Source of the DNA: Thiotrichales bacterium | GTDB lineage: Bacteria; Pseudomonadota; Gammaproteobacteria; HK1 | NCBI GenBank assembly: GCA_026709935.1 | Contig: JAPOSC010000025.1 | Location: 1 to 50,984, forward strand | Direction: 5' to 3' | Length of the DNA stretch: 50,984 nt | In this document: piece by piece, positions 1 to 50,984 of the stretch | Layout: every line of letters starts with the position of its first letter | Position numbering within the stretch: position 1 is the stretch's first letter | Translations under genes and position numbers: made by a program | Notes under the pieces: generated by a model | The model's input: only the letters and a program-made list of their open reading frames with translations | Told to the model about the DNA's origin: nothing | Database searches by the model: none

Positions 1-231
1 GCGGGCTTCGGCGCGTATCGCTTCACGGTCGGCGCTGGCTTCAACCCGCATCGCCTGGCGGTCGGCACGAGCTCCGGCCCGATCAGCGCGCGCCTCGGCG
101 CGGACGGCCTGAATCTCGGTCCGGAGAGATTGAATCTCGCCGCGTACGCCGGTGATGGTGGTCAGGATCAGAGCGGCGACGGCGACAGTTGCGCCGATGA
201 TGGCGAGCGTTTCCTGGCTGAGTCTGGACAT
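1..231 (-). CDS. Membrane-anchored coiled-coil protein, copy 1 (partial, C-terminus off the window)
   Basis: 77 codons are visible, reading in frame to the window edge. The protein begins MSRLSQETLAIIG and has one hydrophobic segment (about residues 9-27). An Arg/Glu/Ala-rich region follows, built from units such as RAEARAD and RQAMRVEASAD. A short-tail topology is inferred: N-terminal membrane anchor and a long charged helix outside or inside the membrane. Compared with copy 2 it has an extra seven-residue unit (RAGARAD). The start was chosen by alignment with copies 2 and 3, since an upstream ATG is out of frame here. Function is unknown. Similar small anchor-plus-coil proteins exist in other bacteria, but I cannot name a characterised family. 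Confidence 0.7.
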   Translation of the reverse strand, partial: MSRLSQETLAIIGATVAVAALILTTITGVRGEIQSLRTEIQAVRAEARADRAGARADRQAMRVEASADREAIRAEAR

Positions 232-463
232 GCCGGAGCCGCCATAACGAGCGGTTGCGATTGGGTGAGACGTATCTTACCGCGCAGTCCACTGGCGGGA
301 ATCAGACAGGGTGCCGATGTCGTGCGGCCTGGGACGCTTTCCGTGTAGGCCGTCGTCTCGTTCGGTGTGCGACACAAGTGCCAAGCGGGTAACGCGCGGC
401 TATATCGCGGATGCGCCGAGGCCGACGGTTCGGCCGGGGCAGTGCATTCCGAGCCTCCGGGAA

Positions 464-814
464 TCACCCTCCGGCGGCAAGCTGGTCGCGGATGATTTCG
501 ATCTGTCCGCCGAGTTCGCCCTGTTGCTCGGTGAGCCGGAGGATCTGTTCCTGGAAGACCTGGCGGTCGGCGCGGGCCTCAGCGCGCATCGCTTCGCGGT
601 CAGCGCGGGCTTCGGCGCGTATCGCTTCGCGGTCGGCACTGGCTTCAGTCCGCATCGCCTGGCGGTCGGCGCGCGCCTCGGCGCGGACGGCCTGAATCTC
701 GGTACGGAGAGATTGAATCTCGCCGCGCACGCCGGTGATGCTGGTGAGGATCAGAGCGACGACGGCGATGGTGGCGCCGATGATGGCGAGCGTTTCCTGG
801 CTGAGTCTGGACAT
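464..814 (-). CDS. Membrane-anchored coiled-coil protein, copy 2 (116 aa)
   Basis: Complete member of the array. It has an N-terminal hydrophobic anchor (about residues 9-27), then a charged helix with three eleven-residue units in a row (RQAMRTEASAD, REAIRAEARAD, REAMRAEARAD). The C-terminal segment FQEQILRLTEQQGELGGQ is shared almost exactly with copy 3. Eleven-residue periodicity is typical of hendecad, slightly right-handed coiled coils. It differs from copy 3 mainly by two extra hendecads, so the copies seem to vary by gain or loss of 33-bp units. An upstream ATG is out of frame, which supports the MSRL start. Partner and role are unknown. Confidence 0.75.
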   Translation of the reverse strand: MSRLSQETLAIIGATIAVVALILTSITGVRGEIQSLRTEIQAVRAEARADRQAMRTEASADREAIRAEARADREAMRAEARADRQVFQEQILRLTEQQGELGGQIEIIRDQLAAGG

Positions 815-1048
815 GTCGGAGCCGCCATGACGAGCGGTTGCGATTGCACGGAGTGCATTCTACTGCGTTGTCCACTGGCGGGAATCTGACATGGTGCCGA
901 CATCGTGTGGATTCGGGACACCTTCCGTGTAGGCCCAGGTCTCGTTCAGTTTTTGGGAAGGTGGCGGACGCATAACGCGCGGCCGTACCGCGGGGATGCA
1001 CCGGGGCCGGCAGTCCGGCTGAAGCTCTGCGTCCCGAGCCTCCGGGAA

Positions 1049-1333
1049 TCACCCTCCGGCGGCAAGCTGGTCGCGGATGATTTCGATCTGTCCGCCGAGT
1101 TCGCCCTGTTGCTCGGTGAGCCGGAGGATCTGCTCCTGGAAGGCTTGGCGGTCAGCACGGGCCTCGGCCCGCATCGCTTGACGGACGGCCCGGGCTTCGG
1201 TTCGGACGTCCCGCAGTTCGTCACGGACAGCCCGGATCTCGCCGCGCACGCCGGCAATGCTGGTGAGGGTGAGCGCGGCCAAAGCGACGCCCACACCGAG
1301 AATAGCGAGAGTTTCCTGGCTGAGTCTGGACAT
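1049..1333 (-). CDS. Membrane-anchored coiled-coil protein, copy 3 (94 aa)
   Basis: Shortest complete copy. The N-terminal anchor (about residues 9-27) is followed by a charged helix with a single RQAMRAEARAD unit and the shared tail from FQEQILRLTEQ to the C-terminus. An in-frame ATG five codons upstream would add MAHPD, but the other two copies cannot use the equivalent codon, so the conserved MSRL start is preferred. The tail is nearly invariant between copies 2 and 3 while the middle varies. The tail is therefore the likelier functional or partner-binding part, which is inference. Confidence 0.75.
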   Translation of the reverse strand: MSRLSQETLAILGVGVALAALTLTSIAGVRGEIRAVRDELRDVRTEARAVRQAMRAEARADRQAFQEQILRLTEQQGELGGQIEIIRDQLAAGG

Positions 1334-1630
1334 GTCGGGGTGCGCCATGACGAGCGGTTGCGATTGGGCGAGGTGCATTCTACCGCGTTGTCTACCGGTG
1401 GGAATCAGACATAGCGCCGACATCGTGTGGATTCGGGGCACCTTTGGTGTAGGCCGAGGTCTCGCTCAGGGTGTGGACGCGGAGCTGTGGGCGGCGTTGC
1501 GTACCATTTCGAGTGGCAGCGGTGCGCACGTAGCGATTCGTCGGGTAAGACGGGAAGGCAGGTGGGTTCGGTGGCGAGGTGGGGAGGGCGATGGCGGGGA
1601 GTTGTACGGCTTCTGTGTTCGCGACGCACA

Positions 1631-1662
1631 AATAAAACGGGGCACCTCGTAGGGTGCCCCGT
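1631..1662 (-). terminator. Rho-independent terminator of the porin gene
   Basis: A perfect 10-bp stem (1637-1646 with 1653-1662, six-base loop) lies 43 bp downstream of the porin stop. On the minus strand it is followed directly by TTTTATTT. The plus strand lacks a T-run after the stem, so it acts for the minus-strand porin. Confidence 0.9.
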
Positions 1663-1704
1663 AATCACAAGCTCAGGTCTCTCGCGAAGAGAGCGATGCC
1701 ATCG

Positions 1705-2853
1705 TCAGAAGTCGACTTTTAGCACCAAACCCGACGTGTTATCCGTGAGTCGTGACTTGCTGGTCTCGTTGTACTCTTCTTTCACGCGATGCACCAAGTT
1801 GACCGTGACGGCCTTCGAGGCATAGTACGAATACCCCAAAGTCCAATAGTCAAGATCCCTTTCCTCGGCATATTTATCGGCAGAATCAAGTTGCCCGTAC
1901 TGCAGAAAGGCGTTCCCGCCGCCAGGTCCTTCACCCACCAGATAGCTCAGTCCGAATCCGTACCTGTCCTCGTCGCAGCTTTCCTTATCCATCCCTGGCG
2001 CGAGCCTAGTATATGGAGACGGTTCCCTCACATCGAGGACCACGGAATCTTCGGTTCCAGCCTTGCACGTAACGTCACTGGCAGACTCATACCCCACCTT
2101 CAGGGTAATATTTGCCGCACTGCCGCTCACCGTTCCTCCGATGCGTTCGCTACCGTCGTACTGTTCCATGTAACCACCGCCGAAGCTGACGGGTCCGGTG
2201 GCCAGTGTGCCGGAAACTTCTACATGATCCGCACCCTCTTTTTTGGCATCATCTCCAGCGAAAACCTTGAAGTCGAACGGTCCGCCGAGAGCGCTGGCGA
2301 AGCTCACGCCGTCGATCTTGTCGGGGACATCGGTAACGCCGCCGAGATGGGCAGCGTTGTCCCATGTCGTAGCGCCATAGTATCCCGAGGCATGCCGTCC
2401 AGCCGTAATTGTTCCGAAAGCGCCTGAAAGGGAGACGTTGTGGAACCTCTTGCCAAGGTCGTCGCCGATGCCTCTCTCGATCTGGAAGCCCGCCGTCAGG
2501 CCTGCCCCGGCGTCTACGGAACCCTTTATGCCGAATCGGCTGCCGTAGTTCGCACCGATCTCCCAACCGGTACTGGAGCCGGATACACCGTCGTCGGTCA
2601 TCGTTGCCCCATAACGAAGACTTCCGTAGACGGTCGCGCTGTGTCCGTGCAGCTCCGAGTGCGGGTGCGACTCGTGCTCATGGGCATGAGGCGGTGACAT
2701 CGAGCCGTCTCCCATTTCGTGCTCATGCTGGTACGTCGCCGAATGGGAGTGGGGCTCGACATTCATTTCGTCAGCCTGCACCTGAGCTGCCATCGGCAGA
2801 GCTACGGCACTCGACGCGACGATGCCGAGAAGTCGTCTGGTCATGCGTTTCAT
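1705..2853 (-). CDS. Gram-negative porin with histidine-rich N-terminal segment (382 aa)
   Basis: Outer-membrane beta-barrel porin of the OmpC/general porin type. A signal peptide (residues 1-27, ending near AAQVQA) is followed by a mature chain rich in alternating Gly/aromatic strands. The protein ends in phenylalanine (LKVDF), the usual C-terminal signal for barrel insertion. The start is set by AAGGAG seven bases upstream, and a strong terminator follows the gene. The unusual part is residues 35-71, where eleven His sit among Glu, Ser and Pro just before the first barrel strand (TVYGSLRYG). This segment could bind Zn, Cu or Ni at the cell surface or in the periplasm, by analogy with other His-rich loops. 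That is inference. Base composition is lower in GC than the neighbours. Confidence 0.85.
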   Translation of the reverse strand: MKRMTRRLLGIVASSAVALPMAAQVQADEMNVEPHSHSATYQHEHEMGDGSMSPPHAHEHESHPHSELHGHSATVYGSLRYGATMTDDGVSGSSTGWEIGANYGSRFGIKGSVDAGAGLTAGFQIERGIGDDLGKRFHNVSLSGAFGTITAGRHASGYYGATTWDNAAHLGGVTDVPDKIDGVSFASALGGPFDFKVFAGDDAKKEGADHVEVSGTLATGPVSFGGGYMEQYDGSERIGGTVSGSAANITLKVGYESASDVTCKAGTEDSVVLDVREPSPYTRLAPGMDKESCDEDRYGFGLSYLVGEGPGGGNAFLQYGQLDSADKYAEERDLDYWTLGYSYYASKAVTVNLVHRVKEEYNETSKSRLTDNTSGLVLKVDF

Positions 2854-3297
2854 CAGGATCTCCTTTTCTCTACCGGCCGCGGCCGGCCGACAAGTTCGTG
2901 AAACCCCTCGTGAAGCACGCTGGCAGAACCGTGCCGCCGCGCCGGGGGCGTGGCGGTGGTCGAACCGGCTGGGGATGCTCCGAGCTACCGAATTCCTGCC
3001 CTCCTCCGCCCGACCGGGCGACGGAAGCCGCTCCCGAACCATCGATGCGGGCCGCAGGCTGCGGGGAAAGTGAGCCACCATCACGGCTCGGGCGATATCA
3101 CGTCCGACGGCGGGCACGGGCAAAGTCGCCGCGAGCGTGGGAAAGCGGGAAGCGCCCAGGGCATTGGGCTCGTACTGGTCTTCGTTACAAAATGCCGACC
3201 CGCCGGCCTGCTCCGGGATTCACGTTGCCCGGACGGGTCGCTTTCGATGTAATGCCGGCCATCGGCACGGATTGGCCCGCCCCCGGAAGCGAAGACG
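2854..3297. other. Divergent intergenic region between porin and djlA-like gene
   Basis: About 440 bp with no gene I can support. It must hold the promoters of the porin (minus) and of the djlA-like gene (plus). I see no clear operator, repeat or RNA structure in it. Confidence 0.5.
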
Positions 3298-4161
3298 ATG
3301 GCCTGGATCGGAAAACTCCTCGGTGGCGCCGTCGGCTTCGCGCTCGGCGGACCGCTCGGTGCGCTCGTGGGCGTCGCGCTCGGGCACAACATCGACCGCT
3401 CCTCCCGAGCGGCGCGTGGGCGCGGCTGGGCGGACTCCGATCTCCTCGGCGCCGACGATGCCGCGGACTTCTTCGGCGCCCCCGACCATCACCCGGACCC
3501 TCCCGAAACCCTCGACCCGCGCGAACGGACCCAGACCGCGTTCTTCACCGCCACGTTCGCGGTGATGGGCCATCTCGCGAAGGCGGACGGCCGTGTCACC
3601 CGTGACGAGATCCGGCTCGCGTCGCGGGTCATGGACGAGATGCGGCTCTCCGCCACCCACCGCCGGCTCGCTGAACGGCTCTTTCGTGAAGGGCGGTCCC
3701 CCGACTTCCCCGTCGGCGAAGTCCTCGACCAGTTCCGGCGCGAATGCCGCTACAGCACCCACCTCGTCACCATGTTCGTCGAGATCCTGCTCCACGCGGC
3801 GTATGCCGACGGCGCGTTGCACCCGGAGGAACGGGCACTGCTGGAGTCGGTCTGCGGGCGGCTGCGCCTGCCCGCCGGGGAGCTGGAGCGCCTGGAGTCC
3901 ATGGTGCGAGCGGAGCACCACGCCCGGAGCGGCAAGCCTTCGGACGCCCTCTCCGCCGCCGACGCCTGTGCCATCCTCGGCGTGGACGAGACCTGCTCGG
4001 ACGCGGAGCTGAAGCGCGCTTACCGCCGGATGATGAACCGGCACCACCCCGACAAGCTGGTGGCCAAGGGACTGCCCGAGGAAATGATGCAGGTCGCGAC
4101 CGAAAAGACGCGCGAGATCAAGGCCGCATACGATCGGCTCAAGGAAGTACGGGGACTCTGA
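3298..4161 (+). CDS. djlA: DjlA-like membrane-anchored J-domain co-chaperone (287 aa)
   Basis: Stimulates the ATPase of DnaK at the inner membrane. The chain shows the DjlA domain order. A Gly-rich hydrophobic segment lies at residues 5-30, a TerB-like helical domain at about 79-200, and a C-terminal J-domain at about 215-287 with the HPD motif at 250-252 (NRHHPDKL). Length is normal for the family. It lies 33 bp upstream of trpD on the same strand and may be cotranscribed with it, though no functional link to tryptophan synthesis is known. The start is the only ATG ahead of the membrane segment. Confidence 0.9.
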   Translation: MAWIGKLLGGAVGFALGGPLGALVGVALGHNIDRSSRAARGRGWADSDLLGADDAADFFGAPDHHPDPPETLDPRERTQTAFFTATFAVMGHLAKADGRVTRDEIRLASRVMDEMRLSATHRRLAERLFREGRSPDFPVGEVLDQFRRECRYSTHLVTMFVEILLHAAYADGALHPEERALLESVCGRLRLPAGELERLESMVRAEHHARSGKPSDALSAADACAILGVDETCSDAELKRAYRRMMNRHHPDKLVAKGLPEEMMQVATEKTREIKAAYDRLKEVRGL

Positions 4162-4194
4162 GCCCGGCACCACGCCGGCGAGGACACGACACCA

Positions 4195-5208
4195 ATGGAC
4201 ATCCAATCGGCGATCCGCGCCGTCACCGAGCGGCGCGATCTCGACGGCGCGCAGATGGCGGGCGTCATGCATGCCATCATGACCGGCGAGTGCACGCCCG
4301 CGCAGGTCGGGGGGTTCCTGGTGGGCCTGCGCATGAAGGGCGAGACGGTCGAGGAGATCGCGGCCGCGGCGGCGGTGATGCGACGGCTCGCCACCCGGGT
4401 GGCGGTGGACACGACGCATCTTGTCGACACCTGCGGCACCGGCGGGGACGCGAGCGGCACCTTCAATATCTCCACCGCGAGCGCGCTGGTCGCGGCGGGG
4501 GCCGGGGTGCGGGTCGCGAAGCACGGCAACCGTTCGGTTTCCGGACGGTCCGGGAGCGCCGACGTGCTGGAGGCGGCCGGAGTCCGGCTCGACCTCTCCC
4601 CGGAGCGGGCGGCGCGCTGCATCGACGAGGCCGGCGTGGGGTTCCTGTTCGCACCCGCCCACCACGGGGCGATGAAGCACGCCATCGGCCCGCGCCGCGA
4701 GATGGCGGTGCGCACCATCTTCAACGTGCTCGGCCCCCTCACCAACCCGGCCGGAGCGCTTCGTCAGGTCATCGGGGTCTTCGAATCGGCCCTCGTCGAG
4801 CCACTCGCCCGCGTGCTCGGTGAGCTCGGCAGCGAGCACGTGATGGTGGCGCACTCCGAGGACGGGCTCGACGAGCTGAGCCTCGGTGCGCCGACCCGCG
4901 TGGCGGAGCTTCGCGACGGCGCGGTGCGCACGTTCACGCTCGATGCCCGCAATCTCGGGTTTGCCCGCGCCCCGATCGAGTCCATCGCCGTCGACTCGCC
5001 CGCCGCGAGCCTCGACGTGATCCGCGCGGTGCTGGCCGGCGAATCAGGACCGGCCGCGGACATCACCGTCCTCAATGCCGCCGCGGCCGTCTACGTGAGC
5101 GGCATCGCGTCGAGCCTGGAGGACGGGATCGAGCGCGCGCGGGAAAGCATCGATTCCGGCCGGGCCGCAGCCGCTCTGGAACGACTGGTGACCATCAGCA
5201 ATGGGTAG
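4195..5208 (+). CDS. trpD: Anthranilate phosphoribosyltransferase
   Basis: Joins anthranilate and PRPP to give phosphoribosylanthranilate, the second step of tryptophan synthesis from chorismate. The 337-aa length fits stand-alone TrpD. The PRPP-binding motif GTGGD is at residues 81-85 and the conserved KHGNRSVS at 109-116. The stop overlaps the start of trpC by 8 bp, so the two are translationally coupled. No trpG is seen upstream, unlike pseudomonads, where trpG-trpD-trpC are adjacent. Confidence 0.97.
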
Positions 5209-6019
5209 TGACGGCGCGCGGGAACGCCCGGACGTGCTGCTCCGCATCATTCGCCACAAGGCGCGCGAGGTGGCCGAACGGGCTGAACGCACGCCGCTCC
5301 GGGTGCTGGCCGAGCAAATCGAGGCGCAGGCGCCGCCCCGCGGGTTCGCCGCGGCGCTCCGATCCCGCATCGCGACCGGAGAGCCCGCGGTCATCGCGGA
5401 GATCAAGAAGGCATCGCCGAGCAAGGGCGTGCTGCGCGAAGACTTCGACCCGGAGACGATCGCGCGCGACTACGCGGCGGGCGGCGCGGCAACGCTGTCG
5501 GTGCTCACCGACGAGACGTTCTTCCAGGGCGCCGACCGCCACCTGATCGCGGCGCGCACCGCGAGCGGCCTGCCGGTGCTGCGCAAGGACTTCGTGATCG
5601 ACGCCTGGCAGGTCCACGAAGCGCGCGCACTCGGCGCAGACTGCATCCTGCTCATCGTCGCCGCCCTCGGCGACGCGCAGCTCAACGAGCTGGCGGCGCT
5701 CGCCACCCATCTCGGCATGGACGTGCTGGTAGAGGTGCACGATGCGGCGGAGCTGGAACGCGCCGCCCACCTGGAGCTCCCGCTGCTCGGCATCAACAAC
5801 CGCAATCTGCGCACGTTCGAGACCACGCTGGACACCACTCTCGATCTGCTCGGCCGCATCCCCGACGGCCGTACCGTCATCACCGAAAGCGGCATCCACA
5901 CCCGCACCGACATCACCCGCATGCGCGCGGCCGGGGTCCACGGGTTCCTGGTCGGGGAGGCGTTCATGCGCGCCGAGCACCCGGGCGCGAAGCTGCGGGA
6001 GCTGTTCTTCGGTGGGTAA
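5201..6019 (+). CDS. trpC: Indole-3-glycerol phosphate synthase
   Basis: Closes the indole ring from carboxyphenylaminodeoxyribulose phosphate in tryptophan synthesis. The TIM-barrel signature [12 protein letters not shown] sits at residues 65-76, LRKDF at 127-131, GINNRNL at 197-203 and ITESGI at 227-232, as expected for an active monofunctional enzyme. It is not fused to TrpF. The ATG lies inside the last codons of trpD (8-bp overlap), which decides the start and implies coupling. Confidence 0.97.
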
Positions 6020-6080
6020 CGCGGGCGCGCGAAGGCCGAGCCGGTGCTCACCGGCGCGCTCGCGGCGCGGGTCGGGCAAC

Positions 6081-6159
6081 GCGTACGCCCGGGCGCCGGG
6101 CCGAACTGCCGGACCTCGCGGCGGTGGTCCAGCGGGTCACGCGTACGCCCGGGCGCCGG
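6081..6159. repeat. 19-bp direct repeat with exact 60-bp period between trpC and the OsmC-type gene
   Basis: GCGTACGCCCGGGCGCCGG occurs at 6081-6099 and again at 6141-6159. The unit is itself made of short palindromes (GCGTACGC, CCCGGG, GGCGCC). Around it the two 60-bp stretches share only weaker similarity. It lies in the untranslated gap before the OsmC-type gene. Confidence 0.7.
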
Positions 6160-6223
6160 ACTCCGGCGAGTGAAGCCGCGGCGCGACGAGCCCGCCGTCC
6201 CGCACAAAACGAGGGAGAAGCCC

Positions 6224-6640
6224 GTGCGTGCAACCGTGAAGTGGCTCGATGGCGTCGCCTTCGTCGGCGAAACCGGCAGCGGCCATGCCGTCGTGCTCGA
6301 CGGCGCTCCCGCGTCGGGGGGACGCAACATCGGACCGCGTCCCATGGAGACCATCCTCATCGGGCTCGGCGCGTGCAGCGCCTTCGACGTGGTGTCCATC
6401 CTGCGCAAGGCGCGCCAGACGGTGACCGACTGCCGGGTGGAACTGGAAGCGGAGCGGGCGGACGCGGTACCCGCGGTGTTCACCCGCATCCGCATGGTGT
6501 TCGTGGTGAGCGGGAAGGATCTGCGCGAGAGCGCGGTACGTCGCGCAGTGGACCTCTCGGCGGAGAAGTACTGCTCGGCGACGGCGATGCTGCGACCGAG
6601 CGTGGAGATCAACCACGAGTACCGGATCGAGCCGGCGTGA
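6224..6640 (+). CDS. OsmC-family peroxiredoxin-like protein (138 aa, GTG start)
   Basis: OsmC/Ohr-fold proteins reduce organic hydroperoxides or simply resist oxidative stress. The two conserved cysteines are present: Cys51 in LGACSAFD and Cys117 in KYCSA. The subgroup looks like the one found beside trpC in pseudomonads rather than Ohr itself. I chose the GTG at 6224, with GGGAG a few bases upstream. Longer in-frame starts would translate the 19-bp DNA repeat into an Arg/Pro-rich tail unlike any OsmC. It lies about 200 bp after trpC and may have its own promoter. Confidence 0.85.
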   Translation: MRATVKWLDGVAFVGETGSGHAVVLDGAPASGGRNIGPRPMETILIGLGACSAFDVVSILRKARQTVTDCRVELEAERADAVPAVFTRIRMVFVVSGKDLRESAVRRAVDLSAEKYCSATAMLRPSVEINHEYRIEPA

Positions 6641-6655
6641 GGCGCCCGGTATCTT

Positions 6656-6979
6656 CTACACGGGCAGGGGACTCTCGAAGACTCCGACCACGAATGCCGA
6701 TACCACGTAGAGCATCACCAGGAACATGCTTCTCAGCGGCCCCCGCGCCACCTGCCGGCCGCTCACGTCGCCGCTCTGCAAGATACCGCTGACCGACCCG
6801 GCCAGTACCGCGTAGAAGACAAGCGCAAGCGCGCCGGCTGCAAGCTTCATCGTGGGTAGAAGATCCATGCTCACGCGGAACTCGGTCCCGAAGAGCCCGA
6901 ATCCGAGGGTACCGGTCGCGATAGCCAGCACCGTGACAGCGTGATTCCGGAAGTGACGTGTTTCCTCGCGCTCGCTCAT
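6656..6979 (-). CDS. Small membrane protein of unknown function (107 aa)
   Basis: Three hydrophobic stretches can be seen (about residues 14-30, 42-63 and 83-101) after a short charged N-terminus (MSEREETRHFRNH). Its start overlaps the end of the upstream small membrane gene by 4 bp (ATGA), so the two are translated together and probably act together. I recognise no family. It converges on the OsmC-type gene with only 15 bp between them. Confidence 0.7.
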   Translation of the reverse strand: MSEREETRHFRNHAVTVLAIATGTLGFGLFGTEFRVSMDLLPTMKLAAGALALVFYAVLAGSVSGILQSGDVSGRQVARGPLRSMFLVMLYVVSAFVVGVFESPLPV

Positions 6980-7245
6980 GAACTTCGCTCGCTGCTGCCG
7001 CGCGAGTTCCCTTCACCTTCAAGCTTGCCCGGTGGCTCGCCGCCTCCGACGAACAGTGAAACCAGAACCGTGCCGCAGGTCAGCGTCCCACCAACGAGCA
7101 GCGCCAGCGCGAAACCGACAGCCGGCGGATAGGCAGTGTCTCTCGCGACGAAGACGAGCAGTATCGTGATCACGATGCCGGCCACCAGATTGAAGCCGGC
7201 GAGCAGGAGGCTGTTTCTGTCGACGGAAAGAAAGCGTCTGATCAT
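6976..7245 (-). CDS. Small membrane protein of unknown function (89 aa)
   Basis: Two hydrophobic segments (about residues 13-34 and 40-66) are followed by a short polar tail rich in Gly, Glu and Ser. It forms a 4-bp overlapping pair with the 107-aa membrane protein downstream. The N-terminus MIRRFLSVDRNS is positively charged, predicting a cytoplasmic N-terminus. No family was recognised. Confidence 0.65.
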   Translation of the reverse strand: MIRRFLSVDRNSLLLAGFNLVAGIVITILLVFVARDTAYPPAVGFALALLVGGTLTCGTVLVSLFVGGGEPPGKLEGEGNSRGSSERSS

Positions 7246-7317
7246 GACGGCGATCGGAAGCCTGATCCCGATGCGGTCCGCGGAGCCAAACCAGCTTTCA
7301 CCTTCGGTCGCCGGCGC

Positions 7318-7593
7318 TCAGTCGACGGGCAGGTGCCGCTCCGGCTTCCCACCACACTGCGTCCAGATCATGCGCAGGGTGTCGTTTTGCCGACGGAGGA
7401 TCTCATCGTGTCTGCGCAGCGTTTCCTTATGCTCGTGCAGCATTTCCTTCTGCTCGCGCAGCATCTCGTCCTGCCTTGCGAGGCGCGGCTCCATCCGCTT
7501 CTCCGCTGCCTCGACTGACGCGTCGAAGCACTCCTGCAACGCCGCCGCGAGTCCCTGGATGGCGCGCGTGCGGCGCCCGTTCGTTTTGCCCAT
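7318..7593 (-). CDS. Small coiled-coil protein (91 aa)
   Basis: After an Arg-rich start (MGKTNGRRTRAIQ), almost the whole chain is a predicted helix with a repeated pattern, seen as MLREQKEMLHEHKETL, RRHDEILRRQ and NDTLRMIW. Units of about seven residues place Leu/Met at regular heptad positions, so a parallel coiled coil is likely. An earlier in-frame start (10 residues longer) lacks a ribosome-binding site, while GGGGGAACG precedes the chosen one. It lies upstream of, and on the same strand as, the two small membrane proteins. Function is unknown. Confidence 0.65.
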   Translation of the reverse strand: MGKTNGRRTRAIQGLAAALQECFDASVEAAEKRMEPRLARQDEMLREQKEMLHEHKETLRRHDEILRRQNDTLRMIWTQCGGKPERHLPVD

Positions 7594-7740
7594 GGTCTCG
7601 TTCCCCCTGTCCCGATCCTTCACTGCAAACGTGGCGCAATCATGCCATGACCCTACCGTGCTCGCATGCGACCTGCGCCCATTCCTTCGTAGGCGCGAGG
7701 CGCTGCCGATGTCGTCCCGGGTCCGCCCCCGATGCCGGCG

Positions 7741-8916
7741 TCAGTCCGCCTTGTACGGGTCCGCCGCGTCGCGCAGGCCGTCGCCGAGGAAGTTGAAGGC
7801 GAGCACCGTGATCACCACCGGGACCACCGGGAACATCAGCCAGGGATAGAGCGCGACGGCGTTGATGTTCTGCGCCTCGGTGAGCAGCACGCCCCAGCTC
7901 GTCACCGGCGGGCGCAGGCCGAGCCCGAGGAAGCTGAGCGCGGTCTCGCCGAGGATCATCGCGGGGATCGAGAGCGTCGCCGACGCGATGATGTGGCTCA
8001 TGAAGTTGGGCAGGAGGTGGCGCGCAATCACCCGCCCCGGACGCGCCCCCATCAGCACTGCGGCGGTGGTGAAGTCCTCCTCGCGCAGCGCCAGCAGCTT
8101 GGAGCGCACCGCCCGGGCGAGCCCTGTCCAGTCGATGAGACCAAGGATGATGGTGATGCCGAAGAACACCCCGATGGGGCTCCAAGTCACCGGCAGCGCG
8201 GCCGAGAGCGCCATCCACAGCGGCAGTTCCGGGAACGAGCGGATGATCTCGATGAGCCGCTGGACCACGCTGTCCACCCAGCCGCCGTAGTAGCCGGCGA
8301 GCCCCCCGAGCACGAGCCCGACCAGAAAGCTCACCGCGATCCCGATCAGGCCGATGGTGAGCGAGATGCGCGCCCCGTGAACCATGCGCGAAAGCACGTC
8401 GCGCCCGAGCCGGTCGGTGCCGAGCAGGAAGAGCGTACCCCCGTCCTCGACGCACAACAGGTGGAAGCTCGCCTCGATCTGCCCCCAGAACCGGTAGGGG
8501 TCGCCCGAGCACAGGAACCGCAGCCGGTAGCGCCGCTCCCGATCCTCGCTGTACTCCCGCTTCAGATTCTCCATGTCGAGCCGGTAGTCGAGGCCGTACA
8601 CGAACGGCCCGACGAGCTCGCCATCGTGAAAGAGCCGCACCGACTGCGGCGGCGCGTAGATGAAGTCGCTGTGCCGCGTGTGCAGGTCGTAGGGGGCGAT
8701 GATCTCGCTCACCAGCACCGAGAAATACAGCAGCGCGAGCACCGCGCCAGAGATGACCGCGAGGTGGTGGCGCCGGAACCGCCACCACATCATCCGCCAC
8801 TGCGAAGCGAGAAAGAACCGCTCCTGCTCCGGGGTGAGGGCCTCGATCGAATGCGGATCGAACGGCTCGGGGGAGACGTAATGCTCGAGCCGGCCGCCGG
8901 GGCTGGCCTGCATCAT
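7741..8916 (-). CDS. Oligopeptide-type ABC transporter permease, OppC-like (391 aa)
   Basis: Second permease of a peptide/nickel-type importer in the inner membrane. After a first membrane segment (about residues 50-72) there is a periplasmic insert of about 90 residues. The BPD-transport core follows, with GTDRLGRD at its head, several membrane helices and an EAA-type loop near ALREEDFTTAAVLMGA. The C-terminal DGLRDAADPY is typical of OppC/DppC proteins. Its ATGATG start overlaps the OppB-like stop (8913-8916) and is preceded by GGAGG. It is the last gene of the operon. The large insert suggests a subgroup different from classical OppC, and the substrate is not known. Confidence 0.88.
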   Translation of the reverse strand: MMQASPGGRLEHYVSPEPFDPHSIEALTPEQERFFLASQWRMMWWRFRRHHLAVISGAVLALLYFSVLVSEIIAPYDLHTRHSDFIYAPPQSVRLFHDGELVGPFVYGLDYRLDMENLKREYSEDRERRYRLRFLCSGDPYRFWGQIEASFHLLCVEDGGTLFLLGTDRLGRDVLSRMVHGARISLTIGLIGIAVSFLVGLVLGGLAGYYGGWVDSVVQRLIEIIRSFPELPLWMALSAALPVTWSPIGVFFGITIILGLIDWTGLARAVRSKLLALREEDFTTAAVLMGARPGRVIARHLLPNFMSHIIASATLSIPAMILGETALSFLGLGLRPPVTSWGVLLTEAQNINAVALYPWLMFPVVPVVITVLAFNFLGDGLRDAADPYKAD

Positions 8917-9911
8917 CGCCGGGTTCCTCCGTCCAGCCGGATTCTCGGGTCGAGCGCCGCCAGGGCAAGGTCCGACAGGAACATCCCCACCACCGTGAGC
9001 ACCGCGAGGAACATGAGGAAGGAGCCGGCCAGATACATGTCCTGGCTCTGCAACGCCCGCACCAGCATCGGGCCGGTGGTGGGGAGCGAGAGCACCACCG
9101 AGACGATGGCGGCGCCGGAGACCACCTGCGGCAGCAGGTTGCCGATGTCCGCGATGAACGGGTTGAGCGACATCCGCAGCGGGTACTTCACCAGCAGCCG
9201 GAACGGCGGCAGCCCCTTGGCGCGACCGGTCACCACGTACTGCTTCTGCAACTCGTCCAGGAGGTTCGCGCGGAGCCTGCGGATCATCCCCGCGGTCCCT
9301 GCGGTCCCGATGACCACCACCGGGATCCACAGGTGCTCCAGCACGGAGACGAACTTCGGCCAGCTCATGGGTTGATCGACGAACTCGGGCTCCATCAACC
9401 CGCCGATGGAGGTGCCGAACACCACGTTCGCGAAGTAGAGCAGCACCAGCGCGAGGAGAAAGTTCGGGGTCGCGAGCCCCAGAAAGCCGATGAGCGTCAG
9501 GCCGTGGTCCCCCCAACTGTACTGGTGGGTGGCGGAGTACACCCCGATGGGGAACGAGACCACCCACGTGAAGATGATGGTCGAGAACGAGAGCAGAAAG
9601 GTCAGGAACAGCCGATCTCCCACCACCTCGTTCACCGGAAGGTCGTGTTCGAACGAGTAGCCGAAGTCTCCCTGGAGCATCCCCAGCACCCAGGTGGCGT
9701 ACTGCTCGACGACGGGGCGGTCGAGCCCGTAGTGGGCGCGCAGGAACTCGACCTTCTCCTGCGACACCTTCTCGCCGGTCGCCTCCAGCTCGGCGATGTA
9801 GGAGGTGAGGTAATCCCCCTCGGGGAGCTGGATGATGATGAACACCAGGGCACTGATGATCGCCAGGGTGGGGATCATCACGAAGAGGCGCCGGACGGTG
9901 TACTGGAGCAT
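8913..9911 (-). CDS. Oligopeptide-type ABC transporter permease, OppB-like (332 aa)
   Basis: First permease of the importer. It begins MLQYTVRRLFVMIPTL, the usual OppB/DppB opening with helix 1 at once. A periplasmic segment with HYGLDRPVVEQY follows, then five more helices. The cytoplasmic coupling loop (VVTGRAKGLPPFRLLVKY) should contact the ATPase. It begins 7 bp after the substrate-binding protein gene and overlaps the OppC-like gene by 4 bp. Length is normal. Confidence 0.9.
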   Translation of the reverse strand: MLQYTVRRLFVMIPTLAIISALVFIIIQLPEGDYLTSYIAELEATGEKVSQEKVEFLRAHYGLDRPVVEQYATWVLGMLQGDFGYSFEHDLPVNEVVGDRLFLTFLLSFSTIIFTWVVSFPIGVYSATHQYSWGDHGLTLIGFLGLATPNFLLALVLLYFANVVFGTSIGGLMEPEFVDQPMSWPKFVSVLEHLWIPVVVIGTAGTAGMIRRLRANLLDELQKQYVVTGRAKGLPPFRLLVKYPLRMSLNPFIADIGNLLPQVVSGAAIVSVVLSLPTTGPMLVRALQSQDMYLAGSFLMFLAVLTVVGMFLSDLALAALDPRIRLDGGTRR

Positions 9912-9918
9912 GGCCCGC

Positions 9919-11862
9919 TCAGTCTTCGAACCAGAAGGTGTCGGGGCGGTAGATGCCGAAGTGGGCGCCCGGGTCCCAGTTGTAGATCCCCTGCGCGGGG
10001 ACGTTCCGCAGCCGCGCATCCACCACCACCGGCTGCGGCACGCCGGAGACGATGCCGATGCTGAACGCGTTGTCGGCCCGGATCCGAAGCATCCGCTCCC
10101 AGATCGCCCGGCGGGCGTCCGTGTCCGGGGCCGAGAGCCACCGGCGGTTCAGCTCCGCCAGCTCGCGCGCCGGGGCAAGCGCCGGGGCTTCGCCCGATTC
10201 CCCCGCCGTTTCGTAGAACTGCCCCCACCGCGGCCACTGGTACTGGTCGTGGCGGGTGGGGGCGAGGTCGCGCGGGCTCATGTCGGGGAGCGGCAGCCCG
10301 TTCTCCAGTCCGCCCCACACCGAGATCACCGTCTGCCCGGAGGCGATGCGGTTCCTGAACACCTCGCGCTGCAACGGCTTCGAGAACAGCTTGATCCCGG
10401 CCTCCTTCCACGTCCAGCCAATCAGCTCCAGCACGTCGGTCTGCTCGGTATCCTCGCCCGCGGTCTCCACGATGATCTCGAGCGGACGGCCGTCCGGCAT
10501 GCGCCGGATGCCTGCGTCGTCGCGCTCGACGAGCCCCATCTCGTCGAGGAGCGCATTGGCGGCGTCGAGGTCGAACCGCGCCCAGCGCGTGCGGTAGTCC
10601 TCCTCGTACAGCGGTCCCTTCGCGTGGACGGTATCGTTGCCTTCGGTCGCGAGCCCGAAGTAGATCACCTGGTTGATCTCGTGGCGGTCGATGGCAAGCG
10701 AGAGGGCGCGGCGGAACCGCACGTCGCGCAGGAGCGCCCGCCAGCCCGCATCCTCGACGTTGAGGTTCGGATAGAGCGCGACGTGCGCCCCCCGCGTGGT
10801 CTCCCACAGCCGCACCCGCTTCGCGTTGCGCGCCTCGCCCTGCTTGAGGAACGTGTAGTCGTTGAAGGTGAGATGGCGGGCCTGGAGGTCCGACTCCCCC
10901 GCCCCGGTCTTGGCGGGGACGAGCTTGCCATCGGCGATGTTCACGACCACCCGGTCGATGTAGGGCAACTGTCGCCCGTTCGTATCCACTCGATGGAAGT
11001 ACGGGTTGCGGACGGAGACAAAGCGCTGGGAGGGGGGCGCCGTGGTGTTGACCCAGGGCTGGAGCGAGGGCAGGTCGGGGTTCGTGTTCTTGTAGGGCCG
11101 GAACCGGTTGGTATGGACCGGAGCCCAGTTGCGCTTGCCCTCCTCCTTCGCCAGCCGGTTCAGCGCCGTCTCGTCGGCGTAGCGGGCGTGGAACGCCCGG
11201 AGATAGTGGGCGGGCGCGTACAGCGGCTCGGGCCGCGCCCCGGCGAGCGCCGGCAGGAAGAAGGGATTCGGCCGCGCCCACGTGTAGCGCACGGTGTGCG
11301 CATCGAGCACCTCGAAGTGCGGCGGCTCGCCCTCGACGAGATAGGCGCGAGGCGGACCGAAGGGCGCCAACGACTCGTTGGTGGCGATGTCCTCCCAGTA
11401 GTAGCGGAAGTCCTCGGCGGTGAACGGATGCCCGTCCGACCACCGGTGGCCGGGCCGGAGCCGCAGGGTGAAGATTCGTCCCTCTTCGACTTCCAGGTCT
11501 TCGAGAATGTCGGGAACGAGCCGATACACCCGGTCGTAGCCGACGAGCCGCGCGTAGCCGTACACGACCATCAGCCGCACATCCTTGGCGCGCCCCATCA
11601 GCAGCCGCAGCTCGCCGCCGTGCCGGCCCGGCGCCAGATCGTCACCGGCGAACGCGACCACGCTCGGACGCGCCGGCAGACGCCGCTCGACGGCGGGAAG
11701 CGCGCCGCTCGCGACCCGATCGGCCAGCGAGGGCGTCTCGACGTAGGGCGCTCCGGCCGCACCGTGGCTGGCGAACGCAACGAGGAGCGCCACGAACCCG
11801 GCGAGTCGGAAACGTTTCGCGAACTCTCGCATGGAGTGGGGCGTGAAATCAGGCGTTGACAT
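9919..11862 (-). CDS. Extracellular solute-binding protein, family 5 (OppA-like, 647 aa)
   Basis: Periplasmic receptor that captures peptides or similar ligands for the adjacent permeases. A signal peptide is visible (hydrophobic core GFVALLVAFA, end near HGAAGA). The SBP family 5 landmark RLRPGHRWSDGHPFTAEDF occurs near residues 135-155 and a typical RRALSLAIDRHEINQ in the middle. At 647 aa it is longer than E. coli OppA, like receptors paired with fused ATPases. The start may be 11862 or, ten codons later, MREFAKR; neither has a clear ribosome site. It begins 9 bp after the ATPase gene. Confidence 0.88.
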   Translation of the reverse strand: MSTPDFTPHSMREFAKRFRLAGFVALLVAFASHGAAGAPYVETPSLADRVASGALPAVERRLPARPSVVAFAGDDLAPGRHGGELRLLMGRAKDVRLMVVYGYARLVGYDRVYRLVPDILEDLEVEEGRIFTLRLRPGHRWSDGHPFTAEDFRYYWEDIATNESLAPFGPPRAYLVEGEPPHFEVLDAHTVRYTWARPNPFFLPALAGARPEPLYAPAHYLRAFHARYADETALNRLAKEEGKRNWAPVHTNRFRPYKNTNPDLPSLQPWVNTTAPPSQRFVSVRNPYFHRVDTNGRQLPYIDRVVVNIADGKLVPAKTGAGESDLQARHLTFNDYTFLKQGEARNAKRVRLWETTRGAHVALYPNLNVEDAGWRALLRDVRFRRALSLAIDRHEINQVIYFGLATEGNDTVHAKGPLYEEDYRTRWARFDLDAANALLDEMGLVERDDAGIRRMPDGRPLEIIVETAGEDTEQTDVLELIGWTWKEAGIKLFSKPLQREVFRNRIASGQTVISVWGGLENGLPLPDMSPRDLAPTRHDQYQWPRWGQFYETAGESGEAPALAPARELAELNRRWLSAPDTDARRAIWERMLRIRADNAFSIGIVSGVPQPVVVDARLRNVPAQGIYNWDPGAHFGIYRPDTFWFED

Positions 11863-11871
11863 TTGTCGGGT

Positions 11872-13763
<1,892 letters not shown>

Positions 13764-13767
<4 letters not shown>

Positions 13768-14264
13768 GTCCGGCCGCCCGGGCCGGGCTCGCCGGCCGTC
13801 ATCCCCAGGGCTTCGAGGTTCTTCAGGGTCGTGAGGTCGAGCTCCACTCCGCAATGCGACGCGGCGTGCCACGTGCGAGCGACCAGCTCGTCGAACCGCT
13901 CCAGCCTCGAGTCCACGCGAAGCGTCGCGGCAGGGCTTGCCACCTTGAGTTCCATCCAGCCACGGGCACCGTCGCGCCGGGTGGAGAAATAGGAGAGCCC
14001 GAACCGGGTGATCTCGTCCCAAGCGATGCGTCGGCGAGGCGGCGAGAAGCGCAGGCCCTCCTCGTCGGTCTCGACCCGGGTCCGTTGCCGGCGCATCACC
14101 CCGAGCCCGTGCATCGCGAAACAGGCGCTCAACAGGCCGAGGATCCAGACCGTGGGGGACGGCAGGTCGAACATCACGAGCGGCGGCGCCGTCAGGGCGA
14201 GCCCGCCCCCGGACACCAGGTAGTCCGAAGCCATTGCGGAGGGGGGATAGCGGTGTCGGGTCAT
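13764..14264 (-). CDS. Two-helix membrane protein with PH-like domain (166 aa)
   Basis: Two hydrophobic segments near the N-terminus (about residues 16-50) precede a soluble half. There, [17 protein letters not shown] and [11 protein letters not shown] resemble the beta-strand pattern of bacterial PH-like domains (YcxB type). The family call is tentative. It is the first gene of the peptide-transporter operon and its stop overlaps the GTG of the ATPase gene, so expression is coupled. A role in assembling or regulating the transporter is possible but unproven. Confidence 0.6.
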
Positions 14265-14421
14265 TTGGAGCGGGGGAAGGAGGACGCTGCGATGGTATCA
14301 GTCCAAGCATCGGATGATCTTCTGACGGATGATCCTCTTTCGGCGCCGTCGGCAGCCGATGACCCGAGGCAGGCGGCGCGGGCGACGCGCTCCGGCCTTC
14401 CACGGCTATCATCCGCCCTCC

Positions 14422-15621
14422 ATGACGACGGCTCCCCCACCCGCAGCCCGCGTTCGATTCCACTCGATCGTCTGGCCTCTCGCGATCGCGGAGACGATCG
14501 TGTGGGCCGCCATGTACTACAGCTTCCCGGCCCTGCTCTCGACCTGGGAGCGCGACCTCGGCTGGTCGAAGGCCGAACTCTCGTTCGCCTTCACCTGTGC
14601 GGTTCTGGTGTCCGCGTCGCTGGCGCCGGCGGCGGGGCGCCTGATCGACCGCGGTCTGGCCCGCGCCGTGTTCACTGGCGGCGCCGTGCTCGGCGCGGTG
14701 CTCCTGGCGCTGCTGTCCATGGTCACCGAGCCGTGGCAGTTCTTCTGCGTCTGGATCGGGCTCGGCGTCGCGATGTCCGGCACCCTCTACGAAGCGTGCT
14801 TCGCGGTGCTGGTCCGCTCGACCGGAGACCGGGCGCGGCGCGCGATCACCATCGTCACCGTCATCGCGGGGTTCGCGGGGACGGTGGCGTTTCCGAGCGC
14901 GCACCTGCTGGCCGGGGCGTTCGGCTGGCGGAGCGCGGTGCTGGTGTTCGCGGCGGTGGTCGGCGCGGTCGCAGCGCCGCTGGTATGGAGCGCATGCCGC
15001 CACGCCGAGGTCCAGGCCACCATGCACGCCCCGGAACCGAGCGCGAGCGCGGGCCAGGCGCTCGCGGTGGCGAGAAGCCCCATCTTCTGGCTGCTCGGGA
15101 GTGCGGTCTTCCTCGCCGCGCTGGACCACGGGATGCTCATCTCGCATGTGCTGCCGATCCTCGACGACCGCGGAATCGACGCCGGGCTCGCAGTGCTCGC
15201 GGCATCGTTCATCGGTCCCATGCAGGTCGCGGGGCGACTCGCGCTCATGGCCACGGATCGGTTCGCATCCATCGCCGCCGTGTCCGCCGGCTGCTTCGCG
15301 ATGATGGCGATGGCCGGGATCTGCCTGCTCCACGCCGGTACGGTGCCGGCGCTTCTCATCGGGTTCGTGGTGCTGCAGGGCGCGGGCATCGGCATCGCCG
15401 GCGTGATGCGCCCGGTGGTCACTGCGGAGCTGCTCGGCCGGAAGAACTTCGGGGTGATATCGGGGCTCGTGGGGCTCATGCACATGAGCGGCTATGCACT
15501 CGGGCCCTCGGTGGCGGCGATGGTATGGGCGGGGGGCGGATATGATCGGGTCATCGTTCTCGCCATCGGAGCCGCCTTCGTGGCGACGGCGGCGCTGCTC
15601 GCGGCCTGGAGTCGACGATGA
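14422..15621 (+). CDS. MFS transporter (399 aa)
   Basis: Major facilitator superfamily permease with about twelve hydrophobic helices in two halves. The loop between helices 2 and 3 carries the GRLIDRG form of the MFS A motif. The overall look (short N-terminus, WPLAIAETIVWAAMYYSFPALL) resembles MFS proteins of the monocarboxylate/oxalate-like branch. The substrate cannot be read from the sequence. It is divergent from the PH-like gene, so 14265-14421 must contain both promoters. It precedes the dienelactone hydrolase gene by 122 bp. Confidence 0.85.
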   Translation: MTTAPPPAARVRFHSIVWPLAIAETIVWAAMYYSFPALLSTWERDLGWSKAELSFAFTCAVLVSASLAPAAGRLIDRGLARAVFTGGAVLGAVLLALLSMVTEPWQFFCVWIGLGVAMSGTLYEACFAVLVRSTGDRARRAITIVTVIAGFAGTVAFPSAHLLAGAFGWRSAVLVFAAVVGAVAAPLVWSACRHAEVQATMHAPEPSASAGQALAVARSPIFWLLGSAVFLAALDHGMLISHVLPILDDRGIDAGLAVLAASFIGPMQVAGRLALMATDRFASIAAVSAGCFAMMAMAGICLLHAGTVPALLIGFVVLQGAGIGIAGVMRPVVTAELLGRKNFGVISGLVGLMHMSGYALGPSVAAMVWAGGGYDRVIVLAIGAAFVATAALLAAWSRR

Positions 15622-15743
15622 CCGAGTTTCACCGCGGGGCGGGTGGCGTCAGGGAACATTCAGGTTCACTCTTGCCCGTCTCGCCCGGTACATCGCGAGC
15701 AAACCTTGTGGCGGCAACCATCCATCAAGATCAGGAGTCGAAG

Positions 15744-16478
15744 ATGACGGACATCAGAACGGAAGCCCTGACCTACACCGCAGGCGATACCACATGCAAG
15801 GGATACATCGCCGGCGCCGCGGCCGGCGCGCCGCGTCCCGGCGTGCTGGTCGTGCACGAGTGGTGGGGGCTGGGCGACTACATACGGGGTCGCGCCCGCA
15901 TGCTGGCGGAACTCGGCTACACGGCGCTGGCGGTCGACATGTACGGGGACGGGCGAACCGCCGCCGACCCCGAAGGGGCGGGCGCCCTGATGCACTCCGT
16001 GCTGAGCGACATGGACGCCGGCACCGCGCGGCTCGGGGCAGCGTTCGACGCCCTTTCCGGGCATGCCATGGTCGATGCGGACCGTATCGCCGCGATCGGC
16101 TACTGCTTCGGCGGCGCCATGGTGCTGCACGGCGCGCGCATCGGCATGGATCTCAAGGGGGTGGTGAGCTTCCACGGCGCGCTCGGCTCGTTCCACAAGC
16201 CGGCAAGGGGCGAGGTGAAGGCGAAAGTGCTCGTCTGTCACGGCGCCGCCGACAGCCTGGTCTCCGATGCGGACATCACCGGCATCAAGGAGGAGATGGC
16301 CGCCGCCGGGGTCGACTTCCGGTTCGTGGCCTACGAGGGCGCCCGGCACGGGTTCACCAATCCCGCGGCGACCGCCAACGGTGAGAAATACGGCCTCCCG
16401 CTCCGGTACGACGAGGCAGTCGACAGGCGATCGTGGGACGACATGAAGGCGCTGTTCGCGGAGATCTTCCAAGCATGA
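15744..16478 (+). CDS. Dienelactone hydrolase family protein (244 aa)
   Basis: Alpha/beta hydrolase with the Cys-Asp-His triad of dienelactone hydrolases: Cys121 in GYCFGG, Asp170 in HGAADSLV and His202 in GARHGFTNP. The N-terminal HEWWGL is also typical. Members hydrolyse carboxymethylenebutenolide in aromatic degradation, but most genomic copies have unknown ester or thioester substrates. No other aromatic-pathway gene is nearby, so the specific role is open. AGGAG seven bases before the ATG supports this start over a longer in-frame one. Confidence 0.9.
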   Translation: MTDIRTEALTYTAGDTTCKGYIAGAAAGAPRPGVLVVHEWWGLGDYIRGRARMLAELGYTALAVDMYGDGRTAADPEGAGALMHSVLSDMDAGTARLGAAFDALSGHAMVDADRIAAIGYCFGGAMVLHGARIGMDLKGVVSFHGALGSFHKPARGEVKAKVLVCHGAADSLVSDADITGIKEEMAAAGVDFRFVAYEGARHGFTNPAATANGEKYGLPLRYDEAVDRRSWDDMKALFAEIFQA

Positions 16479-16572
16479 CCGCGGCCCGAAGGGATGGAAA
16501 GAACGGACACGAAGCCGCACGCCCACGCACCCCCTTGCATGTGAATGCACCGCGCCGCAGAGGATCCGAACG

Positions 16573-16914
16573 ATGACGATGTCCACGATTCCCGAATGTG
16601 AAGCCTGCCGCCCGGACGCGCAGAAGCTGACCGGCGAAGAGATTGCGCGTTACGCACGGGAGTTGCCGCAGTGGCGGGTCGAGACGGTCGACGACGTCCC
16701 CCAGCTTCACCGCTCGTACAAGGTCCGCAATTTCGCCGATGCCCTGGCGTTCACCAACCGCATCGGAGCGCTCGCCGAGTCCATCGGCCATCATCCGGCA
16801 CTCGTGACCGAGTGGGGCCGGGTCACGGTCCAGTGGTGGAGCCACAAGATCAGGGGTCTGCACGAACTCGACTTCGCGCTGGCCAAGCGGTGTGATTCGC
16901 TGTTCGAGGGCTGA
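16573..16914 (+). CDS. phhB: 4a-hydroxytetrahydrobiopterin dehydratase (PCD/DCoH, 113 aa)
   Basis: Recycles the pterin carbinolamine formed by aromatic amino acid hydroxylases. The active-site pattern of the family is present, with His73-His74-Pro in ESIGHHPALV and His91 in VQWWSHKI, and the length is standard. Translation may start at the first ATG (16573) or two codons later. No phenylalanine hydroxylase gene is in the window, so the partner must be elsewhere or the protein serves another pterin or molybdopterin role. Confidence 0.93.
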   Translation: MTMSTIPECEACRPDAQKLTGEEIARYARELPQWRVETVDDVPQLHRSYKVRNFADALAFTNRIGALAESIGHHPALVTEWGRVTVQWWSHKIRGLHELDFALAKRCDSLFEG

Positions 16915-16968
16915 GGGCGGAGCGTCATATCTCCCGCAGTCTCGAACCCTTCTTCGGTGTCCCGCCGG

Positions 16969-17712
16969 CTACGCTCTCAGACGTTGCTCCCACAGCCAGC
17001 GGTAATGCGGCTCGCACTCGCGCGCGAGCGGCTCCAGGTGAGCGGGAAGCGGCTCCGACTTCGCGACGTACGGCTGGAATCCGCTCGATCGGTGCACGGA
17101 ACGGTACCAGTGCTTCGCCCACACGCCGTCGCTCTCGCGCGGCCCGGGGGGCCATGCAAGCATCCGGTCCGTGAAGTCGATCCCGATCCGGCCGCACAGG
17201 GCGCCGAGCACTCCGCGCGGGTTCTCCAGCACATCGCGTGTGTCGAGCACCACCGGCGGGTTCGCGCTGCGCGCCTGCACGTAGTCGAAGATCTCCGTCT
17301 GCTGCGGCACGCCCACATCTTCGACCGTCACCGTCGAGCGCATCCGCGCGTACGACGCGAGAACCTCGCGGGGGTCGCGAATGAGGAAGCAGTTGACCAC
17401 TTCGTCCATCCACCCCCGGTCGATCTCCGGCAGCAGATGGTGCGTCATGTGCTTCTGGAAGAAGACCGGACGCCCCCCCGGCACTGCTCCCAGAAGCTGC
17501 TCCACCACGCGCCGCCAGTCGGTCTCGCCGGCCGCGATCACCTCGGAATCGACCGGATGCGCGATGCCCGTCGACTTCAGGTAGAAGGCGTAGAACGGTT
17601 CGTCCCACACCGCGGTGTCGCCACGGTTCTCCCATGCGCGCATCATCGCGGTCGAGATGTTCCTCGGACCGGACCACATCGCCACCCGCACCGGCGACGC
17701 GGCGGCACTCAT
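16969..17712 (-). CDS. Sulfotransferase-like P-loop protein (247 aa)
   Basis: The N-terminal WSGPRNIST matches the 5'-phosphosulfate-binding loop of PAPS-dependent sulfotransferases. A later FLIRDPREVLASYARMR fits the 3'-phosphate-binding region. Such proteins transfer sulfate from PAPS to a hydroxyl or amine, but the acceptor is unknown. Its start overlaps the aminotransferase stop by 4 bp (ATGA) with GGGAG upstream. As I recall, plants carry fused proteins joining a similar P-loop domain to a BCAT-like domain, so the pairing may be functional. That link is inference from memory. Confidence 0.8.
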   Translation of the reverse strand: MSAAASPVRVAMWSGPRNISTAMMRAWENRGDTAVWDEPFYAFYLKSTGIAHPVDSEVIAAGETDWRRVVEQLLGAVPGGRPVFFQKHMTHHLLPEIDRGWMDEVVNCFLIRDPREVLASYARMRSTVTVEDVGVPQQTEIFDYVQARSANPPVVLDTRDVLENPRGVLGALCGRIGIDFTDRMLAWPPGPRESDGVWAKHWYRSVHRSSGFQPYVAKSEPLPAHLEPLARECEPHYRWLWEQRLRA

Positions 17713-18623
17713 TGCGGGCACTCCCGGTCGATGAGGTCGAGATAGAGCCACTGCAGGCGCTCCGTCACGGGGCCGCGTTCGCCCGCGCCGATGGTCCGAC
17801 CGTCGATCTCCGACACCGGCGCGACCCCCGCGAACGTGCCGGTGACGAAGGACTCCTCGGCGCCGTAGACGTCGGTCAGGCTGAAGTTGCGCTCGTGCAC
17901 CGGAATGGCGTTCTCACGGCAGAGCCGGATGACGTTCCCGCGGGTGATCCCGCCCAGACAGTAGTCACCGGACGAGGTCCACACCTCTCCCCGCCGGACG
18001 ATGAAGAAGTGGGTGGAGTTGCAGGTGGCGACGAACCCCTGCGGGTCGAGCATCAGCGCTTCGTCGGCGCCCGCCTTCGTCGCCTGGATGCAGGCGAGGA
18101 TGCAGTTGAGCTTGGAGTGGCTGTTGAGCTTCGGGTCCTGCATGTCGGACGGCCCCCGGCGCACGTGCACGGTGAACAGGCGAATTCCGCGCGCCGCCAC
18201 CGACGGATCCGGCACCTTGTACTCGGGAATGATCACGATGGTGGCGGGTCCGACGGTGACCCGGGGGTCCTGGTACGGAGTGGCCTTCACGCCGCGCGAG
18301 ACCATGAGGCGAATGTGCACGTCGTCGGACATTCGGTTCACCCGCAGGGTCTCGCGGAGCGCCGCGGCCATCGCCGCGCGGTCGAGCCCGATGTCGAGGT
18401 CGAGCGCCTTCGCTCCTTCGTAGAGCCGGTCGAGATGGGCGTCGAGGAACGCGATCCGCCCCCGGTGCACCCGCAACCCTTCCCATACCCCGTCCCCGAG
18501 CACGAACCCGCTGTCGAAGACCGACACCTTCGCCTCGGCGCGCGGCACGTGCTCGCCGTTGACGTAGATCAGGATCTCTTCGTTGCGAGGGTCGGAACGG
18601 TATTCGTGGGTGCCCGTGCTCAT
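17709..18623 (-). CDS. Branched-chain-type aminotransferase (PLP fold type IV, 304 aa)
   Basis: PLP enzyme of the BCAT/D-amino acid/ADC-lyase fold. Landmarks are VSVFDSGFVLGDGVWEGLRV near the N-terminus, a Lys at about 171 (SHSKLNCILA) as the probable PLP lysine, GADEALMLDPQGFV, and GGITRGNVI. It begins 26 bp after dsbB and has AAGGAG before the ATG. It could be a general BCAT for Leu/Ile/Val or a specialised transaminase supplying the adjoining sulfotransferase. The HSK sequence around the lysine is not that of E. coli IlvE, so I do not assign ilvE. Confidence 0.85.
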   Translation of the reverse strand: MSTGTHEYRSDPRNEEILIYVNGEHVPRAEAKVSVFDSGFVLGDGVWEGLRVHRGRIAFLDAHLDRLYEGAKALDLDIGLDRAAMAAALRETLRVNRMSDDVHIRLMVSRGVKATPYQDPRVTVGPATIVIIPEYKVPDPSVAARGIRLFTVHVRRGPSDMQDPKLNSHSKLNCILACIQATKAGADEALMLDPQGFVATCNSTHFFIVRRGEVWTSSGDYCLGGITRGNVIRLCRENAIPVHERNFSLTDVYGAEESFVTGTFAGVAPVSEIDGRTIGAGERGPVTERLQWLYLDLIDRECPQ

Positions 18624-18649
18624 CAGGCGGTCTCCTTCGCGCGGGCGCA

Positions 18650-19159
18650 CTACCGCCGCCGGTGCGTCGCGGCCCCGGCGCGGGTCGCGAGCAGCCACAG
18701 CCCGAACAGGGCGAAGGCGATGAAGGCGATCAGGGTCCACTCGGGGATGGAAAGGGCGAGGAACGTCCAGTGCACTTCGGCACACTCGCCGGAGCCGCGC
18801 AGGACCATCCCGATCACGTCGGTGAGGGGAAAGGCGCCGAGCATGTACTCCAGCCCCGGGCCGCACTCGGGTGCCTCGCCCGGAGGCAGACTCTGGAGCC
18901 ACACGTGGCGGCCCGCCACCCCGGCCCCCGCGATCCCGGCGACCGTGATCAGCGCGCCATAGATGCGGCGTCCCGTCGCCCCCGGGTCGTGGAGCGCGCC
19001 GGCCAGCATGATCACGCCAAGCACGATGACCGCCCCGCGCTGCAGCACGCACAGCGGACACGGCTCCAGCCCTTCGACATGCTGGAGCCAGAGCGCCATT
19101 GCCATCAGCACGACACAGGTCGCGAATCCGCCTGCGAGAAGCAGCCTCTGAGCCGACAT
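18650..19159 (-). CDS. dsbB: Disulfide bond formation protein DsbB (169 aa)
   Basis: Inner-membrane quinone reductase that reoxidises DsbA. Four transmembrane helices are visible. The first periplasmic loop carries CPLC (Cys34, Cys37), and the second carries Cys99 (PECG) and Cys126 (GECA), so both redox pairs are intact. Length matches the family. GGAGG precedes the ATG. It heads a minus-strand unit with the aminotransferase and the sulfotransferase. Confidence 0.95.
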   Translation of the reverse strand: MSAQRLLLAGGFATCVVLMAMALWLQHVEGLEPCPLCVLQRGAVIVLGVIMLAGALHDPGATGRRIYGALITVAGIAGAGVAGRHVWLQSLPPGEAPECGPGLEYMLGAFPLTDVIGMVLRGSGECAEVHWTFLALSIPEWTLIAFIAFALFGLWLLATRAGAATHRRR

Positions 19160-19387
19160 CGTCCCTCCCCGCCGCGTTCCCGGACGCGAATGAATGTTTG
19201 CAGCATCGAAACGAAGAGAGTGCCACGCCCTCGGGGCGCGTGCATGAGCAATTCCCGCCAGACACCAGCGGGAAGGTGGCACTCCCGAGCCATTGTCGCG
19301 TGATTTCGGCCCTCGTGTGTCCGATGGAGGGGATTTCGAGGGCATGCCCACGGCCGAACGGGAATTGCCACATCGGCCACGTTGCGC

Positions 19388-19417
19388 ATGACAGGCCGGC
19401 CGGCCGGTCCCTACAAT
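19388..19417 (+). promoter_or_regulatory. Possible sigma-70 promoter for the creatininase-family gene
   Basis: ATGACA (19388-19393) and TACAAT (19412-19417) are separated by 18 bp, each one base off consensus, and lie 39 bp before the GTG start. The rest of 19160-19387 shows no gene. Confidence 0.5.
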
Positions 19418-19456
19418 ATGCGGACGCTCCGTCCACATCGAAGAGAGGGCCTCCCG

Positions 19457-20218
19457 GTGCTGCTGCAACTCTCCACCTGGCAGGAAATCGACGCGTACCT
19501 CGAACGGTCCCGCGGCATCATCGTCCCCATCGGCTCGACGGAGCAGCATGGACCCAACGGGTTCATCGGCACCGACGCCCTGTGTCCCGAACTCGTCGCC
19601 CGCGGCATGAGCGAGAAGATCGACGTCGTCGTCGCGCCGACCCTGAGCATCGGCATGGCCCAGCACCACCTCGCGTTCTCCGGCTCCATCACCCTGCGGC
19701 CCAGCACCCTGATGGCCGTGGTGCGCGATGTTGTCCGCTCGCTCGTCCGGCACGGGTTCGAGCGGTGTTACTTCCTCAACGGCCACGGCGGCAACGTCGC
19801 CACCGTGAGGGCCGCGTTCTCCGAGGTCTACGCGGACACGAGCTTCAACCGACACGCGGGCAACGAGCCCGAGGTACGGTGCCAGCTCGGCAACTGGTAC
19901 GACGGACAACGAGTCCGCGCGCTGTCGAAGACGCTCTTCGGCGGCGCGGAAGGCAGCCACGCCACGCCGTCGGAGGTGTCGCTCACGTACTACGGCTGGC
20001 CCGACGCGATGCCGGAGGCAATCCGGAACACGCCGATGGCTCCGCGGATTGCGCCCACCGGCCCCATCCTGGATGCAGCGGACTATCGCCGCCGGTTCCC
20101 CGACGGCCGCATCGGCTCGGACCCGTCGCTGGCAACCCCGGAGGCGGGGGAGAAGCTGTTCCACGCGGCGGTCGAGGATGCGATCGAGGACTACCAGCGG
20201 TTCCTTGCGGCCGCTTGA
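19457..20218 (+). CDS. Creatininase-family amidohydrolase (253 aa, GTG start)
   Basis: Metal-dependent hydrolase of the creatininase/MftE/FAPy-deformylase family. Metal ligands can be seen: Glu29 and His31 in GSTEQHGP, Asp40 in GTDAL, and the NGHGGN motif. The GTG start follows GAGAGGG and gives VLLQLSTWQEID, the usual opening. Earlier in-frame starts add an unrelated Arg-rich tail and overlap the likely promoter. It may hydrolyse creatinine or another cyclic amide. Given the betaine genes further right, a role in methylated nitrogen compounds is possible but not shown. Confidence 0.87.
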   Translation: MLLQLSTWQEIDAYLERSRGIIVPIGSTEQHGPNGFIGTDALCPELVARGMSEKIDVVVAPTLSIGMAQHHLAFSGSITLRPSTLMAVVRDVVRSLVRHGFERCYFLNGHGGNVATVRAAFSEVYADTSFNRHAGNEPEVRCQLGNWYDGQRVRALSKTLFGGAEGSHATPSEVSLTYYGWPDAMPEAIRNTPMAPRIAPTGPILDAADYRRRFPDGRIGSDPSLATPEAGEKLFHAAVEDAIEDYQRFLAAA

Positions 20219-20252
20219 GCGATTTCCTTCACGTCCCTGAGCACGGTGCAGC

Positions 20253-20591
20253 ATGGCAAAGAAGCGGGTCTATCGAATCGTCTTCCACAGCCACGGGAAG
20301 GTTTACGAGCTTTACGCCCGCAGCGTGAGCCACGGCGATCTCTACGGTTTCGTCGAGATTGGCGAAATCATCTTCGGAGAACGCACCGCCATCCTGGTCG
20401 ATCCTTCCGAAGAGAAGCTCAAGGCGGAATTCGAGGGGGTGCAGCGCACCTACGTCCCGTTCCATGCCGTGATCCGCATCGACGAGGTCCGGCGCGAGGG
20501 GGCGAACAAGATCATCGAAACAGGTGATGGGAGCAACGTCACCCCGTTCCCGCTCCCGATGTATCCGAGCAGCGGCGGCGACAAAACCTGA
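20253..20591 (+). CDS. DUF1820 family protein (112 aa)
   Basis: Small cytoplasmic protein of a family conserved in gammaproteobacteria and without known function. The chain opens KKRVYRIVFHSHGKVYELYAR and contains the typical FVEIGEIIFGE and YVPFHAVIRIDEV segments. It lies 34 bp after the creatininase-family gene on the same strand. Its presence supports the gammaproteobacterial assignment. Confidence 0.88.
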   Translation: MAKKRVYRIVFHSHGKVYELYARSVSHGDLYGFVEIGEIIFGERTAILVDPSEEKLKAEFEGVQRTYVPFHAVIRIDEVRREGANKIIETGDGSNVTPFPLPMYPSSGGDKT

Positions 20592-20640
20592 CCCGCCGGA
20601 CGGCGCGGCCCGCGGATTCCTGACGCTCGGTAGTAGGTCA

Positions 20641-20682
20641 CTTCGACTCCCGAATTCTCGGGAAAGCCCGTGCATACAGGCC
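20641..20682. repeat. Dispersed repeat, copy A (inverted relative to copy B at 22020)
   Basis: About 42 bp next to the CYTH stop matches, with a few differences, the reverse complement of 22020-22063. The shared core is CTCGGGAAAGCCCGT plus TACAGG. It contains a 6-bp hairpin (TCCCGA-ATTC-TCGGGA) and lies where a CYTH terminator would be, but no T-run follows. Confidence 0.7.
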
Positions 20683-20684
20683 GG

Positions 20685-21158
20685 CTATTCGGCCCACCGC
20701 GAATACGGGTGCTCGGCAAGCCGCTGGTTGTAGTAGCGCGCATCACCCGACACGTCCTCCCCGGCCCATGCCGGGAGGGCGAACGCCTCGTCTTCCGCCT
20801 CCAGCTCGACCTCCGCCACGATCAGGCCCGCGTTGTCTCCCTCGAAGACGTCGATCTCCCAGGAGTGTCCATGGTGCTCGACGACGAAGCGGGTCTTCTC
20901 GATCAGCGGCTTCGAGCAGAGTTCCTCCAGGATTGCGTGGGCATCCTTCGTGGGGATCTCGTACTCGTACTCGCGGCGGGTCAGGCCCACGACCGCGCTC
21001 TTGATGGTGAGCCAGGCCCTCTCCCCGGACACCCTCACCCGCACCGTGCTCCCCGAGTCGGTCCCGAGGTAGCCCTGCCGGTACCTGATTCCAGCCGGCA
21101 CCGCCTCGCGCCAGGAGTCGTCGACCACGAGGAACTTCCGTTCGATTTCGACTCCCAC
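20685..21158 (-). CDS. CYTH domain protein, probable inorganic triphosphatase (157 aa)
   Basis: The N-terminal EIERKFLV motif (residues 4-11) and the spaced acidic/basic strands (TVRVRV, AWLTIKSA, YEYEIP, WEIDVFEGDNAGLIVAEVEL) define a single CYTH tunnel-fold domain. Bacterial single-domain CYTH proteins usually hydrolyse tripolyphosphate. It starts 8 bp after the coq7 stop, so the two are cotranscribed. Confidence 0.9.
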   Translation of the reverse strand: MGVEIERKFLVVDDSWREAVPAGIRYRQGYLGTDSGSTVRVRVSGERAWLTIKSAVVGLTRREYEYEIPTKDAHAILEELCSKPLIEKTRFVVEHHGHSWEIDVFEGDNAGLIVAEVELEAEDEAFALPAWAGEDVSGDARYYNQRLAEHPYSRWAE

Positions 21159-21166
21159 GAGCCGAC

Positions 21167-21820
21167 TCAGATCCGGTAGGCGGTGCGGGTCATGACCTTC
21201 GAGGCGGCGCGCATTGCCCTGCGGACGACGAAAGGCAGTGGCGCCCCCCCGGCGGCGTGCGCCCGGGTGGCGTGACTCTGCTCGTCGGCCTGCATCCGTT
21301 CCAGAACCGCACGGCTTCGACGATCACCATCCGGAAGCCGCGCCAGGTGATCGTCGAGGTGCTCGACCACCTGGCGTTCGGTCTCGACCACGAATCCCAG
21401 GCTCCACCGGTCACCGGCGAGTCCGGCGGCGGCGCCGATGGCGAGGGAGCCGGCGTACCAGAGAGGATCGAGGAGGCTCGGGGCGGCATCGAGTTCTTCC
21501 AGCCGCGCGCGGCACCAGGCAAGGTGGTCGCTCTCTTCGCGGGCCGCCTGTTCCATCGCCGCCCGGGTCTGCGGGTCGCGCGCCACCAGCGACTGCCCCC
21601 GGTACAGCGCCTGGGCTGCAACTTCGCCCGCGTGGTTGATTCGCATCAGACCCACCGAGTGGCGACGCTCGCCGTCGTTCAGCGCATCGTCCTCGATGTC
21701 TCCGGCCGGGCCCTCCGGCGCGGGACCGGCATCGGTTCGGGCAAGACCGCGGAGCGCACGGTCGAAAACGATGATGATACGGTCCAGCCGATCGATGTCG
21801 CGGTCTTGTGGGCCAAGCAT
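21167..21820 (-). CDS. coq7: 3-demethoxyubiquinol 3-hydroxylase
   Basis: Di-iron hydroxylase for the penultimate step of ubiquinone synthesis at the inner membrane. Ligands of the ferritin-like fold are visible: Glu65 in NHAGEVAAQ, Glu95/Glu96 and His99 in REESDHLAW, Glu147 in VVETERQ, and Glu180/His183 in DEQSHAT. The 217-aa length from ATG 21820 agrees with Coq7. A longer in-frame start adds an unrelated Arg-rich tail. Its position near rplM is common in gammaproteobacteria. Confidence 0.95.
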
Positions 21821-22019
21821 GGGAATGCACCGGCATGTGCTCCCGGGCAGTCTACCGAATATCGCCGGGCGCCGGTTCGTCGAACCCCCATGTCTAACGC
21901 CCACGCCCGCCGCGCGCCCTCCTTCGTCAGCGGTTCACTTCGGATCCTCCCGACACCTCGGATGCTCCGGATTCCCCGGATGGATCGTGCCTCACTCCGA
22001 AATCCTGCCCGGTGTCTCC

Positions 22020-22063
22020 GACCTGTATGTACGGGCTTTCCCGAGAGTTCAGGAGTCAAAGTG
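22020..22063. repeat. Dispersed repeat, copy B
   Basis: Reverse-complement partner of 20641-20682, here containing GGGCTTTCCCGAGAGTTC. The hairpin is imperfect in this copy. It lies 28 bp before the -35 of the rplM promoter. The rest of 21821-22090 shows no gene. Confidence 0.7.
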
Positions 22064-22090
22064 AGACACATGCCCCCCGAGCGTTCCAAA

Positions 22091-22119
22091 TTGACAGCTC
22101 ACCGGGTGCCGGATAGGAT
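22091..22119 (+). promoter_or_regulatory. Sigma-70 promoter of rplM-rpsI
   Basis: TTGACA (22091-22096), a 17-bp spacer and TAGGAT (22114-22119) lie 50 bp upstream of the rplM start. The -35 is perfect and the -10 matches four of six. A strong promoter is expected for ribosomal protein genes. Confidence 0.75.
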
Positions 22120-22169
22120 CCGCCGCCTTTTTGCAGGCACCAATGCAGCGTTGAGGGCGTTGGCCGGAC

Positions 22170-22601
22170 ATGGGCACTTTTTCCGCCAAGAAGCATGAAG
22201 TCGAGCGCAAGTGGTTCGTCGTCGACGCGGCCGGGCAGCCTCTCGGTCGCCTTGCGAGCCGCATCGCGCACAGGCTCCGGGGCAAGCACAAGGCCGTGTT
22301 CACCCCCCACGTCGACACCGGCGACTTCATCATCGTCATCAACGCGGAGAAGGTCGGACTCACTGGCAACAAGCGCGCCCAGAAAACCTACTATCGGCAT
22401 ACCGGCTACCCCGGCGGCATCCGCAGCACGCCGTTCGAGAAGATGATTGCGGAGAAACCGGCGCGGGTCATCGAGATAGCGGTCAAGGGCATGCTGCCCA
22501 AGGGTCCGCTCGGACGAGACATGTACCGCAAGCTCCACGTGTACGCGGGCCCCGAGCACCGGCACGCGGCGCAACAGCCGGTTCCCCTCACCTTCTCGTG
22601 A
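22170..22601 (+). CDS. rplM: 50S ribosomal protein L13
   Basis: 143-aa L13 of the large subunit. It is recognised by [19 protein letters not shown] near the N-terminus, [20 protein letters not shown] in the middle and [10 protein letters not shown]...[10 protein letters not shown] near the end. It is followed 29 bp later by rpsI, the near-universal bacterial pairing. Confidence 0.98.
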
Positions 22602-22630
22602 ATCGGCGCGAGCCGGCGGACGCAAGCACC

Positions 22631-23023
22631 ATGGCAGACCATATCCACTACGGCACCGGAAGGCGCAAGACCTCGACCGCACGGGTGTTTCTCGCTCCGG
22701 GGGCCGGGCGGATCACGATCAACCGCCGTCCTCTGGACACCTACTTCGGCCGCGAGACAGCGCGCATGATCGTGCGTCAACCGCTGGAGACCATCGGCAT
22801 GGTCGATCGCTTCGACATCCGGATCACGGTGCGGGGCGGGGGCGGCAGCGGACAGGCAGGCGCCATCCGGCACGGGATCACGCGGGCGCTCATCCGCTAC
22901 GACGAGAGCTGGCGGGCTCCATTGCGCCGCGCCGGCTTCGTGACCCGGGATGCCCGCGAGGTCGAGCGCAAGAAGATCGGACTGCACAAGGCGCGCAAGC
23001 GGCCTCAGTACTCCAAGCGTTAG
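22631..23023 (+). CDS. rpsI: 30S ribosomal protein S9
   Basis: 130-aa S9 of the small subunit. [13 protein letters not shown] opens the chain, [15 protein letters not shown] is the central motif, and the C-terminus ends in the basic [17 protein letters not shown] tail that reaches the P-site tRNA. Cotranscribed with rplM. Confidence 0.98.
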
Positions 23024-23036
23024 CGCGACGTACCAC

Positions 23037-23110
23037 TGGGGGATCGTCTAATGGCAGGACAGCGGACTCTGACTCCGCCAGTCTAGGTTCGAATCCTAGT
23101 CCCCCAGCCA
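23037..23110 (+). tRNA. tRNA-Gln (anticodon CUG)
   Basis: Cloverleaf is clear. Acceptor stem TGGGGGA pairs with TCCCCCA, the anticodon stem GCGGA pairs with TCCGC around the loop CTCTGAC (anticodon CTG), and the T-arm contains GGTTCGAATCC. The CCA end is encoded (23108-23110). It begins only 13 bp after rpsI, so it is probably processed from the ribosomal protein transcript unless it has an unseen promoter. Confidence 0.95.
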
Positions 23111-23174
23111 ACCCCTCCGATCGAACCCCGATCAACCCCCCCAACCAACCCCTGACACCCCCCAGTCAATCCTT

Positions 23175-24035
23175 TCACTTTCGACCGCGCCGTCGCGACC
23201 TGCGGGCGCGTTCGGTCGCAGTCGGTGAAGGTGATGGTTCGCGCCGCGTCACCGCCAGGGTCGCGAAAATCGCACCCGCCGCGATCATCGGCAGCGTGAG
23301 CGCCTGACCCATGGTGACCCATCCGAAGGCGAGATATCCGAGATGCGCGTCGGGGACCCGCACGAACTCCACCAGGGTCCGTGCGACGCCGTAGCCGATC
23401 AGGAACACGCCCGAAGCCGCCATCGCCGGTCGCGGGCGCCGGGTGAACCACCACAGCACCGCGAACAGGACCAGCCCTTCGAGCAGCGCCTCGTAGAGCT
23501 GTGACGGGTGACGGGCCACGTCTCCGGCGCGGGGGTCCGGGAACACCATCGCCCACGGGAGGTCCGACGGCGTGCCCCACAGCCGACCGTTGATGAAGTT
23601 CCCGAACCGTCCCGCCGCGATACCGAGCGGCACCAGCGGGGCGATGAAGTCCGCGACGTCGAAGAACCCGCGGCCGCGTGAGCGGGCGAACCACCACATC
23701 GCGATCAGCACTCCGATCAAGCCGCCGTGAAAGGACATTCCTCCCTGCCATACCTTCACCAGCGACAGGGGATCGGCGAGGAGGCGCTCGAAGTCGTAGA
23801 AGAACATGTAGCCGAGCCGGCCACCCGCGATCACACCGAGCGCGACCCAGAAGAGCACGTCGCCCACGTCGTCGCGACTCCAGCCGCGCCAGGCGTCCCG
23901 GGCCCGCACCCGTCCGAGCCACCACCCGAGCGCGAACGCGATCAGGTACATCAGGCCGTACCAGTGGACCTTGACGGGTCCGATGGCGAAGGCCACGGGG
24001 TCGAAGTTCGGGTGCATCAGCATGGGCGCGATCAT
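23175..24035 (-). CDS. lgt: Phosphatidylglycerol-prolipoprotein diacylglyceryl transferase
   Basis: Inner-membrane enzyme that attaches diacylglycerol to the lipobox cysteine of lipoproteins. About seven membrane helices are visible. The key HGGLIG is at residues 103-108, and the Lgt signature [13 protein letters not shown] is at 142-154 with the essential Arg143. Length is normal, with a basic C-terminal tail ([12 protein letters not shown]). GGAG lies 9 bp before ATG 24035. The two lipoproteins near the right end of the window would be its substrates. Confidence 0.96.
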
Positions 24036-24146
24036 ATCCGACGACTCCGCTCCTTTCCGTCGTCATGGAGCCGGTGGTCGCCTCGCTCGGTGTTGCCCAT
24101 CGGACACCTCACCATCGAACGCATCACCACTGAATGTCTCGTCACC

Positions 24147-24224
24147 GGATGCCTCACCCCCCGGACGCCTCACCCCCCGGACGCCTCACCCCCCGGACGC
24201 CTCACGCGCTGAACGCCTCACCCC
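24147..24224. repeat. 16-bp tandem repeat, about five units
   Basis: GGACGCCTCACCCCCC is repeated head to tail at 24147, 24163, 24179, 24195 (diverged end) and 24211 (shortened). It lies in the lgt/DUF255 intergenic region (24036-24321), which is otherwise without genes. There are no spacers, so it is a simple minisatellite, not a CRISPR. Confidence 0.85.
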
Positions 24225-24321
24225 GGACGCCCATCCCCCGAACCCGGTGAAACTCCTGCACGCCACGGCCCGGGACGCTACGGGGCTATACTGCCGGCCC
24301 CTCCGCGGAGTAACCCGATCC

Positions 24322-26442
24322 ATGGCCGACCCCGCCCGCACCAATGCGCTCGCGAACGAGACCAGCCCGTACCTGCTGCAGCATGCGGACAACCCCGTCG
24401 ACTGGCAGCCGTGGGGCCTGGAGGCGCTCGACCGGGCCCGGCGCGAAGACCGACCGATCCTGCTCTCCATCGGCTATTCCGCCTGTCACTGGTGCCACGT
24501 CATGGCGCACGAATCGTTCGAGGACGAGGACACCGCGCGGCTGATGAACGACCTGTACGTCAACATCAAGGTCGATCGCGAGGAGCGGCCCGACATCGAC
24601 AAGATCTATCAGACCGCCCATCAGCTTCTCGCCCGGCGCCCCGGGGGGTGGCCGCTGACGGTCATGCTGACCCCCGACGACCACGCGCCCTTCTTCGCCG
24701 GCACCTACTTCCCCGATGCCCCGCGCCACGGCATGCCGTCGTTCCGCCAGGTGCTCACCGGAGTGGAGCGGTTCTACCGCGAGCGACGCGACGACGTGCG
24801 CAAGCAGAACGCATCGCTCATCAACGCGCTCGCGGGCCTCGACCCCGGTGTCGGCCCCGACGGCGCTGCGCCGACCCGGGCCGCGCTCGACGCCGCGCGC
24901 ACGGCGCTCATGCAGTCGTACGACGCGCGGGACGGCGGCTTCGGCGACGCGCCGAAGTTCCCGCATCCGACGAGCCTGGAACGACTGATGCGCGATCATG
25001 CGGCGCGTCCGACGAGTGCGGATGGCACCACCGGGCTCGCCGCCGCCACGTTCACCTTCCGCAAGATGGGCGGCGGCGGACTGTACGACCATGTCGGCGG
25101 CGGGTTCTGCCGCTACTCGGTGGACGCCGAGTGGATGATCCCCCACTTCGAGAAGATGCTCTACGACAACGGCCCGCTGCTCGCGGTGGCGGCGGAACTG
25201 CACCAGATCTCCGGCGACCCCGCGTTCGCCCGCATCGCCCGCGAGACCGCGGTCTGGGTCATGCGCGAGATGCAGTCGCCCGAAGGCGGGTACTACTCCA
25301 CCCTGGACGCCGACTCCGAGGGCGAGGAAGGGAAGTTCTACGTCTGGACCCCCGACGAGGTGCGCGGCCTCGTCCCGGAGGACGAATACGTTGCGCTCGC
25401 GTCCAGGTTCGGGCTCGACCGCCCGCCCAACTTCGAAGGCTCGCACTGGCACCTGCACGCATTTCGCGAGGTCTCCGACGTGGCGCGCGACGTCGGCGCC
25501 TCGGAGCGCGAAACCGCGGAGCGAATCGACCGCGCCCTCGCCACGCTCTTCGAGGCCCGATCCCACCGCATCCGGCCGGGGCGGGACGAGAAGGTCATCA
25601 CCTCGTGGAATGGGTTGATGATCAAGGGGATGGCGACGGCCGGGCGCATTCTCGGCGCGCCGGAGATCGTCGCGTCGGCGGAGCGCGCGGTGGAGTTCAT
25701 CCGCACCTCGATGTGGCGCGACGGCCGGCTGCACGCCACGTACAAGGACGGCCGGGCGCGGTTCAACGGCTATCTCGACGACTACGCCTGCCTCGCCGAC
25801 GGGCTCCTCGCGCTGCTCGCATCGCGGTGGTCCACCCGCGACCTCGAATTCGCCGTCGCCCTGGCGGACGCGATGCTGGAGCATTTCGAGGACCGCGAGC
25901 ACGGCGGCTTCTTCTTCACCGCCAACGACCATGAGCGTCTCATCCACCGCCCCAAGCCGATGACCGACGATTCGATCCCGTCCGGCAACGGCGTCGCGGC
26001 AACGGTACTCGGCCGACTCGGCCACCTGCTCGGCGAGACCCGATATCTGCGCGCGGCGGAGCGTGTGCTGCACGTCGCCCGGGAGGGGCTCGAACGGTTC
26101 CCGCACGCGCATACCGCCCTGCTCGTCGCGCTGGAGGAGCATCTCGAACCACCCGAGATCGTGATCATCCGGGCCGAGCCGGACGCGCTCGAATCCTGGC
26201 GGGCCCGGGCGAACGCCGGCTACGCCCCGCGCCGGGTCGTCATGGCCATCCCGAACGATGCGACCGATCTGCCGGCTCTGCTCGCGGAACGGGTGCCGCG
26301 CGGTGCCCCGGTGGCCTACGTCTGCGAAGGGCACGTCTGCGACGCGCCTATGACGGAGTTCGCTGCCTTCCACGCCCGTCTCGCCACGCGCGAGGTTGCG
26401 CCGCAGTTGCCGGCCCAGTCGTCGGCCCAAACATCGACCTGA
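24322..26442 (+). CDS. DUF255 thioredoxin-domain protein (YyaL/SPATA20 type, 706 aa)
   Basis: The opening [21 protein letters not shown] is diagnostic of the family. A thioredoxin-like domain follows, with CHWC at residues 55-58 (SACHWCHVM) in place of CxxC of thioredoxin. Next comes a long alpha/alpha-barrel part resembling glycoside hydrolase or N-acylglucosamine epimerase folds, with [13 protein letters not shown]. Cellular role is not established in bacteria. Length agrees with the family. The ATG at 24322 was chosen because longer reading would translate the tandem repeat upstream. Confidence 0.92.
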
Positions 26443-26616
26443 ACGTCGATCCGGGCGGCGACCCGGGCGCCGCAATCCGGTTGAAGGACCAGTTCGGAGA
26501 CTCGCCACCAACCCGGATTTCTCGCCAGTGCTCGGCCAGGACCGGGGGAGACCGCTCAGGCTTGGATGACTCCGGTTCGAGTCCGGCCGACCCGCCGGAG
26601 CGCATGAGGAAACTCC

Positions 26617-27657
26617 ATGACCGCACGCATTCAACGCGCCGCATGCATCGGCGGCGGAGTCATCGGCCGCGGATGGGCGGCCCGCTTCGCGCTGAACGGG
26701 GTCCACGTCTCGATCTTCGACCCGGACCCGGAGACCGCACGCAAGGCGGGCGAGGTGCTCGACAACGCCGAACGCGCATTCGACCGCCTGTTCGGCGACG
26801 CGCGTCCGGCGCGCGGGACGCTCCGGGTTGCGACCGGCATCGCCGAGGCGATCGACGGTGCGGAGTTCATCCAGGAGAGCGTGCCGGAGCGGCTCGATCT
26901 CAAGCGCATGGTCCTCGCCGAAATCGATGCCGCGGCGCCCCCGGAGGCCGTCATCGCATCGTCCACCTCCGGACTCCGGCCGAGCGACATGCAGCGCGAC
27001 CTCGCGCATCCCGGAAGGATGCTGGTCGGGCATCCGTTCAATCCCGTCTACCTCCTCCCCCTCGTCGAGATCGTCGGCGGGCAGGCCACCGACGCCGCCG
27101 CGGTGGAACGGGCGGACGCGGTGTACCAATCCATCGGCATGAAACCGGTGGTGGTGAGGCAGGAGATCGACGCATTCATCGGCGACCGGCTCCAGGAGGC
27201 GCTGTGGCGCGAGGCGCTGTGGCTCGTGCACGATGGCGTCGCCACGGTCGAGGAAATCGACGACGTCATCCGCTACTCGTTCGGCCTGCGCTGGGCGCAG
27301 ATGGGCGTCTTCCAGGTGTACCGGGTGGCGGGGGGCGAGGCGGGCATGCGCCACTTCATGGAGCAGTTCGGACCGTGCCTGAAGTGGCCATGGACGAAGC
27401 TCACCGACGTGCCCGATCTCGACGAGGCGCTCGTCGACAGGATCGCCGCGCAGTCCGATGCGCAGGCCGCCGGGCTTTCAATCCGTGCACTGGAACGCAT
27501 CCGCGACGACAACCTGATCGGAATCATGGAGGCGCTGGAGCGCACCGGCGATGCCGGCTGGGGCGCCGGGGCCCGGCTGCGGGAGGCGAGAGATGCGATG
27601 CGCGAGCGGACGCAGCGACAACGCACCACCGGCCGCAGGATGGACGGGAGGGACTGA
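26617..27657 (+). CDS. L-carnitine 3-dehydrogenase (346 aa)
   Basis: Oxidises L-carnitine to 3-dehydrocarnitine with NAD. The Rossmann motif GGGVIG is at residues 12-17. The catalytic His139 and Glu151 fall in the stretch HPFNPVYLLPLVEIVGG (139-155), which together with SSTSGLRPSD and the ending SIRALERIRDD is characteristic of bacterial carnitine dehydrogenases rather than of short 3-hydroxybutyryl-CoA dehydrogenases. The usual C-terminal or neighbouring thioesterase domain is absent, as is the beta-keto acid cleavage enzyme. It is followed 2 bp later by an acyl-CoA dehydrogenase gene, so the pair is one operon. Confidence 0.85.
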   Translation: MTARIQRAACIGGGVIGRGWAARFALNGVHVSIFDPDPETARKAGEVLDNAERAFDRLFGDARPARGTLRVATGIAEAIDGAEFIQESVPERLDLKRMVLAEIDAAAPPEAVIASSTSGLRPSDMQRDLAHPGRMLVGHPFNPVYLLPLVEIVGGQATDAAAVERADAVYQSIGMKPVVVRQEIDAFIGDRLQEALWREALWLVHDGVATVEEIDDVIRYSFGLRWAQMGVFQVYRVAGGEAGMRHFMEQFGPCLKWPWTKLTDVPDLDEALVDRIAAQSDAQAAGLSIRALERIRDDNLIGIMEALERTGDAGWGAGARLREARDAMRERTQRQRTTGRRMDGRD

Positions 27658-27659
27658 CC

Positions 27660-28820
27660 ATGGACTTCGGACTCACGACCGAGCAGCAGATGGTGGTCGA
27701 CACCGTGCGGGGCTTCGTCGAGAAGGAGCTCTATCCGCACGAGGAAGAGGTCGAGCGCACCGGACGGGTGCCGCCGGAGCTCGGAGAGGACATCAGGCGC
27801 AAAGTCATCGACCTCGGCTTCCATGCGCCGAACCTGCCGGTGGAGGTCGGCGGCGGCGGTCTCGACAACCTCACCTTCGCCCTGCTGGAACGCGAGCTCG
27901 GCCGGACCTCCATGGCGCTCAGCGTGTTCTGGGGCCGGCCGTCCGGGATCCTGATGGGCGGCAACGAAGACCAGCGCACGCGCTACCTCTACCCGGCCGC
28001 GCTGGGTGAGCGAATCGATGCGCTGGCGATGACCGAGCCCGGCGCCGGCTCCGATGTGCGCGGAATGCAGTGCACCGCCCGCCCCGACGGCGACGACTGG
28101 ATCGTGAACGGCACCAAGCACTTCATCTCGCACGCGGATCTCGCCGACTTCGTCATCGTGTTCATCGCCACCGGAGAGGAGGAGACCGCGCGCGGGCCGA
28201 AAAAGCGCATCACCTGCTTTCTCGTCGACCGCGGCACCCCCGGCTTCGAAATCCGGCCGGGCTACGAATCGGTCTCGCACCGCGGCTACCACAACTGCAT
28301 CCTCACCTTCGACGACTGCCGGCTGCCGTCGGCGCAGATCCTCGGCGAGGTCCACCGCGGGTTCGAACTCGCCAACGAGTGGCTCTACGCGACGCGGATC
28401 ACGGTGGCCGCGATGTGCGTGGGGCGGGCGCGCCGGGTGTTCGACCTCGCGCTCGCGCACGCGGCCGAACGCCGGCAGTTCGGCCAGCCGATCGGCCGGT
28501 TCCAGGGGGTGTCGTTCAAGCTCGCGGACATGATCACCGAAATCGACGCGGCGGACTGGCTGACGCTCGCCGCCGCGTGGCGCCTCGACCAGGGGCTTCC
28601 GGCGGACCGCGAGATCGCGTCGGCCAAGGTCTACGCCTCGGAGATGCTGGCTCGGGTGACCGACGAGGCGATCCAGATCCACGGCGGCATGGGCCTGATG
28701 AGCGACCTCCCGCTCGCGCGATTCTGGCGCGACGCCCGGGTCGAACGCATCTGGGACGGCACCTCCGAGATCCAGCGCCATATCATCGGGCGGGATTTGC
28801 TGCGACCGCTCGGCGCCTGA
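27660..28820 (+). CDS. Acyl-CoA dehydrogenase (386 aa)
   Basis: FAD flavoenzyme introducing an alpha-beta double bond into an acyl-CoA. Typical regions are present: MTEPGAGSDVRGMQ, FISHADLADFVIVF, ERRQFGQPIGRFQGVSFKLA and QIHGGMGLMSD. In the C-terminal motif the usual catalytic Glu of YEGT is an Asp (IWDGTSEIQR). The catalytic base may therefore lie elsewhere, as in isovaleryl-CoA dehydrogenase, or be Asp. GGGAGG precedes the ATG, which lies 2 bp after the carnitine dehydrogenase stop. By context it could act on gamma-butyrobetainyl-CoA. That is inference. Confidence 0.9.
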   Translation: MDFGLTTEQQMVVDTVRGFVEKELYPHEEEVERTGRVPPELGEDIRRKVIDLGFHAPNLPVEVGGGGLDNLTFALLERELGRTSMALSVFWGRPSGILMGGNEDQRTRYLYPAALGERIDALAMTEPGAGSDVRGMQCTARPDGDDWIVNGTKHFISHADLADFVIVFIATGEEETARGPKKRITCFLVDRGTPGFEIRPGYESVSHRGYHNCILTFDDCRLPSAQILGEVHRGFELANEWLYATRITVAAMCVGRARRVFDLALAHAAERRQFGQPIGRFQGVSFKLADMITEIDAADWLTLAAAWRLDQGLPADREIASAKVYASEMLARVTDEAIQIHGGMGLMSDLPLARFWRDARVERIWDGTSEIQRHIIGRDLLRPLGA

Positions 28821-28879
28821 ACGAACTCGCAACCGCGCGGCGCCGGATGCGGCCGCTCTCGCGATCCTCGCCGAGGTCG

Positions 28880-30409
28880 CTACGGGACCCCGTGGCCGCG
28901 CGCCCTGCGGGCTGGTGGCTCGTGCGTCAGGCTCGCGTCACCCGCTTCCAGATCCGACGGCGTCCATTCGTCCCCGACGAGTTCGGGCGCATCGTACGCA
29001 AGAAGTCCCTGCCAGTGCGCACGGATGTCTTCGGTATAGAGGGTAGCGGCGATCGACCGCGCCAGCACTCGCGCCCCGTCCGACACGGCGGGGATGTCTC
29101 CGCTCACCTTGCCGAGGCTCGCGGTGGCGCCGTGGTTGAAGCAGTACACGTTCTTCAGCCACGGCGCGACGCCCGGCGTCCGCCCCCGGAACGTGAAGTC
29201 CGCCCCGAGGTACGGGAACCGTCCCAACTCGGGGCATTCCTCACCCGGGGGCGGTTTGTAAACATCCTCCCACAGCAGGATGTCACCGGCGGAATCGCCG
29301 AATTCGGTCCGCGCCATCGGGTCGATGGTGAACCCGGTTCCGAGGAGCAGGAAATCCGTTTCAAGTTCCGTGCGGTCCGTGAACGCGAGGTGCACCGCTC
29401 CTTCTCGCGCCTCGGCCGCGACCACGGTCTTCCCGAAATGAAAGTGAGCATGCGCGTGACGGCTGACACGCAGGACGGACTCATGGGGCGCCGGGGTCTG
29501 CGTGGCGGTGGAATACTGCATGAAGCGCCAGCGCCACTCGCGAGACAGCTCGGGAAAGCCACAGGTAAAGCCATGGCTTCCAATCCCCATGAGCTTGTTG
29601 ATCGTCGGCATCTCCTGCCGCCGGATCAGATGCCTGACCTCGGAGGCACCGTGCTCCAGCGCTTCCCCGGCATTGTCCACCGCCGACGCGCCCACGCCGA
29701 CGACCGCCACGCGCTTGCCGCGCAGGGCGTCGAAGTCGATCTCGTCACTGCTGTGCGCCCAGAGGTGATCCGGCAGGTGTGTCACGAACCCGGGGATATT
29801 GGGCTTGCCCACGCCATCGCGACCGGTTGCGAAGACCAGCTTGCGGGTGACCACGGCGCCCGTCCGCGCCCCCGAAAGGCTGAGTCGCAGCCGGTCTCCC
29901 TCGGGCTCCACCCGATCGACGGAGACCCCGTTTTCCACCGGAATGCGGAGGACGCGGCGATACCAGCGGAGGTAGTCCATCCACATCCGGCGCGGGATCT
30001 TGCCGAGCCGATCCCAGCCCGAAGCTCCGAATTGCGCGCGATACCACGCCTGAAACGTCAGCGGGCCGAGGCCGTAGGCCGGGCCGGTCAACTGCTTGGG
30101 CGAACGCAGGGTTTCCATGCGCGCGTACGTGACCCATGGCCCTTCCTTGCCCGCGGGGCTTCGGTCGAATACCCGCAGGCTCGACACGCCACCCATCGTC
30201 AGGGCAAACCACGCGACCATCCCGCACATCCCGCCACCGATGATGACGACATCGGTGGCGCCCGGCGTCGGCGGCACCCAGGGCTTGCCCGGATAGCCGA
30301 GGAATTCCAGCTCCTCCTTCAGGTGCGATTCCAGAGCCGCAAGGCCCCGGCCATCGATTCGGGACTGGTGGTCTTCGGGCATCTCGTGCATTTCAGGCAT
30401 CTCGTGCAT
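28880..30409 (-). CDS. Flavin monooxygenase-like NAD(P)/FAD oxidoreductase (509 aa)
   Basis: The FAD-binding motif GGGMCG is at residues 58-63, and a second Rossmann motif, GVGASA in KRVAVVGVGASAVDNAGEAL, fits NADPH binding. The layout resembles class B flavin monooxygenases, though the FMO fingerprint is not obvious. It may hydroxylate an amine or a ketone. The start is uncertain: in-frame candidates are GTG 30439 and the ATGs at 30409, 30400, 30391 and 30382, none with a good ribosome site. I take 30409 because the GTG lies inside an inverted-repeat element. The N-terminus is a Met/His/Glu repeat (MHEMPEMHEMPEDH). It is last in the opine/ABC operon strand. Confidence 0.8.
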   Translation of the reverse strand: MHEMPEMHEMPEDHQSRIDGRGLAALESHLKEELEFLGYPGKPWVPPTPGATDVVIIGGGMCGMVAWFALTMGGVSSLRVFDRSPAGKEGPWVTYARMETLRSPKQLTGPAYGLGPLTFQAWYRAQFGASGWDRLGKIPRRMWMDYLRWYRRVLRIPVENGVSVDRVEPEGDRLRLSLSGARTGAVVTRKLVFATGRDGVGKPNIPGFVTHLPDHLWAHSSDEIDFDALRGKRVAVVGVGASAVDNAGEALEHGASEVRHLIRRQEMPTINKLMGIGSHGFTCGFPELSREWRWRFMQYSTATQTPAPHESVLRVSRHAHAHFHFGKTVVAAEAREGAVHLAFTDRTELETDFLLLGTGFTIDPMARTEFGDSAGDILLWEDVYKPPPGEECPELGRFPYLGADFTFRGRTPGVAPWLKNVYCFNHGATASLGKVSGDIPAVSDGARVLARSIAATLYTEDIRAHWQGLLAYDAPELVGDEWTPSDLEAGDASLTHEPPARRARGHGVP

Positions 30410-30423
30410 TCCGGCCGTGATCC

Positions 30424-30633
30424 GGCCCGAAAATTTCACCGATTCGCGAAGCGAGGGCGCGTGGATGGTCAGTCAGATTCGCGCCCGCAGCCGTGAATCG
30501 GTGAGAAATGCGCGTCAAGGCGTACGTGAAGAAGACGAGCATTCGGTCGCATTTCTCACAGGTCCTCGAATCGGAGCCGTCCGGGCCTGAACGATTCACC
30601 GATCTTGCCGAGAATCGGTGAATTTTTCGGGCC
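30424..30633. mobile_element. 210-bp element with 22-bp terminal inverted repeats (MITE-like)
   Basis: The ends GGCCCGAAAATTTCACCGAT... (30424-30445) and its inverted partner at 30612-30633 match at 21 of 22 positions. Inside are two further perfect inverted repeats: 10 bp (30594-30603 with 30614-30623) and 12 bp (30501-30512 with 30548-30559). The core AATCGGTGA or its complement appears four times. There is no open reading frame and no clear target-site duplication. It fills the gap between the ATPase gene and the oxidoreductase gene. It could be a miniature transposable element or a structured regulatory or attenuator region. Confidence 0.6.
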
Positions 30634-30691
30634 AGGAGTCGCTCGGATCGGATCTTCACCGCGGTGCTTTCGGAAGTCCTGTCCAATCGCA

Positions 30692-31777
30692 TCAATCGCG
30701 CAGGATGGCCATGGCGTTGAGGTCCCAGCCGGCCCAGACCGTATCGCGGCCGACGTTCTCGGCGGTGGCACCGTCGACATAGGCCCTGAGCATCGCATCC
30801 CCTGCCCCTTCGACGAGAATGTCCAGGGTCACGCGACTGCCCAGGAAAGTCCGCTCCACCACGCGGCCGCACACCGCATTGTCCGTCGACGGCCGTTCGC
30901 GGTGGATTCCGAGCGCTTCGAGCCGCACCGACGCGGTGACCTCATGGCCCGGTCCGGGGGTGCCGCCGGAGGCATGTCCGCGAAGGGCGTACCCACACCA
31001 GTCGAGCGCGACCATCCCGTCCCGGACGTCCGTCACCGTCCCGTCGAGCAGGTTCGTCTCCCCGATGAACTCGGCCACGAATCGACTCTGCGGGTGGAAG
31101 TAGAGCTCCTTCGGAGTGCCGTCCTGTTCGACCCGGCCCTCGTTCAGTACGACGATACGGTCGGACATCGTCAGCGCCTCGTCCTGGTCGTGGGTCACGA
31201 AGAGGAATGTCTTGTCCGTGCGGCGCTGAATGGACTTGAGTTCCTTCTGAACCTGACTGCGCAGCTTCGCGTCGAGCGCCCCGAGCGGCTCGTCGAGCAG
31301 CAGCAGGGCGGGATCCGGCGCCAGCGCGCGGGCAAGGGCCACCCGCTGGCGTTGTCCGCCGGAAAGCTGCCCCGGATACCGTTTGCCGTACTCCGCCAAT
31401 TCGAGAAAAGCCATCAGTTCGTCCAGCCGCCGCTCGATGTCGCGCCGGCCCATGCCCTTCAGCTCCAGACCGAACGCCATGTTCTGGCGTACGTTCATGT
31501 GCGGAAACAGCGCGTAGTCCTGAAACACCATGTTCACGTTGCGCCGGTTCGGCGGCCGGTGGGTGACATCTTCGCCGTCGAGGATCACCCGCCCGGTATC
31601 GGGCGTTTCGAACCCGCCCAGGATGCGCAGGGTCGTGGTCTTTCCGCAGCCCGAAGGCCCGAGCAGAGTCACGAATTCTCCCGGCGCAATGTCCAGCTCC
31701 AGCGTCTCCAGAGCCACCGCCTCCCCGTAGCGCTTGGAGATGCCGTCGAGACGGACGATGGGATGGCGCCCCGTCAT
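30692..31777 (-). CDS. Polyamine-type ABC transporter ATP-binding protein, PotA-like (361 aa)
   Basis: Energises import by the adjacent permeases. Walker A is GPSGCGKT (residues 40-47), the signature is LSGGQRQR and Walker B is LLLLDEPLGALD. A C-terminal TOBE domain (from about residue 280) contains EVTASVRLEALGI. Length is typical of PotA. Its ATG overlaps the upstream permease stop (ATGA, 31774-31777). Substrate class follows the binding protein, not this subunit. Confidence 0.93.
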   Translation of the reverse strand: MTGRHPIVRLDGISKRYGEAVALETLELDIAPGEFVTLLGPSGCGKTTTLRILGGFETPDTGRVILDGEDVTHRPPNRRNVNMVFQDYALFPHMNVRQNMAFGLELKGMGRRDIERRLDELMAFLELAEYGKRYPGQLSGGQRQRVALARALAPDPALLLLDEPLGALDAKLRSQVQKELKSIQRRTDKTFLFVTHDQDEALTMSDRIVVLNEGRVEQDGTPKELYFHPQSRFVAEFIGETNLLDGTVTDVRDGMVALDWCGYALRGHASGGTPGPGHEVTASVRLEALGIHRERPSTDNAVCGRVVERTFLGSRVTLDILVEGAGDAMLRAYVDGATAENVGRDTVWAGWDLNAMAILRD

Positions 31778-32565
31778 CGTTCGGGCGCCCGGTTCATGCG
31801 GCGGGTAAACCGCTCCGCCCACAACCCCAGGGCGGCCGTGAGCACGACCGCAAATGTCGCGATGGCGTTGATTTCCGGGGACATCCCCGAACGCAGCTCG
31901 GCGAATATGAGCACCGGAAGCGTGGGTTGGTAACCCCCGAGGAAGAAGGAGCGAACGAAGTCGTCGAAGCTCAGCAGCAGGCAGAAGATGCTCGCCCCCA
32001 GGATGGCCGGGAGCAGCCAGGGCACCGTGATCCGGAGGAACGTGACGAGCGGGTCGGCTCCGAGGTCGCGCGCGGCCTCGGTCTGGCTGCGCGGAAGGGT
32101 GGACAGGCGCGCCATGACGATGAGGGCGACGAACGGCACGTTGTGGATGGCGTGGGCCCATATGATCGCGAACATGCCGGGCTCGATTCCCAGCAGCCGG
32201 GCATAAATCCGGAACGCGATGGCCGATATGATTCCGGGGACCAGCGCCGGGAGGAGCGCCAGCCCGAACATGGCGGCGCGCCCGAAGAACTTGTGACCGT
32301 CGATCAACAGGGCGATCCAGGTGCCGACCACGATGGAGATCAGCGTGGACAGCACCGCGATGGCGACGGAGTAGCCGAAGGCGGACAGAATCCGGGCGTC
32401 CCCGAAGAGCCCGAGATACCAGTCGAGGGTCCAGGACTTGATGGGAAAGCCAATGAACTTCGAGTCCTTGAATCCCATGAGCATCATGAGCACGAGCGGA
32501 ACGAAGACGTACACCACGAAGGCCCAGTAGCAGCACGAGAACGCGACCCGGACGCCGCGGCTCAT
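31774..32565 (-). CDS. Polyamine-type ABC transporter permease, PotC-like (263 aa)
   Basis: Six membrane helices and an EAA-like cytoplasmic loop (TEAARDLGADPLVTFLRITVPWLLP) identify the second inner-membrane permease. FDDFVRSFFLGG near the end is typical of PotC. It overlaps the PotB-like gene upstream and the ATPase gene downstream by 4 bp each (ATGA), an operon with strict coupling. Confidence 0.92.
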   Translation of the reverse strand: MSRGVRVAFSCCYWAFVVYVFVPLVLMMLMGFKDSKFIGFPIKSWTLDWYLGLFGDARILSAFGYSVAIAVLSTLISIVVGTWIALLIDGHKFFGRAAMFGLALLPALVPGIISAIAFRIYARLLGIEPGMFAIIWAHAIHNVPFVALIVMARLSTLPRSQTEAARDLGADPLVTFLRITVPWLLPAILGASIFCLLLSFDDFVRSFFLGGYQPTLPVLIFAELRSGMSPEINAIATFAVVLTAALGLWAERFTRRMNRAPER

Positions 32566-33539
32566 CGCGTATCTCCCTTGCGCAACGACGTCATGAAGCG
32601 CTGGAAGACGAGGACCAGGACGAGCACCGTAGAGAACATGATGGTGGCGAACGCCGCTCCGGTGGGCCACTCGTCGCCGGCGACATGGAAAAACCCCGCG
32701 ATCGTTTCGGCAAACACCGTCGTGGACGGCCCCCCCAGCAGGACCGGCGTACCGTAGAACCCCGTGGAAATGAGGAACACCAGGATGCAGCCGGACGCGA
32801 TGCCTTCGAGAGTGAGCGGCAACGTGACTCTGCGAAACCGCGTGAACGGACCTGCCCCCAGGTCCGCCGCCGCTTCGCCATAGCTCCTCGGGAGCTTCTC
32901 CAGGGCGGAATAGAGCGGCAGGAGCATGTACAGCGCGGTGAGGTAGATGATGCCGACGCTGATCGAGAACCCCGTGTACATGAACGGTATCGGTCGCTCG
33001 ATCAGGCCGAGCCACTTCAGCAGGAGGTTCACCGCCCCGTTGTTGCCGAGCAGGATCATGATCGCGAAGGTGCGCACGATCTCGCCCACCCAGAACGGTA
33101 TCAACAATAGAAGAAGCATGAGCAACCGATTCCGGCGGCTGACGATCCGGGTCAGGAAGTACGCGACGGGGTAGGTGATGACGAGCGTGGCGAGGGTAAA
33201 TGTCGTGGCGAACACGAGGGTCCGGTAGAACGGCACCCGGTAGAACGCTTCGTCGAAAAATCGCCGGTAGTTTTCCAGGGTGAGCCGGGGCTCGACGCCA
33301 CTGGTCACCGGGTACGCATCGGTGAAGCTGACGTACAGCATCTGGACGATGGGCCCGAGATGCTGGCTCAGTACCCAAATGGCCGGAAAGGCAGCCAGCA
33401 GGAAGAACTGCCGCCGGGGCGACGCACAGACGAGAGCGACGAACGCCTGGTACGGGGCGAACCCGACAAGCTTCCCCCAGCCCGTGGCGCCACCCGCCGG
33501 GGGCTCGGCGCCGGCGCTCGCGTCACCACCGTCGCGCAC
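32562..33539 (-). CDS. Polyamine-type ABC transporter permease, PotB-like (325 aa, GTG start)
   Basis: First permease. About six helices are seen, with the EAA-type loop GEAAADLGAGPFTRFRRVTLPLT in the middle. The GTG at 33539 is the only usable start between an in-frame stop just upstream and the first helix. It lies 92 bp after the binding-protein stop, the longest gap inside this operon, and that gap holds a GC-rich hairpin. Confidence 0.88.
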   Translation of the reverse strand: MRDGGDASAGAEPPAGGATGWGKLVGFAPYQAFVALVCASPRRQFFLLAAFPAIWVLSQHLGPIVQMLYVSFTDAYPVTSGVEPRLTLENYRRFFDEAFYRVPFYRTLVFATTFTLATLVITYPVAYFLTRIVSRRNRLLMLLLLLIPFWVGEIVRTFAIMILLGNNGAVNLLLKWLGLIERPIPFMYTGFSISVGIIYLTALYMLLPLYSALEKLPRSYGEAAADLGAGPFTRFRRVTLPLTLEGIASGCILVFLISTGFYGTPVLLGGPSTTVFAETIAGFFHVAGDEWPTGAAFATIMFSTVLVLVLVFQRFMTSLRKGDTR

Positions 33540-33589
33540 GGATGCAGGGCTCTATTGCGCGCTTGTCACTTGGCCCGACGCGACAAGCC

Positions 33590-33619
33590 CCGCCCCGACG
33601 GCGGGTCGGAGCGGGGCGG
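33590..33619 (-). promoter_or_regulatory. Intercistronic hairpin between binding protein and permease genes
   Basis: An 8-bp GC-only stem (33590-33597 with 33612-33619, 14-base loop) lies just after the binding-protein stop and has no T-run. Such hairpins often protect the upstream mRNA so that more binding protein than permease is made. That role is inferred. Confidence 0.5.
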
Positions 33620-33631
33620 TCGGCGGAGCGA

Positions 33632-34738
33632 TCAGGCGGCCTTGATGGCTTCGACCGCCGGGTCGACCAGGCCGTACTTCATCTCGTTCGCTTCGGCCCG
33701 GAAGAACCTGAGCCCGGCGAGTTCCTCGTCGGTGAACGACGTGGACTTGCGTTCGATCTCGGTGAGATGCCTGGCCGCGTCCTTGTACGTCGAAATGAAG
33801 CCGGACGCGCGCGTCATCATCGCGCCGATCTCCGAAGAGGCGAGAATCGCATCCAGGAAGGTATAGGCATTGTCCGCGTTCGGTCCGTTGTTCGTGACGT
33901 TGTAGGTATAGACGAAGCCGTACGAGCCTTCTTTCGGAATCGTCATGTCCACCGGGAGACCGTCGTTGATCAGCGTCGCGATCGGGCCGTTCCAGGCGTG
34001 TCCGACGACAATGTCCTGGTTGATGAACATCTGCTGCACTTCCGCCCCGCCGTCGTAGTACTTGCGCACCAGCGGCTTCCGGTCGATCAGGTACTGCTTG
34101 GCCTCCTCGACGATCCTTGCCGCTTCCGCCGGGTCGTCGAGGTACGCGACCATGTTCCCGTCGTACCCCAGCTTGAGCATGATGATCGACATCATGTCCT
34201 GGATGATGTACGCGGTCTGCTTCGCATACTTGTCGGCGAACAGGACATCCCAGGACCTGGCCTCCTCGGCGCTGACCACGTCGGTGTTGTAAGCAAGCAC
34301 CTCCATGCCCGACAGGATGGGCGCGCCCCACTTGTTGCCATTGATGGTCGCCCAGTCGGATTCCGAAAACGTGGGATTGATGTTGCCCCAGTGGGTGAGG
34401 CGGTCGGTGTCGAGCGGGGCGAGCAGATCACTGTCGATGAACTGAAGGAACCGGTGACCCGCCACGGTCACGATGTCGGCGGTGGGGTTGGGGGTTTCGG
34501 CGGCAAGCAGGTTGAACTGCTTGCCCTGATCGTCGACGAGACGGATGTTCACCTTGATCCCGGTTTCGGCCTCGAACTGCTCGCGGAAACTGTCCGGGAC
34601 AAAGTTCGCATAAGTCCAGACGTTCACCTCGCCACCCTGTGCATGCGCCCGGCGCAGAATGGCCGGGGCGGACAGGGTGGCAGCGCCGGCGGCGGCGGTA
34701 CCGAGAAAACGGCGTCGGGTATACCTTGGGGTGGTCAT
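33632..34738 (-). CDS. Periplasmic solute-binding protein, PotD/PotF type, Tat-exported (368 aa)
   Basis: Receptor of the importer. The N-terminus YTRRRFLGTAAAG is a twin-arginine signal (Arg8-Arg9-Arg10), followed by a hydrophobic stretch and cleavage near AHA. The mature chain has NVWTYANFVPDSF and FEAETGIKVN, as in spermidine/putrescine family 1 receptors. The ATG is preceded by GAGGAG. Placement 92 bp after the opine dehydrogenase gene suggests the ligand may be an opine or a betaine rather than a simple polyamine. The ligand pocket cannot be judged by eye. Confidence 0.9.
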   Translation of the reverse strand: MTTPRYTRRRFLGTAAAGAATLSAPAILRRAHAQGGEVNVWTYANFVPDSFREQFEAETGIKVNIRLVDDQGKQFNLLAAETPNPTADIVTVAGHRFLQFIDSDLLAPLDTDRLTHWGNINPTFSESDWATINGNKWGAPILSGMEVLAYNTDVVSAEEARSWDVLFADKYAKQTAYIIQDMMSIIMLKLGYDGNMVAYLDDPAEAARIVEEAKQYLIDRKPLVRKYYDGGAEVQQMFINQDIVVGHAWNGPIATLINDGLPVDMTIPKEGSYGFVYTYNVTNNGPNADNAYTFLDAILASSEIGAMMTRASGFISTYKDAARHLTEIERKSTSFTDEELAGLRFFRAEANEMKYGLVDPAVEAIKAA

Positions 34739-34830
34739 GTCGTGTCTCCTCTTTGCAGTCGATGCGTCGTCGTGTCCGTTGCCCGTATTGCCATGTATCG
34801 CCACGTATCGTGGGTCGGATGGCCTTTCGT

Positions 34831-35922
34831 TCATCGTTGCAGCAAGCCGGTGCGGGCGGCGCGCTGGAGATCGCCGATGTCGTGGCGTTGCAGGTTGAGC
34901 GCATTCAGCAGCTCGTTCTCCGCCGTGAAATCCCGTCCATACATCGCGGAGAAGATACGCGACCCGGCGTCGTGGAGCCTCGCCGGACACCCGACGAGCT
35001 CCCCCAGCACGGCGGTGACCACCAGCCCGTAGGGGACATCCTCGATGACGTACCGACTGTTCGCAGTCGCCGGGCCCGTCCCGCCGATGCCCCGTGCGTG
35101 CATGTACTGGTTCATCTCCGAGATCGAGGCGAGCGGTACGTGGTAGGACAAATGAAAGTGCTCGAATACCGTACGTACGTCAAGCGCCAGCGCGGAGGCG
35201 ATGGCCAGTCGTTCCCGGTCGAGCGCTTCCAGCAGGCGGCCCACGTTCGGCGTCACATTCCCGCCCTGGCTCCAGGTTTCGCCGTGTTCCATGCGGGTCA
35301 TGTTGCCAAGGGCGATGCCCATGTGGTTTTGCGGGTTGAGGTTGGAGAGCGAAATCGCGAGCAGCCCGTCGCGCGATTGGAACCGGTCGCCGAAGAGGCG
35401 CCGGCAGAGCGCAAGCCCTTCCTGCGTGCGGCGGTCGGGAACGGTGCACAGATCGACGAGCTTGCGCACGGTATTGATGCGCACTTCGCTCCCCGACTGG
35501 CGACGAGCCGTGACGACGGTCGTGCCCCAGGCCGTGATCGGGACTCCGACCCCGCGCCGATCGAGCAACTGCATCAGGTAGATGGCCCCGAAGGAGGCAT
35601 GGGACGAGATGATGACCGGCTGATCCCGGCGCACATGGGGCGCCATCGCGTCCATGACCGTCTTGTGGCCGTAGGCGGGGAGCGCGAGCACCAGCACCTC
35701 GTTCTCCCGCACGAGCTCTTCCGCGCCCGCCGCCAGGCGCGGGCGGAACGCAGTATCGATGGCCCCGTGCGCGACCAGCGTCCCGCCCCCGGCAAGCGCA
35801 GCCGTCCCCTCACCCGATGGTGACCAGAGCATGGGATCGTGGCCGCGGTCATGCAGCAACGCCGCGGTTCCCATGGCCACGGAACCCGCACCGGCAATGC
35901 CCACCTTCACCGGGTCCGGCAT
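34831..35922 (-). CDS. Opine dehydrogenase, octopine/nopaline type (363 aa)
   Basis: NAD(P)-dependent enzyme that makes or oxidises secondary-amine conjugates of an amino acid and a keto acid. The Rossmann motif GAGSVA is at residues 11-16. The C-terminal half shows the octopine dehydrogenase pattern, including NPQNHMGIALGNMTRMEHG with the conserved His, and later FHLSYHVPLASISEMNQYMH. AGGAG seven bases before ATG 35922 fixes the start. It heads the minus-strand transporter operon and shares a 93-bp divergent region with betC. Substrate is unknown; catabolic use with the transporter is the likely reading. Confidence 0.85.
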   Translation of the reverse strand: MPDPVKVGIAGAGSVAMGTAALLHDRGHDPMLWSPSGEGTAALAGGGTLVAHGAIDTAFRPRLAAGAEELVRENEVLVLALPAYGHKTVMDAMAPHVRRDQPVIISSHASFGAIYLMQLLDRRGVGVPITAWGTTVVTARRQSGSEVRINTVRKLVDLCTVPDRRTQEGLALCRRLFGDRFQSRDGLLAISLSNLNPQNHMGIALGNMTRMEHGETWSQGGNVTPNVGRLLEALDRERLAIASALALDVRTVFEHFHLSYHVPLASISEMNQYMHARGIGGTGPATANSRYVIEDVPYGLVVTAVLGELVGCPARLHDAGSRIFSAMYGRDFTAENELLNALNLQRHDIGDLQRAARTGLLQR

Positions 35923-36015
35923 CCGTAATCTCCTGAGCGGTACCATTGCTTCGTCCTGTCCCGCTTCCCCATACTCCCTCCCGCATTGTCCACCCCCACG
36001 ACAGGAACACCAGCG

Positions 36016-37533
36016 ATGGCCGGATCCCCGAACATTCTTTTCATCATGGCCGACCAGCTCGCGCCGCAGGTGCTGCCCGCGTACGGACACCGGGTGGTGC
36101 GCACTCCGAACCTGGACCGGCTGGCCGAAAGCGGCGTGGTGTTCGAGAACGCCTACTGCAACTTCCCCATATGCGCTCCCGCGCGGTTCTCGATGCTGAG
36201 CGGCCGGCTGCCTTCCCGGATCGGGGCGTTCGACAACGCCACCGAGCTGCCGGCCTCGGTGCCCACCGTGCACCACTATCTGCGCGCCGCCGGCTATCGC
36301 ACCTGCCTTGCGGGCAAGATGCACTTCGTCGGCCCCGATCAGCTCCACGGCTACGAGGATCGCGTCACCACCGACGTCTACCCTGCGGATCTTCTGTGGT
36401 CGCCGGACTGGCGGCTCGACGACGAGAGCTGGCTCGAGTGGTACCACGGCATGGACGCGGTACTCGGAGCCGGGCCGCACCGGCGCAGCGTCAACGTCGC
36501 CTACGACGACGAAGCGGAGTTCGAGGCGGTGCGCTGGCTGCACGAACATGCGGACAGCGGCGACGACCGGCCGTTCGCGCTCACCGTCTCGTTCATCTCC
36601 CCGCACGACCCCTACCTCACACCGCCGCAGTGGTGGGAGCAGTACCGCGACGCCGAGATCGATCCCCCGCGCGTTGCCGACATCCCGCTCGCGGACCGCG
36701 ACCCGCACAGCCGGCGGCACTGGTTCCTCACCGGTCGCCACCGCGAGGCGATCGGCGAGGCGGACGTGCTGCGCATGCGCCGCGCCTATTACGCGGTGAC
36801 GAGCTATGTCGACGCGAAGGTGGGCAGGCTGCTGGAGACCCTGCGGGCAATCGGCGCGGCCGACAACACGCTGGTGGTGTTCACCTCCGATCACGGCGAC
36901 TCGCTGGGCGAACGCGGCCTGTTCTTCAAGATGTCCTTCTTCGAGTGGTCGGTCCGGGTGCCGCTGATCGTGCACGCGCCGTTCGCATTCGCGCCGCGCC
37001 GGGTGCGCGAGAACGTCTCTCACCTCGACCTCTTCCCGACCCTGCTGGAAGCGGCGGGTGACGGCGTCCTCCCCGAGCTGGCCACGCCCGTCGATGGCCG
37101 TTCACTCGTCCCGCTCGCATCGGGCGAGGCGTCGGACTGGCCGGATCTCGTCCGTGCGGAGTACACCGCCGAAGGAGTGCGCTCTCCCCTCTTCATGGTC
37201 CGCCGGGGACGTCACAAGCTCATCGCGGGCGCCGGCGATCCGCCGATGCTCTTCGACCTCGCCGCCGACCCGGACGAGCGCGTGAACCTGGCCGCGAACC
37301 CGGCCGCCGCCGACGTGCGGAGCGCGCTCGAAACGATCCTCACCGAGACCTGGGACGTCGAAGCGCTCGATCGCGCGGTGCGCGAGAGCCAGGCGATCCG
37401 TCGCCTGTTGAGCAAGGCGCTCGACACCGGCGCCCGCACGTCCTGGGACCACCAACCGTACCGCGACGCCTCGCGCCTCTACTTCCGCGAGATGGGAGAC
37501 ATCCAGGACTCCTACTCGGGGTCTCTCCGATAG
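36016..37533 (+). CDS. betC: Choline-sulfatase (505 aa)
   Basis: Hydrolyses choline-O-sulfate to choline and sulfate, giving a precursor of glycine betaine. The type I sulfatase signature is CAPAR at residues 53-57, where Cys53 would become formylglycine, and metal-binding SDHGD is present. The stretch SGKMHFVGPDQLHG-like (here AGKMHFVGPDQLHGYEDR) and the C-terminal tail ESQAIRR...WDHQPY distinguish choline-sulfatases from other sulfatases. No signal peptide, so cytoplasmic. The ATG at 36016 is preceded by AGGA; a TTG ten codons earlier is less likely. No betA, betB or betI is nearby. Confidence 0.92.
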   Translation: MAGSPNILFIMADQLAPQVLPAYGHRVVRTPNLDRLAESGVVFENAYCNFPICAPARFSMLSGRLPSRIGAFDNATELPASVPTVHHYLRAAGYRTCLAGKMHFVGPDQLHGYEDRVTTDVYPADLLWSPDWRLDDESWLEWYHGMDAVLGAGPHRRSVNVAYDDEAEFEAVRWLHEHADSGDDRPFALTVSFISPHDPYLTPPQWWEQYRDAEIDPPRVADIPLADRDPHSRRHWFLTGRHREAIGEADVLRMRRAYYAVTSYVDAKVGRLLETLRAIGAADNTLVVFTSDHGDSLGERGLFFKMSFFEWSVRVPLIVHAPFAFAPRRVRENVSHLDLFPTLLEAAGDGVLPELATPVDGRSLVPLASGEASDWPDLVRAEYTAEGVRSPLFMVRRGRHKLIAGAGDPPMLFDLAADPDERVNLAANPAAADVRSALETILTETWDVEALDRAVRESQAIRRLLSKALDTGARTSWDHQPYRDASRLYFREMGDIQDSYSGSLR

Positions 37534-37704
37534 CCCGGCGCCCGCGCGGAAGTCGGCCGGGGCGACCCGCATGATGTTCAGTCGGCCATTCCTGCCCGCG
37601 CTCCGGGAGATCGGCTCGCGGTGCGATTCCGGCGAGATTTCGACCTCCGAAGCGTCCGGACGGGGTGATTTCGAGATCGTGTTTCGGCCCGGCGGGAACG
37701 GCTG

Positions 37705-39903
37705 ATGTCCGGTACCGATTCGCCATCCGCCACCCGGATCGCCCGCCTCCTGCGGCCCCGCCGCATCGCCGTCATCGGGGGGCTGGCCGCGGCCCGGGTC
37801 GCCGAGCAGTGCGATCGGATGGGCTTCGACGGCGCGCTCTGGCCGGTGCACCCGAAGCGGGACCGCATCGCCGGGCGTGCGGTGTTCCGGTCCGTGGCCG
37901 ACCTGCCGGGGGCGCCCGATGCCGCGTTCGTCGGTGTCAACCGGCACGCGACGGTGGAGGCGGTCTCGGCGCTGGCGCGGGCCGGCGCCGGCGGCGCGAT
38001 CTGCTACGCCTCGGGCTTTCGTGAATCGGACGACGGCGCGGCCCTGCAACAGGCCCTGGTCGAGGCGGCCGGCGAGATGCCGATTCTCGGCCCGAACTGC
38101 TACGGCCTCCTCAATCTCCTCGACGGCGTTGCGCTGTGGCCGGATCAGCACGGCGGGCGGAGGCTCGAACCGGACGAGCGCGGCGTCGCCATCGTGAGCC
38201 AGTCGTCGAACCTCGCGATCAGCATGACCATGCAGCGGCGCGGGCTGCCCGTCGCCTACGTCGCGACCGCCGGCAATCAGGCGCAGCTCGGGCTCTCGCG
38301 CATCGCGCGCGCCCTGCTCGACGACAACCGGGTGAGCGCGCTCGGGCTGCACGTCGAAGGGTTCGATTCGGTGCGGGGGTTCGAAACCCTGGCGCGAGAG
38401 GCGCGCGCACGGAAGGTGCCGGTGGTAGTCATGAAGACCGGCCGCTCGGAGCGCGGGCGGGCGGCGAACCTCAGCCATACCGCGTCGATTGCCGGCTCCG
38501 ACGCGGGGGCCGACGCATTCCTCCGCCGGCTCGGCTTCGCCCGCGCGCCCGGGATTCCGGAGTTTCTGGAGACGCTGAAGCTGTTCCACGTGCACGGCGC
38601 CCTCGGCGGCTCCCGGCTCGGGGTGATGTGCTGCTCCGGCGGCGAGGCGAGCGTGCTCTCCGACGCCGTCGCGGACACCGGACTGACCCTGCCCGAACCG
38701 ACGCCGGACCACGCCGCCGCGGTGAAGGAGACTTTGCACCCGCTGGTCCCGGTGGCGAATCCGCTCGACTACCACACCTTCAGTTGGGGAGACGGACCCG
38801 CCCTCGCCCGCATCTTCACCGCCTTCGCCCGGGAAGCCTTCGACGCGGTCATGCTGGTGCTCGACTTCCCGCGCCCCGACCGTTGCGACGACGCCGAATG
38901 GGAGATCACCGCCGGCGCCTTCGACCGCGCCATGCGCGCAAGCGGCACGAAAGGGGTGATTGCGGTCACCCTCGGGGAGAATCTTCCCGAGGCGCGGGCG
39001 GCGCAGTTGACCAAGCTCGGCATCGCACCACTCGCCGGGGTGCGCGAGGCGCTCGCCGCCATCGAATGCGCGGCAAGGGTGGGGACGGCGTGGCGGGCGC
39101 CGCCGCGAGCACCGATCATCGTACATCCGGCTCCGGGTGATCCGGGGAGCGCGCCGGAGGACGGGCCGAGGAACGATTCGAAGGGCGCTCTGGAGAATGA
39201 ACCAGGGAGCAAACCGGAGGGCGCGCGGGAGAGCGAGCCAAGGAGCGCACCGGGCAGCGCACCGATCCTGCTCGACGAGGCGGCGGCGAAGCGATGGCTC
39301 GCGGAGTTCGGGGTGCCGGTGCCGCCCGGATCGGTTGCGCACGATCTGGAGCGGGCGGTGGAGATTGCCGCATCGCTCGGTGGGCCCGTAGCGGTGAAGG
39401 CGCTCGGCGTCGCCCACAAGACCGAGCGGCAGGCGGTGCGGCTCGGGCTTCGCCAACCGGCCGAGATCCGAGATACGGCCCAAGCGCTCTTGGCGATCGG
39501 CTCCGCAGTGCTCGTCGAGCGGTTCGAGGCGGAGGTCGTCGCGGAGCTGATCGTGGGGCTGCACCGCGACCCCCAGCTCGGCCTGATGCTGGCGGTGGGC
39601 TCGGGGGGCACGCTGGTCGAGCTGGTCGCGGACAGCGTCACCCTGCTGCTGCCGGTGACCGAATCCGAAGTCCGGGATGCCCTGTCGGGATTGCGCTCCG
39701 CCCCGATGCTCCGGGGCTGGCGGGGCCGCGCGTCGGCCGATGTCGACGCCGCCGTCGCGTCGATCCTCGCCATCACCGACTTCGCGATCGCGAACGGCGA
39801 CCGGATCGAGGAGCTCGACGTCAACCCGCTCGGAGTCTGCAGGCGGGGGAAGGGCGCGGTGGCACTCGACGCATTGATACGTACAAGGGAGAGCAGCGAA
39901 TGA
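37705..39903 (+). CDS. Acid-CoA ligase, NDP-forming acetyl-CoA synthetase type (732 aa)
   Basis: Makes an acyl-CoA from acid, CoA and a nucleotide triphosphate. Domains in order: CoA-binding (about 15-135, with GPNCYGLLN), a succinyl-CoA-ligase-like part with the phosphohistidine His258 in NLSHTASIAGSD, and a C-terminal ATP-grasp (about 525-725). Residues 475-520 are an unusual linker rich in Pro, Gly, Ser and Glu, made of loosely repeated ten-residue units. The stop overlaps caiD (ATGA), so its substrate probably feeds the hydratase: carnitine, crotonobetaine or gamma-butyrobetaine. E. coli uses CaiC for this step, a different enzyme class. Confidence 0.85.
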   Translation: MSGTDSPSATRIARLLRPRRIAVIGGLAAARVAEQCDRMGFDGALWPVHPKRDRIAGRAVFRSVADLPGAPDAAFVGVNRHATVEAVSALARAGAGGAICYASGFRESDDGAALQQALVEAAGEMPILGPNCYGLLNLLDGVALWPDQHGGRRLEPDERGVAIVSQSSNLAISMTMQRRGLPVAYVATAGNQAQLGLSRIARALLDDNRVSALGLHVEGFDSVRGFETLAREARARKVPVVVMKTGRSERGRAANLSHTASIAGSDAGADAFLRRLGFARAPGIPEFLETLKLFHVHGALGGSRLGVMCCSGGEASVLSDAVADTGLTLPEPTPDHAAAVKETLHPLVPVANPLDYHTFSWGDGPALARIFTAFAREAFDAVMLVLDFPRPDRCDDAEWEITAGAFDRAMRASGTKGVIAVTLGENLPEARAAQLTKLGIAPLAGVREALAAIECAARVGTAWRAPPRAPIIVHPAPGDPGSAPEDGPRNDSKGALENEPGSKPEGARESEPRSAPGSAPILLDEAAAKRWLAEFGVPVPPGSVAHDLERAVEIAASLGGPVAVKALGVAHKTERQAVRLGLRQPAEIRDTAQALLAIGSAVLVERFEAEVVAELIVGLHRDPQLGLMLAVGSGGTLVELVADSVTLLLPVTESEVRDALSGLRSAPMLRGWRGRASADVDAAVASILAITDFAIANGDRIEELDVNPLGVCRRGKGAVALDALIRTRESSE

Positions 39904-40682
39904 GCGAAGTCATCAAAACGCGGCGTGAAGGCGGCATCCTCGAAGTCACGCTCGACCGCCCCAAGGCCAACGCGATCGACCTCACGACCAGTCGCATCAT
40001 GGGCGAGACGTTCAAGGCGTTCCGCGACGACCCCGAGCTGCGGGTCGCCATCGTCACCGGAGCGGGGGAGCGGTTCTTCAGCGCCGGCTGGGACCTGAAG
40101 GCGGCGGCGGGCGGAGACGCGGTGGACGGTGACTACGGCGCCGGCGGATTCGCCGGGCTGCAGGAGCTGCCGGGGCTGAACAAGCCAGTCATCGCCGCCA
40201 TCAACGGCATGGCGGTGGGTGGCGGATTCGAGCTTGCGCTCGCGTGCGACATGATCCTCGCGTCGAGCACGGCATCCTTCGCCCTGCCGGAAATACGGGC
40301 CGGCACGCTCGCCGATGCCGCGACCATCAAGCTCCCGAAACGCATGCCCTTCCATATTGCCATGGAGCTGCTGTTCACCGGCCGGTGGATGGGCGCCGAG
40401 GAGGCGCACCGGTGGGGGGTGGTCAACGAGGTGCTGGAGCCCGCGAAACTGCGGGACCGCGCCTGGGAGCTCGCACGTCTGCTGGAGAGCGGCCCACCGC
40501 TGGTCTTCGCCGCCATCAAGGAGGTCGCGCGCGAGGCGGAGAACCTGCGCGCCAACGACGCACTCAGCCGCGTCGGCAAGCGCCAGTTCCCGACTGTCGA
40601 CTGGCTCTACGACAGCGAGGACCAGATGGAAGGGTTCCGCGCCTTCGCGGAGAAACGCGACCCGGTGTGGCGGGGGCGGTAG
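39900..40682 (+). CDS. caiD: CaiD-like crotonobetainyl-CoA hydratase (260 aa)
   Basis: Crotonase-fold enzyme adding water to crotonobetainyl-CoA to give carnitinyl-CoA, or the reverse. Similarity to E. coli CaiD is evident by eye: LDRPKANAID, RFFSAGWDLKAA, GGFELALACD, FALPEIRAGTL and the ending FAEKRDPVWRGR. The oxyanion-hole and Glu regions are intact. It is translationally coupled to the acid-CoA ligase. Other crotonases share part of this pattern, but the C-terminal ending is distinctive. Confidence 0.88.
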   Translation: MSEVIKTRREGGILEVTLDRPKANAIDLTTSRIMGETFKAFRDDPELRVAIVTGAGERFFSAGWDLKAAAGGDAVDGDYGAGGFAGLQELPGLNKPVIAAINGMAVGGGFELALACDMILASSTASFALPEIRAGTLADAATIKLPKRMPFHIAMELLFTGRWMGAEEAHRWGVVNEVLEPAKLRDRAWELARLLESGPPLVFAAIKEVAREAENLRANDALSRVGKRQFPTVDWLYDSEDQMEGFRAFAEKRDPVWRGR

Positions 40683-40788
40683 TCCGCGTACCACCGACTG
40701 AGCCATGGTGGGCGGTCTGCCGGATGACCGGGCTCGGTCCGGGCACCTTCGTGCGGGTCGGCCCTGCCGGCGTGGTTGTCGCCGACGG

Positions 40789-41139
40789 CTATGTTGTTCT
40801 TTCGTCGGCCTCCAGCATCCGGCGCAACGCGCCGGTGACGACGGCGTTGAGGCTCATGCCCTGCCGGTGGGCGTAAAGCATGGCCCGACGGTGAAGCTCC
40901 CGCCCCGGGCGAACGTTGAAGCTGCCCTTGAGCGGAACGTCGGGCTCCCTCCCTTCCTGCTCACACAGACTGAGGTAGTCGTCCACAGCCTCGCGAAACG
41001 CATTCTTGAGGCTTCTCGCATCCTGGCCCTCATAGGTCACCAGGTCGCGAATGAACTCCAGACGTCCATGCAGAACCTCGTCCTCGTCGTTGTACAGGAG
41101 CGATCCCAGATAGCCGCGATACTCCAACATGTTGCTCAT
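40789..41139 (-). CDS. HicB-family antitoxin-like protein without an adjacent HicA (116 aa)
   Basis: The N-terminal half has the degenerate RNase H-like HicB fold (LEYRGYLGSLLYNDEDEVL, DLVTYEGQDA, FREAVDDYL). The C-terminal half has a ribbon-helix-helix-like segment (SFNVRPGRELHRRAMLYA) and ends in LNAVVTGALRRML. HicB proteins repress their own operon and neutralise the HicA mRNA interferase. I find no HicA-like frame on either side, so it is an orphan or its toxin is lost. Start may be 41139 or, less likely, 41130. Confidence 0.82.
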   Translation of the reverse strand: MSNMLEYRGYLGSLLYNDEDEVLHGRLEFIRDLVTYEGQDARSLKNAFREAVDDYLSLCEQEGREPDVPLKGSFNVRPGRELHRRAMLYAHRQGMSLNAVVTGALRRMLEADERTT

Positions 41140-41239
41140 ATCAGCTTCTCGTTGGTCAGGAGGCGCGACACGTCGTCAATGACGTATCTCTAGTGCTGTT
41201 GCCCTCAGCGCTCGCTGCGAACGGTGACCCCTCGATACA

Positions 41240-41494
41240 ATGCCGGCCATGGATACGTCCCCCCAACCAATTTCCCCGCAAGCCGCCGCCCGGTACCGGG
41301 AACGCTGGGCAATCACCCGCGAGCGGCTCAACGAAGAGCTCCGGGCCACCTCCATGGAGACCAAACTTCATCAACTGGCCACCCTGATGCAGTCCGCCCG
41401 CGAGATGGGATGGTCCCAATCGCTCGACGACGAGGACGACATGGTGCGGGCGAGGTGGATGGCGCTTCGAAGGGCGATACTTGGCAAAGCGTAG
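41240..41494 (+). CDS. Small helical protein paired with a nucleotidyltransferase (84 aa)
   Basis: No family recognised. The chain is charged and helical (AARYRERWAITRERLNEELR, METKLHQLATLMQSAREMGW) with no membrane segment. Its last codons overlap the start of the nucleotidyltransferase by 14 bp. It may be the small partner of a two-gene module. The start may be 41240 or three codons later. Confidence 0.7.
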   Translation: MPAMDTSPQPISPQAAARYRERWAITRERLNEELRATSMETKLHQLATLMQSAREMGWSQSLDDEDDMVRARWMALRRAILGKA

Positions 41495-42113
41495 ATCAGC
41501 CGGTGGGCGACAAGACCCGCCGGTGCCGCTCGTCCAGGCCCTCGGCGCGGTGTCGGAATGGATCGAATCCGCCGCGGTCCCCGGCGCGATCATCGGCGGG
41601 GTCGCCGCCTCGGTGCTCGGACGACCACGGCTCACCCAGGACATCGACGTCCTCGTGACTCTCAACCGCCACGCATGGGCCCCATTTCTGGCCGCGGGTC
41701 GGGAATTCGGGTTCGTCCCCCGCATGAACGACGCCCTCGATTTCGCGGAGACAAGCCGCGTTCTGCTGGTCCTGCACCAGCCAAGCGGAATCCCGATCGA
41801 TGTCGTGTTCGGCGCTCTGCCGTTGGAAGACGAGATCGTCCGGGGCGCCAGGGGCGTGGAGGTCGCTGGCGTCCGCCTGCCGCTCCCGACCCCGGAGTCG
41901 ATCGTGGTCATGAAAGCGATCGCCCGGAGAGCCCGTGACATCGCCGACATCGAGGGGATTCTGGAAGTTCACGACCGACTCGACCTCGACTGGATTCGCA
42001 CTCGGCTGAACGAATTCGCACAGGCGCTTGGCCAGAAGGAGCTGCTTGACGAATTCAACAGCCTCGTGGTCCGAACCCGCCGGCGGGCTGGCCCGGACGG
42101 TTCCGTCGAATGA
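41481..42113 (+). CDS. Nucleotidyltransferase (AbiEii/MNT-like, 210 aa, TTG start)
   Basis: The polymerase-beta-type NTase signature is visible as IIGGVAASVLGRPRLTQDID: a GG pair and, after a gap, an Asp-x-Asp (TQDIDVLV), with a possible third acidic residue in IDVVF. Such proteins occur as toxins of the AbiE/MenT type, as antitoxins of HEPN-MNT systems, or as substrate-modifying transferases. The TTG at 41481 follows GAAGGG and overlaps the 84-aa gene. Later GTG starts would cut into the fold. No HEPN protein is adjacent. Confidence 0.78.
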   Translation: MAKRRSAGGRQDPPVPLVQALGAVSEWIESAAVPGAIIGGVAASVLGRPRLTQDIDVLVTLNRHAWAPFLAAGREFGFVPRMNDALDFAETSRVLLVLHQPSGIPIDVVFGALPLEDEIVRGARGVEVAGVRLPLPTPESIVVMKAIARRARDIADIEGILEVHDRLDLDWIRTRLNEFAQALGQKELLDEFNSLVVRTRRRAGPDGSVE

Positions 42114-42160
42114 CGCGAGCCTGTGCGATTCCAGCGGGATTCCGGACCACCTGCCCGGGA

Positions 42161-42263
42161 AAGGAGACCGGTTCCTTGACTTTCGAGCCCGCGGCGGGCC
42201 GGCGCCGGAAGGAGACCGGTTCCGTGACCTTCGAGCCCGCGGCGGGCCGGCGCCGGAAGGAGG
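42161..42263. repeat. 48-bp tandem repeat carrying ribosome-binding-site-like sequences before the GGT gene
   Basis: Two 48-bp units (42161-42208 and 42209-42256) differ at only two positions, and a third begins at 42257 as AAGGAGG. Each unit opens with AAGGAG. The third copy is the ribosome-binding site of the GGT gene at 42271, so the repeat puts two spare Shine-Dalgarno sequences upstream of the true one. Unit length is 16 codons, so in-frame upstream reading is not interrupted. Confidence 0.85.
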
Positions 42264-42270
42264 TTCGGCG

Positions 42271-43797
42271 ATGAGCAGCGTCGTCGCGGCCGGCCATACG
42301 CTGACCACTGCCGCCGCGGAGGAGGTGCTCCGCGCGGGCGGCAACGCGTACGACGCGGTGATCGCCGCGCTCGCGACGAGCTTCGTGGCCGAGCCGGTGC
42401 TCTCTTCGCCCGGCGGAGGCGGCTTCCTGCTCGCGGCGCCGGCGGGCGAACGACCCCGAGTGTACGACTTCTTCGTGCAGACCCCGCGCCGTCGCCGCCC
42501 CGACGGCGACATCGAGTTCGGACCGGTGATGGCGGACTTCGGCCCCGCGCGGCAGGAGTTCCACATCGGCCGGGGCACGGTGGCGACGCCGGGCATGGTG
42601 CGGGGAATCGCGGAGATACACGCCGATCTCGGGACCGTGCCGCTGCGCGAGCTGGTGGCGCCGGCCTGCCGGCACGCGACCGAAGGGGTCGTGCTGAGCG
42701 CAATGCAGGCCTACCTGCAGGGCGTGGTGGAAGCGATCATCGTCGCCAGCGAGGCGTCGCGGTCGATCTTTTCGAGTGTCGAGGCGCCGGAGCGACTGGC
42801 GCGCGCCGGTGAGCGGCTGGTGAACCCGAAGCTCGCCGACGCTCTGGAAGCAATCGCCATCGAGGGCGCGGACCTGTTCTACCGGGGCGAGATCGCGGCG
42901 TCGCTCGCGGCCGACATGGCCTCCGGTGGCCACCTCGAAGCGGAAGACCTCGCCGGCTATCGGGTGGAGAAGCGCGCGCCCCTGGCGCTGGAGTATCGCG
43001 GAGTGCGAGTGCTCACCAACCCGCCGCCGTCGTCCGGCGGCGCCCTGATCGGATTCGGCCTCGACCTGCTCCGCGCCGAAGATCCCGGCGCTTGGGTTTT
43101 CGGCTCGGCTGCGCACCTCGGGTGCCTCGCGGCGGTGATGGAAGCGACGTCGGCGGCGCGCATCGAGCATTCCATCGAGTCTCTGGCGTCGCTCGATCCC
43201 GACGCCGTTGCCCGCTGGCGGGCGCAGGTCGCGGGGCGCGCCCGCGCCTTCCGGGGCACCACGCAGGTCAGTGTCATCGACGGGGCGGGCAACATCGCCA
43301 GCGCCACCGTCTCCAACGGCGAAGGGTCGGGCTATGTGATCCCGGGAACCGGCATCGTCATGAACAACATGCTGGGCGAGGACGACCTCAACCCGGAGGG
43401 GTTCCATCGATGGACGCCCGACGCGCGCATGACGTCGATGATGGCGCCCACCGCGCTCGCGTGGCGCGACGGGCGCCGGGTGGCGACCGGCTCCGGCGGC
43501 TCGAACCGCATCCGCACCGCGCTGCTTCAGGTGCTGGTCGGCCTCGTGGACTTCGCGATGAACGTGGAGGACGCAGTCGCCGCGCCACGGATCCATGTGG
43601 AGGACTCGTTCCTCAGCGTCGAAGGCGGGTTCGACCCCGAGCGCCTCGCCCCGGTGCTCGAAGCGTGGCCGGAGCACCAAGTCTGGGAGACAACAAACAT
43701 GTTCTTCGGGGGCGCGCACACCGTCGCGTCGGGGCCGCGGGGTGTGGAAGGAGCCGGTGATCCGAGACGCGACGGGACGTGCGTGATCATTGCCTGA
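42271..43797 (+). CDS. Gamma-glutamyltranspeptidase family protein (508 aa)
   Basis: Ntn-fold enzyme that self-cleaves and hydrolyses or transfers gamma-glutamyl groups. NPPPSSGGALIGFGL sits ahead of the cleavage point, and the catalytic Thr is in FRGTTQVSVID. The small subunit then shows NIASATVSNGEGSG, NNMLGEDDLNP and MMAPTA. No signal peptide is seen from this start, so it may be cytoplasmic, unlike E. coli Ggt. AAGGAGG nine bases before the ATG decides the start. Substrate unknown; the family includes cephalosporin acylases and glutathione-degrading enzymes. Confidence 0.9.
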   Translation: MSSVVAAGHTLTTAAAEEVLRAGGNAYDAVIAALATSFVAEPVLSSPGGGGFLLAAPAGERPRVYDFFVQTPRRRRPDGDIEFGPVMADFGPARQEFHIGRGTVATPGMVRGIAEIHADLGTVPLRELVAPACRHATEGVVLSAMQAYLQGVVEAIIVASEASRSIFSSVEAPERLARAGERLVNPKLADALEAIAIEGADLFYRGEIAASLAADMASGGHLEAEDLAGYRVEKRAPLALEYRGVRVLTNPPPSSGGALIGFGLDLLRAEDPGAWVFGSAAHLGCLAAVMEATSAARIEHSIESLASLDPDAVARWRAQVAGRARAFRGTTQVSVIDGAGNIASATVSNGEGSGYVIPGTGIVMNNMLGEDDLNPEGFHRWTPDARMTSMMAPTALAWRDGRRVATGSGGSNRIRTALLQVLVGLVDFAMNVEDAVAAPRIHVEDSFLSVEGGFDPERLAPVLEAWPEHQVWETTNMFFGGAHTVASGPRGVEGAGDPRRDGTCVIIA

Positions 43798-43837
43798 GAC
43801 AACGAGGCGAATCACCCTCGGCGCCATCCCCGCTCGG

Positions 43838-44605
43838 TCACAGCCGGGGCGGCAGCTCTGCGGGCAGGTCGCCGCGGCGAAAGGTGAGGTCGCGCTGCGC
43901 GCGCATGGCCTGCTTCATGCTCTCGATGAACATGCCGGACGGTTCGAGCCGCGACCAGTCCGTCTCCGTGGCGGCGTAGCTCCCGTCCGTGTTGCGGTCC
44001 ACGGTCCACACGTCGACGCCGATGCCCACCCCCATCGACTGGTACTCGATGTTCATCTGCACGGTCCAGTACGCGGCGAAGATCGCCTCCCGCAGCGGCG
44101 GAAGGTAGCCCGGATCGGGCCAGAACACGTCCCAGATGAACCGGATGAAGGGGTCGGCGTTGATCTTCCCGGAGCCGGCGGTGACGTAGGGCAGGTTCTC
44201 GTTCAGACAGTAGATGGAGCCGTCGTAGTCCACGTGGCACAGGCGAAGACCGTCCGCGAACGGGATGCACGCCAGCGAGCAGGCCAGCGCGTTGTTCTCG
44301 GCGCCGGGGATGACGTATCGCGCTTTCTCCGCCATCTGGAGTGATGGCGTGACGACGACGCGGATCGCCTGCTCGATCGCAGGCAGGTGCTCGGCGTAGG
44401 GGCGGGCCTTGAGTTCGGCGTGGTGCGTCTCGAACACCGTGCGAATCTTCTGCCCGAGCGCGAGGGAGCCGCTGGACGCGACCAGGCTGTCGCCACCGAT
44501 GGGGGCAATCTTGAGCATCGGGAGCCCGACGTGCCCGACCGTGACCTGGCGATCGGCGGCAATCGCCGCGCCGTCGCTCGCCAGGATGCCGACGAGAACG
44601 GTCAC
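43838..44605 (-). CDS. Proteasome-like Ntn hydrolase (255 aa, GTG start)
   Basis: Starts M-TVLVGILASDGAAIAADRQ. If Met is removed, Thr1 is exposed, Asp lies at position 17 and Lys at 31, matching Thr1-Asp17-Lys33 of proteasome beta subunits. The following KIAPIGGDSLVASSGSLALG fits the S2-H1 region. HslV and Anbu differ clearly in sequence. Stand-alone proteasome-like peptidases are known in some bacteria but are poorly studied. The GTG overlaps the stop of the upstream winged-helix-like gene (GTGA), which fixes the start. Function and assembly are unknown. Confidence 0.75.
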   Translation of the reverse strand: MTVLVGILASDGAAIAADRQVTVGHVGLPMLKIAPIGGDSLVASSGSLALGQKIRTVFETHHAELKARPYAEHLPAIEQAIRVVVTPSLQMAEKARYVIPGAENNALACSLACIPFADGLRLCHVDYDGSIYCLNENLPYVTAGSGKINADPFIRFIWDVFWPDPGYLPPLREAIFAAYWTVQMNIEYQSMGVGIGVDVWTVDRNTDGSYAATETDWSRLEPSGMFIESMKQAMRAQRDLTFRRGDLPAELPPRL

Positions 44606-45039
44606 GGCTCGCGGAACACGCTGTTCACCGCAAACTGCGGATACGCGGCGTAGACGCTGCGCAACAGCTCCGGAAACGGCTTTCCCCTGACCCACGTCAC
44701 CACGCGGCCGAGGTACTCGGCAAGCCGCGGGTTGGCATCGCCCTCCCGCGCACGCAGGGCATTCCGGCCGGAGGCGGTGATCGTCCAGGTCTTCCAGCCT
44801 CGGTCCGGGTTCCACTCTCCTCTGACGTGACCCAGGCTCGCCATCTGGCGCAGATCGGCGTAGATCGCAGCATCGAACGGCCCGTAGTCGTAGGGCTGGA
44901 ACGCGTAGAAGCCCGCGCCGACCCGGTCACCGGCTTCCTGACCGAACAGGAACATCGCCTTCTGGATCTGGACGGGAGTCATTGCGCCGGGAGACTTCGA
45001 CAGCGCGAGCAGCAACCAGTCCTGACGTGCGAGCATCAT
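44602..45039 (-). CDS. YwgA/winged-helix-like protein coupled to the Ntn hydrolase (145 aa)
   Basis: RQDWLLLALSKSPGAMTPVQIQKAMFLF, then FYAFQPYDYGPFDAAIYADL and later TWTITASGRNAL, give a pattern of helix, wing and helix seen in YwgA-type and PadR-like small proteins. The DYGPF core is shared with Panacea/SocA-type antitoxin-like domains, but this is a weak resemblance. The gene ends in a GTGA overlap with the Ntn hydrolase, so the products probably form a unit: regulator, adaptor or antitoxin-like. MM start; either Met is possible. Confidence 0.7.
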   Translation of the reverse strand: MMLARQDWLLLALSKSPGAMTPVQIQKAMFLFGQEAGDRVGAGFYAFQPYDYGPFDAAIYADLRQMASLGHVRGEWNPDRGWKTWTITASGRNALRAREGDANPRLAEYLGRVVTWVRGKPFPELLRSVYAAYPQFAVNSVFREP

Positions 45040-45667
45040 GTGGCCCCCCTGAGCGGCGCCCCGGCAACGCAGGGCACCGCCACCATGACACTCGCCGCGG
45101 CCCGCGGTAAATCAGCCAAAGTCTCGGGGTTTGTAGGATTTCCGCCCATCGTGCCGTCGCCCTGGCGGCAGGGGGGCAATCGATGTGAGTCATGCCTTGC
45201 GGGGAGAGAGGGAGGGAGCGGTGGCTCCAAAGGTGGGGAGAGGTGGCCCAGCATGATGGGAGACACGCCGGTGCCGGTGCAATCACCACCAAGTGTCAGT
45301 CATGATGACCCCCTCCCATGAGGTCCGAGGTCACACGATGTCCGAGGCCACCGGAACGGCGGGGAGAAGGGGGGAGCGGTGCCGGTCGGAGTCGTCCCGA
45401 AGGGACCACCTGAGACCTCCCCGCGAGACACCGACACCGCTCCCTGTTCTGTACTTACTACTTCAGCCTGGACATCATTCTGCACAGTGCGCAAACCGAG
45501 AGCCATCACGGGCTCTAACAAGTCTGCACGAAAATCCTCCACTTCTGCACGCTGATATTGCGTCCGATTCTGCTAGAGATTATCGATATCCCCTCTCGCT
45601 CTGACAGAGGTAGGAAAGCGGGTTCCAATGAGTCCAACCGACTCACACTTGTCATTCGTCGAGTACG
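45040..45667. other. Non-coding stretch
   Basis: About 630 bp with no gene I can support. Short open frames here are low-complexity and lack ribosome sites. It must include the promoter of the winged-helix-like/Ntn hydrolase pair. Two similar short strings, GGGAGCGGTG, occur near 45217 and 45375; I do not assign them meaning. Confidence 0.5.
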
Positions 45668-46006
45668 CTACCCCCTCGAAATATGGAAGTGCTCCCCGAA
45701 CAGAGCCTTCCCGCGCTGGTCCAAGGCGGTGAACGCAGAGCCGACCAACCCGGTGACTGCCCTGTCCTTGACGCAATCGGTTGTCCCGGAAACCGCAGTG
45801 TCCGGACTCGCGAGCGCGCTGACACAGCCCTCCAGCGCGGAAGCGTGTACGGCCAGTGATTGGTATGCGCTACTCGCCTGACCGAACGCCACTCCCGACG
45901 AGAGTCCGAAAGTGAGCACCACCGCAGAGAACGAGCGCGTGATGGAGGAGGGCGGCGGCGCAGTCAGCCAACGAAAGGAACTTGCTTCAAGCACGGTACG
46001 TTTCAT
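45668..46006 (-). CDS. Small secreted protein with signal peptide (112 aa)
   Basis: A long N-terminal region (MKRTVLEASSFRWLT) leads to a hydrophobic core SFSAVVLTFGLSSGVAFG and a likely cleavage after AFG or FGQA. The mature part is short, with two Cys (EGCVSALAS and TTDCVKDRA) that could form a disulfide. GGAGGAG just before the ATG strongly supports the start. No family recognised. It is the last gene of the minus-strand lipoprotein group. Confidence 0.72.
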   Translation of the reverse strand: MKRTVLEASSFRWLTAPPPSSITRSFSAVVLTFGLSSGVAFGQASSAYQSLAVHASALEGCVSALASPDTAVSGTTDCVKDRAVTGLVGSAFTALDQRGKALFGEHFHISRG

Positions 46007-46052
46007 GCCTACTCCTCCTGTGCGTAGTGAGAGAGTTAGTCGTCGTCCTCAA

Positions 46053-46292
46053 CTATGTACTCCCCAAGCAGAGCGCTCTCCGTGGTGCTCGCGCCGCGAG
46101 CCTGACTTCCACGCTCGCGAGTCGCGTCCCGACCTGACGGAGGAGAGCGTGCGTCTTCACCATCTCGGCCTTCCGCTCGTCGCGGTCGATCAGGAACTCC
46201 GCACACAGCTCGCTGACCGAGCGATACGTGTTGCACATGAGGGTAGCCAAGTCTGCAGGCTGGCCGGGAGGGATCTTCGGAGGGGTAGTCAC
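46053..46292 (-). CDS. Small hypothetical protein (79 aa, GTG start)
   Basis: A short cytoplasmic-looking chain (PADLATLMCNTYRSVSELCA, EFLIDRDERKAEMVKTHALL), largely helical, with no signal or membrane segment. The ribosome site is weak and the start uncertain. It lies 46 bp upstream of the secreted protein gene on the same strand. Called mainly because frame and strand agree with its neighbours. Confidence 0.45.
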   Translation of the reverse strand: MTTPPKIPPGQPADLATLMCNTYRSVSELCAEFLIDRDERKAEMVKTHALLRQVGTRLASVEVRLAARAPRRALCLGST

Positions 46293-46490
46293 GGGTACGG
46301 CGACTCCGTGAGTGTACTGCTGGTCTGAGGTAAGGTGGAGAAAGTAGCGACGCCGGGAGCGCCCTCGAAAGACTCTGAATCCTAGTGAGGCGACGAATCC
46401 TTATGAGGCGACGCCGCCACTCTCTCCGTAAACCGTCCATCCTGTACTTCCTGTGCCCCGTAGGGCCGTCCTGCGTCCCTCTAGGCGGTT

Positions 46491-46700
46491 CTAGTGCTGC
46501 TCCTCGCACCGCCTCAGTAGAGCTTCTGCAATCGCCAGCCGCACTACGTCGCTCTGGCTGTAGTGGCCGAGAGGCTTCCCGACATGCGGGAACCTCCGGC
46601 CCCTCAATCCTTCGTCGCTGTTCACCTGCGCCACCAGCGTATCGAGAGTCGCGCAATCTTCGCGGGAGAGCCGCATGTGCAGGAAGCGTTCGGTGGCCAT
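46491..46700 (-). CDS. Ribbon-helix-helix-like small protein (69 aa)
   Basis: FLHMRLSREDCATLDTLV followed later by SQSDVVRLAIAEALL has the beta-strand plus two-helix pattern of CopG/RHH DNA-binding proteins, with an insert (DEGLRGRRFPHVGKPLG) between the helices. It starts 7 bp after the stop of the upstream lipoprotein gene, so translation may be coupled, though there is no Shine-Dalgarno. A local regulator role is a guess. Confidence 0.6.
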   Translation of the reverse strand: MATERFLHMRLSREDCATLDTLVAQVNSDEGLRGRRFPHVGKPLGHYSQSDVVRLAIAEALLRRCEEQH

Positions 46701-46707
46701 TGGTGGG

Positions 46708-48465
46708 TTAGTCCGCCGCGAAGGCACCGGCGATAGAGACGATAGCGGGGTTCGATTCACTTACTGTCTGCGCATTAGCAGCAGCTCTCGCCCTGAACCA
46801 CCCGGCGAAGCCAGCTACGTCGGCTGCACAGCCGGGATGCTGGTCGCACCCATGCCCTGGCGGTCTATCGGCAGGGGCGACGGTATTTCCGCCAAATGTA
46901 TTAGGTACTCCGTAAAGGGATGCTCCCCAATTCCCCGACACCTGCACCCCGCTGATTTTGCTGGCGTCGTCAGTACCTTGGATTTCTCCGCCGGTTGTTA
47001 CGCCAGAAGCAATTTCAGCAGCAGGAGCCGCACCGGTTCCTCTCAGCAACAGAGTCCAACCCGCAGTCGAAGTAGAATCCGCTTTGAAGTTCGTGATAGA
47101 GCCGGACACCATATCGGTGCTTTCAGTAAAGTCAGCATCTAGCGTAGCCGTCGCAGTAAACATGCCAAAGCGTGACACTCCAGTCTCGCCGGGTGTATTG
47201 ATAGCGTACTGGCCGACTGCGGGACCCGCATACCTCGCCGTACCAGTGAGAGTTGATGTATCAGCAAGCACAGCAGATCCACCGTGAATCCAATTAAAAC
47301 GTGGATCTTCCGTTGCGACCGTCGGCGTATTCATCCAGTAACCAAAGTAGAGGTACGTTTCGTCCTCAACGGCGCTATCGTGGCGAGCTGTAAGGCTGCC
47401 GGCCTCGAATTGCCAATCTCCTTCACTTGGAGATCCAGGTATCTTCTTGTCAGTAAGTTGGAAGCTCTTCCAAATCCAATCATCTGCGCCTTCATCGGTG
47501 TCAGCATCTCCATCGCAATCACCACCATCGCAGACAAGCCAGCCAGAAGTACCGCCGTATGTCGCGCGTACTCTAACTCCGTCGAAGGGATCTGACGCAG
47601 GAGTCCCCTTCTTTCTGAAGGGTGTTGCACTTGTGCCGTCAATTTGGATAGGCGTGGAGCTATGAGCTACATCGCCATTTGAGACGACAACATCCAAAGG
47701 GGCGATGCCATACACCTTCCAGAACTGCCTTCTCGCCCCGTCGGTCTTGGGGTCGTCGAGGTTGGTGTACAGGTAAGCCTTCTCTCCATAAGCGCCGGAA
47801 GCTGCGGAAAGCTCTATTCCCGCCCACCCATCAAGGGACGTAGACTTTGCGTTTCTAAGGCCGCTGATACGGATATCTTGATTCTGCCCTCGTTGGTGTC
47901 CGACGACTACCCCTGTCCGCGTCGGGGCGTTAGTGGCCAGTTCCGCCAGTACACTTACTAGATTCTCCGCCCGCGGCCCGTCCTGGGCACTGGCGAGCCG
48001 GTCCTGAAGCTGTTGGTTGTCCTGCTGAAGCTGTCGGTTCCGCTGCCGCTCTTGCTCAAGCGCGGTGTTCGTCTCAGTGGTCGCCGGCGGTGGCCGTTGC
48101 CCTGTCGCCGGCGGTGGCGGGGGTGGTTGCTGTGTCGCCGTCTGCGTCGGCTTGAACTCGACCTCCACGTCATCAACTGACGCCATGACGACTGATTGGC
48201 CGTTCCTCCGGGATACTGTGACGCTGCATCCGTCAGGGCATCCGGAGATAAGAATCTTCCCGCCATCAACATCAACCTCATGCGTCTTGCCCGGAGCTAC
48301 TTCGTAGGTTTCCCCCTCGACCGCGACAAGGGCGGCTTCTAGCCCGTTTGACGATAGATCCTCTACGTTGAAGGAACCACCACCGCCGCCGTTATCACTC
48401 CCTCCTCCACACCCCGCGACTACCATCGCCGCGAGAGCCACCAAGCCAATATGAGCGTACTTCAT
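46708..48465 (-). CDS. Lipoprotein with coiled-coil linker and TbpB-like C-terminal barrel (585 aa)
   Basis: Signal peptide with lipobox VAGC (Cys20), then a Gly-rich spacer, a small beta domain, a Pro-rich segment and a coiled-coil (EQERQRNRQLQQDNQQLQDRL region). The C-terminal part has repeated phrases such as ARYAGPAVGQYAIN, FTATATLDADFTESTDMVSGSI and a final GAFAAD, typical of TbpB/factor-H-binding-protein-like surface lipoprotein barrels. GGGAG before the ATG. Such proteins are usually moved to the cell surface by Slam, for which no gene is in the window. The ligand is unknown. Confidence 0.8.
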   Translation of the reverse strand: MKYAHIGLVALAAMVVAGCGGGSDNGGGGGSFNVEDLSSNGLEAALVAVEGETYEVAPGKTHEVDVDGGKILISGCPDGCSVTVSRRNGQSVVMASVDDVEVEFKPTQTATQQPPPPPPATGQRPPPATTETNTALEQERQRNRQLQQDNQQLQDRLASAQDGPRAENLVSVLAELATNAPTRTGVVVGHQRGQNQDIRISGLRNAKSTSLDGWAGIELSAASGAYGEKAYLYTNLDDPKTDGARRQFWKVYGIAPLDVVVSNGDVAHSSTPIQIDGTSATPFRKKGTPASDPFDGVRVRATYGGTSGWLVCDGGDCDGDADTDEGADDWIWKSFQLTDKKIPGSPSEGDWQFEAGSLTARHDSAVEDETYLYFGYWMNTPTVATEDPRFNWIHGGSAVLADTSTLTGTARYAGPAVGQYAINTPGETGVSRFGMFTATATLDADFTESTDMVSGSITNFKADSTSTAGWTLLLRGTGAAPAAEIASGVTTGGEIQGTDDASKISGVQVSGNWGASLYGVPNTFGGNTVAPADRPPGHGCDQHPGCAADVAGFAGWFRARAAANAQTVSESNPAIVSIAGAFAAD

Positions 48466-48511
48466 GATTGAGTCTCCCTCGGGATGCGTCATGGGTACTG
48501 CGCTGTGAAGG

Positions 48512-48549
48512 GGTCGCTGTGCCGTCACGGGTGCGGCGACACAGCGACC
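48512..48549 (-). promoter_or_regulatory. Intercistronic hairpin between the two lipoprotein genes
   Basis: A perfect 10-bp stem, GGTCGCTGTG (48512-48521) with CACAGCGACC (48540-48549), can be extended inward by CCG/CGG. It lies 25 bp after the stop of the upstream lipoprotein gene. There is no T-run, so it may be a mRNA-stability or partial-termination structure. Confidence 0.6.
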
Positions 48550-48574
48550 GGGTTCGGCTGTGGTGTGGGGGCCG

Positions 48575-50146
48575 TTACTGCGCCGCAGCCGCCGGTGCTG
48601 GATCATCGGCAGTGCTGAGCGTTGCAGCGAAGGCACCTAGCATCCGGTGCCGTCCGTGGTGAGCCCGGAACGTTCCGCTGATTTCGTCGGGCGATTTGTC
48701 TAGATCTTCATCGGTTTGTAGAACAGTCGCGGCGGCTGCGCCCCTGTCAGTGGTATACAGGTGCGCCCAATAATCGCCCGTAGTCCCCCACTTATCATCG
48801 CCGATGGACCATGTAGTGCTGCCTTTGAATCTGTCGTCATCGTCAGCACCAGAGGTGTTGCTTTCTTCAAGGGTGCCCTTCCCCAAGGCGACCTTCCAAT
48901 CCTTACCTGAATCAGTCTCCTCACCGCCGGACATCGTGGTGAAATTGTCGATAGAGCCGGAAACATAGTGGGGGGCTGAATTTCCATCAGAGTCACGGCT
49001 ACCGGTATCGCCGAAGGTCGCCGTCAGCATTGCATCAGCCGTGAAATGTCCGGCCTCTGAATGTCCCGCAGGATCATACACAGCATAGTGACCAGCCGCG
49101 CCTTTCGCACGCTTGTATGTAGCCGTTCCTTGTAGGACGGAAGCGTTGCTGTTGCCAGAATCCTCTAAGTGCTGGCGCTGAACCGTCGTCAACGTGTTAG
49201 CACCACCACCATCGGAAAAGAGCACTGGCCCAACACGCCAAACATCCGCGCTGTTCTCGACTTGCCACCACCCATAAGACAGGTACGCGGTATCGGCAAC
49301 TGTGACCCCCGCAGTTTCATCGTCAGGCTTGAAGGTCCACGAGCCGCCGGTGAGTGCTACGTCGCCATCTATCAGCTCAGCGGCGCAGCCCGACCCGTCA
49401 CACGCATACGTCCCATCAATCCCGCCTAAGCTGCCCTCGAAAACGCGCTCATCGACCTTGTACGTCTTCTCTCCGGAACTCGTCGGGAAGTCATCAGCCT
49501 TGATGCTAGCGTGTGTGGGGGCACTTGTAGTAGCTGTTAGACTAGTCAAATCGCGGCCTGTTGCAGATACATGGAACGTAAACCTGCCGCCTTGGTAATA
49601 TCCGAGCCGGGTCTGGCCTGGAAAATTAGCGATAGCAGCCCCTGGCAGATTAGTCGCGAAAGACTGGCCGGTCTTGTCCATCGCGGTTGTATAGACCCGC
49701 GCGGTATACGTGTCGCCACTGCTCGTGGCGCTATACATCGTTTTGTCGTCTTTATCCGGCTTCAGAGCGGGGATGTCCCGTTCCGATCCCGTTCCGCCAT
49801 CTGCACGAACCGTCAACGTCTTGTTTGCACTCGTGCCTACAAATTCTTTAGTCAGGGTTTGCTTAGTGCCGATGACCTGAACTGAGTAATCTATCGTCTC
49901 GGCTCGACGCATCGCCTCCGTTCGGGCGGCAGCCTGATTCGCCGCTGCAAAATCGTCTTCCGCCTTCTTCTGCGCAGCCGCCGCGTCCTCGGCTGACTTG
50001 TTCGCAGCCGCGACTTGCTCCTCGGGAGTCGGACCTTGCGCCCCGTCATCACCATCCCCGTTATCGTTCGACCCGCCGCACCCGGCGAGGCCGAGGCTGG
50101 CCGCGATGGCCAAGCTCGCCCATAGGCTTGTTCGTGCTTTCATCAT
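48575..50146 (-). CDS. Lipoprotein with TbpB-like C-terminal barrel, paralogue of the downstream gene (523 aa)
   Basis: Signal peptide and lipobox LAGC (about Cys23), an acidic spacer, and a helical Ala/Glu/Lys-rich stretch (EEQVAAANKSAEDAAAAQKK). A long beta-rich region follows, with AAGHYAVYDPAGHSEAGHFT, MLTATFGD and VSGSIDNF. The barrel-type C-terminus has FKGSTTWSIGDDKWGTTGDYWA and MLGAFAATL. The last part matches the sibling lipoprotein in arrangement, so they are diverged duplicates in one operon. AGGAG precedes the ATGATG start. Two other Cys (YACDGSGCAAEL) may form a disulfide. Ligand unknown. Confidence 0.8.
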   Translation of the reverse strand: MMKARTSLWASLAIAASLGLAGCGGSNDNGDGDDGAQGPTPEEQVAAANKSAEDAAAAQKKAEDDFAAANQAAARTEAMRRAETIDYSVQVIGTKQTLTKEFVGTSANKTLTVRADGGTGSERDIPALKPDKDDKTMYSATSSGDTYTARVYTTAMDKTGQSFATNLPGAAIANFPGQTRLGYYQGGRFTFHVSATGRDLTSLTATTSAPTHASIKADDFPTSSGEKTYKVDERVFEGSLGGIDGTYACDGSGCAAELIDGDVALTGGSWTFKPDDETAGVTVADTAYLSYGWWQVENSADVWRVGPVLFSDGGGANTLTTVQRQHLEDSGNSNASVLQGTATYKRAKGAAGHYAVYDPAGHSEAGHFTADAMLTATFGDTGSRDSDGNSAPHYVSGSIDNFTTMSGGEETDSGKDWKVALGKGTLEESNTSGADDDDRFKGSTTWSIGDDKWGTTGDYWAHLYTTDRGAAAATVLQTDEDLDKSPDEISGTFRAHHGRHRMLGAFAATLSTADDPAPAAAAQ

Positions 50147-50984
50147 TTCGTGCGCTCCTGATATTTGAAGATTCACCGCCCGGCTGGCGGCGACTACCTC
50201 GGAGGGCCATGCGGCGGGTCGGCTCACACCGCCGCCCCGTGACTCCGCCATCACACCTCCGCTCCCGCATCGGCGTCGGCCCTGCGTCTCGGCCTGTGCC
50301 GGTCTCCCAAACGGTGAAGCAGCGGGGCTGTGCAAACCCCCTGCGCGTGTGCGTGTTCCTGGCCGTGGAGTGCGCATCCACCCGGCTGTTTGAGGACCGA
50401 CCCCGGCGGGTCGAGTCAGGTACAGTGGGTGTGATTGGGGGGTCGCGTGTCCCCGGGGCCGTGGAGATGCCCGCTCAGGGCGACGCGCCAGAGACGGATA
50501 ACGAGATAAAACAGGGGATTAAAGCCTATCCAACACAGATGCGAATGCTTCCCATCCGGTTCTAATCGAGCCGCTGCGCGTGTTACCCGCGTGTCCCCAG
50601 TTGTTACCCAATGTAGTAAATCAGACCCCCAGCGGTCCCGAGCGGAGTCTCCGCCGGAGGCGAATTCATGAGGAGGAGCGGGACGATTCCCGGATTTCGA
50701 GCGAACGCGTCGCTGCGCCCGCCAGTCATGGCTCCGCAGGCACCCCGCGCCCCACCCGAGTTGCGCCAACTACTTGTAAACGCAGGGAAAAAGACACACA
50801 ACCCCGAAGAGAACCCGACGCCGAATGGCCGAACAGCTCACCGGCAGAAATGTCGTATTCAAGACATTCCTGTCGTTCAATGATATTTGACAACACGCCC
50901 GAAGCAGTATGCTTCCTCCCGCTCGTGTGTGGGTTTCTCCTGGCTGTGCGTCGGGCTATATGCAGTCACACCCACTGTACCTGA
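50147..50984. other. Right-edge intergenic region
   Basis: About 840 bp with no gene I can support. It should contain the promoter of the lipoprotein operon near its left end. The open frames here are Arg/Pro-rich or lack ribosome sites. Confidence 0.5.
50416..50984. mobile_element. 22-bp inverted repeats bracketing the last 569 bp of the window
   Basis: TCAGGTACAGTGGGTGTGA at 50416-50434 recurs as its exact reverse complement at 50966-50984. Extending inward gives 21 matches in 22 (50416-50437 with 50963-50984). The right arm is the last base run of the window. The 569 bp between them code for nothing I recognise. This fits a MITE or a degenerate insertion sequence, or a contig that ends where a repeat could not be assembled. 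Confidence 0.6.

Follow-up and report, generated by a model that had tools for sequence, protein, structure and literature searches.

Tandem genes for membrane-anchored coiled-coil proteins of graded length in a Thiotrichales bacterium

Introduction

The stalks of trimeric autotransporter adhesins are coiled coils of varying repeat number. Deletions and lengthening of the ATP synthase stalk were reportedly the subject of work by Sorgen in 1998 and 1999, and one paper is said to deal with hendecad coils that cross membranes. In one article, the b subunit of ATP synthase is described as a transmembrane (TM)-anchored helix with a hendecad coil (PMC6131620). For Lpp of E. coli, another reports that the addition of 21 residues (three heptads) stretched the periplasm by about 3–4 nm, and suggests that the long form tilts (PMC8824477).

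The proteins of the array described here can be set beside these systems by analogy: Lpp is the nearest functional analogue and the ATP synthase b subunit the nearest anatomical one. Like the Lpp/OprI proteins, the array proteins would be small helical envelope rods; unlike them, they have a TM anchor, combine hendecads with heptads and occur natively as tandem copies of differing length. Like the b subunit, they have a hendecad coil that comes after a TM helix (hydrophobic residues ~8–27, then 11-residue units), but they have a C-terminal module of their own and tandem paralogues of many lengths. FtsB and DivIC are likewise short bitopic proteins with one TM helix and a coil, whereas the array proteins have a variable coil and are encoded in a tandem array. 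They are also far shorter than trimeric autotransporter adhesins.

Results

Layout of the locus

The window, that is, the whole stretch of DNA analysed (50,984 bp), comprises contig C15 of a 3.78 Mb genome assembled in 88 contigs (G000). Its left end cuts into an array of coil genes, with the contig edge inside copy C (Table 1). Contig C35 opens with the same 55 bases as the window, on the opposite strand, and a search of the genome found this sequence only at the ends of these two contigs, which fits a k-mer assembly break. Contig C35 contributes copies D and E, in the same direction as A to C, and the convergent copies F to J. The locus thus holds ten copies in two convergent sets of five, all open through to the common C-terminus. 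The original prediction had counted three tandem copies; the tandem arrangement was borne out, and the leftward count across the 55-bp overlap raised the number to ten. The full length of copy C depends on this contig join. The break itself sits inside the coil of copy C (window 1–55), and a unit-number polymorphism in the population could cause such a break.

A Porin_4 gene precedes each five-copy set on that set's own strand. The porin gene in the window encodes a long His-rich stretch near the N-terminus of its product, which may bind metal. Copies E and F are separated by 2082 bp, between which lie a fragment that we take to be Rpn-like (no Pfam match) and a nucleotidyltransferase gene. 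Of the two further genes listed as synteny markers, the one at 4195..5208 is presumably trpD, and the gene after it presumably trpC.

Table 1. Features of the coil-gene array and its surroundings
Feature	Position	Strand	Details
Copy C	1..231	-	first 77 codons; 123 aa across the 55-bp join; copy 1 of the original prediction
Repeated spacer B-C	232..463	-	232 bp; leader of C, TAAGAT at 279-274
Copy B	464..814	-	116 aa; copy 2 of the original prediction
Copy B, TM anchor	814-728		
Copy B, coil	727-581		
Copy B, C-terminal module	580-467		
Repeated spacer A-B	815..1048	-	234 bp; leader of B, TAGAAT at 862-857
Copy A	1049..1333	-	94 aa; copy 3 of the original prediction
Copy A, TM anchor	1333-1247		
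Copy A, coil	1246-1166		
Copy A, C-terminal module	1165-1052		
Promoter-like site of copy A	1377..1404	-	TTCCCA-16-TAGAAT; 1 found vs 0.3 expected by chance
Terminator-like hairpin	1637..1662	-	between porin gene and copy A; 1 found vs 1.0 expected by chance
Porin gene	1705..2853	-	Porin_4, 382 aa; upstream of the array, same strand
TerB + DnaJ domain gene (djlA-like)	3298..4161	+	locus synteny marker
Synteny marker gene	4195..5208	+	matches beside coil genes in G003 and G004; at coil-less site in G002
Rpn-like fragment (presumed)	L025:1271-1729 (contig C35)		between the arms; its start coincides with the stop codon of E
AbiEii/DUF6036 nucleotidyltransferase gene	L025:2254-3258 (contig C35)		between the two convergent arms, after the Rpn-like fragment
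Second tandem array, own genome	G000:C5:42900-43900 (L161, same three genes as L026)		three diverged members; offsets 11, 7, 37

The eight within-arm spacers measure 221, 228, 231, 232, 233, 234, 234, and 238 bp, with differences from 1 bp up. As originally predicted, the spacers upstream of the genes are themselves repeated; those in the window fall in the repeat families D1, D2, D3, and D5. A leader block, GTAGAATGCAC..TCG.GCAATCGCAACCGCTCGTCATGGC or a near variant, lies upstream of all ten copies, with TAAGAT instead of TAGAAT in the leaders of C, D, and E. In a related genome (G003), a similar leader precedes two of five coil genes (L063:15443 and 5688) and was not seen before the other three; in another (G004), part of it precedes one of two genes (L053:8361) and none was seen before the second. 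A promoter scan of window positions 1–1800 flagged copy A alone, leaving copies B and C unflagged. Each copy is probably transcribed separately, with the leader as its promoter.

Protein anatomy and coil lengths

The membrane anchor and C-terminal segment that had been noted as shared are present in all ten copies. Each protein starts with MSR-SQETLA and a hydrophobic stretch (about residues 8–27), followed by the coil and a 38-residue C-terminal module (EARADRQ..FQEQILRLTEQQG.L.GQIE.IRDQLAAGG). Copy B was modelled by AlphaFold2, as a single chain and from an alignment of 15 sequences, as one continuous helix over residues 2–115 (mean pLDDT 90.9, pTM 0.50). The hydrophobic periodicity of the coil is weak (peak power 0.07–0.12 at 3.57–3.84 in copies B, C, and I) and did not distinguish heptads from hendecads in these three real coils. 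Charges flanking the TM helix are near neutral on both sides in most members. By charge, only L060 is clearly of N-in orientation (net +3 before the helix, -1 after), and Arg/Lys are usually more numerous in the C-terminal than in the N-terminal flank.

The ten copies have ten different lengths: 69, 80, 83, 87, 94, 98, 101, 105, 116, and 123 aa, with 94 to 123 aa in the first arm and 69 to 98 aa in the second. Their offsets from the shortest copy (0, 11, 14, 18, 25, 29, 32, 36, 47, and 54) can each be written as 7a + 11b. That all nine nonzero offsets fall on this lattice has a Monte Carlo P of 0.00036 (random offsets in the same range, background 46%), a statistic that treats the copies as trials, related sequences as they are and not independent. 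When all unit pairs from 4 to 15 are compared, every offset is covered by 7/11 and by the less strict 4/7, and by no other pair. Beyond the shortest copy, A contains two heptads and one hendecad, B two and three, and C, read across the contig join, three and three. This agrees with the earlier counts of one hendecad in A, three in B, and an added seven-residue unit in C. Seven and eleven residues make about two and three helical turns, so steps of these sizes nearly preserve the helical face. With a rotation of 100 degrees for each residue, all nine offsets deviate from the shortest copy by no more than 40 degrees (background 28%).

Purifying selection on the C-terminus is strong: across the 45 pairs of copies, mean pN divided by mean pS gives 0.06 in the C-terminal module and 0.33 in the first 29 residues. 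Every gap in the 45 pairwise alignments is a multiple of 3, while spacer lengths differ by as little as 1 bp. Low pN/pS together with gaps in threes thus indicates kept proteins and not degenerate repeats.

Close pairs differ by a single block, of 33 bp in H-J and F-I and of 21 bp in B-C. Copy B carries a 33-bp tandem repeat at 563–685 (3.7 copies, 77% match between units). The original prediction of duplication with coil change by 33-bp units therefore stands, with the addition that 21-bp units change as well. By their N-termini, the copies A, F, G, and I form one group and B, C, D, H, and J another, with E in between. The N-terminus of copy A is 0.91 similar to that of I and 0.78 to that of B, and the values for the C-terminus are 0.91 and 0.96. 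Distance matrices of the two ends were uncorrelated (Mantel r = -0.04, p = 0.59; with ten sequences a weak test). Because the copies fall into different groups by their N-terminal and by their C-terminal parts, the paralogues probably recombine in the coil, which would be the simplest reading of the mosaic. Intragenic slippage, seen as ongoing in the original prediction, may be a source of length change, but the units inside copy B agree at only 77%, and the mosaic pattern points no less to paralogues recombining with one another.

Relatives in other genomes

An alignment-profile search at E ≤ 1e-10 found matches in 5 of 17 genomes of the taxonomic family, namely the own genome, three of the four others in the genus, and one from a further genus. 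Records for three of the matching genomes, all uncultured gammaproteobacterial MAGs, are OY282353.1, OY282378.1, and JAJDUQ. G001, from the same genus, had no member at E ≤ 1e-3, and looser limits added one more genus of the family (G015, E = 1.7e-5). In the wider class, where no more than 13 candidates were scored in any one genome, the own genome was the sole match among 369 at E ≤ 1e-10; with the second subfamily included, the class search matched 2 of 274 genomes. Copy B had no tblastn match at E ≤ 1e-3 in phage and plasmid collections, and 25 pattern matches in viral contigs included no relative.

In total, 33 open frames were found. Of these, 19 were measured at first, and L054 and L058, which lack the second anchor, were set aside to leave 17, three of which come from the second array in the own genome (Table 1). 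The 14 frames outside the first 19 comprised three in L069, measured later with their own anchors; L067 and L068, also measured later; L057, L062, and L064, which were scanned and had no anchor pair; and L027, L053:12214-12801, L063:12305-12580 (without the C-terminal module), L063:2397-3650, L063:8078-8566, and L066, which were left out of measurement. Six stretches were added: L156 and L157 were measured, L158 was measured by means of a less strict anchor picked by eye, L159 and L160 had no anchor pair, and L161 proved to hold the same three genes as L026.

Of the measurable relatives, 21 of 22 lie on the lattice, two of them being uninformative. In the first set the count is 16 of 17 with the same zero, the exception being L026:5507-5830 (offset 37). 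In the later set it is five of five, two of which have offsets over 59, a range in which any number lies on the lattice. The helical phase stays within 40 degrees in 16 of 17 relatives of the first set and in three of five of the later one. G006, from another genus, has three tandem genes of a separate subfamily with the repeat letters ELRTEVRADVA (offsets 0, 18, and 22); diverged subfamilies with other repeat letters stay on the lattice. The sets of lengths vary from genome to genome.

Coil genes lie near a common TerB/DnaJ-trpD neighbourhood in three species. In G003, one coil gene stands directly before the TerB/DnaJ gene, and a cluster comprises two porin matches, an integrase, four more coil genes, and a further one that lacks the C-terminal module. 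The integrase is of the phage type (L063:9149-10747) and lies between two similar porin genes. G004 has two coil genes in this neighbourhood, with no porin match in 16 kb around the pair, and the search found no coil gene at the TerB/DnaJ neighbourhood of G002.

The coil genes L055 of G004 (102 aa) and L059 of G002 (95 aa) have colinear flanks on both sides and are, judged by this synteny, a securely orthologous pair, with a 7-residue difference. With one flank aligned, L056 and L061 (88 and 95 aa) also differ by 7 aa, and L054 and L058 share a length of 109 aa. Between species, then, both the number of units and the number of copies change, though not everywhere. With ten copies at the locus and L055 and L059 differing in length between species, the findings run opposite to the equal unit numbers and lack of further copies that the original prediction had named as counting against it. 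Window positions 23061–26375 correspond to DNA of one side of the L055/L059 site; no coil gene was matched there and the other side was not found, and the stretch is possibly an empty coil-gene site.

A second coiled-coil family was seen at window positions 7318–7593 (-) and in L063 at 8927–9127 (+), 13622–14035 (-), and 13993–14502 (-). Its members have similar ends, NGR....LAAAL.ECF and TLRMIW.QCGG...LP.D, and differ greatly in the length of the middle part, from 66 aa up to 169 aa at the most (the starts are not settled). It has matches in G000, G003, and G006, in all three of which the first family is present.

Comparison with known families

Searches of Pfam, NCBIfam, and PHROGs returned nothing beyond weak coiled-coil cross-matches, below the cut-off where bits and cut-off were given, and no family in them fits. 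The two matches among solved structures had E-values of 0.48 and 0.57, and a literature search of titles and abstract openings found no description of the coil family. The family is best explained, on this sequence evidence, as one of lineage-specific, small single-pass membrane proteins.

Membership in the Lpp/OprI alanine-zipper lipoproteins (NF040598, Ala_zip_lipo) was rejected at 16.4 bits for copy B against a cut-off of 43, and a single one of the 22 members appeared at E ≤ 0.01. Cysteine is absent from all ten translated copies, so they have no lipobox. The F-type ATP synthase b subunit (NF011041) scored 20.5 bits with copy B against a cut-off of 200; five of 22 members matched at E ≤ 0.01 (best 3.8e-5), and there was no ATP synthase match among the neighbour genes scanned. 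Against Pfam DivIC (cut-off 28.9), the part of copy C inside the window scored 14.3 bits, and one other member of 22 reached E = 0.0008. Membership among the trimeric autotransporter adhesins was rejected. No membrane-barrel anchor was found in Pfam at E ≤ 1 for copies A, B, and the window part of C, nor among the eight Pfam families listed for the 22 members at E ≤ 0.01.

Discussion

The best candidate function for these proteins, unproven as it is, appears to be that of a graded spacer. We give an even chance to the proposal that they are TM-anchored coiled-coil rods with a conserved head, graded length and unit-wise recombination, serving as spacers or tethers. A short N-terminus and one TM helix would run on as a single long coiled-coil rod that ends in the 38-residue module, and the proteins may oligomerise through the coil. 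Heptad and hendecad quanta would hold the module on nearly the same helix face relative to the anchor, and the C-terminal head would stand at graded distances from the inner membrane, about 6.3 to 14.4 nm if the rods are straight. The rods would most likely be periplasmic, and gene duplication with recombination between 33-bp and 21-bp units would generate new lengths with the coil unbroken. The ruler role that had been suggested, or a spacer role, would fit this anatomy. A more specific version we consider unlikely, though worth stating: the rods would be a calibrated set, about ten of them presenting one identical head at about ten distances from 6 to 14 nm on a constant helical face, and through recombination of 21-bp and 33-bp modules the lineage could rapidly adjust the set, for instance to envelope width or to where outer-membrane partners such as the neighbouring porins are placed.

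The main rival to the graded spacer is neutral drift among in-phase lengths, where only an in-phase coil with intact ends is needed, the number of units is irrelevant, and the lattice reflects the repeat units; indeed, a coil that arose from repeats could by itself produce the lattice, with no selection for length. We regard this as possible, with rather less than half the weight of belief on its side. It is in keeping with close pairs that differ by exactly one repeat unit, with length sets that vary among genomes, and with the 7-aa difference between the orthologues L055 and L059. Moreover, coil length shows no relation to sequence distance at the N-terminus (Mantel r -0.04) or at the C-terminus (-0.20) and follows array position (r = 0.36, p = 0.027); neighbouring copies are more alike in length, and part of the ladder may therefore be plain descent. 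Drift fits less well with ten copies in one genome that are all open and all unequal in length, with the lattice retained in diverged subfamilies of other repeat letters, and with the 109 aa kept by L054 and L058 in both species. The opposite topology, in which the N-terminus lies outside and the coil and C-terminal module form cytoplasmic scaffolds that organise partners at the inner membrane, seems improbable to us. The nearly balanced flanking charges and the C-terminal flank usually richer in Arg/Lys would allow it, but a short N-terminus is typical of N-in signal anchors, L060 is charged accordingly, and porin genes adjoin the coil genes in two species.

Two further readings strike us as very improbable, each to a similar degree. 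The original prediction had raised an adhesion-range tuner, and a surface adhesin or variable antigen with its reach set by coil length would have a precedent in the repeat-number changes of autotransporter stalks; however, the scanned proteins, of only 69–123 aa, have no outer-membrane anchor and no adhesin or head domain, and their ends are conserved, not variable, so the adhesion part of the prediction finds no support. The other reading is a mobile gene-cassette array, in which leader and coil gene would spread together as a cassette and coil variation would be a side effect. Unit-like repeats with near-constant spacers, the integrase inside the G003 cluster, and the AbiEii/DUF6036 gene between the arms are compatible with such mobility. 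Against it, the window spacers have no inverted repeat of at least 20 nt (the arms of integron attC sites are shorter than 20 nt), the phage, plasmid, and viral collections yielded no relatives by tblastn or pattern scan, and the coil genes keep near one TerB/DnaJ-trpD neighbourhood in three species.

The array appears to be a natural counterpart of an engineered length series, within one genome, with two unit sizes and constant ends. If the lengths are used, it could serve as a natural ladder in studies of what sets envelope distances. Should they go unused, it still shows which coil insertions and deletions are tolerated in evolution: nearly all are sums of 7 and 11 residues, most of them preserving the helical face.

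Follow-up and report, generated by a model that had tools for sequence, protein, structure and literature searches.

What might a proteasome-like hydrolase do when its gene is entered through a four-base overlap from the gene for a small winged-helix protein, and what is the small protein for? This question is raised by two genes on the minus strand of the window (the whole stretch of 50,984 nucleotides that was analysed). Our results suggest an undescribed two-gene switch around a proteasome-type enzyme. The preferred reading, to which we give a probability of roughly 45%, is that the pair is a toxin-antitoxin-like module, often carried as phage cargo, in which the small protein would restrain, and perhaps aim, a threonine hydrolase that matures constitutively. 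Of many proteasome homologs in bacteria only the sequence is known; a 2021 survey (Fuchs, Alva and Lupas, PMC8665760) described 22 such homologs, all uncharacterised, whose genomic context offered, by its account, no hint of their function. The features considered here are as follows.

43838..44605, minus strand: gene for the proteasome-like Ntn (N-terminal threonine) hydrolase, 255 aa, GTG start at 44605, stop ending at 43838
44602..45039, minus strand: gene for the small winged-helix protein with C-terminal helices, the upstream partner, 144-145 aa, stop included
44602..44605, minus strand: GTGA overlap of the small-protein stop codon and the hydrolase start codon
40789-41139: orphan HicB (PF05534)
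41481-42113: nucleotidyltransferase, DUF2204/AbiEii-like (PF09970, DUF2204), preceded by a small gene

The earlier note on this DNA had proposed that the hydrolase is read through a GTGA overlap from the small gene, and both genes do lie at that site on the minus strand. The small protein starts at 45039 or 45036, and its homologs favour 45036. In pairwise comparisons among members of the genus, the hydrolase had a dN/dS of 0.11-0.17 and the small protein one of 0.20-0.41; as judged from these ratios, the two genes are true coding sequences kept by purifying selection, with slower evolution in the hydrolase and faster evolution in its small partner. The orphan HicB and the nucleotidyltransferase with its small preceding gene, which had been named as neighbours, are also real, as indicated by the matches to PF05534 and PF09970. 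The gene that precedes the nucleotidyltransferase encodes 84 aa and overlaps it (41240-42113), and these two genes possibly form a separate toxin-antitoxin pair.

According to structure prediction and profile searches, the product of the downstream gene is a genuine proteasome-fold Ntn hydrolase. Its score of 23.4 bits against PF00227 (Pfam Proteasome) passes the cut-off of 22.4, and an alphaproteobacterial homolog falls slightly below it at 21.1 bits. The AlphaFold model, for which 12 homologs were supplied, has a pLDDT of 85 and a pTM of 0.84, and its top Foldseek matches are all proteasome subunits. When the model was superposed on the M. tuberculosis proteasome beta subunit with VIA-align (Z 19.7, 3.7 A, 212 residues aligned), the catalytic Thr1 of the latter coincided with residue 2 of the model. 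The best matches of the family profile among solved structures were likewise proteasome alpha and beta subunits (E 8e-8). The hydrolase modelled alone was therefore given the Ntn fold that had been expected, and no other fold was obtained. With the 20S beta subunits and the PF00227 family in general it shares the Ntn sandwich and the residues Thr1, Asp17, Lys33 and Gly47. Counted after the initiator Met, the catalytic set consists of Thr1, Asp17 and Lys31 (Lys33 in proteasome numbering), and the oxyanion-hole residue Gly45 (G46 with Met counted) corresponds to proteasome Gly47. None of the 17 intact hydrolases departs from the equivalents of Thr1, Asp17, Lys33 and Gly47, which bears out the claim that this set is retained; G144 and G146 (Met counted) are also invariant in all 17, and S145 is found in 16 of them. 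In the members that were read, the start codon is located immediately 5' of the Thr1 codon, so that ordinary removal of Met would suffice for maturation of the enzyme. The new homologs of the survey resemble it in having no propeptide, and its long C-terminal helix is as in Anbu.

This hydrolase stands outside the 20S beta equivalog and HslV. It scored only 20.1 bits against the 20S beta equivalog TIGR03634, for which the cut-off is 224. There was no match to the HslV model at E up to 1 and no HslU among the neighbouring ORFs of the pair, in agreement with the earlier placement of the enzyme outside HslV; a weak match to the PHROG "peptidase HslV family" (E 1.6e-5) was seen. The fold is equally close to Anbu (Z 18.6, VIA-align). 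No genes of an Anbu-type operon were noticed among the neighbours of the hydrolase, and its sequence profile is closest to the proteasome alpha and beta subunits. The proteasome-like family also includes a protein ligase, connectase (PMC8665760). Therefore, the hydrolase could be imagined to act as a transpeptidase, ligase or amidase on one specific partner. This might be the small protein itself, whose C-terminal motif YPxxxxNSVF is conserved in alpha- and gammaproteobacterial members. However, the connectase hallmarks (H1-H2 loss and a two-helix insertion) are absent from the model, in which two long helices occupy the place of H1/H2, and the same C-terminal motif is present in small proteins without a hydrolase, making this the least probable of the explanations that we considered.

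Further profile matches were also inspected. The weak ones in G1038 and G1145 (L062 and L063) and those at L036-L039 turned out to be different proteasome homologs, or HslV with HslU as its neighbour; none of them belongs to the pair's hydrolase family. A further proteasome-like family, which begins with MSIAVAVRKD or MTIAVAVRKG, has no small partner in the stretch that was read and is represented by L062 and L063 and by L003 in the same genome as the pair (contig C45, position ~83504). This family is distinct both from HslV and from the pair's hydrolase.

The small protein was modelled with a pLDDT of 92. The best PDB match of the model was DarG in the M. tuberculosis DarTG complex (7yk3, Foldseek E 1.9e-5), and its alignment with the DarG C-terminal domain gave a Z of 12.0 over 138 of 145 residues, that is, the DarT-binding fold of DarG extends over nearly the whole small protein. 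The remaining structural matches had Z of 9.6 or less and were mostly winged-helix regulators aligned over 75-100 residues. Among the PADLOC profiles, the N-terminal half of PDC-M19A matched the small protein with E 1.1e-13, over the first 126 of 294 positions only, and the other matches of the family were to the end of a type I specificity subunit model, to DarG and to LmuC; a homolog of the small protein (L015) matched the PADLOC DarG profile with E 4.2e-5. The structure match and the PADLOC profiles together relate the small protein to DarG, while its profile search of the PDB returned chance matches only. In contrast to DarG, no macrodomain was matched in the small protein, and the enzyme beside it is not DarT but a proteasome-fold hydrolase. 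The label "YwgA/Panacea-like" given by the earlier note could not be upheld, as the closest structure is the C-terminal domain of DarG, and Pfam showed no match to Panacea (DUF4065) at E up to 1.

Because of its winged helix, for which many PadR and MarR structures were matched, the small protein might instead be a PadR/MarR-type repressor of its own operon, with the hydrolase an orphan quality-control peptidase and no direct contact between the two. The stable chromosomal position of the pair in the genus and short similar blocks upstream of the small gene among genus members would agree with such autoregulation. By sequence, identity as PadR was rejected, with Pfam and NCBIfam scores under the cut-offs. 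Furthermore, the small-protein family is not consistently basic (pI 5.4-9.8), and the match to DarG, unlike most of those to PadR and MarR, spans nearly the whole protein. Autoregulation is therefore improbable in our judgement.

The link between the two genes is well supported by their distribution. In profile searches the pair was found on 18 contigs, which comprise 4 genomes of the genus from which this DNA comes, 3 alphaproteobacterial genomes and 11 IMG/VR contigs. In the 3 relatives from the genus, identity to the pair is 87-90% for the hydrolase and 63-69% for the small protein. The hydrolase is intact on 17 of the 18 contigs; in the remaining one (L023:6435-7102) its frame is broken close to the start and the small protein is intact. 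The small protein adjoins the hydrolase in all 17 intact cases, those from hydrolase-first searches included, and no hydrolase of this family without an adjacent small protein was found among the 18 contigs. The junction is -4 in most pairs and -1 to +5 in others, with +25 in L059. In one genome (G856) the two genes are convergent and still adjacent, which indicates that the linkage is independent of an operon; there, operon logic would not let a repressor encoded next to the promoter act on the hydrolase, a further point against autoregulation. The distances of the two proteins are correlated (Mantel r 0.75 with all 17 rows, and 0.61 with one row per genus, 14 rows), and in either case 0 of 20,000 permutations gave a value as high. 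The hydrolase family is rare: of 398 Proteobacteria genomes, the first profile detected it in 2. Searches with single protein sequences detected the genus only and nothing in annotated phages or plasmids, and the first viral scan gave no match; stepwise widening of the profile was needed to find the distant pairs. Since the arrangement recurs in distant genomes and on phage contigs, it is not due to chance. The co-occurrence search that had been proposed for the two families thus found the genes kept together.

The surroundings of the pair differ between the genus and other carriers. An orthologous gamma-glutamyltransferase gene is located near the pair in 4 of 4 carriers of the genus, suggesting that the pair is stable there, and this shared neighbour argues against mobility of the pair inside the genus. 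Elsewhere, on IMG/VR contigs, the pair follows a terminase gene (L041), directly precedes a portal gene (L058), follows a major head gene (L057), stands where a tail module ends, with the type I restriction genes HsdR and HsdS and an Abi_C gene next to it (L055), has genes for a SacI-like restriction enzyme and for a D12 methylase as neighbours (L054), or separates an integrase gene from a host gene (L042). In G310 it is adjoined by a HEPN-nucleotidyltransferase and a relaxase. The earlier suggestion of a conflict or defence neighbourhood is therefore only partly sustained: restriction genes, the HEPN-nucleotidyltransferase, the relaxase and prophages agree with it in other carriers, whereas the pair of the genus occupies a stable chromosomal region. 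As read from these neighbours, a conflict or defence region around the pair is only suggestive.

It is also possible to regard the pair as a phage function, namely a protease with its chaperone for virion maturation or host take-over, of which the chromosomal copies would be leftovers. As many as 11 of the 18 contigs come from IMG/VR, several with the pair beside terminase, portal or head genes, and one viral contig carries a small protein alone between portal and MuF-like head genes (L051:2140-2589), with a 1-base overlap with the latter. However, the position varies from phage to phage, which suggests cargo and not a morphogenesis gene. In addition, the contig with the pair after the major head gene has its own homolog of a head maturation protease, and chromosomal copies without nearby phage genes are under purifying selection. 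We consider a phage function very unlikely. As for the lone protein at L051, it could be a phage-carried antitoxin mimic.

Under the preferred reading, in which the pair is a module of the toxin-antitoxin or guarded-effector type, the small protein would be made first, would bind the hydrolase directly via its winged helix resembling the DarG C-terminal domain, and would keep the hydrolase inactive. Removal of Met would mature the propeptide-less hydrolase at once, for which reason a dedicated partner would be useful. If the small protein were displaced, degraded or diverted, for example in phage infection, the hydrolase would be freed and might then cleave a single protein, or a few, of the cell or the phage, so that growth or phage production would stop. 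In favour of this reading, the best structural match of the small protein is an antitoxin, DarG (the Z of 12.0 given above), whose C-terminal domain occludes the active site of DarT (PMC11481870), and relatives of the small protein are found beside other enzymes, such as in a DUF488 fusion and next to a dCTP deaminase. As in type II toxin-antitoxin systems, the small partner gene is upstream of, close to or overlapping with, and co-inherited with, the enzyme gene. Furthermore, small proteins occur without the hydrolase, but among the contigs found no intact hydrolase lacks a small protein beside it, an asymmetry that would be expected if the enzyme needs its partner. The correlated distances of the two proteins, their adjacency in G856 despite convergent orientation, the cargo-like variety of positions in phages and the slower evolution of the enzyme also count in favour. 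Against it, single proteasome beta subunits that lack a propeptide were reported to stay inactive before assembly (PMC8665760), so that an inhibitor would be less needed. Several members of the PF00227 family, though not all, assemble into rings and have peptidase activity, and the hydrolase may itself form an oligomer, perhaps a ring. Also against it, the pair of the genus is not on an obvious mobile element, the hydrolase was not found in annotated phages and plasmids, and the lone small proteins could simply have other partners. We know of no toxin-antitoxin system with a proteasome-fold toxin.

The main rival of this reading is that the small protein acts as an adaptor, which would recruit specific targets for the hydrolase and replace the missing AAA+ unfoldase, thereby making the pair a dedicated device for regulated proteolysis; autoregulation, phage maturation and ligation are all less likely than this. 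SocA, an antitoxin of the Panacea kind, serves as an adaptor in proteolysis by ClpXP (PMC8832971), and the faster evolution of the small protein relative to the enzyme is what a target-binding part might show. Moreover, the neighbourhoods that were read, not a systematic sample, showed no AAA+ gene adjoining a pair. On the other hand, DarG, the nearest structural relative, is an inhibitor and not an adaptor, and other relatives of the small protein are located beside non-proteolytic genes, so that an inhibitor or scaffold fits at least as well. Overall, we regard an adaptor as unlikely.

The absence of a described system with this pair, as stated in the earlier note, was supported by the open-licence PubMed Central papers that were searched. 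Likewise, no known anti-phage system covering both genes was recognised by PADLOC, which gave no match to the hydrolase at E up to 1. Compared with what the survey describes for its 22 homologs, of which it may be one, the hydrolase stands out by a conserved gene partner. Since this partner has the fold of an antitoxin domain, one family of proteasome homologs now has a function that can be tested and, if our reading is true, the proteasome fold would become a candidate for the effector of toxin-antitoxin or phage-defence modules.

Small proteins apart from the hydrolase were found at L020-L022, L024, L051, L032 and L069. Those at L020-L022 adjoin a phage terminase, the one at L032 is alone on a viral contig, and another viral contig without the hydrolase has two divergent small proteins in tandem (L024:6001-7220). 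In G091 the small domain is fused to DUF488, forming a candidate PADLOC PDC-M19 system. PDC-M19 consists of such a fusion together with PDC-M19B, and the small protein and the N-terminal domain of the fusion are homologs, but the effector there is DUF488 instead of a proteasome-like hydrolase. In G600 (L069:6016-8991) an anti-phage dCTP deaminase gene is followed by an overlapping, weakly DUF488-like gene (no Pfam match at E 0.001; BLAST E 1e-4 to L016) and then by the small protein. A gene for a Fic protein is also present near this locus. These varied neighbours and fusions indicate that the small domain has several partners, as Panacea has (PMC8832971). Like Panacea (DUF4065, SocA) in the PanAT systems, the small protein stands beside different effectors in two-gene loci; the differences are that Pfam DUF4065 is not matched and that the word "proteasome" is absent from the main text of PMC8832971. 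A broader proposal would be that a proteasome-type threonine hydrolase was recruited as the effector of a toxin-antitoxin or anti-phage module carried by prophages and chromosomes, that it is restrained by an antitoxin family that resembles the DarG C-terminal domain and is paired with several unrelated effectors, and that the lone small proteins of phages serve in counter-defence; this we put forward tentatively and hold to be somewhat doubtful. On plasmids of archaea and of Arthrobacter, more distant relatives of the small protein adjoin or overlap other genes. On two haloarchaeal plasmids (L081 and L082), they overlap an upstream gene for a 245-aa helix-turn-helix protein that is TrmB-like by eye.
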